Positions 1 through 64,000 of a stretch of 64,000 nucleotides of DNA are shown here, one piece after another. Positions within the stretch are counted from its first letter, which is position 1. Every line of letters begins with the position of its first letter. The position numbers and the translations under genes were made by a program. Source of the stretch: Sphingomonadaceae bacterium PASS1 (lineage in GTDB: Bacteria; Pseudomonadota; Alphaproteobacteria; Sphingomonadales; Sphingomonadaceae); assembly GCA_002255985.1 (NCBI GenBank), contig NKIR01000002.1:62001-126000 (forward strand), in the 5' to 3' direction. The notes under the pieces are model-generated. The model saw only the letters and a program-made list of their open reading frames with translations, made no database searches and had not been told where the DNA came from.

Positions 1-1309
1 TTTCGGGTGGATGGGGGTTCAGATTGGCAGGGACTGCGTCGTACCAGCCAAGATAATATTGATAAACTGCCTTCGAATTGTGGCTGTAGGTGCCGTAATA
101 GCCCTTGTTGAACCACTGGTCACCAATTGCTGGCGGCGCTTTCAAAACCTCTGCAATTTCCGCCTGTGTCATACCCTTGTTCATCATGCGGACTGTCTGG
201 TCGTGCAGATAGCGGTAATTGTCGCGCTGCCCCGACAGCGATCCTTTGACTTCGGATTGCCCAAAGCGCGGCCAGCAATGGCTTGAAATCATTATATCGC
301 TGCGGTCGCCGTAAAGGTTGACGGCTTCGTTGAGGAACCCGGACCAACCCAACGCATCACGAACCTTTGCGCCGCGCGGGGTCAGAATATTGTGCAGGCT
401 GCACGTCGCTATTTCCGCCGCCAAAAATGTGCGCGCTGCCGGGTTATAAACGTTCATTTCCGCTGGCGCTTCTGTCGCAGGCACCATTTGAAATTCGAGT
501 TTCACCCCATCAATTTCGCGTACTTCGCCGGTTTTGCGAATGTCGATGGTTGGCGGAATGAGCGTAATGTCGCCGCCGCCAATGCCTTTGCCGATGCCAC
601 TGCCCATTTGACCCTGCGGCCCCGGTGCCAAGTTCGTGCCAAATTGGAATGTCGCGCGTCTGGTCATGGCGGGTCCCGCCATCACATTTTCGGATGCTGT
701 TTCAGCCAGAAAATGTTCGGGCGCGATAATGGCTACCTTACCCGACTTAACGTCGGCTTCATTGACGATGCCGCGCACGCCACCAAAATGGTCGCCATGG
801 CTATGGCTATAAATGACTGCGGATACAGGGCGCGTACCCAGCTTTTCATTGACCAATCGAAGCGCCGCAGCGGCGGTATCACGGCTGGTCAACGGATCGA
901 TGATAATCCAACCCGTTTGCCCTTTGATGATGGTCATGTTGGACACATCAAACCCGCGCACTTGCCACATATTGTCGGTCACCGCATATAGGCCATGCTT
1001 ACGCAAAATCCCCATGTGCCGCCACAGGCTGGGGTTTACAGAGTCCGGCGATGCGCCATTGCCCATCCAGTCATATGCGCCCAGATTCCAGACAGGCTTG
1101 CCGTCTTTGTTGGTGATAATGGAGTCTGCCAGAGTTCCGATAAAACCGCGATCTGCAAATTCGAGGTCACGACCATCTTCGGCCGGAAGCTGGGCCGCAA
1201 TGCTACGCTGTGCGGCAACCGTGGCATCCGATGCTGGCTTGGCGTCTTGTGCGAAAGCACCGTTGGCCGACGCCGTGCTCAATAACACGGCACACAAGAA
1301 TTTCTGCAT
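1..1309 (-). CDS. Secreted alkylsulfatase, SdsA/YjcS-type metallo-beta-lactamase fold (C-terminus beyond window)
   Basis: The minus-strand frame is open from an ATG at 1309 to the left edge of the window, so about 436 residues are visible and the C-terminal part is missing. Residues 1-21 form a signal peptide ending in AFA. The zinc-site motif HSHGDH is at residues 169-174 and is followed by FGG, as in the SdsA1/BDS1/YjcS alkylsulfatases. Further on the protein has SSHCWPRFG and the helix YRYLHDQTVRMMNKG, both typical of that family's middle domain. Members hydrolyse primary alkyl sulfates to alcohol and sulfate; the exact substrate cannot be read here. The gene stands alone, with a purine-poor leader upstream and priA ending 95 bases away on the same strand. 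Family assignment is firm, substrate is inferred. Confidence 0.85.
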   Translation of the reverse strand, partial: MQKFLCAVLLSTASANGAFAQDAKPASDATVAAQRSIAAQLPAEDGRDLEFADRGFIGTLADSIITNKDGKPVWNLGAYDWMGNGASPDSVNPSLWRHMGILRKHGLYAVTDNMWQVRGFDVSNMTIIKGQTGWIIIDPLTSRDTAAAALRLVNEKLGTRPVSAVIYSHSHGDHFGGVRGIVNEADVKSGKVAIIAPEHFLAETASENVMAGPAMTRRATFQFGTNLAPGPQGQMGSGIGKGIGGGDITLIPPTIDIRKTGEVREIDGVKLEFQMVPATEAPAEMNVYNPAARTFLAAEIATCSLHNILTPRGAKVRDALGWSGFLNEAVNLYGDRSDIMISSHCWPRFGQSEVKGSLSGQRDNYRYLHDQTVRMMNKGMTQAEIAEVLKAPPAIGDQWFNKGYYGTYSHNSKAVYQYYLGWYDAVPANLNPHPPE

Positions 1310-1404
1310 GTTGGTCTCTCCCCCAAAATTTTTTTGGACGATGCATCATAAGGCCGCGCAGGTAAATCGGGTTTTTCGACCCGGGATTATCCAGCCATCA
1401 GAAT

Positions 1405-3582
1405 TTATAAGAAACTGTACGGATCGACGTCGACCCCGACCCGAACGCTCCGGGGAAAATGCAAGCTGCCCAGCCATTCGCGAATGATGGTCTGCACTTC
1501 GACCGAACGTTGTGCATGGACCAACAGCCGCTGGCGGTACCGGCCACGCAGCATAGCCAGCGGCGCTGGCGCAGGGCCATAGACATACATGCCGTCGACC
1601 TGCGGCGCGGCGCCACCGACCGCGCGCGCCGCCTCAATGGCCTCGCGTTCGTCTTCTGATGAAATGATGATCGCGGCGAAACGCCCGAACGGCGGCGCGC
1701 CTGCGGATTTGCGTTGCTCGGTTTCCGCATCATAAAATGCATCGCGGTCCCCTGCGACCAACGCGGCGATGACGGGGTGATTGGGATTACGCGTCTGTAT
1801 GAAAACCTCACCCGGCTTTTCACCACGCCCTGCCCGGCCGGCCGCCTGCGCGATTTGCTGGAATGTCCGTTCAGCAGCGCGCAGGTCGCCGCCTTCAAGA
1901 CCAAGGTCAGCATCAATAACGCCCACCAAGGTCAGCTCAGGGAAGTGATATCCCTTAGTCACCAACTGCGTGCCAATGATGATGTCGACCGCCTTATTTT
2001 CAACCCGCGAGACGAACTCGGCGGCTTTTTCCGGCGACCATAATGTGTCCGATGTCGCAACGATGGTGCGCGCATCGGGCAGCAGGCGATTTACCTCATC
2101 ACAAATGCGTTCAACGCCGGGACCACAGGCAACCAAAGTATCGCTTTCGCCGCATTCAGGGCATTCCTCCGGCGGCGGCATGACATGGCCGCAATGGTGG
2201 CAAGCAAGCCGGCGAACCAACCTGTGTTCGACCATCCAGCTGGTGCAATTGGGGCATTGAAAGCGGTGGCCGCATGTTCTGCACAAGGTGAGCGGCGCAA
2301 AGCCGCGTCGGTTGAGGAACAGCAGGCTTTGCTCGCCGCGTTCCACGCGCTCTTCCAACGCCTTGAGCAATGTTGGCGCAATCCAATGTTGACGCTCGGG
2401 CGCGTCTAAGGTGAGATCTATCGCCTTGATCTCCGGCATTTTGGCCGCGCCGAAACGGGACGGGATTTCCAACCCCTTATAGCGGCCAATCGTGACCATA
2501 TGGCGCGATTCCAACGCTGGCGTGGCAGACGCCAGCACCACCGGAAAGCCTTCAAAACGGCCACGCATCACGGCGACATCGCGGGCGTGGTACCGCACGC
2601 CATCTTCTTGCTTGAAACTGCTCTCATGCGCTTCGTCGACAATGATCAGCCGCAAATTGCCAAAGGGCAAGAATAAAGCCGACCGTGCACCGACAAGCAC
2701 CTTTGCACTGCCGTCCGCCACCGCGCGCCACACACGGCGGCGCTGCGTTGACCGCAAATTGCTATGCCATACGGCAGGCTCCACCCCGAAACGGGCTTCA
2801 AAGCGGGCCAGAAACGGCGCCGTCAGTGCGATTTCGGGGAGCAGTACGAGAACTTGCTTGCCCAGACGAATGGCCTCGGCAACGGCTTCAAAATAGGTTT
2901 CGGTTTTGCCAGACCCTGTCACCCCGTCGAGGACGAAGGTATCAAACCCGCCCGAGCGGACGGCGGTGACCATTGCGTCTGCCGCGACCATTTGCGCGTC
3001 ATTCAATTTAGGCGCGTCGAAATCTGCGAGCGGTTCAGGCAGCGGAGAATCCACGCTGATCGTGACCGGTTCAAAGGCCCCTGCCTTTATAAGCCCGCGG
3101 ATGACAGCGTCGCTGACACCCGCTTCTGCCGCAAGTTCGCGTACAAGGCCTTGCGCACCCTCCAATGCGTCCAGCGCGGCGGCGCGTTGCGGGGTGAGCC
3201 TTGCGGGTTCAAAGCCGGTGCGGCGATATTCAATGATGGTGCCGGACACCTTAAACGCCGCGGACGACGCCAGGACCATACGCAACACCGCAGCATGGCT
3301 GGTCAGATAATAATCGGCAACCCAGTTGACGAGGCGGCGCAGTCCTTGCCCAAGCGGCGGACAGTCGACCCGTTCCAACACGGGCCGAAGTTTGCTGGCA
3401 TCGACGGCTTCATCGCCAAAAACATCATCATCCCAGATAACACCAGCCAGTTTACGCGGACCCAGCGGGACCATCACCACGCACCCGGGGCCCGCATCCA
3501 TGCCCGCAGGCAACCGATAGTCGAGCGGACCAATCGCTTGCGTCAACAGGACGACACGGACACGGTTGGTGGGCGGATTCAT
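1405..3582 (-). CDS. priA: Primosomal protein N' (replication restart helicase PriA)
   Basis: PriA is a 3'-5' superfamily 2 DNA helicase that recognises stalled forks and reloads the replisome. The protein has an N-terminal 3'BD domain (RVRVVLLTQAIGPLDYRLP), the Walker A motif GVTGSGKTE, the Walker B box DEAH, and the zinc-binding insertion with paired cysteines (CRTCGH, CPNC, CHHCGH, CPECGE) between the helicase lobes. The TQLVTKGYHFP and QAAGRAGRG motifs V and VI follow. I chose the ATG at 3582 because the family begins near VRV. A GTG at 3621 would give 13 extra residues, and neither has a clear ribosome binding site. The gene is divergent from the transaldolase gene. Confidence 0.95.
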   Translation of the reverse strand: MNPPTNRVRVVLLTQAIGPLDYRLPAGMDAGPGCVVMVPLGPRKLAGVIWDDDVFGDEAVDASKLRPVLERVDCPPLGQGLRRLVNWVADYYLTSHAAVLRMVLASSAAFKVSGTIIEYRRTGFEPARLTPQRAAALDALEGAQGLVRELAAEAGVSDAVIRGLIKAGAFEPVTISVDSPLPEPLADFDAPKLNDAQMVAADAMVTAVRSGGFDTFVLDGVTGSGKTETYFEAVAEAIRLGKQVLVLLPEIALTAPFLARFEARFGVEPAVWHSNLRSTQRRRVWRAVADGSAKVLVGARSALFLPFGNLRLIIVDEAHESSFKQEDGVRYHARDVAVMRGRFEGFPVVLASATPALESRHMVTIGRYKGLEIPSRFGAAKMPEIKAIDLTLDAPERQHWIAPTLLKALEERVERGEQSLLFLNRRGFAPLTLCRTCGHRFQCPNCTSWMVEHRLVRRLACHHCGHVMPPPEECPECGESDTLVACGPGVERICDEVNRLLPDARTIVATSDTLWSPEKAAEFVSRVENKAVDIIIGTQLVTKGYHFPELTLVGVIDADLGLEGGDLRAAERTFQQIAQAAGRAGRGEKPGEVFIQTRNPNHPVIAALVAGDRDAFYDAETEQRKSAGAPPFGRFAAIIISSEDEREAIEAARAVGGAAPQVDGMYVYGPAPAPLAMLRGRYRQRLLVHAQRSVEVQTIIREWLGSLHFPRSVRVGVDVDPYSFL

Positions 3583-3757
3583 CCCGTCGATATAGGCAGA
3601 CAAATGGGGGACGTCACCCACCTATCCCCGCCAATTCAAAAGCATGTTCCTTTGGCGTGATATATTGCGGCAAATCCGCACGGAATATTGCCTGTCATTT
3701 CCGCCCTGACTTTGGCATTAGGCAATCATCCGAATCTACTATCAGGAATAACGTGCC

Positions 3758-4411
3758 ATGAAATTTTTTGCCGACACCGCTGACATTGCCGATATCAAAG
3801 ATCTGGCAGCGACTGGCTTGCTTGATGGCGTCACCACCAACCCTAGTTTGATTGCAAAATCGGGCCGGGATTTCATTGAAGTCACCCGCGAAATTTGTGC
3901 GCTGACCGATGGACCTGTGTCGGCCGAAGTCGTTGCGCTGGATCATGCAACGATGATGAAAGAGGCGGAAATTCTCCGCAAGATTGCAAGCAATGTCTGC
4001 ATCAAGGTGCCATTGACGATTGATGGTCTAAAAACCTGCAAAGCGCTGACGTCAGAAGGAACCATGGTCAATGTGACCTTGTGCTTCTCTGCAAATCAAG
4101 CGCTGCTGGCGGCAAAAGCCGGTGCAACATTTGTATCGCCCTTCGTCGGTCGTCATGACGACAATGGCTTTGACGGCATGCAGCTGATCAGTGACATTCG
4201 CCTGATTTACGACAATTACGCATTCGACACTGAAATCCTCGTCGCCAGCGTGCGCCATGGTGTGCATGTGCTCGAAGCGGCCAAAATCGGCGCTGACGTG
4301 ATGACTGCACCACCTGCTGTCATCAAAGGTCTGTTCAAACATATCCTGACGGACAAGGGCATTGAAGGCTTTTTGGCAGACTGGGCGAAGACTGGACAAG
4401 CCATCAGCTAA
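3758..4411 (+). CDS. tal: Transaldolase / fructose-6-phosphate aldolase-like (MipB/TalC small type)
   Basis: The 217-residue protein has the length of the short transaldolase subfamily (TalC/MipB/FSA). It begins [16 protein letters not shown] and carries [11 protein letters not shown], the Schiff-base lysine in CIKVPLT, and a C-terminal [12 protein letters not shown]. The family interconverts sedoheptulose-7-phosphate and glyceraldehyde-3-phosphate with erythrose-4-phosphate and fructose-6-phosphate in the cytosolic pentose phosphate pathway; some members only cleave or form fructose-6-phosphate. Sequence alone does not separate the two activities. The start is supported by AGGAATAA about seven bases upstream of the ATG. 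A stem-loop follows the stop codon. Confidence 0.9.
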
Positions 4412-4419
4412 ATCCATCG

Positions 4420-4449
4420 GCACGGGTGTGCTTGAAGCACCACCCGTGC
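4420..4449 (+). terminator. Stem-loop downstream of the transaldolase gene
   Basis: GCACGGGTG at 4420-4428 pairs with CACCCGTGC at 4441-4449, and the inner TGCTT / AAGCA extends the stem with a one-base bulge. There is no T-run, so it may be a Rho-assisted terminator or an mRNA 3' stabiliser. Confidence 0.4.
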
Positions 4450-4455
4450 ATGAAT

Positions 4456-4470
4456 ATGATACCGTATCAT
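4456..4470. promoter_or_regulatory. Perfect palindrome upstream of folE, possible operator
   Basis: ATGATAC-C-GTATCAT is a 7-bp perfect inverted repeat with a one-base centre, about 120 bases before the folE start. It is AT-rich and lies in the only sizeable gap between the transaldolase and folE genes, as a dimeric repressor site would. I cannot assign a regulator. Confidence 0.3.
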
Positions 4471-4590
4471 GGTGAAGTGCCTATGGGTTATTCGCCGTAT
4501 AGAATATAAAGGCGGGCAGACCTATTTTTGGGAATGACGCTAGCGAGCACTAAAATCCGCTAGAGACCCAAAATATACCAGCCCGAAAAG

Positions 4591-5208
4591 GTGTTTCCCA
4601 TCGCACATATACATTATGAAGACGAAATCGGTGAGAACGGCAAAATTGTCGTTCCTGACGACGTTCAAGACGCCATTCGCACCTTAATCCGTTGGTCCGG
4701 TGATGACCCAGCCCGTGAAGGCTTGCTGGATACACCAGCACGCGTCGGACGCGCTTGGCGCGAATATTGCTCAGGCTATGCGGAAGACCCCGCTGCGCAT
4801 CTGTCGCGGACATTTCAGGAAGTCGGCGGATACCACGAGTTGGTCCTGCTGAAGGATATCCCGTTCCAGTCGCATTGCGAGCACCACATGGCGCCGATTG
4901 TCGGCAAGGCATCGATTGCCTATATGCCGACGGATCGCGTTGTCGGCATTTCAAAGCTGGCGCGCGTGCTCCACGGTTTTGCACAACGGCTGCAGGTGCA
5001 GGAACGCCTGACCGCCGAAGTCGCAAACTGCATTTGGGAACATCTGAAGCCAGAGGGCGTCGCCGTGGTCATTGAGGCGCAGCATGGTTGCATGACTGGC
5101 CGCGGTGTGAAGGTGCATGGCGTTGGCATGGTCACGTCAAAACTTATCGGCTGCTTCCTTGACGACCAATCCAGCCGCAAGGAAGTCATGAGCCTGATGG
5201 GCTACTGA
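4591..5208 (+). CDS. folE: GTP cyclohydrolase I
   Basis: FolE converts GTP to 7,8-dihydroneopterin triphosphate, the first step of folate (and of queuosine) synthesis, as a cytosolic decamer. The 205-residue protein carries the zinc ligands in SHCEHHMAP and HGCMTGRGV and the substrate loop GISKLARVLHGFAQRLQVQERLT, all at family positions. An in-frame TAG at 4561 leaves GTG at 4591 as the only usable start codon, and the Shine-Dalgarno is weak. This suggests modest or controlled translation. It precedes nadC on the same strand with an 80-base gap. Confidence 0.96.
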   Translation: MFPIAHIHYEDEIGENGKIVVPDDVQDAIRTLIRWSGDDPAREGLLDTPARVGRAWREYCSGYAEDPAAHLSRTFQEVGGYHELVLLKDIPFQSHCEHHMAPIVGKASIAYMPTDRVVGISKLARVLHGFAQRLQVQERLTAEVANCIWEHLKPEGVAVVIEAQHGCMTGRGVKVHGVGMVTSKLIGCFLDDQSSRKEVMSLMGY

Positions 5209-5288
5209 TTACGGCATTGCTGCCCGGTTCGAACGCACTTATGGATGAGGGGAACCACATCCGATAAGAATCGCCGGACTGCACTGAC

Positions 5289-6137
5289 ATGGCCTTTACC
5301 CTTCCCCATTTTGATCTCGACGCCTTTGTCCGCGCGACGCTTGCCGAAGATCTGGGGCCAACCGGCACCGACGTTACATCGCAAAGTGTTATCCCTGCGG
5401 ATGTCCGGTTTGAAGGCACGATGGATAGCCGCGACGCAATCGTCGTTGCAGGTCTGCCGATTGCCGTCGCGTTCTTCAAATCGCTCGATCCCGCGATGGA
5501 AATCGACCTGCTGGTCGAAGAAGGACAGCGCGTTGCCGCTGGAACTGACCTCATGCGTCTTCGGGGTAATGCCCGCGCGATGCTCACGGCGGAGCGTTCC
5601 GCACTGAACACGGTCCAACATCTTTCGGGCATTGCCACGCTAACACGGCAATATGTCGACGCAATTTCGGGCACGGGCTGCACCCTTTTGGACACGCGCA
5701 AAACCATTCCAGGGCTTCGCGTGCTTGAAAAATACGCCACGCGCATGGGCGGGGCAACGAACCACCGCATGGGCTTGTGGGACGCCGCGATGATCAAGGA
5801 CAATCATGTGGCGGTCGCAGGCGGCGTGGCAGAGGCGGTACGCCGCGCACGTGATGCAGGCGTCGAACGCATCATACTAGAGGTCGATAGCATCGCGCAG
5901 ATCGAACCGGGACTTGCGGCGGGCGCGAGCCATTTGCTGCTCGACAATATGGATGCAGACACGCTGCGCACGGCAGTTGCCTTAATTGCTGGCCGCGTGC
6001 CGACAGAGGCCTCTGGCGGCGTTACGCTTGATAGCATTCGCGCCAAAGCGGAAACCGGCGTTACGTACATCTCGGTTGGACGCTTGACGCAAAGCGCACC
6101 CGCTGCGGATATCGGCTTGGATTTTGCGCAGGCTTAG
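5289..6137 (+). CDS. nadC: Nicotinate-nucleotide pyrophosphorylase (carboxylating), quinolinate phosphoribosyltransferase
   Basis: NadC joins quinolinate to PRPP and decarboxylates the product to nicotinate mononucleotide in de novo NAD synthesis. The 282-residue protein shows AEDLGPTGTDVTS near the N-terminus, then LNTVQHLSGIATLT, LDTRKTIPGLRVLEKYA and GGATNHRMGLWDAAMIKDNH, which form the quinolinate and PRPP sites, and a C-terminal EASGGVTLDSI. Its pathway partner nadA lies about 9 kb away on the other strand (14878-15870); nadB is not in the window. The stop codon overlaps the start of the RNase T2 gene by 14 bases, so the two are probably co-transcribed. Confidence 0.96.
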   Translation: MAFTLPHFDLDAFVRATLAEDLGPTGTDVTSQSVIPADVRFEGTMDSRDAIVVAGLPIAVAFFKSLDPAMEIDLLVEEGQRVAAGTDLMRLRGNARAMLTAERSALNTVQHLSGIATLTRQYVDAISGTGCTLLDTRKTIPGLRVLEKYATRMGGATNHRMGLWDAAMIKDNHVAVAGGVAEAVRRARDAGVERIILEVDSIAQIEPGLAAGASHLLLDNMDADTLRTAVALIAGRVPTEASGGVTLDSIRAKAETGVTYISVGRLTQSAPAADIGLDFAQA

Positions 6138-6855
6138 CGGCCTCGTCCTTCTAGGCGCGGCCGTGTGCCTTTCGCCAGCACCGGCGCTGGCGCAAGCATG
6201 GCAGTGCCAGCCAACACACTATCTGCCCCGTCCAGCACTTGAGTTGCCGTCACCCGATCAGGTCCGGCGCACGGCGATTGCGGGTTATGTTCTGGCATTA
6301 AGCTGGAGCCCCGAATTTTGCCGTGGACGGGAACACGACCCCGCGATGTGGTTCCAATGTTCAGGGACAATTGGCGACTTCGGCTTCATCCTTCATGGCC
6401 TCTGGCCCGAAGCAAAAGGGCCAAATTATCCGCAATATTGCCGGCCGGTGGGCGTGCTGCCACGGCAGATGGTCGCCAACAACATCTGCCTTAGCCCTTT
6501 ACCACAATCGCTGCAGCACCAATGGGCAAAGCATGGCAGCTGCATGGCCAAAACGCCTGAGGCTTATTTCGGTGCAGCGCGGCTGTTGTTCCATGCGCTT
6601 GAGTTTCCCGACATGGCGCGGCTTTCGCGCGAGCCAGAACGCGGGACGCCATTAACCGCAGCGACGATTGCCGAGAGATTCGCCGAGTTAAACGAGCGCA
6701 TGCCAGCGGATTCGATAACCGTTAAGGTCAGCCAGAAAGGCTGGCTTCAAGAAGTGCGCATTTGCCTAGACCGCACATTCAAACCGCGAAGATGCCCCAG
6801 TTTTAGCCGGGTTGCATCACGCACGGCGCACGTCAAAATCTGGCGCGGGCGTTAA
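6124..6855 (+). CDS. Secreted ribonuclease T2 family protein
   Basis: The 243-residue product has a signal peptide (LVLLGAAVCLSPAPALA-Q) and both catalytic segments of the RNase T2 family: CAS1 as FILHGLWP and CAS2 as HQWAKHGSC, each with its catalytic histidine. These enzymes cut RNA to 3'-nucleotides through a 2',3'-cyclic intermediate, usually in the periplasm. The start is a TTG at 6124 inside the end of nadC; it is the codon that gives a complete signal peptide. Translation is probably coupled to nadC. Confidence 0.88.
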   Translation: MRRLSGLVLLGAAVCLSPAPALAQAWQCQPTHYLPRPALELPSPDQVRRTAIAGYVLALSWSPEFCRGREHDPAMWFQCSGTIGDFGFILHGLWPEAKGPNYPQYCRPVGVLPRQMVANNICLSPLPQSLQHQWAKHGSCMAKTPEAYFGAARLLFHALEFPDMARLSREPERGTPLTAATIAERFAELNERMPADSITVKVSQKGWLQEVRICLDRTFKPRRCPSFSRVASRTAHVKIWRGR

Positions 6856-7280
6856 CGTTCGATAATCCGCGTGGACGGATGATGCTTGTCCAGATGCTTG
6901 CGGATTATCTTTAGGTTCTTCGTATTTGAACGCCACACCAAGTCAAAGGCATCACCCAATAATGGCACCGCGCCAATCGCGGTATCTATGCCGATGTTCG
7001 CACTCATGCGCACCAGTTGCCATTTTGACATGCCCAGATTGCGGCCTTCCCAGACGATATAGGCGCCCATGGCTGCCGTCACGAGATCGCCAAGCACCGG
7101 CACCAAACCAATAACGGTGTCTAAACCCACCGGAATTTTTGTGCCGGGAATGTGGAATGCCCGTTCAAGCACTTTTTCGAGTGCTTCGACGCGCATACGA
7201 ACTGCCTGTGGGTGATTACCCATTCCGGGCAGATCTTTGGCAATTTGTGCAAACTGTTCCTGCGAAATCGGCACTGGCAT
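6852..7280 (-). CDS. DUF4112 domain protein
   Basis: The 142-residue protein has the DUF4112 core: GLDTVIGLVPVLGDLVTAAMGAYIVW, a membrane-embedded hairpin, followed by NIGIDTAIGAVPLLGDAFDLVWRSNTKN, which repeats the IGxVPxLGD motif. Function is unknown. I set the start at the ATG at 7280, preceded by AAAGGAG; a longer reading frame upstream overlaps the lipoprotein gene and is not needed. It is the last gene of a four-gene minus-strand run and converges with the RNase gene, whose 3' end it overlaps by four bases. Confidence 0.85.
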   Translation of the reverse strand: MPVPISQEQFAQIAKDLPGMGNHPQAVRMRVEALEKVLERAFHIPGTKIPVGLDTVIGLVPVLGDLVTAAMGAYIVWEGRNLGMSKWQLVRMSANIGIDTAIGAVPLLGDAFDLVWRSNTKNLKIIRKHLDKHHPSTRIIER

Positions 7281-7293
7281 AACTCCTTTGGAC

Positions 7294-8748
7294 TTATGTT
7301 GGGTCCCGCCCGAGATATTGCAACAGGTGCCAGCCCCGTCCGTTGGCAAAGTGCCCCAAAAGCCCCGGCCGCACGACCGACCAGCGCAGCGGATTGGCAA
7401 TCGGAATAAAGCCAACCGTGGATTGCATTTCAGCCTCCGCCTGCCCCAATAATTGCGCGCGCACCGCCATGTCCTTTGTCATGCGCGCCTCTGCGACGAT
7501 TGCGTCCGCCCGCGCGCTGCATATCGCGGCAAATTTGCAGGACAATTGGTCCAGATACCATGCAGGGCTGGATTGTTGTGCCGTCAGGTCAATCAAACGC
7601 AGGTCATGCGGCCGGTCGGCGGTCACCCGCTCAATCTCGACGCCCACGGCTGCCAGATCAGCGCGCAGGCGCGCAAAAAATATGCGGCCGCCGTAACCAC
7701 GCGGCAGCGCGACCCGCAAAGGCCGGATGGTCCCGTTCGTACGCTTCCAGTCTGCAATGCTTGCCGCCGCCATGGACCGCCGTTGGTCCATGGACGGCGC
7801 AGCCCAATCAGGCCGAGAAATGTCCGCGCGGTTCGGTAAGCTTTCGGGCACCAGCGTGACAGTTTCCCGCCATGCGAAAATGTCGAAAGCTGTGAGCAGC
7901 TTTGGCCGGTCAATAGCCATCGCTATCGCAGTGCGGTTGTCCTTATCCGCCAAAAAGGGACCGGCTTGCACCACCATTAATCCAAACAAACCCGGGACAG
8001 CATCAAACTGGATCTCATTGGCATTGATCTTTGCCGCTTCGAGCAGTGGGAAAGTTTCAAACCGGCCACCCTCAATCAAATCCGTCTGCCCAAGCACATA
8101 ACGGGCGAGCACCAACGAAGCTTCGCCCCGGCGGAGCGTAACGGTTGCGTTGCCAAGAACCGCCGTTCCCTCGGCATCGGTTTCGTTGCGGCGCAGCTGC
8201 ATTGCCTGAGCGTTTTTCTTGGCCTGCATCGGGCCAGACCCGGCACCACGACTTAGCAATCCGAATTCGGGCAGGGCAAGCAGCTCAAGCAAATATGGCA
8301 TCGGGGCCTTAAGCCGGATTTCAACGACCTTGCCTGTCATCGCTACGACGCGGTCAATGACGGCAAGCTCCGACCCCAAACGGCCCTTTTTGAGTTCGCT
8401 TATGCGCCGGGTCAAAAGCTGTGCGACCTCTTGCGAGTCTAGTTCGCGTCCATCGTTCCACCGCGCCTTATTCAGGCGGAAGATATAGCTCATACCGTCG
8501 TCATTAACGATCCATCGGTTCGCTAACCCCGGCGCAACGCGTCCTTTTTCGTCGAAGGTAACGAGCCCCTGTGCCGTTGCACTGCGCAGATAGGCAGAGG
8601 TGAGCGGCAATGGCACCGCAGACACGTTGAAAGGCTTGGGACGATCCTCAATCACATCCACGCGGACCCGTTCATTATCGACGCCCTGCGAACAACCGGC
8701 AAGTATAGCCGACAGCAACAAAAGCAAAAACGGCAGCAGGCGGCTCAT
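7294..8748 (-). CDS. Extracellular solute-binding lipoprotein, family 5 (oligopeptide/nickel type)
   Basis: A lipoprotein signal (LLLLLSAILAGC, cysteine at residue 22 or so) precedes a family 5 binding-protein fold: LVTFDEKGRVAPGLANRWIV, then FRLNKARWNDGRELDSQEV and IAMAIDRPKLL. Such proteins usually feed DppBCDF-type ABC transporters, but no permease or ATPase genes are nearby. The family is also rather short here (484 residues) compared with the usual ~520-540. It may therefore be an orphan receptor or have a role in envelope biology with its neighbours. The ATG at 8748 was chosen because it gives a clean lipobox; a longer frame to 8787 exists. Confidence 0.8.
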   Translation of the reverse strand: MSRLLPFLLLLLSAILAGCSQGVDNERVRVDVIEDRPKPFNVSAVPLPLTSAYLRSATAQGLVTFDEKGRVAPGLANRWIVNDDGMSYIFRLNKARWNDGRELDSQEVAQLLTRRISELKKGRLGSELAVIDRVVAMTGKVVEIRLKAPMPYLLELLALPEFGLLSRGAGSGPMQAKKNAQAMQLRRNETDAEGTAVLGNATVTLRRGEASLVLARYVLGQTDLIEGGRFETFPLLEAAKINANEIQFDAVPGLFGLMVVQAGPFLADKDNRTAIAMAIDRPKLLTAFDIFAWRETVTLVPESLPNRADISRPDWAAPSMDQRRSMAAASIADWKRTNGTIRPLRVALPRGYGGRIFFARLRADLAAVGVEIERVTADRPHDLRLIDLTAQQSSPAWYLDQLSCKFAAICSARADAIVAEARMTKDMAVRAQLLGQAEAEMQSTVGFIPIANPLRWSVVRPGLLGHFANGRGWHLLQYLGRDPT

Positions 8749-8790
8749 GTGGCTACCATAATCAGAATGTCCCGGTGCACAATCCACGAT

Positions 8791-10347
8791 TCAATGGTCA
8801 GTGCAGGCGAACAGCAATATCTCGTTCGGGGCGGGCGGCACTTGCGCTGCAATCGCCTTATTCATATTGTCGATATTGGTAAGCTGGCCCGCGTCCGTTG
8901 TACATGTCTTCACGTCATAACGCTGACGCGCTTCGCGGGCGGAACGCATGGCTTCTGTACCAGGCAGAAAACGCTCGATACGATAAATATTGGTGTCGGG
9001 GGCGTAACTCGTAACCGAAATTTGTGCATCATTGTTCGGCACAAAGCCTCGGATCCATCGGCCACCGCTTTCGACATATTGTGTGCGGCCGTTGACGCAT
9101 CCGTCCGGCCGCCATGTGAAATCAACATCGGCGGTATCGGACATGGTGATACGGCTGCGTTCGGGCTGCAGCACGCATATTTTGGCCACTTCCGTCACGG
9201 CAGCTTTGACCGCTTTGTCCTGCGGCGCATCCGCGGTTAGGGCCGCACGCACCCTGTCATCGACTTCGTCGAAAGAGGGGCGCGCTGCAAACATACCGAC
9301 CGCCGAAACCAGTAATATCGTGCCCGCAGCGGCAGCCGCCTTGAAACGATCACTTTGCGCACGCTCCGAAAATTGCCACGCTGCGCCGCCGGCGACAGCA
9401 CTTAAGACCAGCAGCAAAACCGCAAGCGCAATATGGTTTTCGCGGGACGATATGACTGCGTGCTCGGCGTCACTGCGCACTTTGCCTTCACGGCTGCGTT
9501 GCAATTCGGCAGCGACGCGGGCTTCTTTCTCGACCTTGGCGCGGGTGGCAGCTTCAAGTTCCGCCTCAGCGCGGGTCAATTCCGCGACCGAGCGGCAATC
9601 ACCACGAACCGTTCGGAAGGCGACGCCTTGATTGTCGAGAAATGCCGCAAGCTCGCGCGTTGAAATAGCGAAATAGAACTCGGCCCCGCCATCGTTCGCT
9701 ACCGATCCAAAGCTGTTGATACCAACAACGCGGCCACATGCATCGACAATCGGCCCGCCGCTATTGCCCGGTGCAATAGGCGCGGTGTGCAAAAGCGATT
9801 CAACGGACTTCGATGTCCGGCCTGAAGAAATAGTGCCCCGCGTTTTAACAGGCGGTTGAGGCCGCAGCACGTCCGCCTCGCTTTGTTCAAGCGCGACATC
9901 CACGCTGGCCGGATAACCAATTGCGAAAACATCCGCGCCATCGGATACCGTGCCCGCAAATATGCTCGCGGGGACCAACGCCCCCGAAGAAAGCTGCAGG
10001 AGCGCAAGGTCCTTGCGCGCGACCACGGCGGACACCGTGGCGCGATAGCTTTGCGTCCCATCGGAGGGGACGACAACAATTTCAACACTATCGTCGAAGC
10101 GCGCCTGTTCCACGACATGTGCGTTGGTAATGACCTTGTTCCGGTCAACAACCACGCCGGAACCAATGCTGACAATGGTCTGCTGGCCTTCTGCTGAGCT
10201 AAAAACGATAATGCGAACGACACTGCGTGCCGCAGCGTTAATATCGCTTGCGTCCGCATATAAGGGGGTCGCAACGACCGTGCCGAGAAGCAATGCCAGG
10301 GCGAGCGCAAGTTTTCGAATAGTTGAACGTAAGGAACGAACGACCAT
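8791..10347 (-). CDS. Membrane-anchored trypsin-like serine protease (S1C/HtrA-like)
   Basis: After a signal segment (residues 12-32) comes a trypsin-like domain with the full triad: His77 in TNAHVV, Asp113 in RKDLALL and Ser196 in APGNSGGP. There is no PDZ domain. Instead a charged coiled coil (about residues 250-295) leads to two membrane segments (HIALAVLLLVLSAVAGGAAW and AAGTILLVSAVGMFAA) and a soluble C-terminal region with a DFTWRPDGCVNGRT stretch. The start ATG at 10347 overlaps the PBP stop codon as TGATG; a GTG one codon earlier is possible. It probably acts in the periplasm on envelope substrates, but no substrate can be inferred. Confidence 0.85.
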   Translation of the reverse strand: MVVRSLRSTIRKLALALALLLGTVVATPLYADASDINAAARSVVRIIVFSSAEGQQTIVSIGSGVVVDRNKVITNAHVVEQARFDDSVEIVVVPSDGTQSYRATVSAVVARKDLALLQLSSGALVPASIFAGTVSDGADVFAIGYPASVDVALEQSEADVLRPQPPVKTRGTISSGRTSKSVESLLHTAPIAPGNSGGPIVDACGRVVGINSFGSVANDGGAEFYFAISTRELAAFLDNQGVAFRTVRGDCRSVAELTRAEAELEAATRAKVEKEARVAAELQRSREGKVRSDAEHAVISSRENHIALAVLLLVLSAVAGGAAWQFSERAQSDRFKAAAAAGTILLVSAVGMFAARPSFDEVDDRVRAALTADAPQDKAVKAAVTEVAKICVLQPERSRITMSDTADVDFTWRPDGCVNGRTQYVESGGRWIRGFVPNNDAQISVTSYAPDTNIYRIERFLPGTEAMRSAREARQRYDVKTCTTDAGQLTNIDNMNKAIAAQVPPAPNEILLFACTDH

Positions 10348-12455
10348 CACCGAGAGCCCGGCGCTGGTCGCGTTTCGGGCGGAGCAGGCTGAATATTCAC
10401 ACCGTCACGGTCAAGCTTGACCTCCACCGGCACGCCACCGACCTCGGTGTTGACGGTTACACCTTGGCCTTGGTCAATCCGAACTTCAGCGTTGCCAACA
10501 TCGACTGGAAATTCGCTGAGTTCCGGTAAATCCAACGGTTCGATCGGGCCTTCGGGATCAGGTTGCTGACGCGGCTTAGGCCTTGCCGCAGGCGCCGCAT
10601 TGCGGATCGATTGCGCCATGAAATCGCGCCAGATGCGCGCCGGCAAACCGCCGCCGTTAACACCGCGCAACGGGGTGTTGTCATCATTGCCAATCCAGAC
10701 CCCGACCACGAGGTCACCCGCAAATCCGACAAATAATGCGTCGCGATTGTCCTGGCTTGTTCCAGTTTTGCCATAAGCGGGGATGGACAGCCGCGCCGCG
10801 CGTCCGGTCCCCTTATTGACCGTCGCACCCAGCAAATCGAGCAACATCCCGTGCGTACGACTGCTGAATGAACGTGGTCCGGAAAACAACCACTCGATCC
10901 AGCCTTGCTCTTCGCGTTTGATGGCGTGCGGTTCAACGGGCCACTGGTTCCCCGCAACCCCAGCATAGGCAGCCGTCAACTCCATTAGCGTCAGGCCCGA
11001 ACTGCCCAACGCCATGCTCTGATCCATGGTCAATGGACTGCGCACGCCCAGATCCGTTGCCGCGCGTGCCACCGCTTCGCCGCCAACTTTTTGATACAGG
11101 CGCACCGAAGCGACGTTGCTTGACTGGGCAAATGCCTGCTCCAGCGTAATGTCACCGCGGTAATTTTGTCCCGAATTTTTGGGGCGATACGCGCCTTCAT
11201 TGATCGGCGTATCGGCAATCAACGATTCCGGCGTCATCCCCGACCGGAGCGCCGCCAGATAGACAAACAGTTTGAAGGTCGAACCCGGCTGCCGTTTTGC
11301 CTGTGTCGCGCGGTTGAAGGCAGAATCTTTATAGCTTCGGCCACCGACCATGGCGACGACTTCGCCATTGGGGCGCATCGCAACAAGCGCAATTTGGGCA
11401 TTGCCAACGGCGGATCTCGCCACGACCTTGCGGGCGATGTTCTGCAATCGCGCGTCCAATGTCGTGGTAATCCTGACGTCGGCATAACCGCTGTCGGTCA
11501 GCAGCCGTGCTTGGGGAATGGCCCAGTCCGCAAAATAGGTGCCCGTCGGCAGCGTTTCCCGCACGCGAACATCAAGCCGCGCGACCGGTGTCGCGTCGGC
11601 CTTGGCCCGCGTAATGACATTATTGGCGACCATTGCATTCAGCACCAATTGCGCCCGCTTGGCCGCCCGTTCGGGGTTCTTTGTCGGGGCAAGCCGCGAC
11701 GGCGCCTGCACAAGGCCAGCGAGCATCACCGACTGGCTGAGCGTCAGACGCTCTGGCTGTCTGTAGAAATAATGTAAGGACGCTGCGCGCAGGCCGTAGA
11801 CATTGTCCCCAAAATAGACGTTCGACAAATAACGCTCAAGAATTTCGTCCTTCGTCAAACGCCCTTCCAGCCAGAAAGCGATGAGCATTTCGCGGGCCTT
11901 GCGCGTCAGGCTGCGCTCCGGCGTCAGAAACGTGAATTTCGCGAGCTGCTGCGTAATCGTGCTTCCGCCCTGCGTCATTCCGTTACCAAAAGTATTCGAC
12001 CAAAACGCACGCGCAAGGCCGCGGGGATCGATACCGAAATGCGAATAAAACCGGCGATCTTCGATGGACAAAAACGCCTGCACGACGTGCGGGGGCAGCG
12101 TGCCGACATCAACCGGTTTGTCGACGATAGCGCCGTTCCGCGCGATCGGCGTGCCATCCGACGCCAGCAGCGTAATACGCGGCGGTGCGATGGGCTGAAG
12201 CGACTTGGACAATGGCGCCGTGATCGCAAGCCATAAAATCAACAGGATAAACAGGCCAAGCAGGGCCGCGCTGATACGGCTAAACCACCACCAGCGGGTT
12301 TTGCCCAAGATAATGCGCCGTGTCGACGCTGGCTTTGCATCGGGATTCCGAGGCTGCGGGTCATCGGGAAAGCGCTGCGCATAGTCTTCACCGAAGGCCG
12401 CAAGTCGGCCGTCAATATCCGAAGGAATGTCAGAAGAGGAGCGCCGGAAAAGCAT
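10347..12455 (-). CDS. Class A penicillin-binding protein (PBP1A family)
   Basis: This bifunctional enzyme polymerises and cross-links peptidoglycan. The 702-residue protein has a cytoplasmic N-terminus, a membrane anchor at about residues 59-80, a GT51 glycosyltransferase domain (IEDRRFYSHFGID with catalytic Glu132; GGSTITQQLAK) and a transpeptidase domain with SxxK at Ser392-Lys395, SSN at 445-447 and KTG at 563-565. The C-terminal tail is acidic and proline-rich. It is the first gene of a run with the protease, binding lipoprotein and DUF4112 genes, which suggests a shared envelope role. Confidence 0.93.
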   Translation of the reverse strand: MLFRRSSSDIPSDIDGRLAAFGEDYAQRFPDDPQPRNPDAKPASTRRIILGKTRWWWFSRISAALLGLFILLILWLAITAPLSKSLQPIAPPRITLLASDGTPIARNGAIVDKPVDVGTLPPHVVQAFLSIEDRRFYSHFGIDPRGLARAFWSNTFGNGMTQGGSTITQQLAKFTFLTPERSLTRKAREMLIAFWLEGRLTKDEILERYLSNVYFGDNVYGLRAASLHYFYRQPERLTLSQSVMLAGLVQAPSRLAPTKNPERAAKRAQLVLNAMVANNVITRAKADATPVARLDVRVRETLPTGTYFADWAIPQARLLTDSGYADVRITTTLDARLQNIARKVVARSAVGNAQIALVAMRPNGEVVAMVGGRSYKDSAFNRATQAKRQPGSTFKLFVYLAALRSGMTPESLIADTPINEGAYRPKNSGQNYRGDITLEQAFAQSSNVASVRLYQKVGGEAVARAATDLGVRSPLTMDQSMALGSSGLTLMELTAAYAGVAGNQWPVEPHAIKREEQGWIEWLFSGPRSFSSRTHGMLLDLLGATVNKGTGRAARLSIPAYGKTGTSQDNRDALFVGFAGDLVVGVWIGNDDNTPLRGVNGGGLPARIWRDFMAQSIRNAAPAARPKPRQQPDPEGPIEPLDLPELSEFPVDVGNAEVRIDQGQGVTVNTEVGGVPVEVKLDRDGVNIQPAPPETRPAPGSR

Positions 12456-12538
12456 CGCGTGGCTGTATTATATCGATATAACGGTGAATGCGAGGCTATA
12501 TTTGCGCTTTTTGCTGAACGTCAGATGAAGACGCTTTT

Positions 12539-13396
12539 TTAGCGTCCGCCGGCATCCAACCAAGATTGTCCAAACATCTTATCAAGCGCAATCGGATTGA
12601 ACTTATCCAAGCCCGACCCCGGGTAAAATGTCATCTCGCCAAACAGCGGCGTACCATCGATTTCGTAAAAATCGCAGCGCACGAAATCAAACCCCCGGGC
12701 CAATGTTTCCGCCGCGTCGAGCATACGATCCAGCGATTTCGGACAGACTGGGTTAGCATCCGCCGTGGCCGCAGAAACACGGGCCCAGTTGCGATCCAAC
12801 ACAATCCAACGGTGCCGTTTTTCGCGTTCAAGATGCACCTGAACATAGGTTGCCCGTCCGCCGAAGACAAAAATCTTATAATCGATGGGCAGTTGACCCT
12901 GCGTCCCAACAAAGGGCTCGACCAGCAGTCCGCGCGGAATTTGACCATATAGCCATTCATCCAGCCAGCGACCATAAGTCCGCTTGACCCATTTTTTGGT
13001 GCGCGCACGCACCGACGGCCAATCAATATCTTGTTCGCGCACAAATATATTCTGGTTACATCCGTGCCGCGATTTCAGTACAAATGGTTGTGGCCAATCC
13101 GGAAAATTCGGAACTTCAGTCCCATGCCAAAGGGTGGGGATCACCCATTCGTTCCCTAGCAATGCGGCCACGTGCGCCTTTACGGCGACCTTGTCCGCCA
13201 GCGTAACCATGCGCTGATCGCGGTTCAGCAGCTTGCGACACTGAACCAGTTCGTTGAAGGTTGTGGGGGCGTCAAGATTGACGCTTTTTTGATGGCGAAC
13301 CAGATAGCATAGCTTAACCCGCAGGCGTGCCAACGCGCCGGCCTTTGTGCCGTGCGCTCCCGCCGTTTCAGTGCCGACGACATCAGTGCCAATCAA
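12539..13396 (-). CDS. TupA-like ATP-grasp ligase
   Basis: The 285-residue protein matches the TupA-like ATP-grasp group by pattern: an N-terminal helical segment (DAPTTFNELVQCRKLLNRD), the ATP-lysine loop PFVLKSRHGCNQNIFV, then IPRGLLVEPFVG, DYKIFVFGGRATYVQVHL and the metal-binding RCDFYEIDGTPLFGEMTFYP. ATP-grasp enzymes ligate a carboxylate to an amine through an acyl phosphate; TupA itself works on teichuronopeptide. The start is a TTG at 13396 that overlaps the TGA of the DUF1989 gene. As third gene of a tight operon with a heme N-oxygenase and a DUF1989 protein, it may couple an amino acid to their product. That is inference. Confidence 0.8.
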   Translation of the reverse strand: MIGTDVVGTETAGAHGTKAGALARLRVKLCYLVRHQKSVNLDAPTTFNELVQCRKLLNRDQRMVTLADKVAVKAHVAALLGNEWVIPTLWHGTEVPNFPDWPQPFVLKSRHGCNQNIFVREQDIDWPSVRARTKKWVKRTYGRWLDEWLYGQIPRGLLVEPFVGTQGQLPIDYKIFVFGGRATYVQVHLEREKRHRWIVLDRNWARVSAATADANPVCPKSLDRMLDAAETLARGFDFVRCDFYEIDGTPLFGEMTFYPGSGLDKFNPIALDKMFGQSWLDAGGR

Positions 13397-13983
13397 GCAG
13401 CTGGCTCGATTTCATAATGTATTGGTTTGAATGATCCATTGTTTGACTGAAGCGCAGAACAGGCCGTAAGGCCAATGATAAGATCGGCATGCGCCAAAAA
13501 TCTTATGCTATCGCCCGCGCTGCTCAGCGGCGGATCGCCGCTCAGAACTCCGGTCGCGCCATCAATTGCGACATTCATAAAGCAATTAAATGCGACGGGG
13601 ATCATATCCTCAGTGATGCCGAAGGGCGCAAGTGCGCCTGCAAGGTTTCCAAAGCAGCCCTGATGCGGATCGGTATCGCCATAGATAATTCGGAACGTAT
13701 CCTTGCTACACGGCGTAAGCAGGAAATCATGGCGCCCTACATCGTCCGCAACAATTTCCAACATCACGTTGCTCCGGTTGGAATATAATAGGTCGCCCGT
13801 GGTGAGGAACAAGCGGCTGGCATAGTCCAGCGTCCGCCCCGACGAAATGACTTCGCCGATGTCGCCTTGATGAAACGCAAGCAAGTCCGCCACCTGTTCG
13901 CCCATCGGGTCGGTGACAATTAGGATATCACCCTTGTTCAACGTAAACGCCACGCCCGATCGCGGCTCAATCTGTGATGGCAT
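13393..13983 (-). CDS. DUF1989 / urea-carboxylase-associated family protein
   Basis: The 196-residue protein has the DUF1989 pattern: an N-terminal small beta domain (IEPRSGVAFTLNKGDILIV, GEQVADLLAF), then DVGRHDFLLTPCS, YGDTDPHQGCFGNLAGAL with candidate metal ligands, IPVAFNCFMNVAIDG and HADLIIGLTACS. Relatives include the paired subunits that deiminate carboxyguanidine in guanidine breakdown. The start at 13983 lies 17 bases inside the upstream N-oxygenase gene, and its stop overlaps the start of the ATP-grasp gene. No guanidine or urea carboxylase is present here, so its substrate is probably different. Confidence 0.85.
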   Translation of the reverse strand: MPSQIEPRSGVAFTLNKGDILIVTDPMGEQVADLLAFHQGDIGEVISSGRTLDYASRLFLTTGDLLYSNRSNVMLEIVADDVGRHDFLLTPCSKDTFRIIYGDTDPHQGCFGNLAGALAPFGITEDMIPVAFNCFMNVAIDGATGVLSGDPPLSSAGDSIRFLAHADLIIGLTACSALQSNNGSFKPIHYEIEPAA

Positions 13984-14683
13984 CAAGTAACTCCAAATCA
14001 GGATGCGTTCCGGCGCGTTGATATGGGCATTTCCATCCGCTTTCCACTGCCCTGCCGCTATACTGACGCGCGGCCGAAACCTCACCATGTTTGGCGAGCA
14101 TGGGGTTTATCGTCCCTGCAATTTTGACATCGCGATCCAAAATCGACGCGCGGAGCTTTTCATATTGGTTAGTCTCGCGCAGCTGTTCGAATTGGTCATG
14201 CAAATTGAAGATCATCGTCGGCCAGATAAACCTGCGGGCAGGACGACTGGCCCGCCGATGAAGGCCGACCACAAAAAACGCCTCCCCACCAAAGCTCAAT
14301 GAAAATTCGGGATGGTTTGGATCATGCGCAACGCGGCTATCGCATTCTTGACCAAGCAAAACATCCTTGTCGCTTAACGACTGCAGGCGCTTCCATAGCT
14401 GTTGCTCAAAGCTAAGCTCATCCATTGCCGTGTCATCTTCGAATATAACCGCAAGCGAACGGAAAGGCGCCGGGTTCTGGCGATAGCGTTCGACGATCTC
14501 CCTAATTTTTTCATGGATCGCAAGGTCATCCCAGGCAGAGGTGATATCGCGTGCAACAACAAAGGTCATTTGTTGTTTAGCCATTGCGGCCTTCGCGCCC
14601 ACGCACGGAAATAAGGGATCGTGTACGAATTCTTCGAACGCGGTAATGAGCCGATTTTGGATAACGGGTACTGTATGGAGCAT
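13967..14683 (-). CDS. YqcI/YcgG family heme-dependent N-oxygenase (GntA/DcsA-like)
   Basis: The 238-residue protein shows the family pattern: FPCVGAKAAMAKQQ near the N-terminus, RSLAVIFEDD, the block HDPNHPEFSLSFGGEAFFVVGLH, RRFIWPTMIFNLHDQFEQLR, and the closing DREVKI-like segment RDVKIAGTINPMLAKHGE. Characterised relatives are DcsA, which N-hydroxylates arginine in D-cycloserine synthesis, and GntA, which N-hydroxylates a cyclic guanidine in guanitoxin synthesis. Both bind heme. A guanidino or amino N-hydroxylation is therefore the best guess. It leads a three-gene operon with overlapping ends; its own Shine-Dalgarno is poor. Confidence 0.85.
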   Translation of the reverse strand: MLHTVPVIQNRLITAFEEFVHDPLFPCVGAKAAMAKQQMTFVVARDITSAWDDLAIHEKIREIVERYRQNPAPFRSLAVIFEDDTAMDELSFEQQLWKRLQSLSDKDVLLGQECDSRVAHDPNHPEFSLSFGGEAFFVVGLHRRASRPARRFIWPTMIFNLHDQFEQLRETNQYEKLRASILDRDVKIAGTINPMLAKHGEVSAARQYSGRAVESGWKCPYQRAGTHPDLELLDAITD

Positions 14684-14877
14684 GAAGAAAGAACGATTAG
14701 ACGGCGAAATGGTTTCAAATCGTTCTGCTTATTAGCGCCGTTCATCGGCAAATACCGACGGTCCGCCGAAGGATATGAAACCGCTGACCTCTAAACCAGA
14801 TATGGTGTGCATTGCCAACACGCGGGCCGCCTGCAAATTGAGCAGCTATCGCCCAAGTTTGCTAACATTGGACCTAG

Positions 14878-15870
14878 CTAGGCTTTGCCGAGGTCGCCTT
14901 TACCGACGGTCCCGCTTGCCATTTCAAGCATCCGGTCAAGGCTCTTCTTGGCGGCCAAACGGACGGTTTCGTCGAGATGAATCTGCGGCTGAAGGTCGCG
15001 CAGCGCGAGATACAGCTTCTCCATCGTATTGAGCGCCATATAGGGGCAGATATTGCAGGCGCAGTTGCCGTCAGCCCCCGGCGCACCGATGAAGGTCTTG
15101 GTAGGTTCCGCCTTTTCCATCTGGTGAATGATGTGCGGTTCGGTCGCGACGATGAGCGTGTCGCCCTTTATCGTCTGCGCATATTGCAAGATACCGCTCG
15201 TGCTGCCGACATAGTCCGCATGATCGATGATATGCGGCGGGCATTCGGGATGCGCTGCCACGGGAACGCCGGGATGCTGCGCTTTCAATTTCAACAGCTC
15301 GGTTTCCGAAAACGCCTCATGCACAATACAAACGCCCGGCCACAACAGCATTTCACGGTTGAACTTACGGCTCAGATAGCCACCCAGATGCCGGTCGGGT
15401 CCAAAGATGATCTTCTGTTCGGGGGGAATTTGGCTCAAAATCGTTTCGGCACTTGAGGACGTGACGATAATATCAGACAGCGCTTTCACTTCCGCCGAAC
15501 AATTGATGTAGGTCAGCGCGATATGGTCGGGATGTGATTCCCGGAAAGCCTTGAATTTTCCGGGTGGGCACGCATCTTCCAATGAACAACCCGCCGCCAT
15601 ATCGGGCAAAATGACCGTCTTTTCCGGGCTCAATATTTTCGCGGTCTCGGCCATGAACTTGACGCCGCAAAAAGCGATAACATCCGCGTCGGTTTCCGCC
15701 GCACGCTTGCTGAGTTCAAGTGAGTCACCGACGAAATCGGCAAGGTCCTGAATTTCCGGCTTTTGATAATAATGCGCGAGAATGACCGCATTGCGTTCTT
15801 TTTTCAGTCGCTTAATTTCAGCGAGCAGGTCAAGTCCTTGCAGATTTTCGCGGGCTACAGGGGCGTTCAT
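14878..15870 (-). CDS. nadA: Quinolinate synthase A
   Basis: NadA condenses iminoaspartate with dihydroxyacetone phosphate to quinolinate, using a 4Fe-4S cluster held by three cysteines. The 330-residue protein has NAVILAHYYQKPEIQDLADFVGDSL, FCGVKFMAETAKILSP, LPDMAAGCSLEDACP, TYINCSAEVKA, and the cluster cysteines in AAGCSLEDAC, AHPECPP and ACNICPYM. Its partner enzyme nadC is at 5289-6137. The gene stands alone between two gaps of about 110-190 bases. Confidence 0.96.
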   Translation of the reverse strand: MNAPVARENLQGLDLLAEIKRLKKERNAVILAHYYQKPEIQDLADFVGDSLELSKRAAETDADVIAFCGVKFMAETAKILSPEKTVILPDMAAGCSLEDACPPGKFKAFRESHPDHIALTYINCSAEVKALSDIIVTSSSAETILSQIPPEQKIIFGPDRHLGGYLSRKFNREMLLWPGVCIVHEAFSETELLKLKAQHPGVPVAAHPECPPHIIDHADYVGSTSGILQYAQTIKGDTLIVATEPHIIHQMEKAEPTKTFIGAPGADGNCACNICPYMALNTMEKLYLALRDLQPQIHLDETVRLAAKKSLDRMLEMASGTVGKGDLGKA

Positions 15871-15979
15871 GCTATCGTACCTTTGCGTTGCAGCATTGTC
15901 ATCTGCGTCTCGAGTGAAGTTCTATGTGGTCGGTAGGGCCGATCGAAACAAGTTCTGGCGGGCGCTTTTACGGTGTTTT

Positions 15980-16891
15980 TTACGGGATTAAATGCCAACC
16001 TTCGCCTTGGGCCGCGACCCGGCCCTGATTTTGCAGATCGATGAGATGCGCCAATACCGACCGACCGGCAGCGCCTGTGAGACGCGGATCGAGGCCCTTA
16101 TACATCGCAGCGACCATATCGGGAATGTGCCCCTCGCCTGCCTCAAGCAATTTCAGAATCTGGCGTTCACGCTGGCGACGATGACCAATCATGCCGCGCA
16201 CAAGCTGCCTTGGCTTTTCGACCGCTGGTCCATGTGCGGGGTAATAAATGCGATCCGTGCGTTCATATAATTTTTGCAGAGACGCCAGATAGTCGCTCAT
16301 ATCGCCATCGGGCGGGCTGACGACGCTGGTGGACCATTTCATGACATGGTCGCCGGTAAACAGCGCCCCGCTCTCGACCAGTCCATAACATATATGGTTG
16401 CTGGTGTGGCCGGGGGTAGCGACGGCTTCCAAAGTCCACCCGTCGCCTGAAATACGCTCACCGTCGGAAAGGATGCGGTCGGGTGCGTAATCCGGGTCAA
16501 AAGCACTATCGGAACGCGGGCCATCGTCGCGCAACACAAGCGGCGCACAACCAATGATGGGCGCGCCGGTCGCCGCCTTCAACGGTGCCGCCGCTGGCGA
16601 ATGATCGCGATGCGTGTGCGTGCACATGATGGCCGCAACACGCTTACCGGCAACAGCGCGCAAGATGGCCTCGACATGACCATCGCCATTGATATCAGCC
16701 GGATCGCCGACGCTCATCCCGGTACCGACTGGGCCCGGGTCGATAATTGCAACATCGGATCCTGCGCCAACCAACCAGGTTTGCGTGCCCGTATAGGTAT
16801 ACGGCGAGGCATTGGGGGCAAGCACGCGGCGCACGAGGGGTTCGTGCTGCTCGGTTTCGCCAGCGTCTATGGTATCGGGCCAGTTGCTCAT
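15980..16891 (-). CDS. MBL-fold metallo-hydrolase (LACTB2/glyoxalase-II-like)
   Basis: The protein has the metallo-beta-lactamase signature CTHTHRDHSPAA, then ATPGHTSNHICYGL, LFTGDHVMKWS and PAHGPAVEKP, followed by a winged C-terminal helix region typical of LACTB2-like hydrolases. This set resembles RNA or thioester hydrolases more than true beta-lactamases, which lack the C-terminal helices. The ATG at 16891 (MSNWPDT) is preferred over one six codons upstream. It lies just downstream of the BlaI/M56 terminator and reads the same way, so it is probably a separate transcription unit. Confidence 0.85.
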   Translation of the reverse strand: MSNWPDTIDAGETEQHEPLVRRVLAPNASPYTYTGTQTWLVGAGSDVAIIDPGPVGTGMSVGDPADINGDGHVEAILRAVAGKRVAAIMCTHTHRDHSPAAAPLKAATGAPIIGCAPLVLRDDGPRSDSAFDPDYAPDRILSDGERISGDGWTLEAVATPGHTSNHICYGLVESGALFTGDHVMKWSTSVVSPPDGDMSDYLASLQKLYERTDRIYYPAHGPAVEKPRQLVRGMIGHRRQRERQILKLLEAGEGHIPDMVAAMYKGLDPRLTGAAGRSVLAHLIDLQNQGRVAAQGEGWHLIP

Positions 16892-16926
16892 GAAGGGGCT
16901 ATGGCGCAATGTGGCGCAAAGAAAAA

Positions 16927-16950
16927 GGGGCGGTTCGCAAAAACCGCCCC
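16927..16950 (-). terminator. Rho-independent terminator of the blaI-M56 operon
   Basis: GGGGCGGTT at 16927-16935 pairs perfectly with AACCGCCCC at 16942-16950 around a six-base loop. Read on the minus strand the stem is followed by TTTTTC. It sits 39 bases after the M56 gene stop. Confidence 0.85.
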
Positions 16951-16989
16951 AACTGTTATGTCAAATGTGGAGCGTGGGAAGAGTGCCGT

Positions 16990-18597
16990 TTATTCCGCTG
17001 CGTCGCCTTGCGCTTCCAGCTTCCGAATTTGCAGATCGATTTGTTTGACAACATCTTGGCGAACGCCCTTGGGCATTTCTTTGTCCTTCTCAATTTCGTT
17101 ACGCGCCTCGCGCAAGCCTTTGATCGCTTCGGCCAGCGTTTTATGGGGGACGAGGCCTTTGCCGCACATAACCAGCCGGACGTGGGATTTTTGCTTGCCG
17201 TCGAACCCGCGGACATCGGTGGTCACCGGTTGGCCTTCACGACAGTCCTTGGTCATTTCACGAATATCGATTTCGGGGATGTAAGAGGCGATATCCATGC
17301 CGCCCATGCCGCCCATGACGCGAATGGTTTCCACGCGGCGGATTTTGGCGGGCGCGGGCGTATTGCCTTCGGCACCCTTTGCACTGTCGGCCTGCGCCAC
17401 AGCATCTTCAGCCTCTTCCCGCGATTTTTCAGCCCCATCGATCAATTTTACAACTTCTTCCGGCGACAATTTCTTATCGGTGCGGAAGATGAACGTTTTC
17501 CCGCCGCGTTCGACCTTGGTCACTTCGCCGCCCGATTCGTCCTGACCGACTATGTCCATCGTCTCACCGTCACGTTTCAGCTTAATTATCCGGACCTCGC
17601 GCTTGACCACTTCAGGCTTGCTTTCTTCAGCCGCCACTTTGTCCTGCGCAACGACCGCGGGGACTATTGTGGCGGTCAGCGGCAATATGATCGCAGCAGC
17701 TGCTATTATGCCAATCTTGCCAAGCGAACGGCGGGTATTGCTGGTGTCCTTCATCGTTATTCTCCTCAATCGCTCAATTATTGTTTTCGGTGAATTCAGT
17801 GCCGTCGCAAAGGTCGGCACGCCGTCAAATGCGGTTTTTGCCAACGCCTGACCGTACATCGCACGCTCTTCCGGGCCCTTGCCGGCAAGCACGCGGGCAT
17901 CGCATGCCGCTTCCTGATCAAACCGGAATGCGTTCCAGCTGATCCACGCAACGGGGTTGAACCATTGCAGGCACAATATGATGAAAGCGGCGAGATTGGC
18001 GAACAGATCGCCCGATTTGTGATGCGCCATTTCATGCGCAATCGCGAGGTTACGTTCGGCAGGCGAATAGGCTTTGGTAAAATCCTGCGGCACCGCGATC
18101 ACTCGATGAAAAAGGCCAAAAGCCAATGGTCCGGCTACCTGATCCGATGCGACGATTTTGACGCCATCGACAACTGCGATGTCTGTGGCTTCGGCCAAAA
18201 GGTCATCGCGCATTGCGGCGTAGCGGATCATTTGGATCATGAACAACAGCACCGCGCCACCAAGCCAGATCATCACACCGAGTGCCAGAAAATCAATCGT
18301 CGGGAGGGCATCAACCGGGTTCGCCGCAGTGGCCATAGCATCCGGGGACGATAGCCCGGCGAGTACAGCGTCCCTTACCGCGTCTTGGACGGCAATGCCG
18401 CCGTCAGCTGTTGAAATGGATGGCCCTTCGATCGTGGGCATACACACACGGGCAGCGGGTATAAGCCAAAGCGCATATGCGATGGTCGGACCAAAATATT
18501 TGGCGACAGGGCGCCGTACAATCAAAATGGCCGCCATCAGCAATGTCGTGGTCAATAAGGTATCAAACAGCCAAGCGCCCATGAAGTCAGTGCTCAT
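16990..18597 (-). CDS. M56 (BlaR1/MecR1-type) membrane metallopeptidase sensor
   Basis: The 535-residue protein begins with membrane helices and carries the gluzincin motif HEMAHHKSGD with the downstream glutamate in FDQEAACDARVLAG, as in the protease half of BlaR1/MecR1. Its C-terminal half does not look like the penicillin-sensing domain. It is a long charged region with VKREVRIIKLKRDGETMDIVG, FRTDKKLSPEEVVKLID and MGGMGGM, so the signal is unknown. By analogy with BlaR1 it should cleave the co-encoded repressor. Start and upstream stop overlap as ATGA. A terminator follows. Confidence 0.88.
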   Translation of the reverse strand: MSTDFMGAWLFDTLLTTTLLMAAILIVRRPVAKYFGPTIAYALWLIPAARVCMPTIEGPSISTADGGIAVQDAVRDAVLAGLSSPDAMATAANPVDALPTIDFLALGVMIWLGGAVLLFMIQMIRYAAMRDDLLAEATDIAVVDGVKIVASDQVAGPLAFGLFHRVIAVPQDFTKAYSPAERNLAIAHEMAHHKSGDLFANLAAFIILCLQWFNPVAWISWNAFRFDQEAACDARVLAGKGPEERAMYGQALAKTAFDGVPTFATALNSPKTIIERLRRITMKDTSNTRRSLGKIGIIAAAAIILPLTATIVPAVVAQDKVAAEESKPEVVKREVRIIKLKRDGETMDIVGQDESGGEVTKVERGGKTFIFRTDKKLSPEEVVKLIDGAEKSREEAEDAVAQADSAKGAEGNTPAPAKIRRVETIRVMGGMGGMDIASYIPEIDIREMTKDCREGQPVTTDVRGFDGKQKSHVRLVMCGKGLVPHKTLAEAIKGLREARNEIEKDKEMPKGVRQDVVKQIDLQIRKLEAQGDAAE

Positions 18598-18965
18598 GAT
18601 TTCATCTCCCTCAACAGTCTTTCGATTTCGGATATGTCAGCGTCGCTCAGCTTTTCCTGCTCGGCAAGATGCGCAACAAGCGGCATGAATCGCCCCCCAA
18701 AAAGCCGGTCAACCAGGCGTTTGGATTCATGCGACACATAATCCTCGCGATCAATGAGGGGTGAGTACAGGAACCGACGTCCGTCGGCGCGATGTTCAAC
18801 AGCCGCCTTGGTCAGCAGGCGCGACAGCAAGGTTTTCACGGTTGGTAACGACCAATCACGATCATCCGGTAATCGCGCAGCGACGTCTGTCGCCGTCAAC
18901 GGTGCGCGTTCCCATAAGATTTCCATGATTGTTAATTCAGCGTCGCTGATACGTTCTGATGACAT
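18594..18965 (-). CDS. BlaI/MecI/CopY family transcriptional repressor
   Basis: The 123-residue winged-helix protein reads ISDAELTIMEILWERAPLTATDVAARL, then DWSLPTVKTLLSRLLTKAAVEHRADGRRFLYSPL, with the protease-sensitive dimerisation region after it. These are the usual BlaI family features. The ATG at 18965 has GGAG nine bases upstream; a longer frame would run through the operator and is rejected. It forms an operon with the M56 sensor gene and very likely represses itself through the palindrome at 18978-19011. Confidence 0.92.
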   Translation of the reverse strand: MSSERISDAELTIMEILWERAPLTATDVAARLPDDRDWSLPTVKTLLSRLLTKAAVEHRADGRRFLYSPLIDREDYVSHESKRLVDRLFGGRFMPLVAHLAEQEKLSDADISEIERLLREMKS

Positions 18966-18977
18966 TGTGAAATCTCC

Positions 18978-19014
18978 GACTACAGATGTAGTCGATTCGA
19001 CTACATCTGTAAAC
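18978..19014. promoter_or_regulatory. BlaI-type double operator upstream of the repressor gene
   Basis: Two 15-bp arms at 18981-18995 and 18997-19011 form a perfect palindrome around a single T. Each half contains the BlaI half-site pair TACA-nn-TGTA; the first is itself a perfect 7-bp repeat, GACTACA-GA-TGTAGTC (18978-18993), and the second (18999-19014) is GACTACA-TC-TGTAAAC. Two abutting BlaI dimer sites just before the start codon fit autorepression. Confidence 0.85.
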
Positions 19015-19165
19015 GTCATTTGTCTGCCATTGTCGGTTTTTTGTCGAATTTCTTTACATATGGCCCAAAGGTAAACGACAGAATCAGCATTCATGCATCT
19101 GATATAAAACGTTTTTTAGTGTATGGCATGACCAATGCATTTACGGTCATGTTCAACACCCACTC

Positions 19166-19213
19166 AGCGAGGACGGGTGGTTTGCTTCTGGTCTCGCACC
19201 ACCCTTCCTCGCT
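19166..19213. repeat. Strong stem-loop between the repressor promoter and the TonB receptor
   Basis: AGCGAGG...GGGTGGT (19166-19181) pairs with ACCACCC...CCTCGCT (19198-19213), with a two-base internal loop. It may be a second terminator for the receptor gene or a barrier between the two transcription units. Confidence 0.4.
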
Positions 19214-19235
19214 TTCTCTCCTGAAATTTGAAAAC

Positions 19236-19274
19236 AAAAAAGGCCGAAACCCATCAATGATTCCAGCCTTTTTT
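19236..19274 (-). terminator. Terminator of the TonB-dependent receptor gene
   Basis: AAAAAAGGC at 19236-19244 and GCCTTTTTT at 19266-19274 form a stem with a T-run on the minus strand, 22 bases after the receptor stop codon. Confidence 0.6.
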
Positions 19275-19295
19275 GTACGCCTTATGGGCTGTTGG

Positions 19296-21689
19296 TTATT
19301 TCGCGCCGAAATTGATCTTTGCAGTTACGCCAACATACCGATCCGCCTCACGGGGGATGATGTAGCGATATGCACCGCCAGGGCCACCCGATACGATCGA
19401 GGAAGCAAAGCTTTTATCGAACAGGTTCTTTATCTGCAGCGCGAGCCGCCATCCATCGTTAGGATCAACCAAAGCTGCTGACACATCGACAATCGCATAA
19501 CCTTCTACGGTCGAACCAAGGCGGACAGCCGGGTTCGCACTCGCTTCGTAAATCTGGTCGGACTGGCTTGAGATCTGGCTTGCCAACTCGATATTCGCAA
19601 AGCCCGAAGTTTCAATGTTATATTGTGCGCCAAACGACATTTTCCATTTTGGTGCGTTCGCCAAAGGCGTGCCCTTGGCAACCAATTGTGATGCGTCAGC
19701 ACCCGGTGGCAAGCGGAAATTCTCAACCTGCGCCTTGTTGTAAGCAACGCCGCCCGAAAGCGAGAAGTTACGCAATGGCGTCGCAACAAAATCAAGCTCG
19801 AAACCTTGGGTCGATACCGAACCTGCATTTGTCAGGCGCGTGGTGCGTACGCCGGCTACGAAGTCTGGGCTGTTTGCCTGATAATTGTTATACTTGGCAT
19901 AATAGGCCGCGAGGTTAAGAATCAGGGCGCCGTCGAAAAGGGTGTTTTTCAAGCCCACTTCATAAGCGTTGACCGTTTCTGGTGCGATAACACCAGCGCC
20001 GGGTGTCGTCAGGTTATAGAAGATGTTGTAGGCAGGGCCCTTATAACCACGCGTGTAGCTCGCATAAGCCATATTGTTTTCTGTGAGGTCTGCCTGAACA
20101 GCTGCCTTACCCGAAAGGTTATTGTTGCTGGTGCTGGTGGTGAAGGGAACGCCGTTTGAGACGCCTGCAACAAAGCCGGTAGCGGGCGCGGTTGCCACGA
20201 GACCGTTATTGTAAACGCCAGCGTCAAAGCTTGGTTGCACACCTGGACCTGCGAGCGAGGTACGGCGGATATGGTTTACATCCAATTCGTCATTTGTGTA
20301 GCGCAAGCCACCAATAAAACGAAGGCTGTCGGAAAGGTTGAGCGTGGCCTGACCATATAGCGACATGTTTTTGAACGTCGAGCCAAAGTCCGCGGTTCCG
20401 GCAGGGGTTGTGATCGTCGAAGCCCCTGCAGCGGTCGAACAAGGTACGAGGCCAGGCACAACCGCAGCGAGGGTCGATGCTGAACAGGTAATCACGCTGC
20501 GCGTGAATGTACGGTCAGATTCGGCCTTTGAATAATATGCCCCGACGACATATTCGAGGAATTCGCCGGTCGGCGAAGCAAGGCGAATTTCCTGGCTAAA
20601 GGTATTCGATGTTTGCGGTCCATTATCGTGCAATTGGTTCAAACCAACATAGGGCCGGTCGAGCCAGTCACCATCGCGGATTTCGGTATTATCCCAACCA
20701 CGATAGCTGGTGATCGACGTCAAGCTATGATCACCCAATTCGATATCTGCTTGCAGCGCAATGCCCCAGCTTTCTTCCTTAGTCGTGGTAACAAGGTTCT
20801 GCCGAATGTTGCGTGAATCCGCGGCATCGAAGCCCGTTCCAGCCAGCGCAAGGGCGGCTGCGTTCGTTGGCGTGTTGCCAATAATTTCGGCGCAGCAATC
20901 ATCATTGGCTTTGCGGTAATCGGCGCGCAGCGTCAGCATGATCTTTTCGCTAACGTCGGCCTCAATCGCGCCACGAACACTGTAATGTTCATAGCCATTG
21001 ACCTTGTTGCCTGTGGTCAGATTGTTGACGTTGCCGTCATAGCTTCCGTAAAATCCGGTGAAGCGCGAACGCACATTGGCGCTCAGCGGCACGTTAACGG
21101 TCGCACGACCGCGATATTCGGATTTCGTGAAGAATGAACCTTCAACGGTCGCGCCGAATTCTGCTGTCGGACGCTTCGTTACGATGCTGACAACACCAGC
21201 CGATGCGTTCTTTCCAAACAATGTACCCTGCGGTCCGCGCAGGACTTCGATACGCTCAACGTCGAACAAATCGGTGAAGCCTTCACCAGCGCGGCTCAAG
21301 ACAACGCCGTCGAGAACGGCAGCAACCGATGGTTCAGCAGCAATCGAAAAGTTGATGGTACCGACGCCGCGCAGGAACAGTGCCTGGTTAAGTGAAGTAC
21401 CCGCCTTGCGGAAGTTCAAGCTTGGAACGAGATACTGCGCATTTTCAAGCGTGACACCGCCATTATTGGCAATCGCCTCGCCGCCGACAACGGATACAGC
21501 GAGCGGAATATCCTGCAAACGCTCTTCACGCTTTTGCGCGGTTACGATGATTTCTGCATTGGCCGATTCATTTTCTGCTGGAACGGTCTGCGCCATCGCG
21601 GGCAGGCTGACCCCTGCCATAATCGCGGCGCTTGCGAGCAACGAAGCGCGAATGAAAGACGTTTTCTTAAATTCAGAACTGAACATCAT
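19296..21689 (-). CDS. TonB-dependent outer-membrane receptor, linked to the sulfoquinovose locus
   Basis: The 797-residue protein has a signal peptide (ending PAMAQ), a TonB-box region (AEIIVTAQKREERLQDIPLAV), a plug domain (LFLRGVGTINFS, VERIEVLRGPQGTLFGKNASAG) and a 22-strand barrel ending in an aromatic-rich strand with YVGVTAKINFG. Sphingomonads use such receptors for glycans and other large solutes. It is divergent from the sulfoquinovosidase operon across a 212-base gap, so uptake of sulfoquinovose glycosides is a fair inference, not shown by sequence. GGGAGGTA precedes the ATG. Confidence 0.9.
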   Translation of the reverse strand: MMFSSEFKKTSFIRASLLASAAIMAGVSLPAMAQTVPAENESANAEIIVTAQKREERLQDIPLAVSVVGGEAIANNGGVTLENAQYLVPSLNFRKAGTSLNQALFLRGVGTINFSIAAEPSVAAVLDGVVLSRAGEGFTDLFDVERIEVLRGPQGTLFGKNASAGVVSIVTKRPTAEFGATVEGSFFTKSEYRGRATVNVPLSANVRSRFTGFYGSYDGNVNNLTTGNKVNGYEHYSVRGAIEADVSEKIMLTLRADYRKANDDCCAEIIGNTPTNAAALALAGTGFDAADSRNIRQNLVTTTKEESWGIALQADIELGDHSLTSITSYRGWDNTEIRDGDWLDRPYVGLNQLHDNGPQTSNTFSQEIRLASPTGEFLEYVVGAYYSKAESDRTFTRSVITCSASTLAAVVPGLVPCSTAAGASTITTPAGTADFGSTFKNMSLYGQATLNLSDSLRFIGGLRYTNDELDVNHIRRTSLAGPGVQPSFDAGVYNNGLVATAPATGFVAGVSNGVPFTTSTSNNNLSGKAAVQADLTENNMAYASYTRGYKGPAYNIFYNLTTPGAGVIAPETVNAYEVGLKNTLFDGALILNLAAYYAKYNNYQANSPDFVAGVRTTRLTNAGSVSTQGFELDFVATPLRNFSLSGGVAYNKAQVENFRLPPGADASQLVAKGTPLANAPKWKMSFGAQYNIETSGFANIELASQISSQSDQIYEASANPAVRLGSTVEGYAIVDVSAALVDPNDGWRLALQIKNLFDKSFASSIVSGGPGGAYRYIIPREADRYVGVTAKINFGAK

Positions 21690-21820
21690 GTACCTCCCTA
21701 AAAATGGCTATCCGCTTCTCAACCAAATCACTTGAATTTCCTCAAACAACAAAAGCTATTCTGGGATATACCTAATCAATGGGCGTTTTGTTACCAGATT
21801 GACTCAATATGTCTAGCGGT

Positions 21821-21833
21821 GTCATATAGTGAC
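21821..21833. promoter_or_regulatory. Weak palindrome in the receptor/sulfoquinovosidase divergent promoter
   Basis: GTCATATAGTGAC has 4-bp perfect outer arms with a near-symmetric centre, in the 212-base gap between divergent genes where the LacI-family repressor of the operon should act. It is a short, weak match and could be chance. Confidence 0.2.
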
Positions 21834-21901
21834 GTTATTTAAGCCGTGACTGTTGCAATACTGCCATAGTCACAGGCTCGAAACAGCGAGAGGGACAGAC
21901 G

Positions 21902-23914
21902 TTGCCATTTACAGTCATCATGCATCCTGAAGGCTTTGACATGCTGCATGGTGACGTCAGCATATTGTCGCACCGCAACAATGCACCTGCAATCAGCATC
22001 GGTGCGGGGCGGCCCGACTTGGAAATGGTGCGCGGCAATTTTCGCATCGACGACATCGTCGAAACACGATTGGCACTTGAGTGTTTCGCGCAAGTCGATG
22101 GCCGTATTCGGCTTTGGAACGCAAAGCGGCCTGACATCGTCGCAACGCTGGTGCTTGAGGAACGGGCGCTGCAATCCATCCTCACATTTCGTTGCACAGA
22201 TCCGGCCTTTAACCGGCTTTGGATAGATATGCAGTGCGCAACGTCCGAAGCCTTTTGGGGTGGCGGCGAACAAATGTCCTATCTGCGGCTGAATGGACGT
22301 CGCTTTCCGTTCTGGACATCGGAACCCGGCGTTGGCCGCGATAAGTCCACCGCGCTTACGCAGACAATGGATGCAAGTGGTTTGGCAGGCGGTGATTATT
22401 GGACCACCAACTATCCGCAGCCGACATGGGTAAGTAGTGCGCGTTATGCGGTGCACCTCGAAACGGCGGCCTATTCGGTGCTTGATCTGACTGAGGCGGG
22501 CCGGGTTGGGGTCGAATGCTGGTCGGCAAATGTCGATCTGGAGCTTTTTAACGCGCCTTCGCTTCCCGCGCTCGTTACCAAAATGTCGGATCGCTTTGGT
22601 CGCCAGCCTGCCCTGCCAGATTGGGCCATTTCCGGTGCCATCGTTGGGCTGAAGGATGGTGCCGACACCTTTGACCGGTTCGAAAAAATTGCAGCATCGG
22701 GCGCCGCGATTACGGGTCTGTGGTGCGAAGATTGGATTGGTATTCGTCAGACCAGCTTTGGCAAACGGTTGTTCTGGGACTGGAAATGGAATGCCACGCG
22801 CTATCCTGACTTACCCGCACAAATTGCGGTGCTTGCCGAACGCGGCATTCGCTTTCTTGGCTATGTAAACCCGTATCTGGCTGTGGATGGGTCGCTGTAC
22901 GAAGAGGCCCGCGCCGCCAACTTCCTTGCGTTGCGGCAAGACAGCGACAAACCTTATGCCGTCGATTTCGGCGAATTTGACGCAGGCGTTGTGGATTTCA
23001 CCAACCCGGCCGCCGCGGCGTGGTTTGCCGACCGCATCATCGGTCAGGAAATGCTCGACTTTGGTCTTTCGGGATGGATGGCAGATTTTGGCGAATATCT
23101 GCCGACCGATGTGCGCCTGTTCGATGGTTCCGATCCGATGGAGGCGCATAATCACTGGCCCGTGCTTTGGGCAAAGGTGAATGCAGACGCCATCGCATCG
23201 CGCGGCAAAACGCACGATGCGACATTTTTCATGCGCGCCGGTTTTTCGGGCGTGCAGGCGCATTGCCCATTATTGTGGGCCGGAGACCAATGCGTCGACT
23301 TCACCCGCCACGACGGGATCAACACGGTCATCACGGCAGCATTATCGTCCGGATTGTTGGGCAACGCCTACCACCACAGCGACCTCGGCGGATATACCAG
23401 CCTGCATGGCGTGGTCCGGACCGCAGAATTGATGCACCGTTGGATCGACTTGGCAGCCTTTGCACCCGTCATGCGCAGTCATGAGGGCAATCGCCCTGCA
23501 GACAATCTGCAACTCGATAGCAGCGCCGAAATACTCACCCATTTTGCCCGCATGAGCCAAGTGCATGCCCGCCTTGCGCCATATGTCCGCGCTTTCTCCG
23601 ACGAGGCTGTGGCCAACGGCCTGCCGCTTCAGCGTCCGTTGTTCCTGCACTATGACGACGCGGCCTATTACGACATTCAAGACCAATATCTCTACGGCGC
23701 AGACATGGTCGTCGCACCTGTGGTCGAAGAGGGTGCAACAAGCCGCAACGTGACTTTGCCAGATGGGGATTGGGTCCATCTTTGGTCCGGCGACATTTTC
23801 GCCAAGGGCATATATGACATCGCGGCTCCGCATGGGCAGCCCCCAGTGTTCACGCGCAAGGACAGCGCGCACGCATCGCTGTTCAGCGCGATCACGCAGG
23901 AATTCAGGTCATGA
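21902..23914 (+). CDS. smoI: Sulfoquinovosidase (GH31, YihQ/SmoI-type)
   Basis: This enzyme releases sulfoquinovose from sulfolipid-derived glycosides. The 670-residue GH31 protein is collinear with E. coli YihQ from WGGGEQMSYLRLNGRRFP onward. The catalytic pair is Asp395 (GWMADFGEY) and Asp462 (LLWAGDQ), matching YihQ Asp405 and Asp472. The sulfonate-binding residues are also present: Arg289 and Trp292 in KRLFWDW and Tyr498 in GGYTS. These separate it from alpha-glucosidases and xylosidases. There is no signal peptide, so it should act in the cytosol. The start is TTG with GAGAGGGA six bases upstream. It leads a four-gene operon. Confidence 0.93.
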   Translation: MPFTVIMHPEGFDMLHGDVSILSHRNNAPAISIGAGRPDLEMVRGNFRIDDIVETRLALECFAQVDGRIRLWNAKRPDIVATLVLEERALQSILTFRCTDPAFNRLWIDMQCATSEAFWGGGEQMSYLRLNGRRFPFWTSEPGVGRDKSTALTQTMDASGLAGGDYWTTNYPQPTWVSSARYAVHLETAAYSVLDLTEAGRVGVECWSANVDLELFNAPSLPALVTKMSDRFGRQPALPDWAISGAIVGLKDGADTFDRFEKIAASGAAITGLWCEDWIGIRQTSFGKRLFWDWKWNATRYPDLPAQIAVLAERGIRFLGYVNPYLAVDGSLYEEARAANFLALRQDSDKPYAVDFGEFDAGVVDFTNPAAAAWFADRIIGQEMLDFGLSGWMADFGEYLPTDVRLFDGSDPMEAHNHWPVLWAKVNADAIASRGKTHDATFFMRAGFSGVQAHCPLLWAGDQCVDFTRHDGINTVITAALSSGLLGNAYHHSDLGGYTSLHGVVRTAELMHRWIDLAAFAPVMRSHEGNRPADNLQLDSSAEILTHFARMSQVHARLAPYVRAFSDEAVANGLPLQRPLFLHYDDAAYYDIQDQYLYGADMVVAPVVEEGATSRNVTLPDGDWVHLWSGDIFAKGIYDIAAPHGQPPVFTRKDSAHASLFSAITQEFRS

Positions 23915-24942
23915 ACACCCGATCCAATATCCGTGATGTTGCAAAGCTTGCCGGTGTGGCCGTCAAAACCGTCAGCCGCGTCCTCAACAATCACCCCTAT
24001 GTCAGCGCAGAAACCAAAGCGAAGGTCGACGCCGCGATGGCGGAACTGCGGTTTTCGCCCAGTATTGCAGCGCGCATATTGGCGGGTACGAAGTCAGGCC
24101 AGATTGCGCTGATTTACGACAATCACAGCCCGTATTATATGCACCAGATCATGCAGGGCTGCTGGGACCGATGCCATGAAGAAGGCATGCGCCTGATTGC
24201 CCAGCCAGTCGACGTCTCTGACCCCGATGTGGGCGAGCAGGTGCGCGGCATGGTCCGGCAGACGCATGTTGACGGCGCGATATTGTCTTCGCCTGTCACC
24301 GATTGCGGCCCCGTGTTGAACGTCCTTGAAGCGATGAACATTCCGTTCGTGCGCATTTCACCCGGCACCAATCATGCCCTTACCAGCTCGGTATTCATGG
24401 ATGATATGCAGGCCGCGGACGACATGACGACGCACCTCATCAACATCGGTCACCGGCGGATTGCCTTTATCAAGGGTCATGCGAACCATATGGCCAGTGC
24501 CGAACGTCAGGCAGGATATGAACGCGCGCTTAGCCGCGTTGGCATATCGGTAGATCCCGACTTGATCGCCGAGGGCCATTTTGATTTTGAAAGCGGCGTT
24601 GCGGCAACAGAGCAGTTTCTGTCGCTTAAATATCCGCCCACGGCAGTCTTTGCATCAAACGATGACATGGCCTCGGGCGTCCTTGCCGTGGCCCATCGCC
24701 GCGGTATTCAGGTGCCAGAACAACTGTCTGTCGCCGGGTTTGACGACACCACGCTTGCCCGTGTTGTTTGGCCGCCCTTAACCACCGTGCGCCAGCCTGT
24801 ACGCGATCTGGCGTCGACGGCTGCCGACCTATTATTTGGCGAGGGCGGAATTGAGCATCGCCGCCTTCCCCACGAACTGATCAGCCGCGAGTCGGTTGCC
24901 CCACCTTATTCACCTTCAATAAAAAAGAGCAAAAACACATGA
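23911..24942 (+). CDS. LacI-family transcriptional regulator of the sulfoquinovose operon
   Basis: The N-terminus IRDVAKLAGVAVKTVSRVLNNHPYVS is a LacI helix-turn-helix with hinge (FSPSIAARILAG), followed by a periplasmic-binding-like sensor domain (IALIYDNHSPYYMHQIMQG, DGAILSSPVTD, GHRRIAFIKGHANHMASAERQAGYERAL, PTAVFASNDDMASGVL, LSVAGFDDTTLARVVWPPLTTVRQP). It sits inside the operon with ATGA overlaps on both sides. It most likely represses the operon and the divergent receptor until sulfoquinovose or a derivative binds. The ligand is inferred from context. Confidence 0.92.
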   Translation: MNTRSNIRDVAKLAGVAVKTVSRVLNNHPYVSAETKAKVDAAMAELRFSPSIAARILAGTKSGQIALIYDNHSPYYMHQIMQGCWDRCHEEGMRLIAQPVDVSDPDVGEQVRGMVRQTHVDGAILSSPVTDCGPVLNVLEAMNIPFVRISPGTNHALTSSVFMDDMQAADDMTTHLINIGHRRIAFIKGHANHMASAERQAGYERALSRVGISVDPDLIAEGHFDFESGVAATEQFLSLKYPPTAVFASNDDMASGVLAVAHRRGIQVPEQLSVAGFDDTTLARVVWPPLTTVRQPVRDLASTAADLLFGEGGIEHRRLPHELISRESVAPPYSPSIKKSKNT

Positions 24943-25841
24943 CCCTTCCAACACCTCCGTCGACGCGCCTTTTGGGCAAGAGCGGTATTGAAATTTCATC
25001 GATTGCCTGGGGCATGTGGCGTTTTGCGGGTCTTGAAATGTTCGCAGCCCGCGCGGCCATTGATGCGGCGTTCGAAGCAGGCATCACCCTTTTCGATACG
25101 GCGGACATCTATGGCTTTGGTGAACAAGGCTTTGGCAAGGCGGAGGAACTGCTTGGCCGCGTATTTGCAGAAGCGCCGGAATATCGCGACCGTATGGTGG
25201 TGGCCACCAAGGGCGGAATTACCCCGCCGACGCCATATGACAGCAGCGCTGAATATCTGACCAAGGCGATTGACGACAGCCTGTCGCGTTTGGGCACTGA
25301 ATATGTCGACCTGTGGCAAATCCACCGTCCCGATATCCTCACCCACCCGCAAGAAATCGCACGCACCATTGAAGACACACATAAGGCCGGAAAAATCCGG
25401 GCCTTTGGTGTGTCAAACTTCACGACCGCGCAAATAACGACCTTGGCACAGTTCAGCAGCGTTCCGATTGTCTCGACGCAACCGGAGCTTTCCCCGTTAC
25501 GGATCGATACCATCGAAAATGGTGAGCTTGATCAAGCGATCGCGATGGATTTGGCAGTATTGGCATGGTCACCACTTGGCGGCGGACGGATCGGCGATCC
25601 CGGCGACACGCGCGAACAAAATGTCGCGGCAGCCTTGTCGGGCGTTGCAGCAGCGCATGGCGTTTCGCGCACGGCAGCGGCGTATAGCTGGATTATGGCG
25701 CACCCTGCCCGCCCAATCCCGATTGTCGGCTCGCAAAACCCGGCACGCATCATAGAGGCTGCCGATGCCTTCAAAATCAAATGGACCCGAGCTGACTATT
25801 ATAGCGTATTGGTCGCTGCGCGAGGAGTTCCCCTGCCATGA
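24939..25841 (+). CDS. smoB: Aldo-keto reductase, SmoB-like 6-dehydroglucose reductase
   Basis: The 300-residue (beta/alpha)8 reductase has the catalytic tetrad Asp53 (FDTADIYG), Tyr58, Lys91 (VVATKGG) and His129 (LWQIHRPD). In the sulfo-SMO pathway SmoB reduces 6-dehydro-D-glucose, the product of SmoC, to glucose using NAD(P)H. That role is inferred from its place directly before the monooxygenase gene, with ATGA overlaps at both ends. The TPPTPYD segment after TKGG and the FGVSNFTTAQ and WSPLGGGRI motifs fit a sugar-aldehyde reductase. Confidence 0.85.
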   Translation: MTLPTPPSTRLLGKSGIEISSIAWGMWRFAGLEMFAARAAIDAAFEAGITLFDTADIYGFGEQGFGKAEELLGRVFAEAPEYRDRMVVATKGGITPPTPYDSSAEYLTKAIDDSLSRLGTEYVDLWQIHRPDILTHPQEIARTIEDTHKAGKIRAFGVSNFTTAQITTLAQFSSVPIVSTQPELSPLRIDTIENGELDQAIAMDLAVLAWSPLGGGRIGDPGDTREQNVAAALSGVAAAHGVSRTAAAYSWIMAHPARPIPIVGSQNPARIIEAADAFKIKWTRADYYSVLVAARGVPLP

Positions 25842-26908
25842 GCAATCCAATCGAAGTCAGCTGGTTCTCCGCATTATGCGACGATGATTACGAATTTCTT
25901 GGGCTACCCGATCCCATGCTCGCGTCGAGTTGGGAGCATTGCCGCAATATCGTGCTTGCTGCTGAAAAGGGCGGGTTCGACAATATATTGCTGCCCTCGG
26001 GCTACACGCTTGGGTTGGATACCACTGCTTTTGCCAGCGCCATTGCAACGCTGACAACACGTATTAAGTTGCTGATGGCGGTGCGTATTGGCGAAAGCTG
26101 GCCACCGCAATTGGCGCGGCAAATTGCCACGCTGGACCAGATTTCGGGTGGGCGTTTGAACATCAACATTATCTCGTCTGACTTGCCGGGTGACAAGATG
26201 GACAGCGAACCACGCTATCGCCGGACGGTTGAGGCGATGCAGATCCTCAAGACATTGTTGAATGGCGAACATCTGTCGATTGATAGCGAACATTATAAAA
26301 TCGATCTTGACCCGCCGCGTATGAAGACCGTGAGCGGCAAATGTCCGCCGTTGTATTTCGGTGGCCTCTCGCCCGCGGCTAAGGACGCTGCAGCCGAAGG
26401 TTGCGATGTATATTTGATGTGGCCGGAAACGGTTCAGGGCGCCAAGGACCTTGTCGAAGACATGACTGCGCGCGCGGCAAAATTTGGACGGACGTTGAAA
26501 TATGGCTTCCGCGCGCATGTCATCGTGCGTGAAACCGAAGCCGAAGCCCGCGCCTATGCGGACCGCCTCTTGTCCAAGCTGGATGCGCAGCAAGGCGAAG
26601 CAATCCGCAACAAATCCTTGGATACGCAAACCTTCGGTGTTGCGCATCAGGCCGAATTGCGCGCGCAATCGGAAGCCAACGACGGATATCTGGAAGACAA
26701 TCTGTGGACCGGAATTGGCCGCGCACGTTCAGGCTGCGGCGCTGCGATCGTTGGCGACCCGGACCAAGTGTTCGCCAAAATCGAAGCCTATCGCGCCGTG
26801 GGCATCGAAGCGTTCATTTTGTCGGGTTACCCGCACATCAACGAATGCGACATGTTCGCACGTTATGTCTTGCCGAAATTGAACCATGGGCGGTTGGTGA
26901 TCGACTGA
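25838..26908 (+). CDS. smoC: Flavin-dependent sulfoquinovose monooxygenase (SmoC-like, LLM/SsuD family)
   Basis: The 356-residue protein is a bacterial-luciferase-like monooxygenase of the SsuD branch: EVSWFSALCDDDYEFLG, GGFDNILLPSGYTLGLDT, RIKLLMAVRIGESWPPQLARQIATLD, GGRLNINIISSDLPGD, YFGGLSPAAKDAAAEGCDVYL and NLWTGIGRARSGCGAAIVGDPDQV. SmoC oxidises sulfoquinovose with FMNH2 and O2 to 6-dehydroglucose and sulfite. A partner flavin reductase (SmoA) is not in the window and must be supplied from elsewhere. It is the last gene of the operon, ahead of a REP-like hairpin. A general alkanesulfonate monooxygenase is the alternative, but the neighbours argue against it. Confidence 0.88.
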   Translation: MSNPIEVSWFSALCDDDYEFLGLPDPMLASSWEHCRNIVLAAEKGGFDNILLPSGYTLGLDTTAFASAIATLTTRIKLLMAVRIGESWPPQLARQIATLDQISGGRLNINIISSDLPGDKMDSEPRYRRTVEAMQILKTLLNGEHLSIDSEHYKIDLDPPRMKTVSGKCPPLYFGGLSPAAKDAAAEGCDVYLMWPETVQGAKDLVEDMTARAAKFGRTLKYGFRAHVIVRETEAEARAYADRLLSKLDAQQGEAIRNKSLDTQTFGVAHQAELRAQSEANDGYLEDNLWTGIGRARSGCGAAIVGDPDQVFAKIEAYRAVGIEAFILSGYPHINECDMFARYVLPKLNHGRLVID

Positions 26909-26925
26909 CCCGCCTAACGCCATTT

Positions 26926-26996
26926 CGTCATCCTGAACTTGTTTCAGGATAACAGGCCACGGCGGTGCGTTATCCTGAAACAAGTTCAGGATGACG
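26926..26996. repeat. REP-like inverted repeat, likely terminator between convergent operons
   Basis: Two 28-bp arms (26926-26953 and 26969-26996) are perfect inverted copies around a 15-base loop. Each arm is itself palindromic (ATCCTGAA...TTTCAGGAT). It lies between the convergent smoC and prfA genes and would stop transcription both ways. Confidence 0.85.
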
Positions 26997-27004
26997 GAAG
27001 AGGC

Positions 27005-28084
27005 TCAATCCGACAGACCCGCCATGCGCTCGGCTTGGTCTTCGGCAATCAGCGCCGCGACCAATTCACCAAGGCCACCGCCCTCCAATATCTCCGGAAG
27101 CTTATGCAGCGTCAGGTTGATCCGGTGGTCGGTCACGCGGCCTTGCGGGAAGTTATAGGTGCGGATGCGTTCCGAACGGTCGCCTGAGCCAACCATCGCT
27201 TTGCGGGCCTCCGCCTCCGCGCCTTGGGCTTCCTCGCGCTCTTTTTCGTACATCCGCGCGCGCAGCACTTGCATCGCTTGGTCTTTGTTCTTGTGCTGGC
27301 TGCGCCCGTCTTGGCAGGTCACAACAATGCCCGTCGGCAAGTGGGTAATGCGCACGGCCGAGTCTGTGGTGTTGACGTGCTGTCCGCCTGCGCCAGACGC
27401 GCGATACACGTCGATTTTCAAGTCGCGCGCCTCGATTTGGATATCCACTTCGGTCGGCTCCGGCAGCACCGCAACCGTCGCGGCGCTGGTGTGAATTCGG
27501 CCGCCGCTTTCGGTCACGGGCACGCGCTGCACACGGTGGACGCCGCTTTCATATTTCAACTTGGCGAAAACGCCATTGCCCTTGATCGCGGCAACAACTT
27601 CCTTGAAGCCGCCAACATCGGATGCACTGACGGAAATAGGTTCGATCTTCCACCCCTGCCCCGCGGCATAGCGTTCGTACATGCGGTAAAGGTCACCGGC
27701 GAACAACGCCGCTTCATCACCGCCGGTACCCGCCCGGATTTCGAGCATGGCCGGCCGGTCATCGGCGGCATCTTTCGGCAAGAGCGAAATGGCCAAAGCG
27801 GTTTCGGCTTCGCTCAACTGATGACTGACATCCTCCAGTTCCTCGATCGCCATTTCGTGCAGGTCGGGGTCGGAGGAATCTTTAGACATATGCTGCAAGG
27901 TTTCGATTTCCTTGCGCAGTCGCCGGACATTGGCAGCCGCCTTGGCGACCGGTTCCAGTTCCGAATATTCCTTGGACGCCGTGACAAAGGCATCACCCTC
28001 CAGCTGCCCCGAAGCCATCCGTGCCTCAAGCTCGGAAAAGCGCGACTCAATAAGCGCGATACGTTGCGGGGAGATTTTGGTCAT
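27005..28084 (-). CDS. prfA: Peptide chain release factor 1
   Basis: RF1 reads UAA and UAG stop codons and triggers peptide release. The 359-residue protein has an N-terminal helical domain, the codon-reading region with [17 protein letters not shown] (PxT-type tripeptide), and the catalytic GGQ motif in [16 protein letters not shown]. It overlaps hisS by four bases (ATGA) and is the second gene of a two-gene operon, an arrangement I associate with alphaproteobacteria. Confidence 0.97.
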
Positions 28085-29301
28085 GCGAGCGACTGAAGAA
28101 CGCTCTTAAGCCGGTCATTATTTCCTTCACCGGACATCCCGTAATAGCCATCCTCATTGACGCGCAGGATTGCAGCCGGGCTTTGCTTGACGGCCTTATC
28201 ATACCGCTTTTTCGGTGAACCAGTTGAAATCATGTCGGCCGAAATTCCGGCTTGGCGCAGCTGACGCAAAAGCGCGAAGGCATGCCCAAGACCCGCGTCA
28301 TTCTCCAAAACAATCATCGCTTCGATCTGCTGTGTTGGCACGGCGTCAATCAACATGCCCAACCGCTCAATGCCCGCCGCCCAGCCGACCGCTGGCGTCG
28401 CTGGTCCGCCCAAATTCTCAATCAAGCCATCATAGCGTCCACCGCCCAGTACAGTGCCCTGCGCACCCAGCCGGTCGGTCACAAATTCAAACGCGGTGTG
28501 GCGATAATAATCCAGTCCGCGCACCAGCGCAGCATTGCGCGTCCATGCAACGCCAGCGGCATCAAGGCCTGCTGTGACCGCGCCGAAGAAGTCATGTGCT
28601 TCGCCAGACAGATAATCGTCGATCACGGGCGCCGCGTCGGCAATCGGGCGATCTTTGGGGTCTTTGCTATCCAGAATACGCAGCGGATTTTTCTCCAGCC
28701 GCGCGAGGCTATCTTCGGACAGCGCACCCTTGTGATCGTTGAAATAGCCGACCAATGCCGCCCGCCACGCGTCGCGGCTTGGCGTGTCGCCCAATGTGTT
28801 GAGCTGCAACGTCACGCCGTCATTTATGCCCAATTCCTTCAGCAATTGGTCCGCCATCACCAGCAGTTCAACATCGGCGGCAGGCTCTGCTGCGCCGATA
28901 ATCTCCGCATCAATCTGGTGAAATTGACGATAGCGGCCCTTTTGCGGGCGTTCGTAACGGAACAATGGGCCGTGCACCGACAGCTTCATCGGCGCAAATT
29001 GCTGCCAGCCATTGGTCAGGTATGCGCGCGCAATGCCCGCCGTAAATTCGGGCCGCAGCGTGATCGAATCCCCGCCGCGATCTTCGAAGCTGTACATTTC
29101 CTTTGAGACAACATCGGTCGCCTCACCCAGGCTGCGCGAAAATACCGCCGTTGGTTCAATCACGGGCAGCTGCAGGCCCTTGAATCCATAAAGCCTGCGC
29201 ACGCGTTCAAATGTTGCGACGACATGCGCAAAACGTTCTTCTGTCTCGCCGAACATGTCCTGAGTACCGCGAACGGCTTGGGGTGTCTGTATCTTTGCCA
29301 T
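28081..29301 (-). CDS. hisS: Histidyl-tRNA synthetase
   Basis: This class II synthetase charges tRNA-His. The 406-residue protein shows VRGTQDMFG at the N-terminus, motif 2 ([18 protein letters not shown]), the histidine-specific loops [15 protein letters not shown] and [12 protein letters not shown], and motif 3 in [12 protein letters not shown]. The C-terminal anticodon-binding domain is short and ends soon after SAAI-type residues ([14 protein letters not shown]). Its stop overlaps the prfA start. Confidence 0.96.
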
Positions 29302-29381
29302 GGTAAAGCGCCCTAGCGGCTAATTGTTGTTAGTGGAATAGGGCTGGACGCGCCAATCGGCTTTCGCCAAAAGTCTGGTCC

Positions 29382-31316
29382 ATGAATCCACGCACATTTT
29401 CGCGCGCTATCGCCGCATTCGCCCTATCCGCCAGCCTCATTTCTGCAGCATCCGCGCAAAACAGTGCGCCGCAGCCGGTGCCTATCGTCTCGATCATCCC
29501 TGAGCCGCAAGATCGCCCCTTGTCGGCGCCAATGATCTTGTCGGTAGACGCAACCGATGTTGATCGTGCCATTTTTCAGGTGCATCAGGTCATTCCTTTA
29601 GAAAAAGGCAAGCCGCTGATCCTGCTTTATCCGCAGTGGCTGCCCGGCAAGCATGGCCCACGGGGTGCACTGGCCGAAATGACAGGCCTGATGATCCGCG
29701 CAGGCGGGAAGACGCTGCGTTGGACCCGCGACCCGGTTCAGGTTTACGCCTTTCATGTCGATGTGCCTGCCGAAACATCGTCCGTCGAAGTAGAATTCCA
29801 ATTCACAGCGCCTGTCCGCGAAAGCGAAGGCCGCATCAACGTCACGCCCAATATGATGAACGTCCAATGGGAACAGGTGGCCCTGTACCCCGCCGGACAT
29901 TTTACCCGCGCTATTCAGGTAAAGCCGTCGATTACACTGCCTGAAGGCTGGACGGGCGTGGCGGCGCTTGATGGCGCAAAAATTACCGGCAACCGCATCG
30001 ATTATGGCGTGACCAACTTTGAAACATTGGTCGACAGCCCGATGTTCGCCGGGCCAAATTATAAGAAATGGGATCTGGGTAACAATGTCACGCTGAACGT
30101 GTGGGCGGACAACGCCAAATATCTTGCCGCGAAGCCAGAGCACATCGCTGCACATCGCGCATTGGTGGATGAATCGCTCCTGCTTTTTGGATCAAAGCAT
30201 TTTGATCGCTACGAATTTCTCCTTGGCCTGACCGAAGAGCTTGGCGGCATTGGGCTTGAACATCATCGCAGCTCTGAAAATACGCGCGAGACCGACTATT
30301 TCATCGAATGGGATGACAATATGTCCGAACGCGGCCTGTTGCCCCACGAATTCACGCACAGTTGGAATGGCAAGTTCCGTCGTCCTGATACGATGTGGAC
30401 ACCCGATTATTCCACCCCGATGCGCGACAATTTGTTATGGGTCTATGAAGGGCAGACCAGCTATTGGGATCTCGTGCTTGGTGCGCGCTCGGGCCTGCAA
30501 TCCAAAGAAATGGTGATAGGCGAATGGGCCAAATATGCGGGCTTTTATGCAGAGCAGCCCGGCCGTGCATGGCGTTCGGTGGAAGATACCACGCATGATC
30601 CCATTTTTGGCGCACGCAAAGCAAAGCCCTTCGCAAGCCACGCACGCGGCGAAGATTATTACAATGAAGGCTCGCTGATCTGGCTCGACGCGGACATGAC
30701 CATCCGCGCCCTTTCAAAGGGTGAGAAATCGCTCGATGATTTCGCCAAAGCTTTCTTTGGCGTTCGTAACGCCGATTGGGGCGTGCTCACTTATAATTTT
30801 GATGAGATTGTCCGCACGCTGAATGCTGTGCAGCCTTATGATTGGGCGACGTTTCTGGATACCAAACTGCGCCAACCGGGTCAGCCCGCACCGCTGAACG
30901 GTTTTGAATTGGGCGGGTACAAACTTGTCTGGAAAGAAGAACCAAACATCTTCGACAAAGAACTGATGAAGGAAAGCAACAACTTCAACCTCACGCACTC
31001 GCTTGGCCTGACGTTGGACAAGGAAGGCCGCGTCACGTCTGTATTATGGAACGGTCCTGCTTTTAAGGCCAACATTGTCAACGGTGCCAAAATCATTGCC
31101 GTCAACGGCTATGCTTACTCCAAAGACGGCCTCAGTGCCGCAATCAAGGCCGCAAAGGGTGGGGAAAAGCCCGTGCGGCTTATATTGGAACGCAACAAAC
31201 GTTATGAGCAAATAGACATCGCCTATTCGGGCGGCTTGCGCTATCCGCACCTCGAAGCAACGGGCAAGGGCGATACGGCGATCGATCGTTTACTGAGTCC
31301 GCGGCGGACCAACTAA
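29382..31316 (+). CDS. Secreted M61 family metallopeptidase (glycyl aminopeptidase type) with PDZ domain
   Basis: A signal peptide (residues 1-25, ending SAASAQ) precedes an M61 enzyme of 644 residues. The zinc site is HEFTHSWNGK with the downstream glutamate in LLWVYEGQTSYW, and a C-terminal PDZ-like domain runs from about residue 535 (LGLTLDKEGRVTSVLWNGPAFKANIVNGAKIIAVNG). M61 enzymes are periplasmic aminopeptidases preferring glycine or alanine. It is divergent from hisS across 80 bases. Confidence 0.92.
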   Translation: MNPRTFSRAIAAFALSASLISAASAQNSAPQPVPIVSIIPEPQDRPLSAPMILSVDATDVDRAIFQVHQVIPLEKGKPLILLYPQWLPGKHGPRGALAEMTGLMIRAGGKTLRWTRDPVQVYAFHVDVPAETSSVEVEFQFTAPVRESEGRINVTPNMMNVQWEQVALYPAGHFTRAIQVKPSITLPEGWTGVAALDGAKITGNRIDYGVTNFETLVDSPMFAGPNYKKWDLGNNVTLNVWADNAKYLAAKPEHIAAHRALVDESLLLFGSKHFDRYEFLLGLTEELGGIGLEHHRSSENTRETDYFIEWDDNMSERGLLPHEFTHSWNGKFRRPDTMWTPDYSTPMRDNLLWVYEGQTSYWDLVLGARSGLQSKEMVIGEWAKYAGFYAEQPGRAWRSVEDTTHDPIFGARKAKPFASHARGEDYYNEGSLIWLDADMTIRALSKGEKSLDDFAKAFFGVRNADWGVLTYNFDEIVRTLNAVQPYDWATFLDTKLRQPGQPAPLNGFELGGYKLVWKEEPNIFDKELMKESNNFNLTHSLGLTLDKEGRVTSVLWNGPAFKANIVNGAKIIAVNGYAYSKDGLSAAIKAAKGGEKPVRLILERNKRYEQIDIAYSGGLRYPHLEATGKGDTAIDRLLSPRRTN

Positions 31317-31339
31317 AAACAGTTTGAAAGCATTCTCCC

Positions 31340-31876
31340 ATGCGTATTGATTTGATTCCAGCAGGCGACAATGTGCCTGAAAGCCTTAACGTGCTGATCG
31401 AGGTTCCCATTGGCGGTGAACCTGTAAAGTATGAATTCGACAAGGCTTCTGGTGCTCTTTTCGTAGACCGTTTCCTGCACACCCCCATGCGCTACCCCGC
31501 CAATTATGGCTTTGTTCCGCATACGCTGGGTGAAGATGGCGACCCGTTGGACGCGCTTGTCGTTGCCCGCTCGCCTATCGTCGCCGGAGCGGTGGTCAAA
31601 TGTCGTCCGATTGGCGTTTTGATGATGGAAGACGATGCTGGCGGTGATGAAAAATTGCTCTGCGTGCCGGTCAACAAGACCTTCCCTTATTATTCGGACG
31701 TTGTGACGTACAAGGATATGCCACCAATCGTCCTTCAACAGATAGAACATTTCTTCACCCATTATAAAGACCTGGAGCCCGGCAAATGGGCCAAGTTGAA
31801 TGGCTGGGGTGATGAAAACGACGCTAAACGCATTATTATGGAATGCGTCGAACGCGCAAAGGAACGTGGAATATGA
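31340..31876 (+). CDS. ppa: Inorganic pyrophosphatase
   Basis: Family I soluble pyrophosphatase of 178 residues that hydrolyses pyrophosphate to drive biosynthesis. The signature GEDGDPLDALVVARSPI holds the metal-binding aspartates, and VEVPIGGEPVKYEFDK-like and MRYPANYGFVPHTL motifs surround the active site. It is 23 bases after the M61 gene and its stop overlaps the next start as ATGA. Confidence 0.96.
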   Translation: MRIDLIPAGDNVPESLNVLIEVPIGGEPVKYEFDKASGALFVDRFLHTPMRYPANYGFVPHTLGEDGDPLDALVVARSPIVAGAVVKCRPIGVLMMEDDAGGDEKLLCVPVNKTFPYYSDVVTYKDMPPIVLQQIEHFFTHYKDLEPGKWAKLNGWGDENDAKRIIMECVERAKERGI

Positions 31877-32184
31877 AATGGGTAGCGCTGGCCACATTTA
31901 CTGCACTGGCGCTCTCGGCATGTGCCACCCCTGAAACACGGGTAAGAACCGCGCTGATGGATGCCGGTCTGTCCCGGCCGATTGCAGCCTGCATGGCTGA
32001 CCGGATGGTCGACCGGCTGCCGCTGACCCAGTTGAACAAACTGAGCGGCCTCAAAAAACTTCGTGGTCAGGACATGCGAAAGGTTACCGTCAACGACTTT
32101 CTGAAGCGCACACGTTCCCTGCAAGACCCCGAAATTCTCGGCGTCGTAAGCTCGTCCGGGCTTATTTGCGCAGTTAAGGCCTAA
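31873..32184 (+). CDS. Small putative lipoprotein of unknown function
   Basis: The 103-residue product starts at the ATG overlapping the ppa stop codon. It has a lipobox-like LALSACA, then PETRVRTALMDAGLSRPIAACMADRMVDRLPLTQL and a C-terminal LICAVKA. I recognise no characterised family, though the AGLSxxxAxCMAxRMVDRLs pattern recurs in small proteobacterial envelope proteins. Translation is probably coupled to ppa. A hairpin follows. Confidence 0.75.
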   Translation: MKWVALATFTALALSACATPETRVRTALMDAGLSRPIAACMADRMVDRLPLTQLNKLSGLKKLRGQDMRKVTVNDFLKRTRSLQDPEILGVVSSSGLICAVKA

Positions 32185-32200
32185 ACAGCCCAAGTCATTA

Positions 32201-32232
32201 TTGTCATCCCGGATATGGGTTCGGGATGACAA
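32201..32232. terminator. Bidirectional hairpin between the small lipoprotein gene and sppA
   Basis: TTGTCATCCCG (32201-32211) pairs with CGGGATGACAA (32222-32232) around ten bases. It separates two convergent genes and shares the GTCATCC core of the REP element at 26926. Confidence 0.7.
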
Positions 32233-32236
32233 ATAT

Positions 32237-34111
32237 TTAGCTTAAAGCCCTCACCAACATCGCGAACCAACCGGTATCGGGCTTTGCCGTCGCGGGTGTG
32301 CCAAAATCCACACATTCAAGACACTTGGCCTGTGCGCCACGCACGCCAGTCAGCATATTCATATCTGCCGAAATCCGCTGGAACAGCAACTGCTGCTGCC
32401 ATGATGCTTGCGCAAAAATATCCATGGGCGCTGCAGCCTGCGTGCGCTTTGGCATCAGGCCACTGATCAACGTGCCTGCGAAGCTCGTTGGTGGTTCAAT
32501 ATATTCGGCATGCCATCCATCGGATTTCAATCCGGCACGCTTTGCCGCTTCCGCAAACGCTTCATTCATACCACCGGTCCTGTCGACAAGGCCGAGCTGG
32601 CGGGCCGTGCTACCCGCCCATACACGCCCCTGCGCGATAGCATCGACTTGCTCGGGCGTTTTCTTGCGCGCTGTTGCTACGCGCGTCAGGAACTGACGAT
32701 AGCCGTTCTCAATGGCGCTTTGGGCCACGCGGTCAAATTCGGGGCTGAACCCATTCAAGATATCAGGTTCACCGGATAATGGCGTTGTCTTCACACCGTC
32801 CGCATTCACGCCGATTTTCGCAAGCCCAGCCTCCGCACTTGGGATGACGCCGAAAATACCAATGGATCCGGTAATCGTGGCAGGATCGGCAAAAATAACA
32901 TCGGCAGGAAGCGATATCCAATAACCCCCGCTTGCGGCCAAATTCGCCATAGAAACGATGACCGGAATCTTTTTCGCCTTTGCCGCTTCAATCGCCAGAC
33001 GGATTTTTTCCGACGCCGTGACAGAACCGCCCGGCGAATCCACGCGGACCACCAAAGCTTTCAAATCCTTATTGTCGAGCGCATCGTAAATAAGACCGCT
33101 GACGGTGTCGCCCGCTGCGGTTCCAGGACCACCCTCTCCATCGACGATCGTACCGGCAATGGTCACAACGCCAATCTGCGCACCGGCGGTCGCTGGACCG
33201 TAGCTCGCAAGTAACGCGTCCATTGGGGTGTGGGCAAAGCCACCGGTCGTTTTCTCATCATCCGCACCGACCTTTCCGGCGATGAATTTGCCGAATGCGA
33301 TACGGTCACCCAGCTTGTCGACAAGACGCGTCGACAGCGCCAATTGCGCCAGATCGCCTTTAACAGACTCCACCGCACCGGCCGGGTCGGTCAACATGCG
33401 GTCCAGCTGCGCCTGAGGACGCGCCTTTGCTACGCCCGCTTTCCACTGTCCCCAGACCTCATCATACACGCCCTTGATGGCCATTTTGGATTCAGGGGAC
33501 TGCTCGGTCCGCATATAGGGTTCAACGGCGCTCTTGAAGGTTCCGACACGGTATATGTTGGCCTTCACGCCAAGCTGGTCGAGCAAGCCTTTATAATATG
33601 GCTGTGATCCGCCGGGTCCGGTTATCATTGCACCGCCCAACGGGTCCATCCAGATTTGCGTGGCATGGGCCGCCAATTGATAGCTGTCGTCCGTATAGGC
33701 CGTGGCGAAGGCATAGACAGGCTTGCCCGCCTTTTTCAGCGCTTCAAGGCTGTTGCCAATTGCCGCAAGGCTCGCCTGTCCGCCGCCCATGAACCGTTCC
33801 ATGTCTACAACGACCAGTTTCACCCGCGTATCTTTTTCCGCCAGTTTGAGCGCGCGAACGACATCGCGTTGTCGGATTTCACCGGTTGGCATGGCTGAGA
33901 ACGTGAGCGCTGTAAGCGGGTCAATTTCCGCAGGCTGTTCGGAAACAACGCCATCAAGTTTCAGTAACAATGCACCATCGCGCACGACCGCCGGATTGGG
34001 ACTGGCGTTCAGAAGTGCGAATATCGCGAGGAAGAACAAGAACAGAAACAAGAGCACCAGCAGGTCTTTAAACCCGACCAATATTTTCCAGCTGACACGC
34101 AGAAACTGCAT
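32237..34111 (-). CDS. sppA: Signal peptide peptidase SppA, 67-kDa type
   Basis: This membrane-anchored S49 serine protease degrades cleaved signal peptides. The 624-residue protein has an N-terminal membrane helix (LLVLLFLFLFFLAIFALLNA), two tandem S49 domains, a lysine in the first domain around AYTDDSYQLAAHATQIWMDP, and the nucleophile region VSMANLAASGGYWISLPAD in the second. The length matches the long (two-domain) E. coli type rather than the short SppA36 type. Confidence 0.93.
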   Translation of the reverse strand: MQFLRVSWKILVGFKDLLVLLFLFLFFLAIFALLNASPNPAVVRDGALLLKLDGVVSEQPAEIDPLTALTFSAMPTGEIRQRDVVRALKLAEKDTRVKLVVVDMERFMGGGQASLAAIGNSLEALKKAGKPVYAFATAYTDDSYQLAAHATQIWMDPLGGAMITGPGGSQPYYKGLLDQLGVKANIYRVGTFKSAVEPYMRTEQSPESKMAIKGVYDEVWGQWKAGVAKARPQAQLDRMLTDPAGAVESVKGDLAQLALSTRLVDKLGDRIAFGKFIAGKVGADDEKTTGGFAHTPMDALLASYGPATAGAQIGVVTIAGTIVDGEGGPGTAAGDTVSGLIYDALDNKDLKALVVRVDSPGGSVTASEKIRLAIEAAKAKKIPVIVSMANLAASGGYWISLPADVIFADPATITGSIGIFGVIPSAEAGLAKIGVNADGVKTTPLSGEPDILNGFSPEFDRVAQSAIENGYRQFLTRVATARKKTPEQVDAIAQGRVWAGSTARQLGLVDRTGGMNEAFAEAAKRAGLKSDGWHAEYIEPPTSFAGTLISGLMPKRTQAAAPMDIFAQASWQQQLLFQRISADMNMLTGVRGAQAKCLECVDFGTPATAKPDTGWFAMLVRALS

Positions 34112-34229
34112 AATGTGATGCCCCTTTTGACCTTTTGACCGATGTAAGCATTCAAACGCCTTTTGCCACTATTGTTCGACAAAAAGATGTTGCGCACTGA
34201 CAAGACCGCGAAATGCAGGCGTTACAGAA

Positions 34230-34259
34230 AAGGGCCGCTGGAATGATCCAACGGCCCTT
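34230..34259 (-). terminator. Terminator of a very short minus-strand transcript
   Basis: AAGGGCCG (34230-34237) pairs with CGGCCCTT (34252-34259), extended by TGG/CCA. On the minus strand the stem runs into TTTTCTG. It follows the small reading frames at 34269-34389. Confidence 0.7.
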
Positions 34260-34268
34260 AAACATGGG

Positions 34269-34382
34269 TCAGCGGTCGGATGTGCCGCTGCCGGAAGTTG
34301 CTTTCATGCCGTGACCGGCATCGCCGATGTTATCGGCGGCCGATCTCCCGAACGGAATTCCCCGACCTCTTAACTGAACCAT
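34269..34382 (-). CDS. Alternative 37-residue small reading frame overlapping the 19-residue one
   Basis: This frame starts at the second ATG after the long Shine-Dalgarno (14 bases from GGAGG), is glycine-rich and ends with a TGA ten bases before the terminator stem. It uses the transcript more completely than the 19-residue frame but has poorer start spacing. No family is recognised. Confidence 0.3.
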   Translation of the reverse strand: MVQLRGRGIPFGRSAADNIGDAGHGMKATSGSGTSDR

Positions 34383-34389
34383 GAGACAT
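34330..34389 (-). CDS. Possible 19-residue small protein with an extreme Shine-Dalgarno
   Basis: The ATG at 34389 lies seven bases after GGAGG in a 14-base Shine-Dalgarno that fully complements the 16S rRNA 3' tail. It encodes MSHGSVKRSGNSVREIGRR and stops. An overlapping frame in another register starts at 34382 and runs to 34269 (37 residues, MVQLRGRGIPFGRSAADNIG...), ending just before the terminator. Either or both may be translated; I prefer the first because of spacing. I recognise neither product. The transcript is bounded by its own terminator and is separate from sppA. Confidence 0.4.
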   Translation of the reverse strand: MSHGSVKRSGNSVREIGRR

Positions 34390-34390
34390 C

Positions 34391-34404
34391 GGATCACCTC
34401 CTTT
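34391..34404 (-). promoter_or_regulatory. Perfect 14-base Shine-Dalgarno (full anti-16S tail)
   Basis: On the minus strand the sequence reads AAAGGAGGTGATCC, the exact complement of the last bases of 16S rRNA. Ordinary ribosome binding sites in this window match four to six bases. The plus strand correspondingly looks like the 3' end of a 16S gene, but no other rRNA sequence is present. Confidence 0.85.
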
Positions 34405-34555
34405 CGTTGAATGGAAATTGCTTGCTTCAAACATATATCTGCCCTCCGCAGGACCGAAGTTGAATCAAACGGGTTACTTAAACAAGTCTTGTATTAAATT
34501 TTTTTTCAGGCAAACATTGGGGTTCCGCGCCGCGATATTTGACGTCGTCAAAATG

Positions 34556-35086
34556 CTAATACCGGCAATCTTCGACAATTCGTGTGATCTCTGCCCATGC
34601 AGGCAGAATGATAGGCGTGTGTCCGTCCGTTTCCAATAATATCCTTCCGCGGCTAAACGCCATCGCATCCAATATCGGGTCCATCGGCATGATTTCGGTT
34701 GCCAGATAAGCGGGCGTTCCGCCGGTCGGCTTTGCAACAAATTCCTTCATGGACGAAGATGTCCGTATGACGATGCGTTGCACCGGTGCAGTCGCTTCAC
34801 GCGACAGATATATGCGCCGATTTTGCAGGTCACAGCGCAGGCTGACAACTGCATTTTGGCCAGCCGGTCCAAATAACACAGTCGATCCGCGATCATCGCG
34901 CCGATACACCCAATCGCCTGCAGAAAACGGCCAGTCATTCCAGTCCGCCGACAGACGCGGCGTTGGTGCCGGCGTGGTGGCGACCGGTGGCGGCACGGGT
35001 GCGGCCCTTTGGGCTGGCGGTGGCGGCGGCGCAACGCAGGATGCGAGCAGCAAGATTGCAATGAGGGTCAGGTTACGGATTTGCAT
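34556..35086 (-). CDS. Putative lipoprotein of unknown function
   Basis: The 176-residue product has a lipobox (LLLASC, cysteine 17), then a proline/alanine-rich tether (APPPPPAQRAAPVPPPVATTPAPTPR) and a compact domain beginning WNDWPFSAGDWVYRRDDRGSTVLFGP, with paired cysteines near CDLQNRR and the C-terminal EDCRY. I recognise no named domain. It probably sits on the outer membrane facing the periplasm. It is divergent from tlyA with about 50 bases between the starts. Confidence 0.8.
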   Translation of the reverse strand: MQIRNLTLIAILLLASCVAPPPPPAQRAAPVPPPVATTPAPTPRLSADWNDWPFSAGDWVYRRDDRGSTVLFGPAGQNAVVSLRCDLQNRRIYLSREATAPVQRIVIRTSSSMKEFVAKPTGGTPAYLATEIMPMDPILDAMAFSRGRILLETDGHTPIILPAWAEITRIVEDCRY

Positions 35087-35135
35087 GACTTTGTCTTATG
35101 GCCAAATCGTATCTGCTCCGCTAGCGCGTTGCGAC

Positions 35136-35876
35136 ATGGCGACCAAAAAAACACGACTAGACCAATTGATCGTTGATCGCGGCCTTGCCGAGAGCAAGAC
35201 ACGTGCGCAGGCACTGGTCATGGCGGGCCATGTCTATATCGGTGATGCCAAGGCACTAAAGCCAGGGCAGCAAATCGCCGAAGATACCGAAATCAGTGTG
35301 AAGGGCAGCGATCATCCGTGGGTCTCGCGCGGCGGCATTAAACTTGCCCATGCCCTTAATGAATTTGCCATCGATGTAACCGGCATGGTTGCCATTGATG
35401 TGGGTTCGTCCACGGGCGGCTTTACCGACGTTATGCTAACGCAAGGGGCAACGCGGGTGTACGCCGTCGATAGCGGCACGAACCAGCTCGCGTGGAAACT
35501 GCGGCAAGACCCCCGCGTCGTGGTTCATGAACAGACAAGCGCGCGCATATTGACCGACGGGCATATCACCGAACCCGTTGACCTTATCGTCTGTGACGCA
35601 AGCTTCATTGGTCTCGCCAAAGTGCTAGATCGGCCTTTGACCTTTGCCAAAAGCGGTGCGCAATTGATCGCACTTATCAAACCACAATTTGAGGCTGGCC
35701 GTGAAGAAGTTGGCAAAGGTGGCGTCGTGCGGGACCCGGCAGTCCATGAACGCGTTTGCAACGAGGTACAGCAGTGGTTGGTCGAAAAAAACTGGACGAT
35801 ACGCGGTTTGGCCACCAGCCCGATTACAGGGCCGCAGGGCAATGTCGAATTTCTTATCTGGGCGCAAAATGCATAG
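35136..35876 (+). CDS. tlyA: TlyA family rRNA (cytidine-2'-O)-methyltransferase
   Basis: The 246-residue protein has an N-terminal S4 RNA-binding domain (RLDQLIVDRGLAESKTRAQALVMAGHVYI) and an FtsJ-like Rossmann methyltransferase domain with the SAM loop IDVGSSTGGFTDVML, followed by DLIVCDASFIGL and LIKPQFEAGRE. TlyA methylates 16S and 23S rRNA; older annotation calls it hemolysin A. The ATG at 35136 is used because the frame upstream runs through the divergent lipoprotein gene and its promoter. Confidence 0.92.
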   Translation: MATKKTRLDQLIVDRGLAESKTRAQALVMAGHVYIGDAKALKPGQQIAEDTEISVKGSDHPWVSRGGIKLAHALNEFAIDVTGMVAIDVGSSTGGFTDVMLTQGATRVYAVDSGTNQLAWKLRQDPRVVVHEQTSARILTDGHITEPVDLIVCDASFIGLAKVLDRPLTFAKSGAQLIALIKPQFEAGREEVGKGGVVRDPAVHERVCNEVQQWLVEKNWTIRGLATSPITGPQGNVEFLIWAQNA

Positions 35877-35898
35877 CGCCCCACCGGGGAGCAGTCAT

Positions 35899-38565
35899 AT
35901 GAAAATCCGTTCCATATTAGCCGCATCAGCAGCGTTGTTCGCGCTGGCGCCATTGGGCCACGCAGTTGCCGCGCCTGCAACAAAAACGGCAGATGCCACA
36001 GCTGACATTGTGCCATCACAATTGCCGCGCAACGCGGCGCCGTTGCATTATGCCATTACCGTGACGCCTGATGCCGAAAAATTGACGTTCGACGGCAACG
36101 TCCGCATCGAATTCATGCTGAAGACGCCGAGCGGTTCCGTGACATTGAACGCGGCAGACATCGCCTTTCGGACAGTCACAATTGCAAAGGGCCGCGCTGC
36201 TGCCATTCCGGTCACGACGCAGGTGAATGCCGCAGCACAAACGGCCACCCTCTCCTTTGGGCAGACGCTGCCCGCCGGACGATACACGCTCTATATCGAT
36301 TATGCCGGGAAGATCCTGCAGCAAGCCAATGGCTTGTTCGCGCTGGATTACAAAAATCCCGAGGGCGCCGAAAAGCGCGCGCTGTTTACGCAATTTGAAG
36401 CGCCCGACGCACGGCGGTTTGTGCCCAGCTGGGATGAACCCATTTACAAGGCGACATTTGACCTGACGGCGCGCGTTCCGTCCGAACAAATGGCGGTCAG
36501 CAATATGCCCGTTGCCGCGCGCAAGGAAATGGGGGGTGGCAAGTCCGAAGTCCGCTTTGGCACGACGCCCAAAATGTCGACCTATTTGTTGTTTTTCGGG
36601 CTCGGTGAATTTGACCGCATAACGAAGCAGGTTGGCCCGACTGAAGTGGGTGTCGTCGTTGGCAAGGGCAATGGTCCAAAGGGCCAATATGCGCTCGATG
36701 CGTCGGCGAAGCTGGTTGAATATTATAATGATTATTTTGATACGCCCTATCCGTTGCCAAAGCTCGACAATGTTGCCGGTCCCGGACAGAGCCAATTTTT
36801 CAGCGCGATGGAAAATTGGGGCGCGATTTTCACGTTTGAGCGGGTTCTTCTGAACGATCCGAAAATCACCAGCGCACGTACGCGCCAAGGCATATTTTCG
36901 ACTGATGCCCATGAAATCGCCCACCAATGGTTCGGCAATCTCGTAACGATGGCGTGGTGGGATGACCTGTGGCTCAACGAAGGCTTCGCCAGCTGGATGG
37001 AAAGCAAGGCGACCGCGCATTTCAACCCCGAATGGCAAAGCACTTTGGACCGCGTCAACGGCCGCGAGGGCGCGATGGGGCTTGATGCCTATGTGACAAC
37101 GCATCCCGTCATCCAGAAAATCAGCACCGTTGAACAAACCAGTCAGGCATTTGACACCATCACTTACTCAAAAGGTGAAGCTGTTATCACTATGCTTGAG
37201 GCGTTTGCCGGCGAGACCGTTTGGCGCGACGGTCTGCGCGCGTACATGAAAAAGCATGCTTATGCGAACACGCGCACCGATGATTTGTGGAACGCGGTTG
37301 AGGCTGCGGGCGCAAAAGGCCTTGTCCGGATTGCCCATGATTTCACGCGCCAACCCGGCGTCCCGTTGATTTCAGTGAACGTCGCCAAATGTGTGAACGG
37401 GTCCACTGTGTTGTCGCTCAGCCAAGGTGAGTTTTCACGAGACCGCAAGGCAGAAACCACCGCCAAGCCGCAACGCTGGAACGTCCCTGTCATCGCGCAA
37501 GTTGTCGGCAATGCAACTGGAACCGGCATCATTTCGGGCGGTGCCGGCACCATGACCCTGCTGGGCTGTGGTCCCGTTTTGGTCAACGCTGGGCAAAGCG
37601 GATATTACCGCGTGCTTTACACGCCTGACATGATGACGGGCCTGAAAGAAGCCTTCCCGAAATTGGCGCCGATTGACCAACTTGGGTTGCTCAACGACAG
37701 CCAAAGCCTCGCTTATGGCGCATATCAACCTGTTCGGACCGCGCTTGATCTGGTCGATGCTGTTCCAGCCAATGCCAGTCAGCGGGTGATCGAAGATAAT
37801 GTGGCGACCTTTGCCTATTTATATGGACTGTACGACAAGGAACCCGCGCGGCAGGCGGCACTGGCGAAACGCGCCAGTGCACGCTTTGGTCCCGTGCTGG
37901 ACAGACTTGGTATGAAGCAGGATGTTACCGACAGCACGCTCGACGCCAATTTGCGCAGCGCACTTATCGGCACCCTTGGCTATATGGGTGACGCAAAGGT
38001 TGTGGCCGAGGCGCGCCGCTTGTTTGATGCACTCGACACCAATCCAGCGGCGCTAGACGGACCACTACGCACCACATGGCTCGGCGTCGTTGCGCAAAAT
38101 GCGGATCAGGCTTCGTGGGATAAAATGCGCAAGCTTGGGCAGTCCGCCGAAAGCTATCTGGTGAAATCAAGCATGTACCGTTTGCTGGGCTCCACGCGCA
38201 ATGAAGCGTTGGCCAAGCAAGCGTTGGCGCTGGCGCTTACCAAGGAGCCAGGTCAGACCTTAAGCGCGGGCATCATCGGCGGCGTTGCGGGTGAGTTTCC
38301 GGATCTCGCGGTCGATTTTGCCCTCGCGAACCGCGAAGCTGTCGAAGAATTGGTCGATGTGTCGTCCAAATCGGAATTTATTCCAAGTCTGGGCGGCGGT
38401 TCAAACGATCCGGCGATGATCGATAAGCTAAATGCATACGCCAAAGCCTATTTGACACCGGAGTCACGCAAGCCGGTCGATCAGGCGATTGTGTCCATAG
38501 AAACGCGCATCAAAACCCAACCCCGGGTCCGTTCCGAGGTCAGTGCATGGTTGGATGCAAAATAA
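35899..38565 (+). CDS. Secreted M1 family aminopeptidase
   Basis: The signal peptide (ALAPLGHAVAAPA) shows export. The 888-residue enzyme has the M1 exopeptidase motif GAMEN as SAMENWGAIF, the zinc site HEIAHQWFGN with the second glutamate in WLNEGFASWME, and a long C-terminal ERAP1-like helical domain. It should remove N-terminal residues from peptides in the periplasm. The start ATG at 35899 is 22 bases after the tlyA stop, with GGGGAGC upstream. Confidence 0.92.
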   Translation: MKIRSILAASAALFALAPLGHAVAAPATKTADATADIVPSQLPRNAAPLHYAITVTPDAEKLTFDGNVRIEFMLKTPSGSVTLNAADIAFRTVTIAKGRAAAIPVTTQVNAAAQTATLSFGQTLPAGRYTLYIDYAGKILQQANGLFALDYKNPEGAEKRALFTQFEAPDARRFVPSWDEPIYKATFDLTARVPSEQMAVSNMPVAARKEMGGGKSEVRFGTTPKMSTYLLFFGLGEFDRITKQVGPTEVGVVVGKGNGPKGQYALDASAKLVEYYNDYFDTPYPLPKLDNVAGPGQSQFFSAMENWGAIFTFERVLLNDPKITSARTRQGIFSTDAHEIAHQWFGNLVTMAWWDDLWLNEGFASWMESKATAHFNPEWQSTLDRVNGREGAMGLDAYVTTHPVIQKISTVEQTSQAFDTITYSKGEAVITMLEAFAGETVWRDGLRAYMKKHAYANTRTDDLWNAVEAAGAKGLVRIAHDFTRQPGVPLISVNVAKCVNGSTVLSLSQGEFSRDRKAETTAKPQRWNVPVIAQVVGNATGTGIISGGAGTMTLLGCGPVLVNAGQSGYYRVLYTPDMMTGLKEAFPKLAPIDQLGLLNDSQSLAYGAYQPVRTALDLVDAVPANASQRVIEDNVATFAYLYGLYDKEPARQAALAKRASARFGPVLDRLGMKQDVTDSTLDANLRSALIGTLGYMGDAKVVAEARRLFDALDTNPAALDGPLRTTWLGVVAQNADQASWDKMRKLGQSAESYLVKSSMYRLLGSTRNEALAKQALALALTKEPGQTLSAGIIGGVAGEFPDLAVDFALANREAVEELVDVSSKSEFIPSLGGGSNDPAMIDKLNAYAKAYLTPESRKPVDQAIVSIETRIKTQPRVRSEVSAWLDAK

Positions 38566-38591
38566 GCAAACCGACACAACGGCGCGACGCG

Positions 38592-40403
38592 TCAGTCCTT
38601 GTAAAGGCCATTGACGCGCGCGGCGTAACGTTCGCGGATGACATGGCGCCGAATTTTCATGCTCGGCGTCATTTCACCATTTTCGATTGTGAAAGGCTCA
38701 TCGGCAAATTCGAACTGGCGGACCTTTTCGGTTACCGACACATCCGCATTGACCCGGTCGACGGCAGCACGAACCGCAGCGCGAAACTGCGGATTGGCTT
38801 GCAAGGCATTGAAATCATATTTCATGTCTTGCGCACGCGCCCATTCCAGCGCCCATTCGGGATCCGGAACGATAAGGCCAACGATGTACGGCCGCTTGTC
38901 ACCTGAAACCATCGCCTGCAAAATTTCAGGCTGAAGCGTGAGCATGCCCTCAATCTTTTGCGGCGCGATGTTGTCGCCCTTGTCGTTTACGATCAGGTCC
39001 TTTTTCCGGTCCGTAATTGCAATACGTCCGCGATCATCGATGTGGCCGATATCGCCCGTATGCAGCCAACCATCCTTGATGACCCGGTCGGTCTCCGCCT
39101 TGTTCCGCCAATAGCCCTTCATCACCAAAGGACCACGGACAAGGATCTCGCCATCTTCGGCAATCTTGACCTCAGTATTCTTCAGCGGCGGGCCGACGGT
39201 ATCCATCTTGATACCCGCCTTGGGGCGGTTGCAGCTGATGACGGGGCCAGATTCGGTCTGTCCGTAACCTTGCAGCAAGGTAATGCCCAAGGATTGGAAA
39301 AACACCCCAATGTCGGGATTGAGCGGCGCACCGCCCGATACCATCGCCTTCATCCGGCCACCAAAGCGTCCCTGGATTTTGGGTTTAATCGTCCGCGATA
39401 AAATCAACCGCATCGGCGCGTCGGAAAGCCGCTTGCGCCCCGAATAGTCGCGCTCGCCAATGGTCAGGGCTTTATTGAGCAAGTAATTTGGAAACTTACC
39501 CTGCTTTTCGACTGCCTTGATCATTCTTTGGCGCAGGACTTCAAACAATCGCGGAACGACCACCATCACCGTTGGCCGTGTTTCCTCGATATTGGAAGCG
39601 AGCTTTTCCAGCCCCTCCGCATAATAGATTTGCGCGCCAACACCGATGGGCAGGAATTGCCCGCCGCTATGTTCATAGGCATGTGACAACGGCAAAAATG
39701 ACAAGAAGACTTCTTCTTCGTCCAGCCCAAAATCTTCGCGCAGCACTTCGGCGGCTCCGTCGGCATTATGCAATATCGCGCCATGATGCTGCATCACACC
39801 GCGCGGCGCACCGCCGGTGCCGCTGGTGTAGATGATGCACGCCAAATCGTCGCGCGTCACTGCCGCCATGGCCGCCTCAGTAGCCCGTATATCAGCATCG
39901 TTGCCCTGAACCATGTCGGACCATTGGTGCATCGACAACTGGCCATGCTGCACCGCTGGCTGCGGTTCCATAGCGATGATGAATTCCGCTTGCGAAGACC
40001 GCAACGCCGCCGGCATCAATGTCTTTGCCAGCTTTGCAGTCGAAACAATCACCGCGCGGGCCGCGCTGTTATCGAGAATATGCTGATGGTCGCGTTCGGT
40101 ATTGGTGACGTAGGTCGGCACAGTCACGCATCCAGCCGCCATGATGCCCAGATCGGCAATACACCATTCGGGGCGATTTTCCGACACGAGCATGACCCGG
40201 TCGCCCTTTTCCAGCCCAAGCTGGCGCAGCGACTTGGCAAAGCCCGCAACCTGGCGTGCGACCTCAGCCCAGCTTAAGGATTGCCACGTTCCATCATGCT
40301 TTGCCCATAAAAATGGCACGTCACCGCGATGCCGCGCGCGGGCAAAAAACATGGTGACGAGGTTGGGGAAGCTGTCAAAATCGTCGAATTGCTCGGCAGC
40401 CAC
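38592..40403 (-). CDS. AMP-dependent long-chain acyl-CoA synthetase
   Basis: The 603-residue protein belongs to the ANL superfamily (long-chain fatty acid CoA ligase of the FadD15/FAA type). It has the AMP-binding motif IIYTSGTGGAPRGVM, then LLQGYGQTESGPVIS, GWLHTGDIGHIDDRGRIAITDRKKDLI and a C-terminal domain with the catalytic-lysine region near TPSMKIRRHVI. It activates fatty acids to acyl-CoA via acyl-adenylate, at the inner face of the membrane. Chain-length preference cannot be read. It converges with the M1 peptidase gene. Confidence 0.92.
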   Translation of the reverse strand: MAAEQFDDFDSFPNLVTMFFARARHRGDVPFLWAKHDGTWQSLSWAEVARQVAGFAKSLRQLGLEKGDRVMLVSENRPEWCIADLGIMAAGCVTVPTYVTNTERDHQHILDNSAARAVIVSTAKLAKTLMPAALRSSQAEFIIAMEPQPAVQHGQLSMHQWSDMVQGNDADIRATEAAMAAVTRDDLACIIYTSGTGGAPRGVMQHHGAILHNADGAAEVLREDFGLDEEEVFLSFLPLSHAYEHSGGQFLPIGVGAQIYYAEGLEKLASNIEETRPTVMVVVPRLFEVLRQRMIKAVEKQGKFPNYLLNKALTIGERDYSGRKRLSDAPMRLILSRTIKPKIQGRFGGRMKAMVSGGAPLNPDIGVFFQSLGITLLQGYGQTESGPVISCNRPKAGIKMDTVGPPLKNTEVKIAEDGEILVRGPLVMKGYWRNKAETDRVIKDGWLHTGDIGHIDDRGRIAITDRKKDLIVNDKGDNIAPQKIEGMLTLQPEILQAMVSGDKRPYIVGLIVPDPEWALEWARAQDMKYDFNALQANPQFRAAVRAAVDRVNADVSVTEKVRQFEFADEPFTIENGEMTPSMKIRRHVIRERYAARVNGLYKD

Positions 40404-40497
40404 TTATTCTCTCCTAAAGAACATTTTGCGGTCCATTATGGGACTCTAAAGAATTACGCTAGCGCGCCAATGCGTGAGGCGCAACGTGCCGTTAGCG

Positions 40498-42240
40498 TTA
40501 ACCGACATCCTCCGTTGGTGCTTCGTCAACCGATCTCGGCACGGTTACTTTCACCTTACCCTTGGCGTCGATGGTGGAGGATGTTCCTTCGCTTCGTGGA
40601 TCGGAAGCCCCTGTCCAGCTGTTGCCGACAAGCTGCGCGCCGTTAACTTTTGAACCCAAATCGACAGGGCGAACCGGTTGTCCAAATTTGCTTAGCCCAT
40701 CAGACATCGCCGAAAGCATTGTATGTTGTTCAACCTCAAGACCGCCAGCGCCAAAAAAGATATTTGGCAGCGCAATCGCTTGATCGAGCGGAAGGCCGAA
40801 GTCGATGACGCCAATCAGCGTCTTGGTCACATGCATGATGATACGTTTTCCGCCGGCTGAACCAAGTGCGAGAACCGCACGACCATCGCGATCAAACACA
40901 ATCGTGGGGGACATGGAAGACAATGGCCGCTTTCCGCCCATCACGCGGTTGGCAACTGGCGCGCCATTTTTTTCGGGTGAAAAGGTGAAGTCGGTCAGTT
41001 CGTTGTTCAAGAAAAAGCCGCCCGCAACCAGCTGGCTGCCAAATGGCCCCTCAATCGTCGACGTCATATTGGCGATATTGCCGCTGCGGTCGACTGCTGT
41101 GAAATGCGTTGTACCTGCAACTTCGCTTGAAATGGCCGCCGTGCGCGGCATCGCGCCGGGCGGGTTCCCTGCCGGATAGTCCGTGCGCGCCTTTTCAGGG
41201 TCAATAAGCGCGGAACGCTCTTTGATATATTCGGGGTTCAAAAGGCCTGCGACTGGCACATTCACAAACGCATCATCCGCCAGAAATTTTTCACGGTCGG
41301 CATAGGCCAGCTGCATCGCCTGACCAATAAGGTGCCAGCTTTGGGGGCTGTTTTTGCCGGATGCTGCCAAGTCAAACCGCTGCAATGTGCCCAATATTTG
41401 CAAGACCGTTGTCGCGCCTGATGAAGGCGGGGCCATGCCGCACACCACATAGACGCGGTACGGCGCGCAAACAGCTTGCTGTTCCTTTGCGCGATATTGC
41501 GCAAGGTCCGTCATGGTCATGTCGCCGGGGCTGAGCTTGCTCGTCGTGACCGCACTCACAATCTGGTTGGCGATGGGGCCGGTGTAAAATGCATCGGGTC
41601 CCTTTTTCGCCAGCAACTTTAACGTTGCAGCCAGTTGCGAATTCTTGAGCGTCATACCTGCGGTCACGGGCGCGCCATTTCGCCAATAAATCGCACGCGC
41701 GGCATCAAAGTTAGACCAAAGTGGCTGAATACCCTTCAGCCGTGATTCAAGCGTCTTGTTGACGATGAATCCTTTGTCGGCGAGGCGAATGGCGGGCTTG
41801 AAAATCGTCGCCCAAGACAGCTTGCCCCATTTGCGGTGGGTTTCTGCCATAAGCTGGACATTGCCGGGAATGCCTACGGAACGACCGCCCTGAAAGGCCT
41901 CCAGGAAGCCGAGCGCCTTACCGTCTGGTCCGACAAAACGGTCAGGTGTCGCCGCCGCTGGCGCGGTCTCGCGCCCGTTGATTGTCGACAATACGCCCTT
42001 GGCGCTGTCCTGATACAAAAGGAAGCCGCCACCACCAATGCCGCTTGATTGCGGTTCAACTACGGTCAGGGTCAACATCATTGCCATCGCCGCATCGGCA
42101 GCGGAACCACCCTGACGTAACATCTCCATCCCCGCTTCAGTAACACGGGGATCGGCCGATGATGTGACACCGACATTTTCGGCAAAAACCGGTTGAGCGG
42201 CAAGGACAAGTGCGCTGATCGCGAAGGACAGTTTTTTCAT
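40498..42240 (-). CDS. ggt: Gamma-glutamyltransferase
   Basis: This N-terminal nucleophile hydrolase cleaves gamma-glutamyl bonds of glutathione in the periplasm. The 580-residue precursor has a signal peptide (ending VFA), the large-subunit start VTSSADPRVTEAGMEMLRQGGSAADAAMA, and the autoprocessing site TTHFTAVDRSGNIANMTSTIEG with the nucleophilic threonine. SMSPTIVFDRDG and ALGSAGGKRI follow in the small subunit. It is 44 bases upstream of the end of pyrD on the same strand. Confidence 0.95.
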   Translation of the reverse strand: MKKLSFAISALVLAAQPVFAENVGVTSSADPRVTEAGMEMLRQGGSAADAAMAMMLTLTVVEPQSSGIGGGGFLLYQDSAKGVLSTINGRETAPAAATPDRFVGPDGKALGFLEAFQGGRSVGIPGNVQLMAETHRKWGKLSWATIFKPAIRLADKGFIVNKTLESRLKGIQPLWSNFDAARAIYWRNGAPVTAGMTLKNSQLAATLKLLAKKGPDAFYTGPIANQIVSAVTTSKLSPGDMTMTDLAQYRAKEQQAVCAPYRVYVVCGMAPPSSGATTVLQILGTLQRFDLAASGKNSPQSWHLIGQAMQLAYADREKFLADDAFVNVPVAGLLNPEYIKERSALIDPEKARTDYPAGNPPGAMPRTAAISSEVAGTTHFTAVDRSGNIANMTSTIEGPFGSQLVAGGFFLNNELTDFTFSPEKNGAPVANRVMGGKRPLSSMSPTIVFDRDGRAVLALGSAGGKRIIMHVTKTLIGVIDFGLPLDQAIALPNIFFGAGGLEVEQHTMLSAMSDGLSKFGQPVRPVDLGSKVNGAQLVGNSWTGASDPRSEGTSSTIDAKGKVKVTVPRSVDEAPTEDVG

Positions 42241-42284
42241 GCCCGATATCTAGCCCTCTTCACAGGGCAATGCCAAGTCCGGAT

Positions 42285-43337
42285 TTACGCGTCAGCCCCC
42301 ACGGCATCCGAAATATTCGCAAACCCGTCGCGCTGCAAAAGTTTCAGCAGCTGCCGATTGATTTTGAGCGCCAGTCCGGGACCATGATACACGAGCGCAC
42401 TGTAAATCTGCACCAGCGATGCGCCCGCACGGATGCGCGCATACGCATCTTCGGCAGAGGCAATGCCGCCAACGCCAATCAAGCCCAGCTTGCCCCCACT
42501 CGCCTTGCGAAAATCGATGAGGCGTTGCTGCGCAAGGTCACGCAAGGGCGCGCCCGACAAGCCACCGGTCTCGCCTGCATGTTTCGACTGCAGGTCTGGC
42601 CGCGAAATGGTGGTGTTCGATACGATCAAAGCCGCGACACCGCGCGCCATCGCCACGCTGACAATATCGTCAATGTCGGCGGGTTGCAGATCGGGCGCGA
42701 CTTTCAGGAAGACCGGCGTTGCCCGCGACCGCGCGGCCATAACCTGCGCCAACAGATCATCCAACGGAGCCTTGTCCTGCAGCGCACGTAGACCGGGTGT
42801 ATTTGGTGAGCTGATGTTGACCGTCAAATAATCGGCCAGAGGCTCCATATTACGCACGCCGATGACATAATCAACAATGCGGTCCGCGCTGTCCTTATTG
42901 GCGCCGATATTGATGCCCAGCGGCCCTGCCATTGCCGTGTCCGGAATATTCTGCAGCCGCGCGATTGCCGCCGCCTGGCCTTCGTTATTGAAACCCATGC
43001 GGTTGATGACCGCCGCATCCTCGACTAACCGGAACAAGCGCGGTTTTGGGTTACCCGCCTGCGGCAACGGTGTTAACGTACCGACCTCCGTAAACCCAAA
43101 GCCAAGGCGCATGATCTCAACGGGTACTTCGGCGTTTTTGTCATAGCCCGGCGCAAGGCCAACGGGATTTGCAAAGTGTAACCCAGCAAAGCTTTGCTGC
43201 AAAGCCGCGTCCTGCGTTCCCATAGACGGGATGGGCAGCATTTTCAGCGCCGTAAGGGACATGTTGTGGGCGGTTTCGGCATCTGCCTGAAACAAAAAGG
43301 GGCGTGCAATTCGGTAAAACATTGCCGTGCTATTCAC
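42285..43337 (-). CDS. pyrD: Dihydroorotate dehydrogenase (quinone), class 2
   Basis: PyrD oxidises dihydroorotate to orotate with electrons going to quinone. The 350-residue protein has the membrane-binding N-terminus of class 2 (YRIARPFLFQADAETAHNMSLTALKML), then FANPVGLAPGYDKNAE, GFGFTEVGTLTPLPQAGNPKPRLFRL, NRMGFNNEG, the catalytic serine segment TVNISSPNTPGLR and IIGVGGI-like IGVGGIASAEDAY. It probably forms an operon with ggt. Confidence 0.95.
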   Translation of the reverse strand: MNSTAMFYRIARPFLFQADAETAHNMSLTALKMLPIPSMGTQDAALQQSFAGLHFANPVGLAPGYDKNAEVPVEIMRLGFGFTEVGTLTPLPQAGNPKPRLFRLVEDAAVINRMGFNNEGQAAAIARLQNIPDTAMAGPLGINIGANKDSADRIVDYVIGVRNMEPLADYLTVNISSPNTPGLRALQDKAPLDDLLAQVMAARSRATPVFLKVAPDLQPADIDDIVSVAMARGVAALIVSNTTISRPDLQSKHAGETGGLSGAPLRDLAQQRLIDFRKASGGKLGLIGVGGIASAEDAYARIRAGASLVQIYSALVYHGPGLALKINRQLLKLLQRDGFANISDAVGADA

Positions 43338-43374
43338 GAGTCGCGTGCAAGGTGCAACGGCGGGATTACGCTCA

Positions 43375-43500
43375 TGAAGCTTACCAAGATCATTTTGGCC
43401 GCAAATGTCGGAATTTTATGGGGTGATGACGATTCCGTCCAATCCCATTTTACCAAACTTCTGCATTGCCGTAGAGCGACCCGAGAGCTCCGTCGTTGAA
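43375..43500 (+). CDS. Possible 41-residue small reading frame with its own terminator
   Basis: An ATG at 43375 opens a frame MKLTKIILAANVGILWGDDDSVQ... that ends with TGA at 43498-43500, 23 bases before a strong terminator. It resembles no known leader peptide, and the region could equally be a non-coding RNA. It is divergent from pyrD and not followed by a gene on its strand. Confidence 0.25.
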
Positions 43501-43523
43501 AAACTGGAGTTCTTTTCCTTTTG

Positions 43524-43550
43524 GACCCGCTTCACAGCGGGTCTTTTTTT
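43524..43550 (+). terminator. Strong Rho-independent terminator
   Basis: GACCCGC (43524-43530) and GCGGGTC (43537-43543) enclose six bases and are followed by seven T. No annotated gene ends upstream on this strand, so it implies a short unannotated transcript starting near 43340-43380. Confidence 0.85.
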
Positions 43551-43609
43551 GCCGCTATCAATCGCTGATATTTCACGGCTACCACAGTCCTTGACTTATC
43601 GGTCGGCAG

Positions 43610-43753
43610 CTATTCCTTCGGTGCGTCCGGTTCCTGGCTTTGCAGCTTCGCTTTACGGCGGCGGAGATTGGCACGCAGGGCTTCGCGCAACCGTTCGGCC
43701 TTAATCCGCTCTTTGTCTTGCGCATCTTTAGCCAATTGCCATCTCCAGTTCAT
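43610..43753 (-). CDS. Small basic protein of unknown function
   Basis: The 47-residue product MNWRWQLAKDAQDKERIKAE... is helical and very basic, with the ending LREALRANLRRRKAKLQSQEP. I associate this type (short, ending in NLRRRKA) with small conserved proteins of sphingomonads. The frame is open further upstream but runs through tRNA-Thr, so an internal start is required; the ATG at 43753 is the first suitable one. Confidence 0.6.
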   Translation of the reverse strand: MNWRWQLAKDAQDKERIKAERLREALRANLRRRKAKLQSQEPDAPKE

Positions 43754-43851
43754 TCCATAGGCCCGCGCACCCGATGCCAAATCGCCCGCAAAGGCGCAAG
43801 CCGCTTGACAACCGCCCCGTCCCTTCGCATAGGGCCGCACCTTCGGTGTAT

Positions 43852-43926
43852 GCTGCTGTAGCTCAGTGGTAGAGCGCGTCATTGGTAATGACGAGGTCGG
43901 GAGTTCAATCCTCCCCAGCAGCACCA
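43852..43926 (+). tRNA. tRNA-Thr (GGT)
   Basis: The acceptor arms GCTGCTG (43852-43858) and CAGCAGC (43916-43922) pair, with discriminator A and an encoded CCA. The D arm GCTC-AGTGGTA-GAGC, anticodon stem CGTCA/TGACG with anticodon GGT (43884-43886), and T arm with GTTCAATC are all present. It borders the accessory region that follows, a common integration site position. Confidence 0.96.
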
Positions 43927-44484
43927 GGTATTTTTCCCTTTAATATCATATACTTATGTCCATATAAAGACGCTAGGTTTGTCGCGCAAATTCCGCGATT
44001 TACCCGTAGATATTTCAACATTAGGGAGCCCAGAGACGCTGTCCCTGTGACGATTTGAGTTGTTTCTGGCTCGTTATCTCTGGGGCCTAAAAACGTGGCA
44101 CCAAAGTGGTTGTGGGATAAACCTAAAAGCCCGGACGGGAAGCACACTGTGTTGTCTCATGTCCAGTCAGCTAAAGGACGTCAGCGTTGCTTTGAATAGA
44201 ATTCAGAAACTAACAAAAATTACTTAATTGTATTAAATCATAGGTTTGCAGCAAATGAGGTCGCCATCTCAGTTCCTTTCATGGGCACCAGGAAGTCACC
44301 AATATCTTCAGCGATTTCAGACTTCTGGCTTAGAGCAGAAATTGTCGCCTAACTTCCGTTACTTGCTATCGTTAATTTTGCAGATCTGCTGCGAGAGACA
44401 CCTTGTGGTGGCGCGATCTCGCCAAAAAGCCCCGGAGTTCTCCGGGGCCCTATTTCGTGGCACCACTTTTGTTTTGAGGCAGCG
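43927..44484. other. Gene-free stretch after tRNA-Thr with a degenerate direct repeat
   Basis: I see no convincing gene here. Two 27-base segments, 44077-44103 and 44439-44465, share the pattern TCTCyGGGGCC-n6-CGTGGCACCA. The second overlaps the recombinase terminator. The sequence between them is AT-rich. Confidence 0.5.
44424..44448 (-). terminator. Terminator of the recombinase operon
   Basis: GCCCCGGAG (44429-44437) and CTCCGGGGC (44440-44448) form a 9-bp stem; on the minus strand it is followed by TTTTTGGC. It lies 36 bases after the recombinase stop codon. Confidence 0.8.
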
Positions 44485-46098
44485 CTAACTAAACCCGAGG
44501 AAGTGCCGCTGCTGCTGCCATTCCATAGGGATATCTGCACAGCGCATCAGGTGACGGGCGGTCAGTTGAACAGGCTGCCGACCATCGAGAATGGCGGTTA
44601 TGATGTCCGGTGCTAGCCAAGACATTCTCGCGAGCCGATGCAAGTGCCGCTTCTCATAGCGTGATACTGCTGGAATGTCTTCGCCGGTCAGAAGATGCTC
44701 TCTTGCTGCAAATCCTTGAACCACGAGGCGAACGAGGGCAGCATCCGCATTTTTATCATTGGCGGATTCGCCATCAGGCGACAGGGCAATCCGAACCTCA
44801 TTTCCTCGGCGAACCATTTGTGCAGGCGTCGTTATAGTAACTGCGTCTTCTTCCCCAATCACAACGTCGATCCGGTCGGCGGCAACGTTCACCTTCACAA
44901 GACGGTCAATCAATATCGCACGCAACTCGCTAGTTGTAATATTACCAAGGCTGTCAGCTAACGCAGCTTCGGCTTGGCAATTGGCCTGCCATTCAACCTT
45001 GCATGTTGATGCATCGGGTTCAGCGGGCTTTTTGAGATATGTCTTCAAGGTTTTTATGACAATCTGATCAAGCGGGCCAGCTGGCAGTCTGCAGATGGTC
45101 GAACGGTCTTCGCCTGGTTTCAACCGGGTAACATAATAGCAATATTGTTTCGACCCCTTCTTTCCGCGTGACGGCGACATTGGCCTTCCATCAGGATCAG
45201 TGACAAGGCCCGCCAAAAGGCTTGGCGACTTTGCATGCTTCGATATCAGCTTGTCGCGATTGTTACTCGCAAGCATGGTCTGGACGCGTTCAAAAGTGTC
45301 GTGATCAATTATCGGTTGGTGCTCGCCGTCGTAAACGGCATCCTTATGTTTAATTTTGCCTATGAATACGGGGTTCTTGAGCAGGAACCCCAGTGGTCCC
45401 TTTCCAAAGCAGACATTGCCGATGGTACCACCCGCCTTGCGATGGCGGGTCCGAGTGCGCATGCCGCGTCGTGCGAGGTCATCTACCAGCGCCGGAACGG
45501 ATTTGAGCTCAAGATAGCGGTTAAAGATATAACGAACGTCTTCTGCTTCCTGAGGCTCGATAAGTAACTTGCGGTCTTCAACACGATAGCCATGGGGTAC
45601 CGTGCCTCCCATCCACATGCCTTTGCGCTTGGATGCCGCTATCTTGTCACGGATACGTTCGCCTGTGACCTCGCGTTCGAACTGCGCGAACGATAGCAAT
45701 ACATTGAGCGTCAAACGACCCATGCTGTTCGTGGTGTTAAACGCCTGTGTAACGCTCACGAACGACGCGCCTTTTGCATCAAGGATCTCGACGATCTTGG
45801 CAAAGTCCGCAAGCGACCGAGTCAGCCGGTCAACCTTATAGACCACAACAATATCTACCTTGCCTGCCTGTATGTCGTCGAGCAATTGCTTAAGTGCAGG
45901 ACGGGTCATGGAACCTCCTGACCAACCGCCGTCATCGTATAGCTCGCCAACTTGTTCCCATCCCTCGCCTGCCTGGCTCAATATATAAGCTGCACATGCT
46001 TCGCGCTGCGCATCCAGGCTGTTGAAGTCCATCTCCAGCCCCTCCTCGGTCGATTTGCGCGTGTAGATGGCACAGCGTTTGCGGTTAGGTGATATCAT
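44485..46098 (-). CDS. Large serine recombinase
   Basis: The 537-residue protein has a resolvase catalytic domain with Ser16 in IYTRKSTEEG, the motifs YDDGGWSGGSMTRPAL and VYKVDRLTRSLADF, then a recombinase domain (GTVPHGYRVEDRKLLIEP, GPLGFLLKNPVFIGKIKH) and a zinc-ribbon-like and coiled-coil C-terminus. Large serine recombinases integrate or excise phage and genomic islands without accessory sites. The ATG at 46098 overlaps the DUF2924 stop (ATGA). With the two small upstream genes it forms a module I associate with alphaproteobacterial islands. Confidence 0.93.
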   Translation of the reverse strand: MISPNRKRCAIYTRKSTEEGLEMDFNSLDAQREACAAYILSQAGEGWEQVGELYDDGGWSGGSMTRPALKQLLDDIQAGKVDIVVVYKVDRLTRSLADFAKIVEILDAKGASFVSVTQAFNTTNSMGRLTLNVLLSFAQFEREVTGERIRDKIAASKRKGMWMGGTVPHGYRVEDRKLLIEPQEAEDVRYIFNRYLELKSVPALVDDLARRGMRTRTRHRKAGGTIGNVCFGKGPLGFLLKNPVFIGKIKHKDAVYDGEHQPIIDHDTFERVQTMLASNNRDKLISKHAKSPSLLAGLVTDPDGRPMSPSRGKKGSKQYCYYVTRLKPGEDRSTICRLPAGPLDQIVIKTLKTYLKKPAEPDASTCKVEWQANCQAEAALADSLGNITTSELRAILIDRLVKVNVAADRIDVVIGEEDAVTITTPAQMVRRGNEVRIALSPDGESANDKNADAALVRLVVQGFAAREHLLTGEDIPAVSRYEKRHLHRLARMSWLAPDIITAILDGRQPVQLTARHLMRCADIPMEWQQQRHFLGFS

Positions 46099-46544
46099 GG
46101 CCCTACTGCCCTTCTCCGTCGCCTGGTGACTAGGCCAAAGAACCGTGGCCCTGACCAATGTGTGCCGGTGATGTCGCCTGCGATCTGGGTGAGCGATGCA
46201 TACCTCCTGCCGTCGAACTCAAACCCTTCATCAAGAACAAGTACCTGATGCATTTTTCCACGCCACGACCGCACCAGACGGGTTCCAGGCTTTAGGGAAG
46301 GCGCAATCATCGCTTCTCCATCATCCTTGCCCAGCCTCTTTATCTGGCGTTCAATGTCACGACGTGTGGAACTGGTCAGGGTTCCCTGCCCGCGTTCCTG
46401 CAACCGATAGGCGATGCCGCGCCGCAGCAGATCGGGTCCGATGTCCGGTGCCACGTTCCGATAGACCTCGCGCCATCGAGAACGCAGTTCGGCAGGCTTC
46501 ATGGTGGAGAGGCGACCCAGTTCACAACCGAGACTGTTTGTCAT
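46095..46544 (-). CDS. DUF2924 protein
   Basis: The 149-residue basic protein reads ELRSRWREVYRNVAPDIGPDLLRRGIAYRLQER, then LKPGTRLVRSWRGKMHQVLVLDEGFEFDGRRYASLTQIAGDITGTHWSGPRFFGL, the pattern of DUF2924. These proteins sit next to serine recombinases and may act as accessory DNA-binding factors, though no function is proven. Start chosen at the ATG at 46544 (MTNSLGCEL); stop overlaps the recombinase start. Confidence 0.9.
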   Translation of the reverse strand: MTNSLGCELGRLSTMKPAELRSRWREVYRNVAPDIGPDLLRRGIAYRLQERGQGTLTSSTRRDIERQIKRLGKDDGEAMIAPSLKPGTRLVRSWRGKMHQVLVLDEGFEFDGRRYASLTQIAGDITGTHWSGPRFFGLVTRRRRRAVGP

Positions 46545-46554
46545 GACCACCGCC

Positions 46555-46800
46555 TTACGCCTCGGGCGACGATGATAGGCGGTAGCGGCGAACGCCATCC
46601 ACCTTGTCGCTATCGATGACGTGCCCCTTCTTCCTCAGGCCGGTCAGATATGCCCGCGTCGAATGCGGCAGCCAGTTTGCAAGTGTCGCGAGTTCTGCGA
46701 GCGTGGCACCGCAATCCCGGGTCAGCAGATCCAAGATCTGTTGAGGCTTTAAGGGGACTATGATTGTTTCGCTAACCTCGAGCTTTTTGGTCTTTGTCAT
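46555..46800 (-). CDS. DUF3489 protein
   Basis: The 81-residue protein (QQILDLLTRDCGATLAELATLANWLPHSTRAYLTGLRKKGHVI) is a small winged-helix type fold typical of DUF3489. It is the first gene of the DUF3489-DUF2924-recombinase run and may regulate it or assist recombination. The upstream flank carries AAGGAGAG. Confidence 0.88.
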   Translation of the reverse strand: MTKTKKLEVSETIIVPLKPQQILDLLTRDCGATLAELATLANWLPHSTRAYLTGLRKKGHVIDSDKVDGVRRYRLSSSPEA

Positions 46801-47256
46801 GGGTGGCTCTCCTTAATCGACGCAGCATCATGCTGCCCCACCACCCAAAGCCCAGCTGAATACCCAGCCGGGTCTATCGCCGCCTTATATCGGGGCGCTT
46901 GAACATGAGCAGCAATGCTCGACTGTGCGCAGAAGTCGAATGGATTGTGCGCTTGATAGCCAGAAATTTATATTATTTGAGTACTTAGAGCCGTCATTGC
47001 GGCTAAGTTGGCTAAACAAAGCCTCACCGCAGGACAAAGCTTAGTTTAGGCATTGAAACGGATGTCCGCTTTGCGCCCAATATCGGTCATCCAAGTTTTT
47101 CAGACAGCCCCTAAAAGCAGACGCCCATCACCGTGTCATTTGGTGGCAAAAATAGGTGGGGGCCGGATAGGTAGCTTGCGACTCAATGTCCGCAAAAGCA
47201 GGTGCCGTGAACAGAGCAACACAGGCAGAATTATGATTTTCTAAACAAACCGCCTT
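46801..47256. other. Gene-free stretch at the recombinase/peptidase boundary
   Basis: No credible gene is visible. The stretch includes the recombinase-operon promoter region and one copy of the TGTCCGC repeat (47061-47126). The DNA is patchy in composition and looks like debris of past rearrangement. Confidence 0.5.
47061..47126. repeat. TGTCCGC-type dispersed repeat, copy 1
   Basis: Contains GATGTCCGCTTTGCGCCCAA followed by a degraded second half, CCCCTAAAAGCAGACG. It closely resembles copy 3 at 51873 over about 55 bases. Confidence 0.6.
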
Positions 47257-48930
47257 TTACTGCTTTCTATCAGAATAAACCGCTCGGGTCGCAGCAGGCG
47301 CGTCAAGTAGGACCCAAAGCGAAACGGATGCTGCACCCAGCAAAGCGACAACGGCTATCGTCCGTGCCTTTCGAACCTCCATACCGGGCCAGAGCGGTAG
47401 TGTCGATAGAACCGCCAACGCCAGTGGCAGCGCTGCGACGAACGGAAGCGTCGGCCCGACACCTTGCATCAACTGATGACCCAGCGCCAACATGAAGCCT
47501 CCGACCAGTGCTGTAATACCAATCCGTACTGCAGAATACCGCACCCAGAGGGTAAAGGTGACGAGCACCATCGGTAGAACAACCACATAGGCCGCCGTCG
47601 GCGCCGATGCTTGCGCGGCAAGGCTGATGATGAACAGTGGTAGCGCCGCTCCTACGACACCAGCGCGACTTGGCTGCCAGGCAGCAAAAGCCGGGAGAAA
47701 CGCCGCCAGCGAGCCCAACACCGCCATAACCTCTAGCCGGGGGATCGCGGCCAAGCGGTCATAATAATTTGCGGGGCCAAGCCCAAGGGACAAGCGGTTA
47801 AGCGCGAAGAGTATCGCTGCACTTACCACGATTAGCGCCAGCATACGTCCAGCGCCCGCCGCTAAGCCGTCTGCTCCGTCTTGCCGCACGGCAAGGACCA
47901 TTCCGCCCGCCGCAATGATTATCATTCCCCAACCCAGCCAAGAGGGATAAATCGCAGTGAACAACCCGAATACGTCAAAGAACACGGCATCAGCCGCCCT
48001 TTGGGGAAGTCTGTCTGCATTAACGAGCGCCTGGGTAAGGTCGAGAACCTGCCCACCCATGTCCTGTAATGACCGTTGATCAAGGTTGTCCGGCGTTGCC
48101 AATGGTGAGTGGTAAAGGCCGGATCGGCCGATGAAGGCAAAATTATAAGCTGCGTAATCATGCTCGATCACAGGTGTCAGATCGGAATCATTGGTCAGGA
48201 GCGCGTAAATGAACGCTGCAAGTGAAGATGCACCAGGGCGATTGACCGCATCGGCGTAAACCTGCATTGCTTCACCGTTCTGGTGTGACGTCTGGAACAG
48301 GGTGGTCCGCCCTCCGCTTCCGCGTGCTTCCATATTGATAACGGCGCCAACGCGTTTGCGCAAAGGATGGTTCGCCCAGAATTGACGCGCACCCTGCAGG
48401 CGAAGTTCTTCGCCATCGGTGACCAGCATGACCAGATCGCGTTGCTGCTGCCCCGTGGCGCGGATTGCGCGCACGACTTCCAAGCTTGCAGCAACCCCTG
48501 ATGCATCGTCTGCGGCACCGGGCGAGCCCCAAACCGTATCGTGGTGCGACATCAGAACAACTGACGAAGCGTTGCGATTTTTTCCCGGCAGAATGCCGAT
48601 CAAATTGACAAATGTGGCCGGTGGATCGTTGCGTCCGCTCCAGTTATTGAGCCGCTTTACCCCCTTGGCGTCGATTCGGCCCGTGCTGGTCGAAACTTCC
48701 ATCCCGAGAGCTTTCATGCGGCGAATGATGTGCTCGCGCACGACTGCGTTCTCGGGGGAGCCGGTGACATGCGGATGTTTCGCCATTGTCATCACGTCCG
48801 CCATAGCCCGGATTGCGGAGAAGCTTAGTGCCGAGGCATTACCCGGCATTGCTCTTGGCGGAGTAGTTGCAAAAAGCGCCAACATGAACGCGACAACCAG
48901 CGCCACCAAAAACGGGCCAAATCTCTTCAT
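47257..48930 (-). CDS. M28 family metallopeptidase with C-terminal membrane domain
   Basis: The 557-residue protein starts with a signal anchor and an M28 domain: VVLMSHHDTVWGSPGAADDASGVAASLEV has the first zinc ligands, VTDGEELRLQGARQFW the catalytic glutamate, and NMEARGSGG and GLYHSPLATPDNLDQ the others. A C-terminal half of about eight hydrophobic helices follows, as in ER-Fxna-like M28 proteins. It is probably an inner-membrane aminopeptidase facing the periplasm. The ATG at 48930 has GGGGAAG upstream. Confidence 0.9.
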   Translation of the reverse strand: MKRFGPFLVALVVAFMLALFATTPPRAMPGNASALSFSAIRAMADVMTMAKHPHVTGSPENAVVREHIIRRMKALGMEVSTSTGRIDAKGVKRLNNWSGRNDPPATFVNLIGILPGKNRNASSVVLMSHHDTVWGSPGAADDASGVAASLEVVRAIRATGQQQRDLVMLVTDGEELRLQGARQFWANHPLRKRVGAVINMEARGSGGRTTLFQTSHQNGEAMQVYADAVNRPGASSLAAFIYALLTNDSDLTPVIEHDYAAYNFAFIGRSGLYHSPLATPDNLDQRSLQDMGGQVLDLTQALVNADRLPQRAADAVFFDVFGLFTAIYPSWLGWGMIIIAAGGMVLAVRQDGADGLAAGAGRMLALIVVSAAILFALNRLSLGLGPANYYDRLAAIPRLEVMAVLGSLAAFLPAFAAWQPSRAGVVGAALPLFIISLAAQASAPTAAYVVVLPMVLVTFTLWVRYSAVRIGITALVGGFMLALGHQLMQGVGPTLPFVAALPLALAVLSTLPLWPGMEVRKARTIAVVALLGAASVSLWVLLDAPAATRAVYSDRKQ

Positions 48931-49290
48931 GCGCTTCCCCTTGATCGGGCAGCCTGTTGCCCGCCCCACGAAGTCAGGTCAATATCTGCGTAACAAAGCT
49001 CTAACTTGCTTGTCCAGTGCGACCCCAACCCAAAGGAGAGCCGCGCGCTGAAGTATCGAACGGCGCTTAGGCTTCAGGATCCGCTAGCGGCCCAATTCCT
49101 GGTGCTCGCAGCAAAGCCCTTCTCGTGACCGTTTTGCGCCCAAATGCAGACGTGCCGATCGCAATCAACGAGCCCAAAAGCGGACGTTCACGCAACTTGC
49201 TTCTTTAGGAAATCGTTCAAAAATAGGCTATTGTAATTCCGAATAGCGCTACTAAAAATGTGGCCAGAGTATTAATGAGGAGGAAGACCA
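48931..49290. other. Gene-free stretch with a dispersed repeat and the promoter of the small secreted protein gene
   Basis: No gene is visible. It holds repeat copy 2 (49127-49190) and, at its right end, an AT-rich leader with GAGGAGG before the gene at 49291. Confidence 0.5.
49127..49190. repeat. TGTCCGC-type dispersed repeat, copy 2
   Basis: Reads GACCGTTTTGCGCCCAAATG at one end and GCCCAAAAGCGGACGTTC at the other, so two inverted half-elements flank about 20 bases. Confidence 0.6.
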
Positions 49291-49623
49291 ATGAAAAAAA
49301 CTTTTATGTTGATTTGCGCGGCAACGGCAATGATTTCGTTTCCAGCTCAAGCGCAAAATACAGCTGCGTCCGCGGCGCGTGCTAACGTGGTAGCCGTAAG
49401 AGCGGCAGCCGTCCAAGTCGTCCAGACAAAAGCGTCGAAAACCGCAGTCGATGCCCTGAAAGCCGCCGTAAGCACAGTCAAGGCAGACGTCCAAGCCGTT
49501 CGGGCAGACGCGGATGCAAGCAAGCAAGAAATTGCGGCTGCCAATTATCAAGCAGCACAGACTAAGGCTACGCTTGCATTTTTGAAATCACTTGCTGCCG
49601 ACAAAAAGCTGGCCGGCAATTGA
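49291..49623 (+). CDS. Small secreted alanine-rich helical protein
   Basis: The 110-residue product has a signal peptide (ISFPAQAQ) and then an almost purely helical, Ala/Val/Lys-rich sequence with repeating VRA / VKA units and a C-terminal SLAADKKLAGN. It resembles periplasmic or surface helical proteins of the coiled-coil or amphipathic kind; I know no family name. The ATG is preceded by GAGGAGG at good spacing. It is 17 bases upstream of the beta-barrel gene, so the two form an operon. Confidence 0.8.
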   Translation: MKKTFMLICAATAMISFPAQAQNTAASAARANVVAVRAAAVQVVQTKASKTAVDALKAAVSTVKADVQAVRADADASKQEIAAANYQAAQTKATLAFLKSLAADKKLAGN

Positions 49624-49640
49624 ACCACATATAACTGATT

Positions 49641-50459
49641 TTGATAGTGCGGTTTCTTTTTATAGCGCTGGCATGCATCGGCTTTGCCAGCGCTATCACT
49701 CCTGTGAATGCTCAAAATAAAGACGTTGAGAGCGCCGTTCTGTCATCACCTCTGCCCGCTTTAAATAAGCCAACACTTTCGGTAGGCTTTGATGCCTCCA
49801 CTGGTCGGTATGGTGACACAGATCCCACGAACACATTTGTAGTGCCGCTCAGTTTAAGATTACCTGTCAGTTCAAGTTTTACTACCTCGGCCAGCATATC
49901 TCGCGTCCAGATATCCGGTCCTAACGTGGTTGTTGGAGCTGACGGCCGTCCATTGCCTGGCGTCGGCTTAGTCCGGTCATCTCGATCAGGACTTGGCGAT
50001 TTATCTCTGGGCGCCACATGGGAAATTCCTATCAAGAGCGACCATTGGTCTGTGCAGGCATCTTCTCGGATTAAGGTTCCGTTGGGTCAAAAGTCAAAGG
50101 GCCTTTCAACTGGAAAGGCAGACTATTCAGGCAAAGTTGAAGTTACCTACATCGCTTTCCCGTTTGCGCCATTTGTCAGCGTTGAATATCAAGTTTTAGG
50201 AAAGCCTGCAGGTTTCGAACTTCGAAACCCGTTGAACACGTCCATTGGAACAGCATGGATAAGCGGCACAAATGCCATAATCACATCTTATGACTACAAC
50301 CGTTCAATCAGCCCTCTCGTAAAAGATGGGCACAGCGTATTTGGCGCTTACAGCATGCCTGTATCCAAAAAGGTTCGCCTAACTTTGTATGGCATCAAGG
50401 GCCTGTCGGCAGGCAGCCCTGAGGTAGAAGCCGGAGCGATGTTTAGCTTAACTTTGTAG
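49641..50459 (+). CDS. Putative outer-membrane beta-barrel protein
   Basis: The 272-residue product has a signal peptide (SAITPVNAQ) and alternating beta-strand pattern through its length, ending in a strand with terminal aromatic/leucine residues (VEAGAMFSLTL). Segments such as GLGDLSLGATWEIPIK and GKADYSGKVEVTYI resemble transporter-like barrels of the phenol-degradation MetA or YfaZ type. The start is TTG at 49641 or GTG at 49647. It follows the small secreted gene by 17 bases; the pair could be a surface protein with its exporter or anchor. Confidence 0.75.
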   Translation: MIVRFLFIALACIGFASAITPVNAQNKDVESAVLSSPLPALNKPTLSVGFDASTGRYGDTDPTNTFVVPLSLRLPVSSSFTTSASISRVQISGPNVVVGADGRPLPGVGLVRSSRSGLGDLSLGATWEIPIKSDHWSVQASSRIKVPLGQKSKGLSTGKADYSGKVEVTYIAFPFAPFVSVEYQVLGKPAGFELRNPLNTSIGTAWISGTNAIITSYDYNRSISPLVKDGHSVFGAYSMPVSKKVRLTLYGIKGLSAGSPEVEAGAMFSLTL

Positions 50460-50638
50460 CAAACGGTCGTTCGTCATTAGTTGCACAGAGTTTCTAATTA
50501 TAAGATGCAATGCCATCTATGTAGCTGCGGTCTTTATTAAATACTGCAACCTACTTAGGGCATCGCTCAGACAAACCTGACTGGATTAGTGCGGTATAGC
50601 GGCGGGTGTATTTGGCGAGCGATGCCGTGCTCGCTTAC

Positions 50639-51763
50639 TTAGCGACGCAGCGCATTAGCTATCAGAGGTTGAAGTTGTAGTTCCAGCGCAATGGACACTT
50701 GAGCTGGATCGAACCCTCGGTTCAGCGGTTCTTCGGTAACGATTACTGCCCAATATCCTCGATCAAAATCTATCCAAGGTGCAAAACCAAACGCCCCGGC
50801 TGATGAAATCACAGGGCGCTCGTTACATGCACTGGTATAAGTTGGTGCACTGCATTCTTTCCAGAACCCCCAGCCATAGCGCCAAGCAAGACGATTTTGA
50901 CTGATAGCAGGCGGAACAGTTCTCATTGGACGTGTTCCAACGCGGTCAAGCAGAAATCCAGACCTATTGCGGAAGATATCACCCTTCAGGATTGCGGCTA
51001 AAACTTTAGCATAATCCTCTCCCGTAGAACGGAGAGCGCCCCCATAATTAGGATTATCTCCGCTGCCGAGTGTAGACCGAGTTTCAGTGCTGACACCTAG
51101 CCGATCAAGAAGCCGCTCGCGCATGATAAGGTCAATGCTACGATTGCGCGCTGAGATCATTGCCAGCGCGGCGATCTGCATATGCTCACTGCCATAATTG
51201 AATGACTGGTCTGGCAGCGTGTCGGTTCCGCCATCATGGATTTCTTGAACGCAGCCCCTCAAGGAATATGCGGCATTACCAATACAGCTCGGTTGTTCCG
51301 AAGTTCCATTAAACCCCGAGGTGAAGGCAAAGACCTGCTCGATAGTAACCTGACTTCGGGGATCGCTCGGGTCGCGACGCCAAAAATCTATATGAGTGTT
51401 TACGGGGGTTGATGCAGAAAACACCCCGTCTTCAATTAAAAGCCAGGCAGTAAGACCCATGAGAAGCTTGGAAGCAGATGCTATGAAGACGGGGCGGGTA
51501 GTGGTCATCGAACCCCGCTCATAACGAAACAAGACGCCCCGCTCGTCACCTACCAGCACAGCCACGTCATTAACTGTAAACTGATCAATACGCGCCCGAA
51601 CTGGCGAAAAGTCGAAACTTGCAGTTGGTGGAGGTAGAGGAGGTGGCAGCGGGGTTACAGATGGAATTTCTACAACAATCGGGGAAGGTGTTGAAGATTG
51701 TTCCCCTCCACAGCCTGCTAGAAACGTAAAGGCAACAGCAAGTGATAGCGCGCGGTTCTGCAT
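50639..51763 (-). CDS. Serine hydrolase lipoprotein, beta-lactamase class C-like fold
   Basis: A lipobox (FLAGC, Cys18) and a proline-rich tether precede a penicillin-recognising fold with SxxK at Ser96-Lys99 (IASASKLL), a YGS motif (FNYGSEH) in place of YxN, and a third-motif region around SSAGAFGFAPW. It is probably an esterase or peptidase of the EstB/AmpC-like group on the outer membrane; beta-lactam hydrolysis is not implied. Four extra cysteines (SCIGN, RGCVQ, KECSAP, ACNERP) could form disulfides. Confidence 0.82.
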   Translation of the reverse strand: MQNRALSLAVAFTFLAGCGGEQSSTPSPIVVEIPSVTPLPPPLPPPTASFDFSPVRARIDQFTVNDVAVLVGDERGVLFRYERGSMTTTRPVFIASASKLLMGLTAWLLIEDGVFSASTPVNTHIDFWRRDPSDPRSQVTIEQVFAFTSGFNGTSEQPSCIGNAAYSLRGCVQEIHDGGTDTLPDQSFNYGSEHMQIAALAMISARNRSIDLIMRERLLDRLGVSTETRSTLGSGDNPNYGGALRSTGEDYAKVLAAILKGDIFRNRSGFLLDRVGTRPMRTVPPAISQNRLAWRYGWGFWKECSAPTYTSACNERPVISSAGAFGFAPWIDFDRGYWAVIVTEEPLNRGFDPAQVSIALELQLQPLIANALRR

Positions 51764-51872
51764 ACCACGATTTGTATGCCTTAAGCGCCCTTCCAGGCAA
51801 GCGGCTTATAATCCAAATGGTTCTTATATGTGCAAATTACGATCTGGGCTCGTAACGGCCCATTTGCCGCCT

Positions 51873-51933
51873 TTCCGCTTTGCGCCCAATGTCCGTCATG
51901 CGAGACCGTTTCAGAACCCTCTAAAAGCGGAAG
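51873..51933. repeat. TGTCCGC-type dispersed repeat, copy 3
   Basis: TTCCGCTTTGCGCCCAATG and the second half CCTCTAAAAGCGGAAG; aligns with copy 1. Confidence 0.6.
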
Positions 51934-51940
51934 CTAAATA

Positions 51941-52180
51941 ATTATATGGCCAAACCGCCATGGTGCAGGTGACAGCACCTGTCAGATGCACCCGTACGAC
52001 AGCATCCCAATCTTCCATAGACATTTTGCCGAATGCTCGGTCGTGCAGAAATGCGGCGTTGTTGACCAGAATGTCGATTCGAACCCAATCACGTACGGCC
52101 TTAGCGGCCATATCTTCGACCTGTTCGGGGTTACTTACATCAGCACCATGCGCAAATGCATCCCCGCCGGCGGATAACCG
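51941..52180 (-). pseudogene. Internal fragment of a short-chain dehydrogenase
   Basis: The frame contains GGDAFAHGADVSNPEQVEDM, then RIDILVNNAAFLHDRAF and WDAVVRVHLTGAVTCTMAVW, which are the middle of an SDR of the MFE-2/FabG-like kind (NNAA motif). The N-terminal glycine-rich cofactor loop and the catalytic YxxxK part are both missing. Edges are abrupt and coordinates are approximate. Confidence 0.8.
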
Positions 52181-52241
52181 GATCAAGTCCTACGCCTACC
52201 GTGCGCTGGCGCGGGCCGACCGGCTTCTGGCGCGGGGCTGA
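52179..52241 (+). pseudogene. C-terminal fragment of an unidentified protein
   Basis: A short in-frame end, RIKSYAYRALARADRLLARG, followed by TGA. It directly abuts the SDR relic with no start codon or family signature. The abrupt join suggests a deletion junction. Confidence 0.4.
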
Positions 52242-52322
52242 CGACTGCGGCGCGGCGCGACTTGACAGCGGCCACCCGGCGCGGGCAAGCTTCGCTCCGG
52301 AGCGGAAAAGAGGATCGCCTTG

Positions 52323-52733
52323 ATGAGCAGAACCAAGACCGGCAGTTGTCTGTGCGCCGCGGTGCGCTATACGATCAGGGCCGAGCCAGCGATGCAGGTG
52401 ATCTGCCATTGCAGCCACTGCCAGCGCCAGTCGGGAAGTGCGTTCTCGACGATTATCGGTGTGCCCGAATGCGCGCTTGAGATGATTGGCGAAGTGCGCA
52501 CTTATGCCGATCGCGGTGACAACGGCAGCGAAGTACTGCGCCAGTTCTGCCCGCGGTGCGGGTCGCCGCTGTTCAGTCGTGTCGCCTCTACGCCAGGGAT
52601 GGTCTACATTAAGTCCGGCACACTAGATGACCCGCGCATGTTTCATCCGCAGGCGCATATCTGGACCAAAAGCGCGCTCGAATGGGTCAGCATCGATGAC
52701 GCGCCCGCGTTCGAAACCAATCCAGGAGGATGA
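52323..52733 (+). CDS. GFA / CENP-V family zinc protein
   Basis: The 136-residue protein has the GFA pattern: GSCLCAAVRYTI, VICHCSHCQRQSGSAFS and FCPRCGSPLFSR, giving two zinc sites. The family was named for glutathione-dependent formaldehyde activation, but most members have unknown substrates, often aldehyde or glutathione adducts. The ATG at 52323 is preceded by AAAAGAGG. It is followed by a zinc-less alcohol dehydrogenase on the same strand. Confidence 0.9.
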   Translation: MSRTKTGSCLCAAVRYTIRAEPAMQVICHCSHCQRQSGSAFSTIIGVPECALEMIGEVRTYADRGDNGSEVLRQFCPRCGSPLFSRVASTPGMVYIKSGTLDDPRMFHPQAHIWTKSALEWVSIDDAPAFETNPGG

Positions 52734-52841
52734 GATTACAGCCGCTGGTCCATTAACCGTGTTCCAACGCATCGCTCAACGCCCTTTACTTTGTAGCGGC
52801 CTACTATCCCGAAGAACGAGAATAAATCAGGAGAAGAATTG

Positions 52842-53948
52842 ATGAGTACGGTTGGAAAACAGGTTTTCACGACTTTAGAATCGGATGGCACACTGACGGT
52901 TGAAGTCACCGAAACGACCTTCCCCGAACCAAAGGGCGCGCAAGTACTGGTGCGGATGGAAGCCGCGCCGATCAATCCTTCTGATCTGGCGCTGCTGTTC
53001 AGCGCGGCCGATCTGCAAAACGCGCACTATTCGCCGGGAAAGATCGTCGCAAACATGCCCGAACCTTTCCTCAGCGGTTCCAAGGGCCGGCACGGTCAAC
53101 GTATGCCTGTGGGTAATGAAGGTGCGGGCACCGTGGTTGCCGCCGGGGACAATCCTGCCGCGCAGGCGCTGGTTGGCCAGCGAGTTGCCTGCGTTCCTGG
53201 AAATGCGTTCAGTCAATATTCCATTGCCGAAGCGGGCATGTGCCTGCCGCTGGGCGATATTTCATCTGAAGATGGCGCTTCCGCCTTCGTCAATCCGATG
53301 ACTGCACTGGGCTTTGTCGAAACCGCAAAGATGGAAGGCCATAAGGCTATCCTGCATTTTGCCGCGGCATCGAACTTAGGCCAGATGCTTAATCGTATCT
53401 GTCTGGAAGACGGGATCGCGCTGGTCAATGTAGTGCGCAAGCAGGAGCAGGTTGAATTGCTAAAAGGCCTCGGCGCGAAGCATATCGTGAATACGTCAGA
53501 CGATGATTTCATGGCGCAATTGCGCAGCGCGATCGACGAAACGGGCGCTTACATCGGCTTCGATCCGATCGGCGGCGGTACCTCTGTTGATACGGCGTTC
53601 AAGGCAATGGAACAGGTTGCGGTTGGCAAGATGAAGGAATTCAGCCGTTACGGGTCGGATCAGGCGAAGAAGATGTATATCTATGGCCGCTTGGACGTCA
53701 GCCCCACGATCCTGACTCCGTCCTATGGCTTCGGCTTCACCCTGTCGGGATGGCTGCTGTTCCCGTTCTTGCAACAGGCGGGGATGGAGACCACTGCACG
53801 GATGCGGAAGCGAGTGTTAGACAATCTGACCTCCACCTTCGCAAGCCATTACAAGCAGAGGGTTACGCTGGAACAGATGCTCGAAAAAGACTCCGCCATC
53901 GATTATCGCGCTATGCGCACAGGCGAGAAATATCTCGTTACGCCTTAG
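52842..53948 (+). CDS. Medium-chain dehydrogenase/reductase (quinone or alcohol oxidoreductase type)
   Basis: The protein (368 residues from the ATG at 52842) has the GroES-like N-domain (GAQVLVRMEAAPINPSDLALL, MPVGNEGAGTVVAAG) and a Rossmann C-domain (ILHFAAASNLGQMLNRI; IVNTSDDDF). The usual GxGxxG becomes AAASNLG. The catalytic zinc ligands are absent, which places it with quinone reductase or crotonyl-type members using NADPH. AGGAGAAG lies eight bases upstream. The GFA gene precedes it by 109 bases; both may deal with reactive carbonyls. Confidence 0.85.
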   Translation: MSTVGKQVFTTLESDGTLTVEVTETTFPEPKGAQVLVRMEAAPINPSDLALLFSAADLQNAHYSPGKIVANMPEPFLSGSKGRHGQRMPVGNEGAGTVVAAGDNPAAQALVGQRVACVPGNAFSQYSIAEAGMCLPLGDISSEDGASAFVNPMTALGFVETAKMEGHKAILHFAAASNLGQMLNRICLEDGIALVNVVRKQEQVELLKGLGAKHIVNTSDDDFMAQLRSAIDETGAYIGFDPIGGGTSVDTAFKAMEQVAVGKMKEFSRYGSDQAKKMYIYGRLDVSPTILTPSYGFGFTLSGWLLFPFLQQAGMETTARMRKRVLDNLTSTFASHYKQRVTLEQMLEKDSAIDYRAMRTGEKYLVTP

Positions 53949-53992
53949 GCATCCGCGATCTCTGAACCGCTTGGATGCCTTTCAAACACTGC

Positions 53993-54031
53993 CTGCTGGC
54001 GAAGGGAATCAGTGATCCCGTTCGCCAGCAG
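53993..54031. terminator. Long stem-loop after the dehydrogenase gene
   Basis: CTGCTGGCGAA (53993-54003) pairs with TTCGCCAGCAG (54021-54031), with inner GGGA/TCCC. No T-run on either strand; it may terminate by Rho or be a remnant of a mobile element end. Confidence 0.5.
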
Positions 54032-54096
54032 TAATTGGTGTGGTCAAAGCAAATGCACTTGATTGAAAAGTGGGCCGACAAGGGTAGGACTTGGCC

Positions 54097-54240
54097 GTGC
54101 CCAAACCTCGCACACCCGACAGACCGTTTCGCTATTTTAACTCGTTACCTGAGACCATCCGCATGGTCGCTATGCCCGCGCGCCCTTAAGCATGCGGAAC
54201 CCGGAGGACCTGCTGTTCGAACGCGGGATCGATACCTGAG
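54097..54240 (+). pseudogene. Relic of an IS6-family transposase (N-terminal part, broken)
   Basis: From GTG at 54097 the frame reads PKPRTPDRPFRYFNSLPETI then RMVAM, the typical N-terminus of IS6/IS26-type transposases. It breaks at an in-frame TAA, and MRNPEDLLFERGIDT in another frame resumes the family pattern up to a TGA at 54238-54240. About 20 codons between the two parts are missing and the catalytic DDE domain is absent. Confidence 0.7.
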
Positions 54241-54275
54241 TGGCAGCTTAGGGCCTTAACAAGCGAAAACCAGTC

Positions 54276-54302
54276 AGTCCGCTCCAGGCCCAAACGCTGC
54301 CC
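54276..54302. repeat. TGTCCGC-type dispersed repeat, weak copy
   Basis: GTCCGCTCCAGGCCCAAACG resembles the half-element of the other copies. Divergent, so assignment is tentative. Confidence 0.35.
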
Positions 54303-54355
54303 TTCAGCAACAGGTATATTCTTCTCGCGGCCATTCTGGCCAAAGGAGAAGTGTA

Positions 54356-54988
54356 ATGGGTATTTCTAATCTCGACCCTGGAGCGCATGAGCTTAGACCT
54401 TGGAATGCTGGAAGTTTGGTGGGTGCCAAGCGGCCACTCAAGCCACGCGACGTATGGGCAATTCGTTTCTTTCTAGATGAACATCGACGAATGCGCGATC
54501 GAGCGCTTTTCGATCTAGCGATCGACAGTAAGTTGCGAGGTTGCGACGTCATAAAGTTAAAGATTGGTGATGTTGTGAGTGGTGGCAGTATCCGAAACCG
54601 CGCAACTGTCGTTCAACAAAAGACCAAGCGACCTGTGCAATTTGAATTGATGGCAGATTGCCGCAAGAGCCTTCTTGCTTGGCTTGAAAGGCGCGGCGGG
54701 TCCTTAGACGACTTTGTTTTTCCAAGTCGCGTTAACCGCGCCGGGCACCTCAGCACTCGGCAATACGCTCGTCTAGTAGACGAATGGGTGTCTGCGGTCG
54801 GACTGAACACGAGAGAGTTCGGTACGCATTCACTGCGTCGGACGAAGGCTTCGTTGATTTACAAAGCCACCGGCAACCTGCGTGCTGTGCAAATATTGTT
54901 GGGGCATAGCAAAATAGAGAACACGATCCGCTACCTTGGAGTGGACATTGACGACGCTCTCACCTTGGCTGAACGAACGGAAATATGA
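54356..54988 (+). CDS. Minimal tyrosine recombinase (phage-integrase catalytic domain only)
   Basis: The 210-residue protein carries the complete catalytic set: Arg61 (SKLRGCD), Lys at 89-91 (QKTKRP), His158-x-x-Arg161 (GTHSLRR), His184 (LLGHSKI) and Tyr193 (IRYLGV). The N-terminal SAM-like core-binding domain of normal integrases is missing; only about 30 residues precede the catalytic domain. Such small FimB-like enzymes can invert or excise DNA. AAAGGAG precedes the ATG. It is alone, next to a transposase relic. Confidence 0.88.
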   Translation: MGISNLDPGAHELRPWNAGSLVGAKRPLKPRDVWAIRFFLDEHRRMRDRALFDLAIDSKLRGCDVIKLKIGDVVSGGSIRNRATVVQQKTKRPVQFELMADCRKSLLAWLERRGGSLDDFVFPSRVNRAGHLSTRQYARLVDEWVSAVGLNTREFGTHSLRRTKASLIYKATGNLRAVQILLGHSKIENTIRYLGVDIDDALTLAERTEI

Positions 54989-55068
54989 ATGGCTGGCCCC
55001 TCGCGTACTTTGAGGGGCCGGCGTCGCCAGCAAAGCGCGTGGCTGAAACTGGGCCGGTAGCAGACAGT

Positions 55069-55131
55069 CGGCTCTTGGCTAACATTCCCGCAAAACCGGT
55101 CGGTCTGCTCTCGACCCAATTGCGGACATTC
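55069..55131. repeat. TGTCCGC-type dispersed repeat, copy 4
   Basis: GTCTGCTCTCGACCCAATTG then CGGACATTC, preceded by a CAGTCGGCTC half. It closely matches the right part of copy 5. Confidence 0.6.
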
Positions 55132-55213
55132 TCAAGCTGCTGCTTACCCCCCTCAGGGATGGGGTGTTATGCAACTTTTTTATTTGCTAGCATTGGGCAT
55201 GCGTCGTGAAATA

Positions 55214-56593
55214 ATGAAAGCCCAGATAGCGGCGCTAATGAAAATGTGCATGATTTTATTCGGCCTTTTTTTGGTCGTGGCCTGCAATTCACAAAGCAGC
55301 TTTCCAGACGTCCAAAGCGACAAACTTTTGATCAGCTTGCAACGGACCGCCTGCTACGGGTCATGCCCAGACTATAAAGTTACGATCGATGGACAGGGTA
55401 ACGTCGTTTTCACAACTCGTCCGCCGTTAGATGGTGGCGATAGCGCAGTCCACCGCGAGTTTTCAATTTCAACAGGCGTTCGCGTTTCTGGAACTTACCG
55501 GACGGTCGTAAGCAAGGCTGATGTCGTAACCCTATTGCAAAAGTTTAAGGCCGCAGATTTCTTTTCATTAAAGGATGAATACAGCGCCGCCGTAACTGAT
55601 AACCCAACCTACATCCTGTCAATAGACACTGGCAATGGCCGCAAGACTGTAGTGGATTATGTTGGCAAAGAAGCAGGCATGCCCGCAGTTGTGACTACCC
55701 TGCAAGAAGCGGTAGACAGAGTGGCGGGCACTGAACGGTGGATCAACGGACTGCCGAGCGTAATTCCAATTCTAAAGGCGGCAAACGCGGATTTTCACGG
55801 CATTATTGGCCTTGAACTGATGGACGCAGCTGCCGAGCGTGGTGACCTGGCTACGTTGCGAAAGTTGAAAACGATGGGTGCGCCTCTTTTTGGCGACGGA
55901 CCCACGCCCTTGAACTCTGCAATCTATGAAAAGCAAAATGCGGTAGTGGATTGGTTGATTGATAATGGAGCTCTGGATCAAAAGGGGGCGTATGAACAAG
56001 CTCTACAAACGAGCGTTTCTAAACGTAACCATACGGCATTCGATGCCGTGCTTCAGGCAAGGGTACAGAACGGAATATCCAAAAATCTAGCGACCAAACT
56101 GTTGCAGAGCGCCGCTGGCAATGCTGATCTGAAAATTGTGAACCTCATGCTGGCAAATGGTGCAAATTCCAACGGTGACAAAGGCGCGCCAGGATTACCA
56201 GACCCCCCGCTTTTTGACGCAGCAAATGGCATTCGGTCGGACGAACAGGGCTCTTCAATGGAAGAACGCCGACAGGTTGTCCGTCGTCTGCTCGATGCTG
56301 GTGCAGACATTAAATATTGTTTGAATAATTATTGTAGTAGCGTGCTTTGGGGCGTCAGTGACCGCGAAATTGCCAAAATGCTTTTGAATGCTGGAGCCGA
56401 CCCAAATTTTCGAGACAGTGACGGCGAACATATCCTGTTCAATGTTTCTGACGAACAAGTTGCTCTGCTTCTTATCCAATCGGGTGCCGATCTTAAAGCG
56501 ATCCGCCCTGCTGACGGAATGACTTTGCGAGAGTGGGCCAAATATGAAAAATGGCCTGCCGTAATTGACATGTTGACCAAACGAGGGCTTTGA
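55214..56593 (+). CDS. DUF6438 and ankyrin-repeat lipoprotein
   Basis: A lipoprotein signal (MILFGLFLVVACN) leads to a DUF6438-like domain (LISLQRTACYGSCPDYKVTI, where the CxxxC is conserved) at about residues 35-150, then at least six ankyrin-type repeats (for example GDLATLRKLKTMGAPL, VVRRLLDAGADIKY, EIAKMLLNAGADPNFRD, QVALLLIQSGADL). The protein should be tethered to a membrane and bind protein partners. The frame opens earlier (ATG at 55169 and 55199), but the start at 55214 gives a normal-length signal peptide. Confidence 0.8.
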   Translation: MKAQIAALMKMCMILFGLFLVVACNSQSSFPDVQSDKLLISLQRTACYGSCPDYKVTIDGQGNVVFTTRPPLDGGDSAVHREFSISTGVRVSGTYRTVVSKADVVTLLQKFKAADFFSLKDEYSAAVTDNPTYILSIDTGNGRKTVVDYVGKEAGMPAVVTTLQEAVDRVAGTERWINGLPSVIPILKAANADFHGIIGLELMDAAAERGDLATLRKLKTMGAPLFGDGPTPLNSAIYEKQNAVVDWLIDNGALDQKGAYEQALQTSVSKRNHTAFDAVLQARVQNGISKNLATKLLQSAAGNADLKIVNLMLANGANSNGDKGAPGLPDPPLFDAANGIRSDEQGSSMEERRQVVRRLLDAGADIKYCLNNYCSSVLWGVSDREIAKMLLNAGADPNFRDSDGEHILFNVSDEQVALLLIQSGADLKAIRPADGMTLREWAKYEKWPAVIDMLTKRGL

Positions 56594-56660
56594 GGGTGCT
56601 GCAAGTTGAAGTCGCGCGGGTTCAACGAACTTGAGCAATATGCCCGAGAATATCATCCGG

Positions 56661-56728
56661 GACGTCCGCTTTCCGCAACAATGTCGCTATACCGGACGGT
56701 CAGGACACGACCCAATTGCGGACATCGG
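56661..56728. repeat. TGTCCGC-type dispersed repeat, copy 5
   Basis: Begins GACGTCCGCTTTCCGCAACA and ends GACCCAATTGCGGACATC, so both ends are present as inverted half-elements. It is the most complete copy in the window. Confidence 0.65.
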
Positions 56729-56785
56729 ACATCAATGGCATTGAGCTAATACTGCAAATATACCTGAGTTGAGAGAAGCTGAGTT

Positions 56786-57700
56786 ATGGCCCCGTCACCT
56801 ATGTTATTCGGCCTAAAACGGCGCTTAAAACTTGGAGGAGGCATAGATCAGGTTGGTGCCTACGGCGTCTTCACAACAATTTATGATGAAATAGTCGAAG
56901 CAGCTGACCTCAAGCATGTTCTTCCGAAACTATCCCTCTGGAACGAACGCCAATTTGCAGCTGCCGTTGAACAGTTCGATAAATCGTTTTTGGCAGAACG
57001 CATCGAGATCGCAGTATCTGGCACGACGCTGCTAAGGTATCTTGAATCACATCTTACCGCCGAAGAACGTGCGCAAACCGTTGTCTCATTCCTCATCGAC
57101 CATTCAGGCTCAATGAAGGGGATGCGGATGTTATCGGCCTTGCTGGCAGTTGAATGTGCTGTTGATTGCTTGACCCAAGTCCAGATGGCTACAGAGGTGC
57201 TTGGATTTACAACGGCAAGTTGGAAAGGTGGAAAGTCACGAAACGCGTGGCGATGGGCCGGACGGCCAGCGAATCCAGGTCGTCTATGCGATTTACGGCA
57301 CATCGTATATAGTTCGGCCAATCAGGCAAGGCTCCCATGGCATCTGCGAATGGCACTGCGCCCTGACATACTCCATGAAAACATTGATGGAGAGGCACTT
57401 GCTTGGGCAGCGGCGCGGTTGGACAAGAAGGTATGGAAACGCCGTGTCATTTGCATGATTTCAGACGGAGCGCCAATCGACGACTCAACGTTACTCGCTA
57501 ACACTGATCGAAACCTGCTACCACGGCACTTACTGGATACGCAAAGACGTTTAGCGGAAGATGACTTTGATCTCGCTACGCTTCTGATCGGTGGAGAAAA
57601 TGTTCCTGAGCCTTTGCTGTTTGAGCGAGCCGCTGAGCCTTTAGGCGCCGCGCTAAAGCTAATACAATTGCTTCGACAAGTGTTTGGCGACGTAAGCTAA
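56786..57700 (+). CDS. Stand-alone CobT-like VWA domain protein
   Basis: The 304-residue protein aligns by eye with the C-terminal half of cobaltochelatase subunit CobT: YGVFTTIYDEIVEAADL, the MIDAS motif DHSGS (Asp105, Ser107, Ser109), EVLGFTTASWKGGKSRNAW, GRPANPGRLCDLRHIVY, NIDGEALAWAAARL and MISDGAPIDDSTL. The long acidic middle of true CobT is missing. No cobN, cobS or other cobalamin gene is nearby. It may be a repurposed metal-ion-dependent adhesion domain that works with an unlinked AAA+ partner. The base composition is lower in GC than the core genes. Confidence 0.85.
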   Translation: MAPSPMLFGLKRRLKLGGGIDQVGAYGVFTTIYDEIVEAADLKHVLPKLSLWNERQFAAAVEQFDKSFLAERIEIAVSGTTLLRYLESHLTAEERAQTVVSFLIDHSGSMKGMRMLSALLAVECAVDCLTQVQMATEVLGFTTASWKGGKSRNAWRWAGRPANPGRLCDLRHIVYSSANQARLPWHLRMALRPDILHENIDGEALAWAAARLDKKVWKRRVICMISDGAPIDDSTLLANTDRNLLPRHLLDTQRRLAEDDFDLATLLIGGENVPEPLLFERAAEPLGAALKLIQLLRQVFGDVS

Positions 57701-57770
57701 TGAGGACGGCGCCCGCCATGTGGCGGTACCAAAACTTATTGTCGGGTTCCCACAATAAACACGTCAGCAC

Positions 57771-57805
57771 GGTCGGACAGCAAACGACAACATTGGGGAC
57801 GTTGG
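57771..57805. repeat. TGTCCGC-type dispersed repeat, copy 6 (partial)
   Basis: GGTCGGACAGCAAACGACAA then CATTGGGGACG, the inverted orientation of the half-element. Confidence 0.5.
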
Positions 57806-57860
57806 CGAGACCGAAATAATCAATCTGTTGCTTTTGATCTGCCCCATATATGGTTAGCGA

Positions 57861-58331
57861 ATGGGAACTAGATTTCTGTTCGGTTTGTTGACGCTCAGCG
57901 TTGCAGTTTGTGGTTGCGACGGAAACTCATTTAAACACGCCGAGCAAAGTCGTGCTGACTTGGAAGGCGGCGCCGACAGCGGAACAATTTTTGCGCTAAC
58001 ACCAGAAGCGCGAAAGGCACTCGAGCATGCTGCTAATCAGGGAGATAGCGAAGCGGCTTTCAAGATTGCTATGCATTACGGGATAGCTGGAGGTGATCGT
58101 GGAATTGCGGGCGACCAAAAAAACAGCATCGAAGAGGAGCGATGGTTGAAACGATCTGCCGAGCTCGGGAATGAAACGGCTGAGCTGAACTGGGCAGTTA
58201 AGCTGGGACCTCGTAACTGTGCTCTGGCCCGAAAAACTTTGGAAGGTCTCGTTAAAGACAGCGCAGATAAGGCCATACTCGAAGGCGCTCAGTCATGGTT
58301 AGAAAACAGCTCTCTTTGCGACAGAAACTGA
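57861..58331 (+). CDS. Small lipoprotein with Sel1-like repeats
   Basis: The 156-residue product has a lipobox (AVCGC) and a middle with ALEHAANQGDSEAAFKIAMHYGI and EERWLKRSAELGNETAELNWAVKL, the alternating helix pattern of Sel1-like TPR repeats. It ends with two cysteines. Such proteins are usually periplasmic adaptors; no partner can be named. Confidence 0.75.
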   Translation: MGTRFLFGLLTLSVAVCGCDGNSFKHAEQSRADLEGGADSGTIFALTPEARKALEHAANQGDSEAAFKIAMHYGIAGGDRGIAGDQKNSIEEERWLKRSAELGNETAELNWAVKLGPRNCALARKTLEGLVKDSADKAILEGAQSWLENSSLCDRN

Positions 58332-58339
58332 CGAAACAA

Positions 58340-58437
58340 AGTCCGCTAACCAAAGCAAAGCGGCTAAACCGGACTGTCGGCAAACGACCCACTTGCTGAA
58401 ATTCACCGCAGCCCATTTGGCTACAAAAGCGGACATT
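58340..58437. repeat. TGTCCGC-type dispersed repeat, copy 7
   Basis: Starts AGTCCGCTAACC, has GACTGTCGGCAAACGACCCA in the middle and ends CTACAAAAGCGGACATTC; three half-elements in about 100 bases. Confidence 0.6.
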
Positions 58438-58563
58438 CATAAGACGATACTAATGGTCTCAACTATAAATCAAGACGACAAGATTGTGCCCGTTGCATTT
58501 GCAAGGGCATCTTTTATGGCACCGATCACGTAGAAAAGAAGCTGTGATGTTGAACAGCATCTG

Positions 58564-60666
58564 TTGAACAAAGTTCAAAGGTCCCGCCGTATGCTCTTCA
58601 ATTTGTTTGCCGGTCTGTTTGCTATCACGCTTTTCACCTCCGCATCCTTTGCATCCACCTCGCCTCCTGCCGATCAAATGTCACCAGAGGCGGCCGGAGA
58701 ATTAGGTAAAGTATCCATTGTTGTTACCGGGCGTGCCACCGACCTGATCGGTAGTGCGACTGCGGCGTCTGAAGGCATAGTCGGTAAGGTCGACTTAGAT
58801 GACCGTCCGATTCAACGCATTGCCGAGTTGCTTGAGGTAATCCCTGGCTTCATCGCCACGCAACATTCCGGCGGAGGCAAAGCAAACCAATATTTCCTGC
58901 GGGGTTTTAACCTTGACCACGGAACGGATTTTGCAGCGTTCCACGACGGCGTGCCTGTTAACATGCGCACGCATGGACACGGGCAAGGCTATTTGGATTT
59001 GAGCTTCGTTATCCCCGAACTTGTCGAGAGCGTGAGCTTTGCAAAGGGTCCGTATCGTGCCGAGAACGGAGATTTTGCGACAGCAGGCGCAGCACGTTTT
59101 AAAACCGTGGACACGTTGGATGCGCCATTTGCAAAGGCCGAGATCGGGGCGGGTGACTACAACCGGTTCGTTGCGGCTGGTTCAACCAAGCTTGCCGCGG
59201 GTGATGTTCTGCTAGGAGTTGAAGCGCGCTATGATGATGGACCTTATGATCTATCACAGAAGGTCAGGCTGTTCAGTGGCTTTGCGAAATGGACGGGACC
59301 GCTAGGTGGCGGGACGCTGCGCGCCAGTGCTACTGGTTATCGCGTTGACTTCCGGTCATCCGAACAGATTCCATTGAGGGCGATTGAAAGCGGTCGGATT
59401 GGTCGCTTTGGATTTTTCGATGACGATCTCGGCGGCGAAACGACGCGGATCGGTGCTGTGCTAAACTGGACCGACAATTCACCGGCGCCGCTCAATCTTT
59501 TGGCTTACGCGCATCATTATGATTTCCGTCTTACATCCAACTTTACTTACTTTCTCGACAACCCGGTTGATGGCGACGAGTTCGAGCAACGCGATAGGCG
59601 AACGGTTGTAGGCGGCCGCATCGACAAGCGCTTTGACGCCGATGTGGTTGTGCCAATTGAAGTGCTGGTAGGCGCTGAGGGCCGCTATGATTTTGTGGAC
59701 AGGGTTGGCCTATATCGGACTGCATCACGGCAAGTATTGTCGACGGTGCGCGAAGATGAGGTCAACGAGCGCTCAGCTGCTATGTTCGCGGAAGTCACAG
59801 TCCGACCGATGTCCGAATTACGGGCTATGCTTGGAGCACGCGTTGATGCTTACCGCTTTGACGTCGATGCAGACCTTGCCGCAAATTCGGGAGAGGATAG
59901 CGCCGCGATTTTCAGTCCCAAAGCGTCAATCGCTTATACTCCGTTTGAACAAATCGAATTTTACGCCAATTATGGGCGAGGGTTTCATTCGAATGATGCG
60001 CGCGGGACCAGCATCAACATCGATCCCAACACCGGCGGCGGGGCTGACAGGGTGGATGCCCTTGTCGCGGGAACGGGTTATGAAGGCGGTGTCCGCGCAC
60101 GCCCACTACCCGGATTGACACTGACCGGGACATATTGGTGGCTTGATCTCGCCTCCGAGCTTTTGTTCATTGGGGATGGCGGAACGACCGAAGCGCAAGG
60201 GCCGTCCAAGCGTCGAGGCTTCGAACTGGGTGCATTTTATCAACCTGCTCCATGGCTCACAATTGATACTGAATATACCAAATCCCGAGGACGCCTTAGT
60301 GATCTACCCGATGCTGGGAACTGGATACCGGGCGCAATCGAAGAGGTTATCGCTGGTGGCTTTGTCGCCAAGTATAAGCAAGCATCGCTGACAATGCGGT
60401 TGCGCCATTTTGGCAGTTACAGTCTGATAGAAGATAACAGTGTTCGCGCCGACCCACTGACGATCATAAATGCGCGAGCCAAGTATCAGATCGGAAGTGT
60501 CGAGCTGGCTGCCGATTTGCTGAATGTGTTTGACGCAAAAGACAATGAAATCGAATATTTCTATGCGTCGCGCCTCCCCGGTGAACCGGCCGGAGGGATC
60601 GAAGATCGGCACGTGCGCCCCATAGAACCACGACAGTTGCGAGTGTCGGCAAAAGTTACTTTCTGA
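58564..60666 (+). CDS. TonB-dependent outer-membrane receptor
   Basis: The 700-residue protein has a signal peptide, a plug domain (IQRIAELLEVIPGFIATQHSG, ANQYFLRGFNLDHGTDFAAF, VESVSFAKGPY) and a barrel ending with RQLRVSAKVTF, whose final aromatic residue is typical. The substrate cannot be told; the HGHGQGYLDL stretch near the plug is histidine-rich and recurs in metal- or vitamin-type receptors. The start is TTG at 58564, which gives a charged n-region (KVQRSRR); an ATG at 58591 would lack it. No inner-membrane transporter lies next to it. Confidence 0.88.
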   Translation: MNKVQRSRRMLFNLFAGLFAITLFTSASFASTSPPADQMSPEAAGELGKVSIVVTGRATDLIGSATAASEGIVGKVDLDDRPIQRIAELLEVIPGFIATQHSGGGKANQYFLRGFNLDHGTDFAAFHDGVPVNMRTHGHGQGYLDLSFVIPELVESVSFAKGPYRAENGDFATAGAARFKTVDTLDAPFAKAEIGAGDYNRFVAAGSTKLAAGDVLLGVEARYDDGPYDLSQKVRLFSGFAKWTGPLGGGTLRASATGYRVDFRSSEQIPLRAIESGRIGRFGFFDDDLGGETTRIGAVLNWTDNSPAPLNLLAYAHHYDFRLTSNFTYFLDNPVDGDEFEQRDRRTVVGGRIDKRFDADVVVPIEVLVGAEGRYDFVDRVGLYRTASRQVLSTVREDEVNERSAAMFAEVTVRPMSELRAMLGARVDAYRFDVDADLAANSGEDSAAIFSPKASIAYTPFEQIEFYANYGRGFHSNDARGTSINIDPNTGGGADRVDALVAGTGYEGGVRARPLPGLTLTGTYWWLDLASELLFIGDGGTTEAQGPSKRRGFELGAFYQPAPWLTIDTEYTKSRGRLSDLPDAGNWIPGAIEEVIAGGFVAKYKQASLTMRLRHFGSYSLIEDNSVRADPLTIINARAKYQIGSVELAADLLNVFDAKDNEIEYFYASRLPGEPAGGIEDRHVRPIEPRQLRVSAKVTF

Positions 60667-60987
60667 ATATCCCCCTCTGCTTAGGAATCTATTGCAGTTA
60701 AAGACTTTTGGGAGAGACTGGCTATCGACCTTAAAGGGTGAAATATGAACGCGCAGCTCTTGTTAACAAAACCGTCTAAACGGCGGATATCTGGTTTTAT
60801 TGGCTGAAAGCGGCCTATCCGCTTCCCACCCAAAATCGGACCTTGGGAAGCGACCGCGAGACACTCATCAACGGACGGGCAGCTTTGGAGGGCGAGCTAC
60901 CAAAAGCAGCCTGTCAGCAAATGGGCGCAAAGCTGCCGTTACGGTCCACAAAAAGTTTGCCGTGTTGGCTGCACGGGGTTGATGTTG
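60667..60987. other. Gene-free stretch before the phage module
   Basis: No gene is visible. It holds repeat copy 8 (60814-60842) and short inverted repeats such as CCGTCTAAACGG. The composition changes at its right end, where the terminase gene begins. Confidence 0.5.
60814..60842. repeat. TGTCCGC-type dispersed repeat, copy 8
   Basis: CTATCCGCTTCCCACCCAAA then ATCGGACC; the same half-element as in copies 1 and 3. Confidence 0.5.
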
Positions 60988-62409
60988 TTACACCCCCGCC
61001 AACTGGACCAGCTGAACCCCCTTACTCATCCCAGAAAAGTGCCAACTCAGAAACTGACTGATAGAGTCGACCTGGTCATCGTGACGACCATGCGGAAAGC
61101 TCGCAATCTCGGCCCGAAAATCCTCAAGCCAAGGCGCCCGCTCGGGCAGCCAAACATGACCAGCCTCGATGCGGGCGGATTGCGCATGGAGCCGCGTGAT
61201 CTTGTCATCCCTGGGCAGGAACGCGGTGGGATAAGGCGTGCCATGATGCTCGGTGCGCAGCTGCTGGATGAGCGATGTGCCTGACCCTTTATCTTCAATG
61301 ATGATATTGCGGGCGTTCCATTGGATCGCCAGTTCGACAATACGCCGCTTTAGAGATGGAAAATCTCGTCGCGCCCGATCGACATCGAGAAGATAAAGGT
61401 CACCCCCGACCACGCCCCACGTTGTGCATACGCTAAAGTCATGCTGTTCGTCCGCCTTTGAGGCGGTATCCCATGACTGGCAGATGGACATCGCATGTTG
61501 CGGTGGCGGAGCCGCGTAGCGCCGGAACCAGGCCCACTTCACAACTTCGCCATCGGGCGGAACCGGGCACTGCTGATACTGCGCCGAGAATATCGTCGAG
61601 CCTAGTGCCAGCTTGAGCCCTTCAAGGACCGCCAGCGGTTCACGCATAGGGTGGAGGATGTCACCTGCGTTGCGTTCATGCACCTTGCCTGGCCCTATCG
61701 GAACCTGCGCACCCTCCTCGGCAATGGCCGGCAATCGGAGTGTAACCCAGTCATCGAGCTCTTCAACATGCCCTGCGAGGTCATCCATGTGCAGGCGCTG
61801 CTGTACAAGAATGATTGCGTCGTTCGCCTTGTTGTTAAGCCGGGACAGCAGCGTCCGGCTGTACCAACCATTGACCGCCTCACGCTTGGTCTGCGACATC
61901 GCATCTTCAGGCTTTAGCGGATCATCAATGATAATGAGATTGCCGCCGCGACCCGTAAGCGTTCCGCCGACAGAGGTCGCGTAACGGTAACCACGCTTGG
62001 TGGTTTCATAATTGCTTTCCTGGTTCTTATCGGCGCTGAGCCGTGTTTCAGGAAAGAGCGCTTTGTACCAGGGCGCCTGCATGACGGCACGACAATCCGC
62101 CGCGTGCTTTGCAGCAAGGTCGTTGGAATAACTGACCGTGATAATCTTGGCGGTCGGATCATGGCCAAGGACAAAGGCTGGGAATGCGACCGAGGCGCAA
62201 ACAGACTTAAGCGAGCGAGGCGGCACCTCTATCTTAAGCCGGCGGATTTTACCGATCCGCACCAGCTCCAAGTGATAACACAGGGCTTCAAGGTGCCAAT
62301 TGGGCAAGAACTGTTCACCCGGGCTCACGGTCGTAAATGCTTTTCGCACAAAGCTATGCAAATTGCGACGCAGCAGAGCATCGAGAAGCCGGCTATCCAT
62401 TGCGCTCAT
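60988..62409 (-). CDS. Phage terminase large subunit
   Basis: The 473-residue protein has the ATPase core of a terminase (EVPPRSLKSVCASVAF as a Walker A-like motif, NLIIIDDPLKPEDA as Walker B, AIILVQQRLHMDDLAGHV) and an RNase H-like nuclease (CQSWDTASKADEQHDFSV with the first acidic residue, NIIIEDKGSGTSLIQQL, HDDQVDSISQFL). This is the TerL that packages prophage DNA. The ATG at 62409 (MSAMDSRL) was chosen; a longer frame overlaps DUF5681. It lies at the end of a module transcribed to the left. Confidence 0.9.
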   Translation of the reverse strand: MSAMDSRLLDALLRRNLHSFVRKAFTTVSPGEQFLPNWHLEALCYHLELVRIGKIRRLKIEVPPRSLKSVCASVAFPAFVLGHDPTAKIITVSYSNDLAAKHAADCRAVMQAPWYKALFPETRLSADKNQESNYETTKRGYRYATSVGGTLTGRGGNLIIIDDPLKPEDAMSQTKREAVNGWYSRTLLSRLNNKANDAIILVQQRLHMDDLAGHVEELDDWVTLRLPAIAEEGAQVPIGPGKVHERNAGDILHPMREPLAVLEGLKLALGSTIFSAQYQQCPVPPDGEVVKWAWFRRYAAPPPQHAMSICQSWDTASKADEQHDFSVCTTWGVVGGDLYLLDVDRARRDFPSLKRRIVELAIQWNARNIIIEDKGSGTSLIQQLRTEHHGTPYPTAFLPRDDKITRLHAQSARIEAGHVWLPERAPWLEDFRAEIASFPHGRHDDQVDSISQFLSWHFSGMSKGVQLVQLAGV

Positions 62410-62797
62410 CGCTATGTCCCCCAATGTCAAACAGGCCTGCATCCCGCAGGATCGCCGCATCTTCGGCCAGAAGAGTACTCAGACTTTCCTGTCCCTTTTC
62501 ATCGGCATGGTTAACTTGATGCAGGTTGATGAGCAGCTGCAAAGATTTGTGGTCCCCGCCTAGCGCCTTTTCACGAACCCGCCAGACAAGTGCGGTCATC
62601 GTGCTCACATTTTTGCGCCGACCGTTGACCGTTACAGGCACCGGCATTGCCATGGCCCGCGCAATCTCGCTGGCAAGGTTGCGTTGCCCCTTTGGGCGTC
62701 CCTTGGGGTTACCTGAATGGCCAGGCTTAAAGCGGCTGTGCACTGGCGGTCTTCCATAGCCCACCTTGCCTTCGTCGTTGTCGTCGGTGTCAGACAT
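62393..62797 (-). CDS. DUF5681 phage protein (small terminase position)
   Basis: The 134-residue protein has the signature GRPPVHSRFKPGHSGNPKGRPKG, with a following helical part and VRREKALGGDHKSLQLL-like residues. DUF5681 proteins sit directly before TerL in alphaproteobacterial prophages and may do the job of the small terminase. Start at 62797 overlaps the end of the methyltransferase gene by eight bases; the stop overlaps TerL by 17. Confidence 0.85.
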   Translation of the reverse strand: MSDTDDNDEGKVGYGRPPVHSRFKPGHSGNPKGRPKGQRNLASEIARAMAMPVPVTVNGRRKNVSTMTALVWRVREKALGGDHKSLQLLINLHQVNHADEKGQESLSTLLAEDAAILRDAGLFDIGGHSDERNG

Positions 62798-64000
62798 TGT
62801 CGCCCCCCATCCCGGCTGATTGGGCACGCTGCGTAAATGACTGGCCTGTTGGCACGTGAACCGGTGCTTCACCAAAGGTGGTTTGGTAGCGCCGCAAGAT
62901 CACGTCGCAGTACAGCGGATCGAGTTCGATAAGGCGCGCTGTCCGCCCGCTATGGGCAGCAGCAATCAATGTCGTGCCAGAGCCCCCGAACCCATCAAGC
63001 ACGATCTCGCCTGGATCGCTGGCATCGCGCAGGATGTCGCAGATGAGGTCAAGCGGTTTAACTGTCGGGTGCCAACCAAGCTCCTCCGCGCGCCCTGCCT
63101 TGAAAGTGTTGGCCCCGGCATAGGTCCACAGGTTCGAACGGTGCCGGCCATTGGCGCCGAGCTCGACATTGTTAACATGGGGACGCTTACCCTTCTTGTA
63201 GACTGCGACCAGTTCATGTTGGGAGCGATACAGCGAACCCATACCCGCATTGCTCTTTGCCCAAACGCACAGGTTGAGCCAGTTATCATAGACAGCCTGG
63301 CCCGCACTCAAAAGTTCCGGCAGATGCCGCCAGTCCATAAACACATAGTGCAAGGATCCATCGCGGCTCGCCTTGGCCATGGCTTCCAGTGACCCGCAAA
63401 GGAACTGCGTAAATTCGTTTGAACTTAGCTCCCCTGAACCCTGAACAAACTCGCGGTGTTTATTGCGACCAAGTCCAGAAACATGCCCACCGATCTTCAC
63501 ATTATAGGGCGGATCAGTAACCACGACGCGTGCCTTCTCGCGGCCCATTAACTGGGTGTAGCTCGCAGGATCCAAAGCATCCGCACATAACAGGCGGTGC
63601 TGACCCAGTTGCCATAAATCACCAAGTTGACAGACTGCCGGGCCTACATCAGGCTCTTCGATACCGTCGTCTTGGACTGGAGTGGCGCCAGCATCGATGA
63701 TGAGTTCGACCTCACGCAATTCAAAGCCGGTGAGTGTTACGTCAAATTCAAGCGCACCAAGTTCGCCAAGCTCAATTGCGAGCAGCTCCCGGTCCCATCC
63801 GGCTTTCTCGGCCAGCCGATTGTCAGCAATAACATAAGCCCGCTTTTGGTCTTCGGTTAGCCAATCCAGACACAAGGTGGGAACCTCGGATAGCCCCAAC
63901 ATGCGGGCAGCGGCCAGTCGGCCGTGTCCCGCGATCACTTCGCCGGACGCATCAACCAGCACTGGATTGGTGAAACCAAAGGTGGTGATGCTCCGGGCCA
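62790..64000 (-). CDS. ParB-domain DNA methyltransferase (N-terminus beyond window)
   Basis: The frame is open past the right edge; residues ITTFGFTNPVLVDASG and then VIAGHGRLAAARMLGL are the ParB/Srx-like N-terminal domain. The methyltransferase part has DPPY (VVTDPPYNVKIGG) before the SAM motif DGFGGSGTTLIAAA, the order of the beta class that methylates adenine N6 or cytosine N4. In phages such proteins modify the phage genome against host restriction. It is first of the three co-transcribed genes, ahead of DUF5681 and TerL. Confidence 0.9.
   Translation of the reverse strand, partial: ARSITTFGFTNPVLVDASGEVIAGHGRLAAARMLGLSEVPTLCLDWLTEDQKRAYVIADNRLAEKAGWDRELLAIELGELGALEFDVTLTGFELREVELIIDAGATPVQDDGIEEPDVGPAVCQLGDLWQLGQHRLLCADALDPASYTQLMGREKARVVVTDPPYNVKIGGHVSGLGRNKHREFVQGSGELSSNEFTQFLCGSLEAMAKASRDGSLHYVFMDWRHLPELLSAGQAVYDNWLNLCVWAKSNAGMGSLYRSQHELVAVYKKGKRPHVNNVELGANGRHRSNLWTYAGANTFKAGRAEELGWHPTVKPLDLICDILRDASDPGEIVLDGFGGSGTTLIAAAHSGRTARLIELDPLYCDVILRRYQTTFGEAPVHVPTGQSFTQRAQSAGMGGDNV

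Follow-up and report, generated by a model that had tools for sequence, protein, structure and literature searches.

Genes and features of the locus

The window analysed here is a stretch of DNA of 64,000 nucleotides, in which an ORF check and Pfam searches place three genes on the minus strand at 12539–14683. They encode a relative of the YqcI/YcgG heme enzymes (YcgG below), a DUF1989 protein and a TupA-like ATP-grasp protein (TupA below; Table 1), and the results uphold the families and shared strand given in the first-pass annotation. The same annotation described the genes as overlapping end to start. This holds for the first junction, where the DUF1989 gene most likely starts at the ATG at 13983, giving a 17-nt overlap with the end of YcgG; a longer ORF with an alternative start opens at 14088. 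The DUF1989/TupA overlap depends on a TTG start within the DUF1989 stop codon (TTGA), which is plausible because the N-terminal extension that it implies is largely kept in the nearest relative, L129; later TupA starts are possible.

Neighbouring genes in the window match, by Pfam, nadA, a penicillin-binding protein (PBP), a trypsin-like protease, a metallo-beta-lactamase-fold protein, an M56 peptidase and a penicillinase-type repressor. The locus has undergone gain or loss: two congeners (G131 and, to within about 27 nt, G083) lack a single 2.3-kb block with all three genes at the site bounded by nadA and the PBP gene. The flanks have 93% DNA identity.

Table 1. Features of the locus, in window coordinates
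Feature	Position	Strand	Basis
YqcI/YcgG (GntA-like) predicted heme enzyme, 238 aa	13967..14683	-	PF08892, E 5e-53, profile 1-211 of 211
DUF1989 protein, 196 aa	13393..13983	-	PF09347, E 1.8e-50
TupA-like ATP-grasp protein, optional third gene	12539..13396	-	PF14305, E 2.9e-28, profile 3-239 of 241
EcfG-type promoter-like site, GAAAC-N16-CGTT	14692..14716	-	one mismatch to GGAAC-N16-CGTT
nadA (quinolinate synthetase), conserved upstream flank	14878..15870	-	PF02445, E 9.1e-119
Bifunctional penicillin-binding protein, conserved downstream flank	10347..12455	-	PF00912 and PF00905
Present/absent block	12548..14876	not applicable	comparison with congeners G131 and G083

The YcgG-DUF1989 partnership

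Across 296 genomes of the order, DUF1989 lies directly downstream of YcgG on the same strand for 86 of 97 YcgG genes, an arrangement far above chance. The two genes overlap by 4 nt in 48 of the 86 adjacent pairs, a count that depends on the chosen starts; gene calling at the relatives' loci used a codon model that trims starts and yields some false ORFs. Both genes are present in 87 genomes, YcgG alone in two, DUF1989 of the corresponding clade alone in none, and neither in 207. The YcgG proteins of the two exceptional genomes (G013 and G118) fall outside this YcgG subfamily, scoring 26 and 92 bits with its profile. Among the named loci, 69 of 80 are paired and the other 11 have a clade DUF1989 gene elsewhere in the genome; eight of these 11 split DUF1989 genes adjoin another YcgG copy.

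The DUF1989 proteins that partner YcgG form a separate clade in the DUF1989 tree, and its members have so far been found beside YcgG or within the same genome. The tree comprised 44 YcgG pairs, 16 of 27 tandem DUF1989 pairs and all eight whole unpaired single genes. The 16 tandem loci fall in other clades. The clade was delimited at a 90/90 fork, with G004 and G018 falling beyond it, and the genome counts given above rest on this limit and this sampling. The genome that harbours the window has one DUF1989 match. Pairwise distances of YcgG and DUF1989 are correlated (r 0.758 over 181 pairs, which comprise 168 different YcgG sequences; the highest value in 300 shuffles was 0.144), with shared descent contributing to the correlation.

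Plasmids of Comamonadaceae, Deinococcus and Bacteroidota carry the pair as well. The match to DUF1989 is in two pieces in Hymenobacter, with no gene listed there. For more distant YcgG relatives, adjacent DUF1989 was absent in all three plasmid records (two from Streptomyces, one from Rahnella). Among 50,697 phage records the one match was an unverified 8.6-kb faecal contig with both genes. The link between the YcgG and DUF1989 families that had been proposed for this locus is thus supported by adjacency (86/97), by the distinct clade and by co-occurrence in 87 of the 89 genomes with YcgG. We conclude that YcgG and DUF1989 are the core of the locus, and that their partnership is close to obligate in this YcgG subfamily.

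TupA as an occasional companion

TupA follows the pair, in the same order and on the same strand, at nine of the 97 YcgG loci, which leaves 77 of the 86 adjacent pairs with no neighbouring TupA. The first-pass annotation had proposed a three-gene pathway, against which it would count if the three genes were seldom neighbours in relatives. This is partly the case, since the trio is seldom seen (nine of 97) and the YcgG-DUF1989 pair is common (86 of 97), and a fixed three-gene pathway is not supported. The three-gene loci occupy three places in the YcgG tree, one of them a supported clade of seven, and linked and free copies are mixed in the TupA tree. At L308, DUF1989 is followed by TupA while YcgG is elsewhere. 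In a third, less closely related congener, G181, the nadA-PBP site has TupA only, and YcgG and DUF1989 are absent from the genome. The best reading is that TupA is an occasional companion and that the core function does not need a TupA-like ligase.

Predicted active sites and known relatives

YcgG passes the NCBIfam model for GntA, the guanitoxin N-hydroxylase (NF041366; 237.2 bits, cut-off 145). The GntA label is broad, because it also falls on proteins of Deinococcus, Chryseobacterium and Streptomyces, and it is the name of a family and does not assign the window protein to a pathway. Unlike GntA, the window protein is surrounded by unrelated housekeeping-type genes, and no other guanitoxin pathway gene was found among the window neighbours scanned. 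A parallel in organization is DcsA/DcsB of the D-cycloserine pathway, where a YcgG enzyme is paired with an enzyme that splits hydroxyguanidine. DcsB is arginase-like, whereas at this locus the second enzyme is DUF1989; the genome has a single arginase-family match, on another contig.

The predicted heme ligand of YcgG is Cys27, in the motif PCVGAKAA; it is invariant in two alignments of relatives (49/49 and 57/57), and the motif PC[VLIT][GA] is found in 96 of the 97 YcgG proteins of the survey. The AlphaFold2 model has a mean pLDDT of 85.1. A thiolate Cys serves as heme ligand in AglA (C44; PMC12866846) and ChmN (C47; PMC10849742). AglA, the heme-dependent guanidine N-hydroxylase of the argolaphos pathway (PMC12866846), shares PF08892 with YcgG. 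Its heme ligand corresponds to Cys27 and, in a weak alignment (E 0.069), its heme-carboxylate Arg to R150 and its substrate-clamping Phe residues to F137 and F165. In the same weak alignment the substrate-binding R179 of AglA falls on H162, and the substrate of YcgG may therefore differ. AglA is probably the protein named AlpD in PMC8976061, as both have 274 residues, and in that paper's gene list AlpD has an ATP-grasp ligase gene as its neighbour. The window locus differs from the argolaphos system in that the partner of YcgG is DUF1989 and no phosphonate genes were found among the neighbours scanned.

The DUF1989 protein has a predicted metal site of three Cys residues (C92, C110 and C175), invariant in 44/44 and 41/41 aligned sequences, and its AlphaFold2 model has a mean pLDDT of 91.3. 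It shares the DUF1989 family with the carboxyguanidine deiminase CgdAB (UAAP1/UAAP2), and the three Cys are common to one of the two tandem subunit groups. It differs from CgdAB in scoring below both model cut-offs (63.9 of 205.95 and 94.3 of 284.7), in being a single gene of a separate clade rather than a tandem, and in having no carboxylase among the window neighbours scanned. The same pattern of three Cys forms the zinc site in the DUF1989 domain of the TMAO demethylase Tdm (PMC12560246), whose H276 aligns with H107; Tdm, however, is about 790 residues long against 196 here, has a second domain that is lacking here, and its model is matched with 65.8 bits of 1100. Taken together, the conserved residues of YcgG and DUF1989 fit guanidino chemistry.

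TupA belongs to the same TupA-like ATP-grasp family as the amidoligase domain of Cj1438, of which Cj1438C is reported to form an amide (PMC11800379). By this analogy TupA may be an amide ligase, although unlike Cj1438 it is not fused to a glycosyltransferase.

A putative EcfG-type promoter

According to the passages on the EcfG regulon in PMC6599016 and PMC7083833, EcfG sites have the form GGAAC-N16/17-CGTT and lie within about 100 nt of the gene, and a motif of this type is found close upstream of YcgG. Within one mismatch, 58 of 106 dereplicated loci have a site 25–125 nt upstream of YcgG, compared with 5, 3, 4 and 4 in four bins further upstream; the remaining 48 have no such site. The exact motif is present at 15 of the 106 loci at 25–125 nt and at none in the four bins, permuted boxes (exact) gave a mean of 0.14 and a maximum of 2, and 12 of 97 order loci have the exact motif versus 6 of 760 control genes. 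Several variants of the motif were tried, and the rounds favoured the same position. Split DUF1989 genes mostly lack such a site, which three of the 11 have within one mismatch.

In the window itself, the site departs from the motif at one position and ends 9 nt ahead of the YcgG ATG, which would give a very short leader. Both boxes are kept in L129, with a diverged spacer. NepR, which is central to the general stress response, is encoded in the genome. When 14 published S. melonis EcfG sites were compared with the YcgG upstream regions, there were only two matches, each with six mismatches. YcgG and DUF1989 genes are not named in Table 1 of PMC6599016 or in the passages on the EcfG regulon of PMC6599016 and PMC7083833. 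The putative stress promoter is new here and was absent from the first-pass annotation.

The motif enrichment suggests that EcfG switches on the pair in many alphaproteobacterial lineages. EcfG is the general-stress sigma factor of Alphaproteobacteria, and a passage in PMC3892343 describes it as exclusive to that class; since the pair is also found outside the class, stress control would be a lineage feature.

Riboswitch and neighbourhood searches

No guanidine riboswitch was found at Rfam gathering scores in 20 loci, one of them the window's own, which yielded a tRNA only. In the window at 10000–19500 a search with E up to 5 also gave no guanidine riboswitch, and five weak matches to other families were all below the gathering score. 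Control by a guanidine riboswitch was rejected for these loci and this interval.

Pfam families were tallied for 130 genes directly adjoining the loci and for 130 control genes, and no common metabolic partner emerged. The neighbours were 130 of 163, with 20 of those left out dropped by hand (mostly long genes, two near-copies, the window nadA and an ORF antisense to TupA), and the control genes came from 150 drawn from 340. The idea of biosynthetic-cluster neighbours was rejected on this tally, and the neighbouring genes name no substrate. As a weak lead, the most frequent neighbour families included DUF421 (7), Crp-like proteins (6) and HWE kinase and sigma-70 domains (3 each), and none of these is among the control families listed (25 of 180).

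Discussion

The reading towards which we lean, though only slightly, is that the pair is a general-stress module of two enzymes, one for the N-hydroxylation of a guanidino compound and one for hydrolysis of what results, to which the ligase is an optional addition. By analogy with its family, we infer that YcgG binds heme through a thiolate and that its substrate is arginine, or a compound derived from it, whose guanidino group it N-hydroxylates. The DUF1989 partner, a putative three-Cys metallohydrolase, would then deiminate or hydrolyse the N-hydroxyguanidine, and the outcome could be an N-hydroxyurea-type product or clearance of the intermediate. EcfG would turn the module on in many alphaproteobacterial lineages, and where the operon includes the TupA-like ligase, that enzyme may alter the product by joining an acid to an amine. 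The putative promoter points to a role in stress physiology more than to a biosynthetic cluster of the conventional kind. Because the pair carries the stress switch in many relatives, it probably makes or removes a small nitrogen compound under stress.

There are other possible scenarios. The locus could be a biosynthetic operon in which YcgG hydroxylates, DUF1989 tailors and the ATP-grasp protein ligates to give one dedicated small molecule. The recurrence of the trio in three places of the YcgG tree, its absence as a single block from G131 and G083, the DUF1989-TupA arrangement at L308 and the ATP-grasp gene adjoining the YqcI/YcgG gene of the argolaphos cluster all point in this direction; however, most adjacent pairs lack TupA, G181 has it without either partner, and linked and free copies are mixed in its tree, and we consider this scenario unlikely. 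A catabolic or detoxifying role, in which stress causes a guanidino compound to accumulate and the pair, by N-hydroxylation and subsequent cleavage, disposes of it or recovers its nitrogen, is doubtful as well. DUF1989 relatives do act in guanidine catabolism, as carboxyguanidine deiminase, and most order loci have no third gene that recurs across loci. Against it are the absence of the guanidine riboswitch from the loci and interval scanned, the absence of carboxylase and allophanate hydrolase from the neighbour families listed (25 of 116), and the cost that oxidation would add as a disposal route for guanidine.

A further scenario is that, under stress, N-hydroxyguanidine serves the module as a source of nitric oxide or nitroxyl, in place of a bacterial nitric oxide synthase. 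Nitric oxide synthase N-hydroxylates arginine in its first half-reaction, but we know of no DUF1989 enzyme with such a releasing activity. ChmN, of the same family as YcgG, can oxidise arginine twice (PMC10849742), which could favour the idea; nothing in the sequence points to it directly, and we regard it as very improbable. More speculatively, the two-enzyme stress module could be an undescribed arm of the alphaproteobacterial general stress response, a mobile oxidase-hydrolase pair that converts cellular arginine to a reactive N-hydroxy metabolite that slows replication or protects against oxidants, with some lineages linking the metabolite to another molecule through the TupA-like ligase; this is a tentative suggestion. 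Such a metabolite might be hydroxyurea-like or a nitric oxide donor.

A literature search, with subscription journals mostly outside its scope, returned no publication that links N-hydroxylases, hydroxyguanidine or guanitoxin to proteins of the DUF1989 or urea carboxylase-associated kind. Among the matches listed, within the same scope, no title or abstract ties YqcI/YcgG to DUF1989 or to the general stress response.

Finally, we note that the YqcI/YcgG enzymes characterised so far belong to clusters for antibiotics, toxins or metallophores. In the loci described here, the family forms a small, self-contained module with a single dedicated partner, distributed from Sphingomonadales to Deinococcus and Bacteroidota, on chromosomes and plasmids, and in many Alphaproteobacteria preceded by a putative stress promoter. 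According to PMC6599016, the function of about 40% of the EcfG-dependent genes of S. melonis Fr1 is unassigned. We suggest that the module would provide testable chemistry for a clade of DUF1989 proteins and for part of the unassigned general-stress genes: one oxidase, one hydrolase and one substrate class.

The locus and its surroundings

The first-pass annotation had assigned genes for a YqcI/YcgG heme enzyme (YcgG), a DUF1989 protein and a TupA-like ATP-grasp ligase (TupA) to one strand. Open reading frames and a profile search of the window recovered all three on the minus strand, at 14683-12539, flanked by nadA upstream and a penicillin-binding protein (PBP) gene downstream, in a genome of 3.07 Mb. 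The YcgG protein exceeds the NCBIfam cut-off for GntA, and the DUF1989 protein scores well under the cut-offs of both NCBIfam urea-amidolyase-associated models. Just upstream of the locus, at 16990-19094, a Penicillinase_R repressor gene and then an M56 (BlaR1-type) peptidase gene form a sensor-repressor pair.

Features of the locus (window positions)
Feature	Position	Strand	Basis
YqcI/YcgG	14683-13967	minus	profile match
DUF1989	13983-13393	minus	profile match
TupA-like ATP-grasp	13396-12539	minus	profile match
EcfG-type promoter-like site, GAAAC-N16-CGTT	14716-14692	minus	one mismatch to GGAAC-N16-CGTT

YcgG and DUF1989 form the unit

The unit is the YcgG-DUF1989 pair. Profile searches of 296 Sphingomonadales genomes (the order) found PF08892 (YcgG) in 89 genomes (97 genes), PF09347 (DUF1989) in 104 and PF14305 (TupA) in 29. 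A same-strand DUF1989 gene comes right after YcgG in 86 of the 97 cases, with 21-54 nt between profile ends; under the start choice made in this analysis, 48 of these 86 pairs overlap by 4 nt. Six of the 11 unpaired YcgG genes have a DUF1989 gene farther along the same contig (G094, G151, G235, G134, G119, G291), and three are additional copies whose genomes contain a pair as well (G128, G164, G226). The remaining two occur in genomes without a DUF1989 of the pair clade (G013, G118) and fall outside the window's YcgG subfamily: its profile gives them 26 and 92 bits, although the G013 protein reaches 179 bits with Pfam PF08892. That G013 match (L124; G013:C12:51260-51880) lies within an open frame of 3451 residues, which may represent a megasynthase fusion or overlapping frames, and its Cys motif deviates (PCHFG).

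Pairing extends beyond the order. It was found at 69 of the 80 relatives' loci kept from 558 confirmed, a set that is mostly Sphingomonadales and Methylobacteriaceae and shares species with the order set. In all 11 relatives with an unpaired YcgG, a DUF1989 match scoring over 300 bits is present at another place in the genome, adjoining another YcgG copy in eight; at the displaced site, three Methylobacteriaceae have the reversed order, DUF1989 before YcgG. YcgG occurs in 22 of 398 genomes drawn across the phylum, where 20 of 21 loci (L209-L229, which re-include the window and several order loci) are paired; the exception, L229, is a second copy in its genome.

The DUF1989 protein of the pair is dedicated to YcgG. 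A tree of 82 sequences places the paired DUF1989 proteins of Sphingomonadales, Methylobacterium, Acetobacteraceae, Comamonadaceae, Deinococcus, Hymenobacter and Chryseobacterium in one cluster on a long branch (support 90/90). Outside this clade fall tandem genes of the carboxyguanidine deiminase (CgdAB) type, represented by 16 of 27 tandem pairs, and two single genes, from G004 and G018. Six unpaired DUF1989 proteins within the clade all come from YcgG-bearing genomes. With the clade drawn from this tree, and G004 and G018 thus outside it, 87 order genomes have both genes, two YcgG only, none the clade DUF1989 only, and 207 neither. Across 181 pairs, with 168 distinct YcgG sequences among them, the protein distances of the two partners are correlated (r 0.758; best of 300 shuffles, 0.144), a correlation that owes part to shared descent.

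Among the best 30 of 422 plasmid records, the 14 best DUF1989 matches (51.5-69.1%) adjoin the 14 best YcgG matches, and subsequent DUF1989 matches are at 38.5% or lower. Three of the seven weaker plasmid YcgG records were inspected (two Streptomyces, one Rahnella), and none of these three lists an adjacent DUF1989. The Rahnella sikkimica conjugative plasmid (L235, 5941-11226) carries a different YcgG cluster, without DUF1989: a gntA-labelled gene leads a run encoding an SDR oxidoreductase, a 2Fe-2S protein, a LysE exporter, a PheT-beta-like protein and a MOSC protein. A pair also occurs on an unverified, unannotated 8.6-kb faecal 'bacteriophage' contig (MT836826.1, L238; YcgG identity 39.8%, DUF1989 beside it), which may be bacterial DNA.

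A separable third gene

That all three genes would be neighbours in relatives was borne out for YcgG and DUF1989 (86 of 97), but TupA lies immediately downstream in just 9 of 97 order loci, and in 2 of 80 loci of the relatives set (L129, L148); locus L308 has DUF1989-TupA with YcgG not adjacent. Three-gene loci require three changes on the YcgG tree, with seven of these loci in one supported clade, and pair-linked and free TupA copies intermingle in the TupA tree. Pairs occur without TupA, and congener G181, where neither YcgG nor DUF1989 was matched, has a lone TupA in the nadA-PBP interval; ligase and pair can thus each exist independently of the other. The whole three-gene block is also gained or lost as one in the window's genus: in G131 and G083, congeners that are closer to the window (flanking DNA 93% identical), 12548-14876 is absent as one block and the PBP gene directly follows nadA. 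G279 resembles this arrangement, though it is less similar in sequence; nadA alone aligned in G180, G071 and G152.

Other third-place genes include DUF421-type genes, small membrane proteins and a nucleoside deaminase. On a Sphingomonas insulae plasmid (L237, 6624-8004), gntA and DUF1989 precede, with 4-nt overlaps, genes for a nucleoside deaminase and for a helix-hairpin-helix protein.

A candidate EcfG-type promoter

For the general-stress sigma factor EcfG, the motif GGAAC-N16-CGTT and variants are described for Sphingomonas melonis and Sphingopyxis granuli (PMC6599016, PMC7083833). Of the 97 order loci, 12 have the exact motif (N16/17) ahead of YcgG, versus 6 of 760 control genes (Fisher p 2.4e-8); in the relatives set it is present at 21 of 80 loci. 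Searching 520 nt upstream in 174 regions gave 33 exact sites, every one of them 20-99 nt ahead of the profile start. Loci of Sphingomonas, Nitratireductor and Methylobacterium are among those with exact sites. When the set was dereplicated to 106 loci (80% identity), the 25-125 nt interval contained an exact site in 15 versus 0 per farther 100-nt bin, and one with at most one mismatch in 58 versus 3-5; permuted exact boxes gave a mean of 0.14 and a maximum of 2. The window's candidate site would leave a very short leader; its boxes are retained in L129 while the spacer differs, and NepR is found in the window's own genome. Displaced DUF1989 genes have such a site, with at most one mismatch, in just 3 of 11 cases.

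A second YcgG copy in Methylobacterium sp. 2A (L165) adjoins genes that by eye resemble ergothioneine EgtB/EgtD; the S. melonis EcfG list also contains a TIGR03440 protein and a methyltransferase (PMC6599016).

Enzyme anatomy and proposed function

The literature drawn on comprised PMC12866846, PMC10849742, PMC2922099, PMC8976061, PMC11800379, PMC12560246, PMC12508155, PMC7083833, PMC6599016 and PMC3892343. Among characterised YqcI/YcgG enzymes, these give Cys44 of AglA (PMC12866846) and Cys47 of ChmN (PMC10849742) as thiolate heme ligands. Their counterpart, Cys27 of the window's YcgG, is the predicted heme ligand and is invariant in both alignments, of which A1 includes 48 of 96 other survey proteins. 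AglA is only weakly matched by the YcgG family profile (E 0.069); read by hand in this weak alignment, its R166, F152 and F182 align with the invariant R150, F137 and F165, its Q177 with N160 and its R179 with H162. Because the Arg and both Phe are the same and R179 becomes H162, the guanidine clamp tentatively appears retained and the substrate-backbone contact altered.

In DUF1989, C92, C110 and C175 are always conserved and H107 almost always; by alignment, they correspond to C263, C279, C343 and H276 of TMAO demethylase (PMC12560246). Among the tandem DUF1989 genes of L240-L255, one of the two CgdAB-type groups (14 sequences aligned, with numbering one higher) has other residues at two of the three metal Cys positions, which suggests a non-catalytic subunit. 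AlphaFold2 models are confident (mean pLDDT 85.1 for YcgG, 91.3 for DUF1989).

Thin hints of substrate come from gene neighbours. In Chryseobacterium a gene for cyanophycin synthetase, the maker of an arginine-aspartate polymer, lies near the pair, and single YcgG genes at L183, L198 and L168 (Sphingopyxis) adjoin what we take, by eye, to be cyanophycinase, isoaspartyl peptidase or cyanophycin synthetase-like genes.

Computation yielded the partnership, the regulatory motif and the residues; what the substrate, product and benefit would be is our inference. The most economical reading is that YcgG would N-hydroxylate a guanidino compound and DUF1989 would then hydrolyse or deiminate the N-hydroxylated compound, the pair being induced under general stress and the ligase presumably joining in some lineages.
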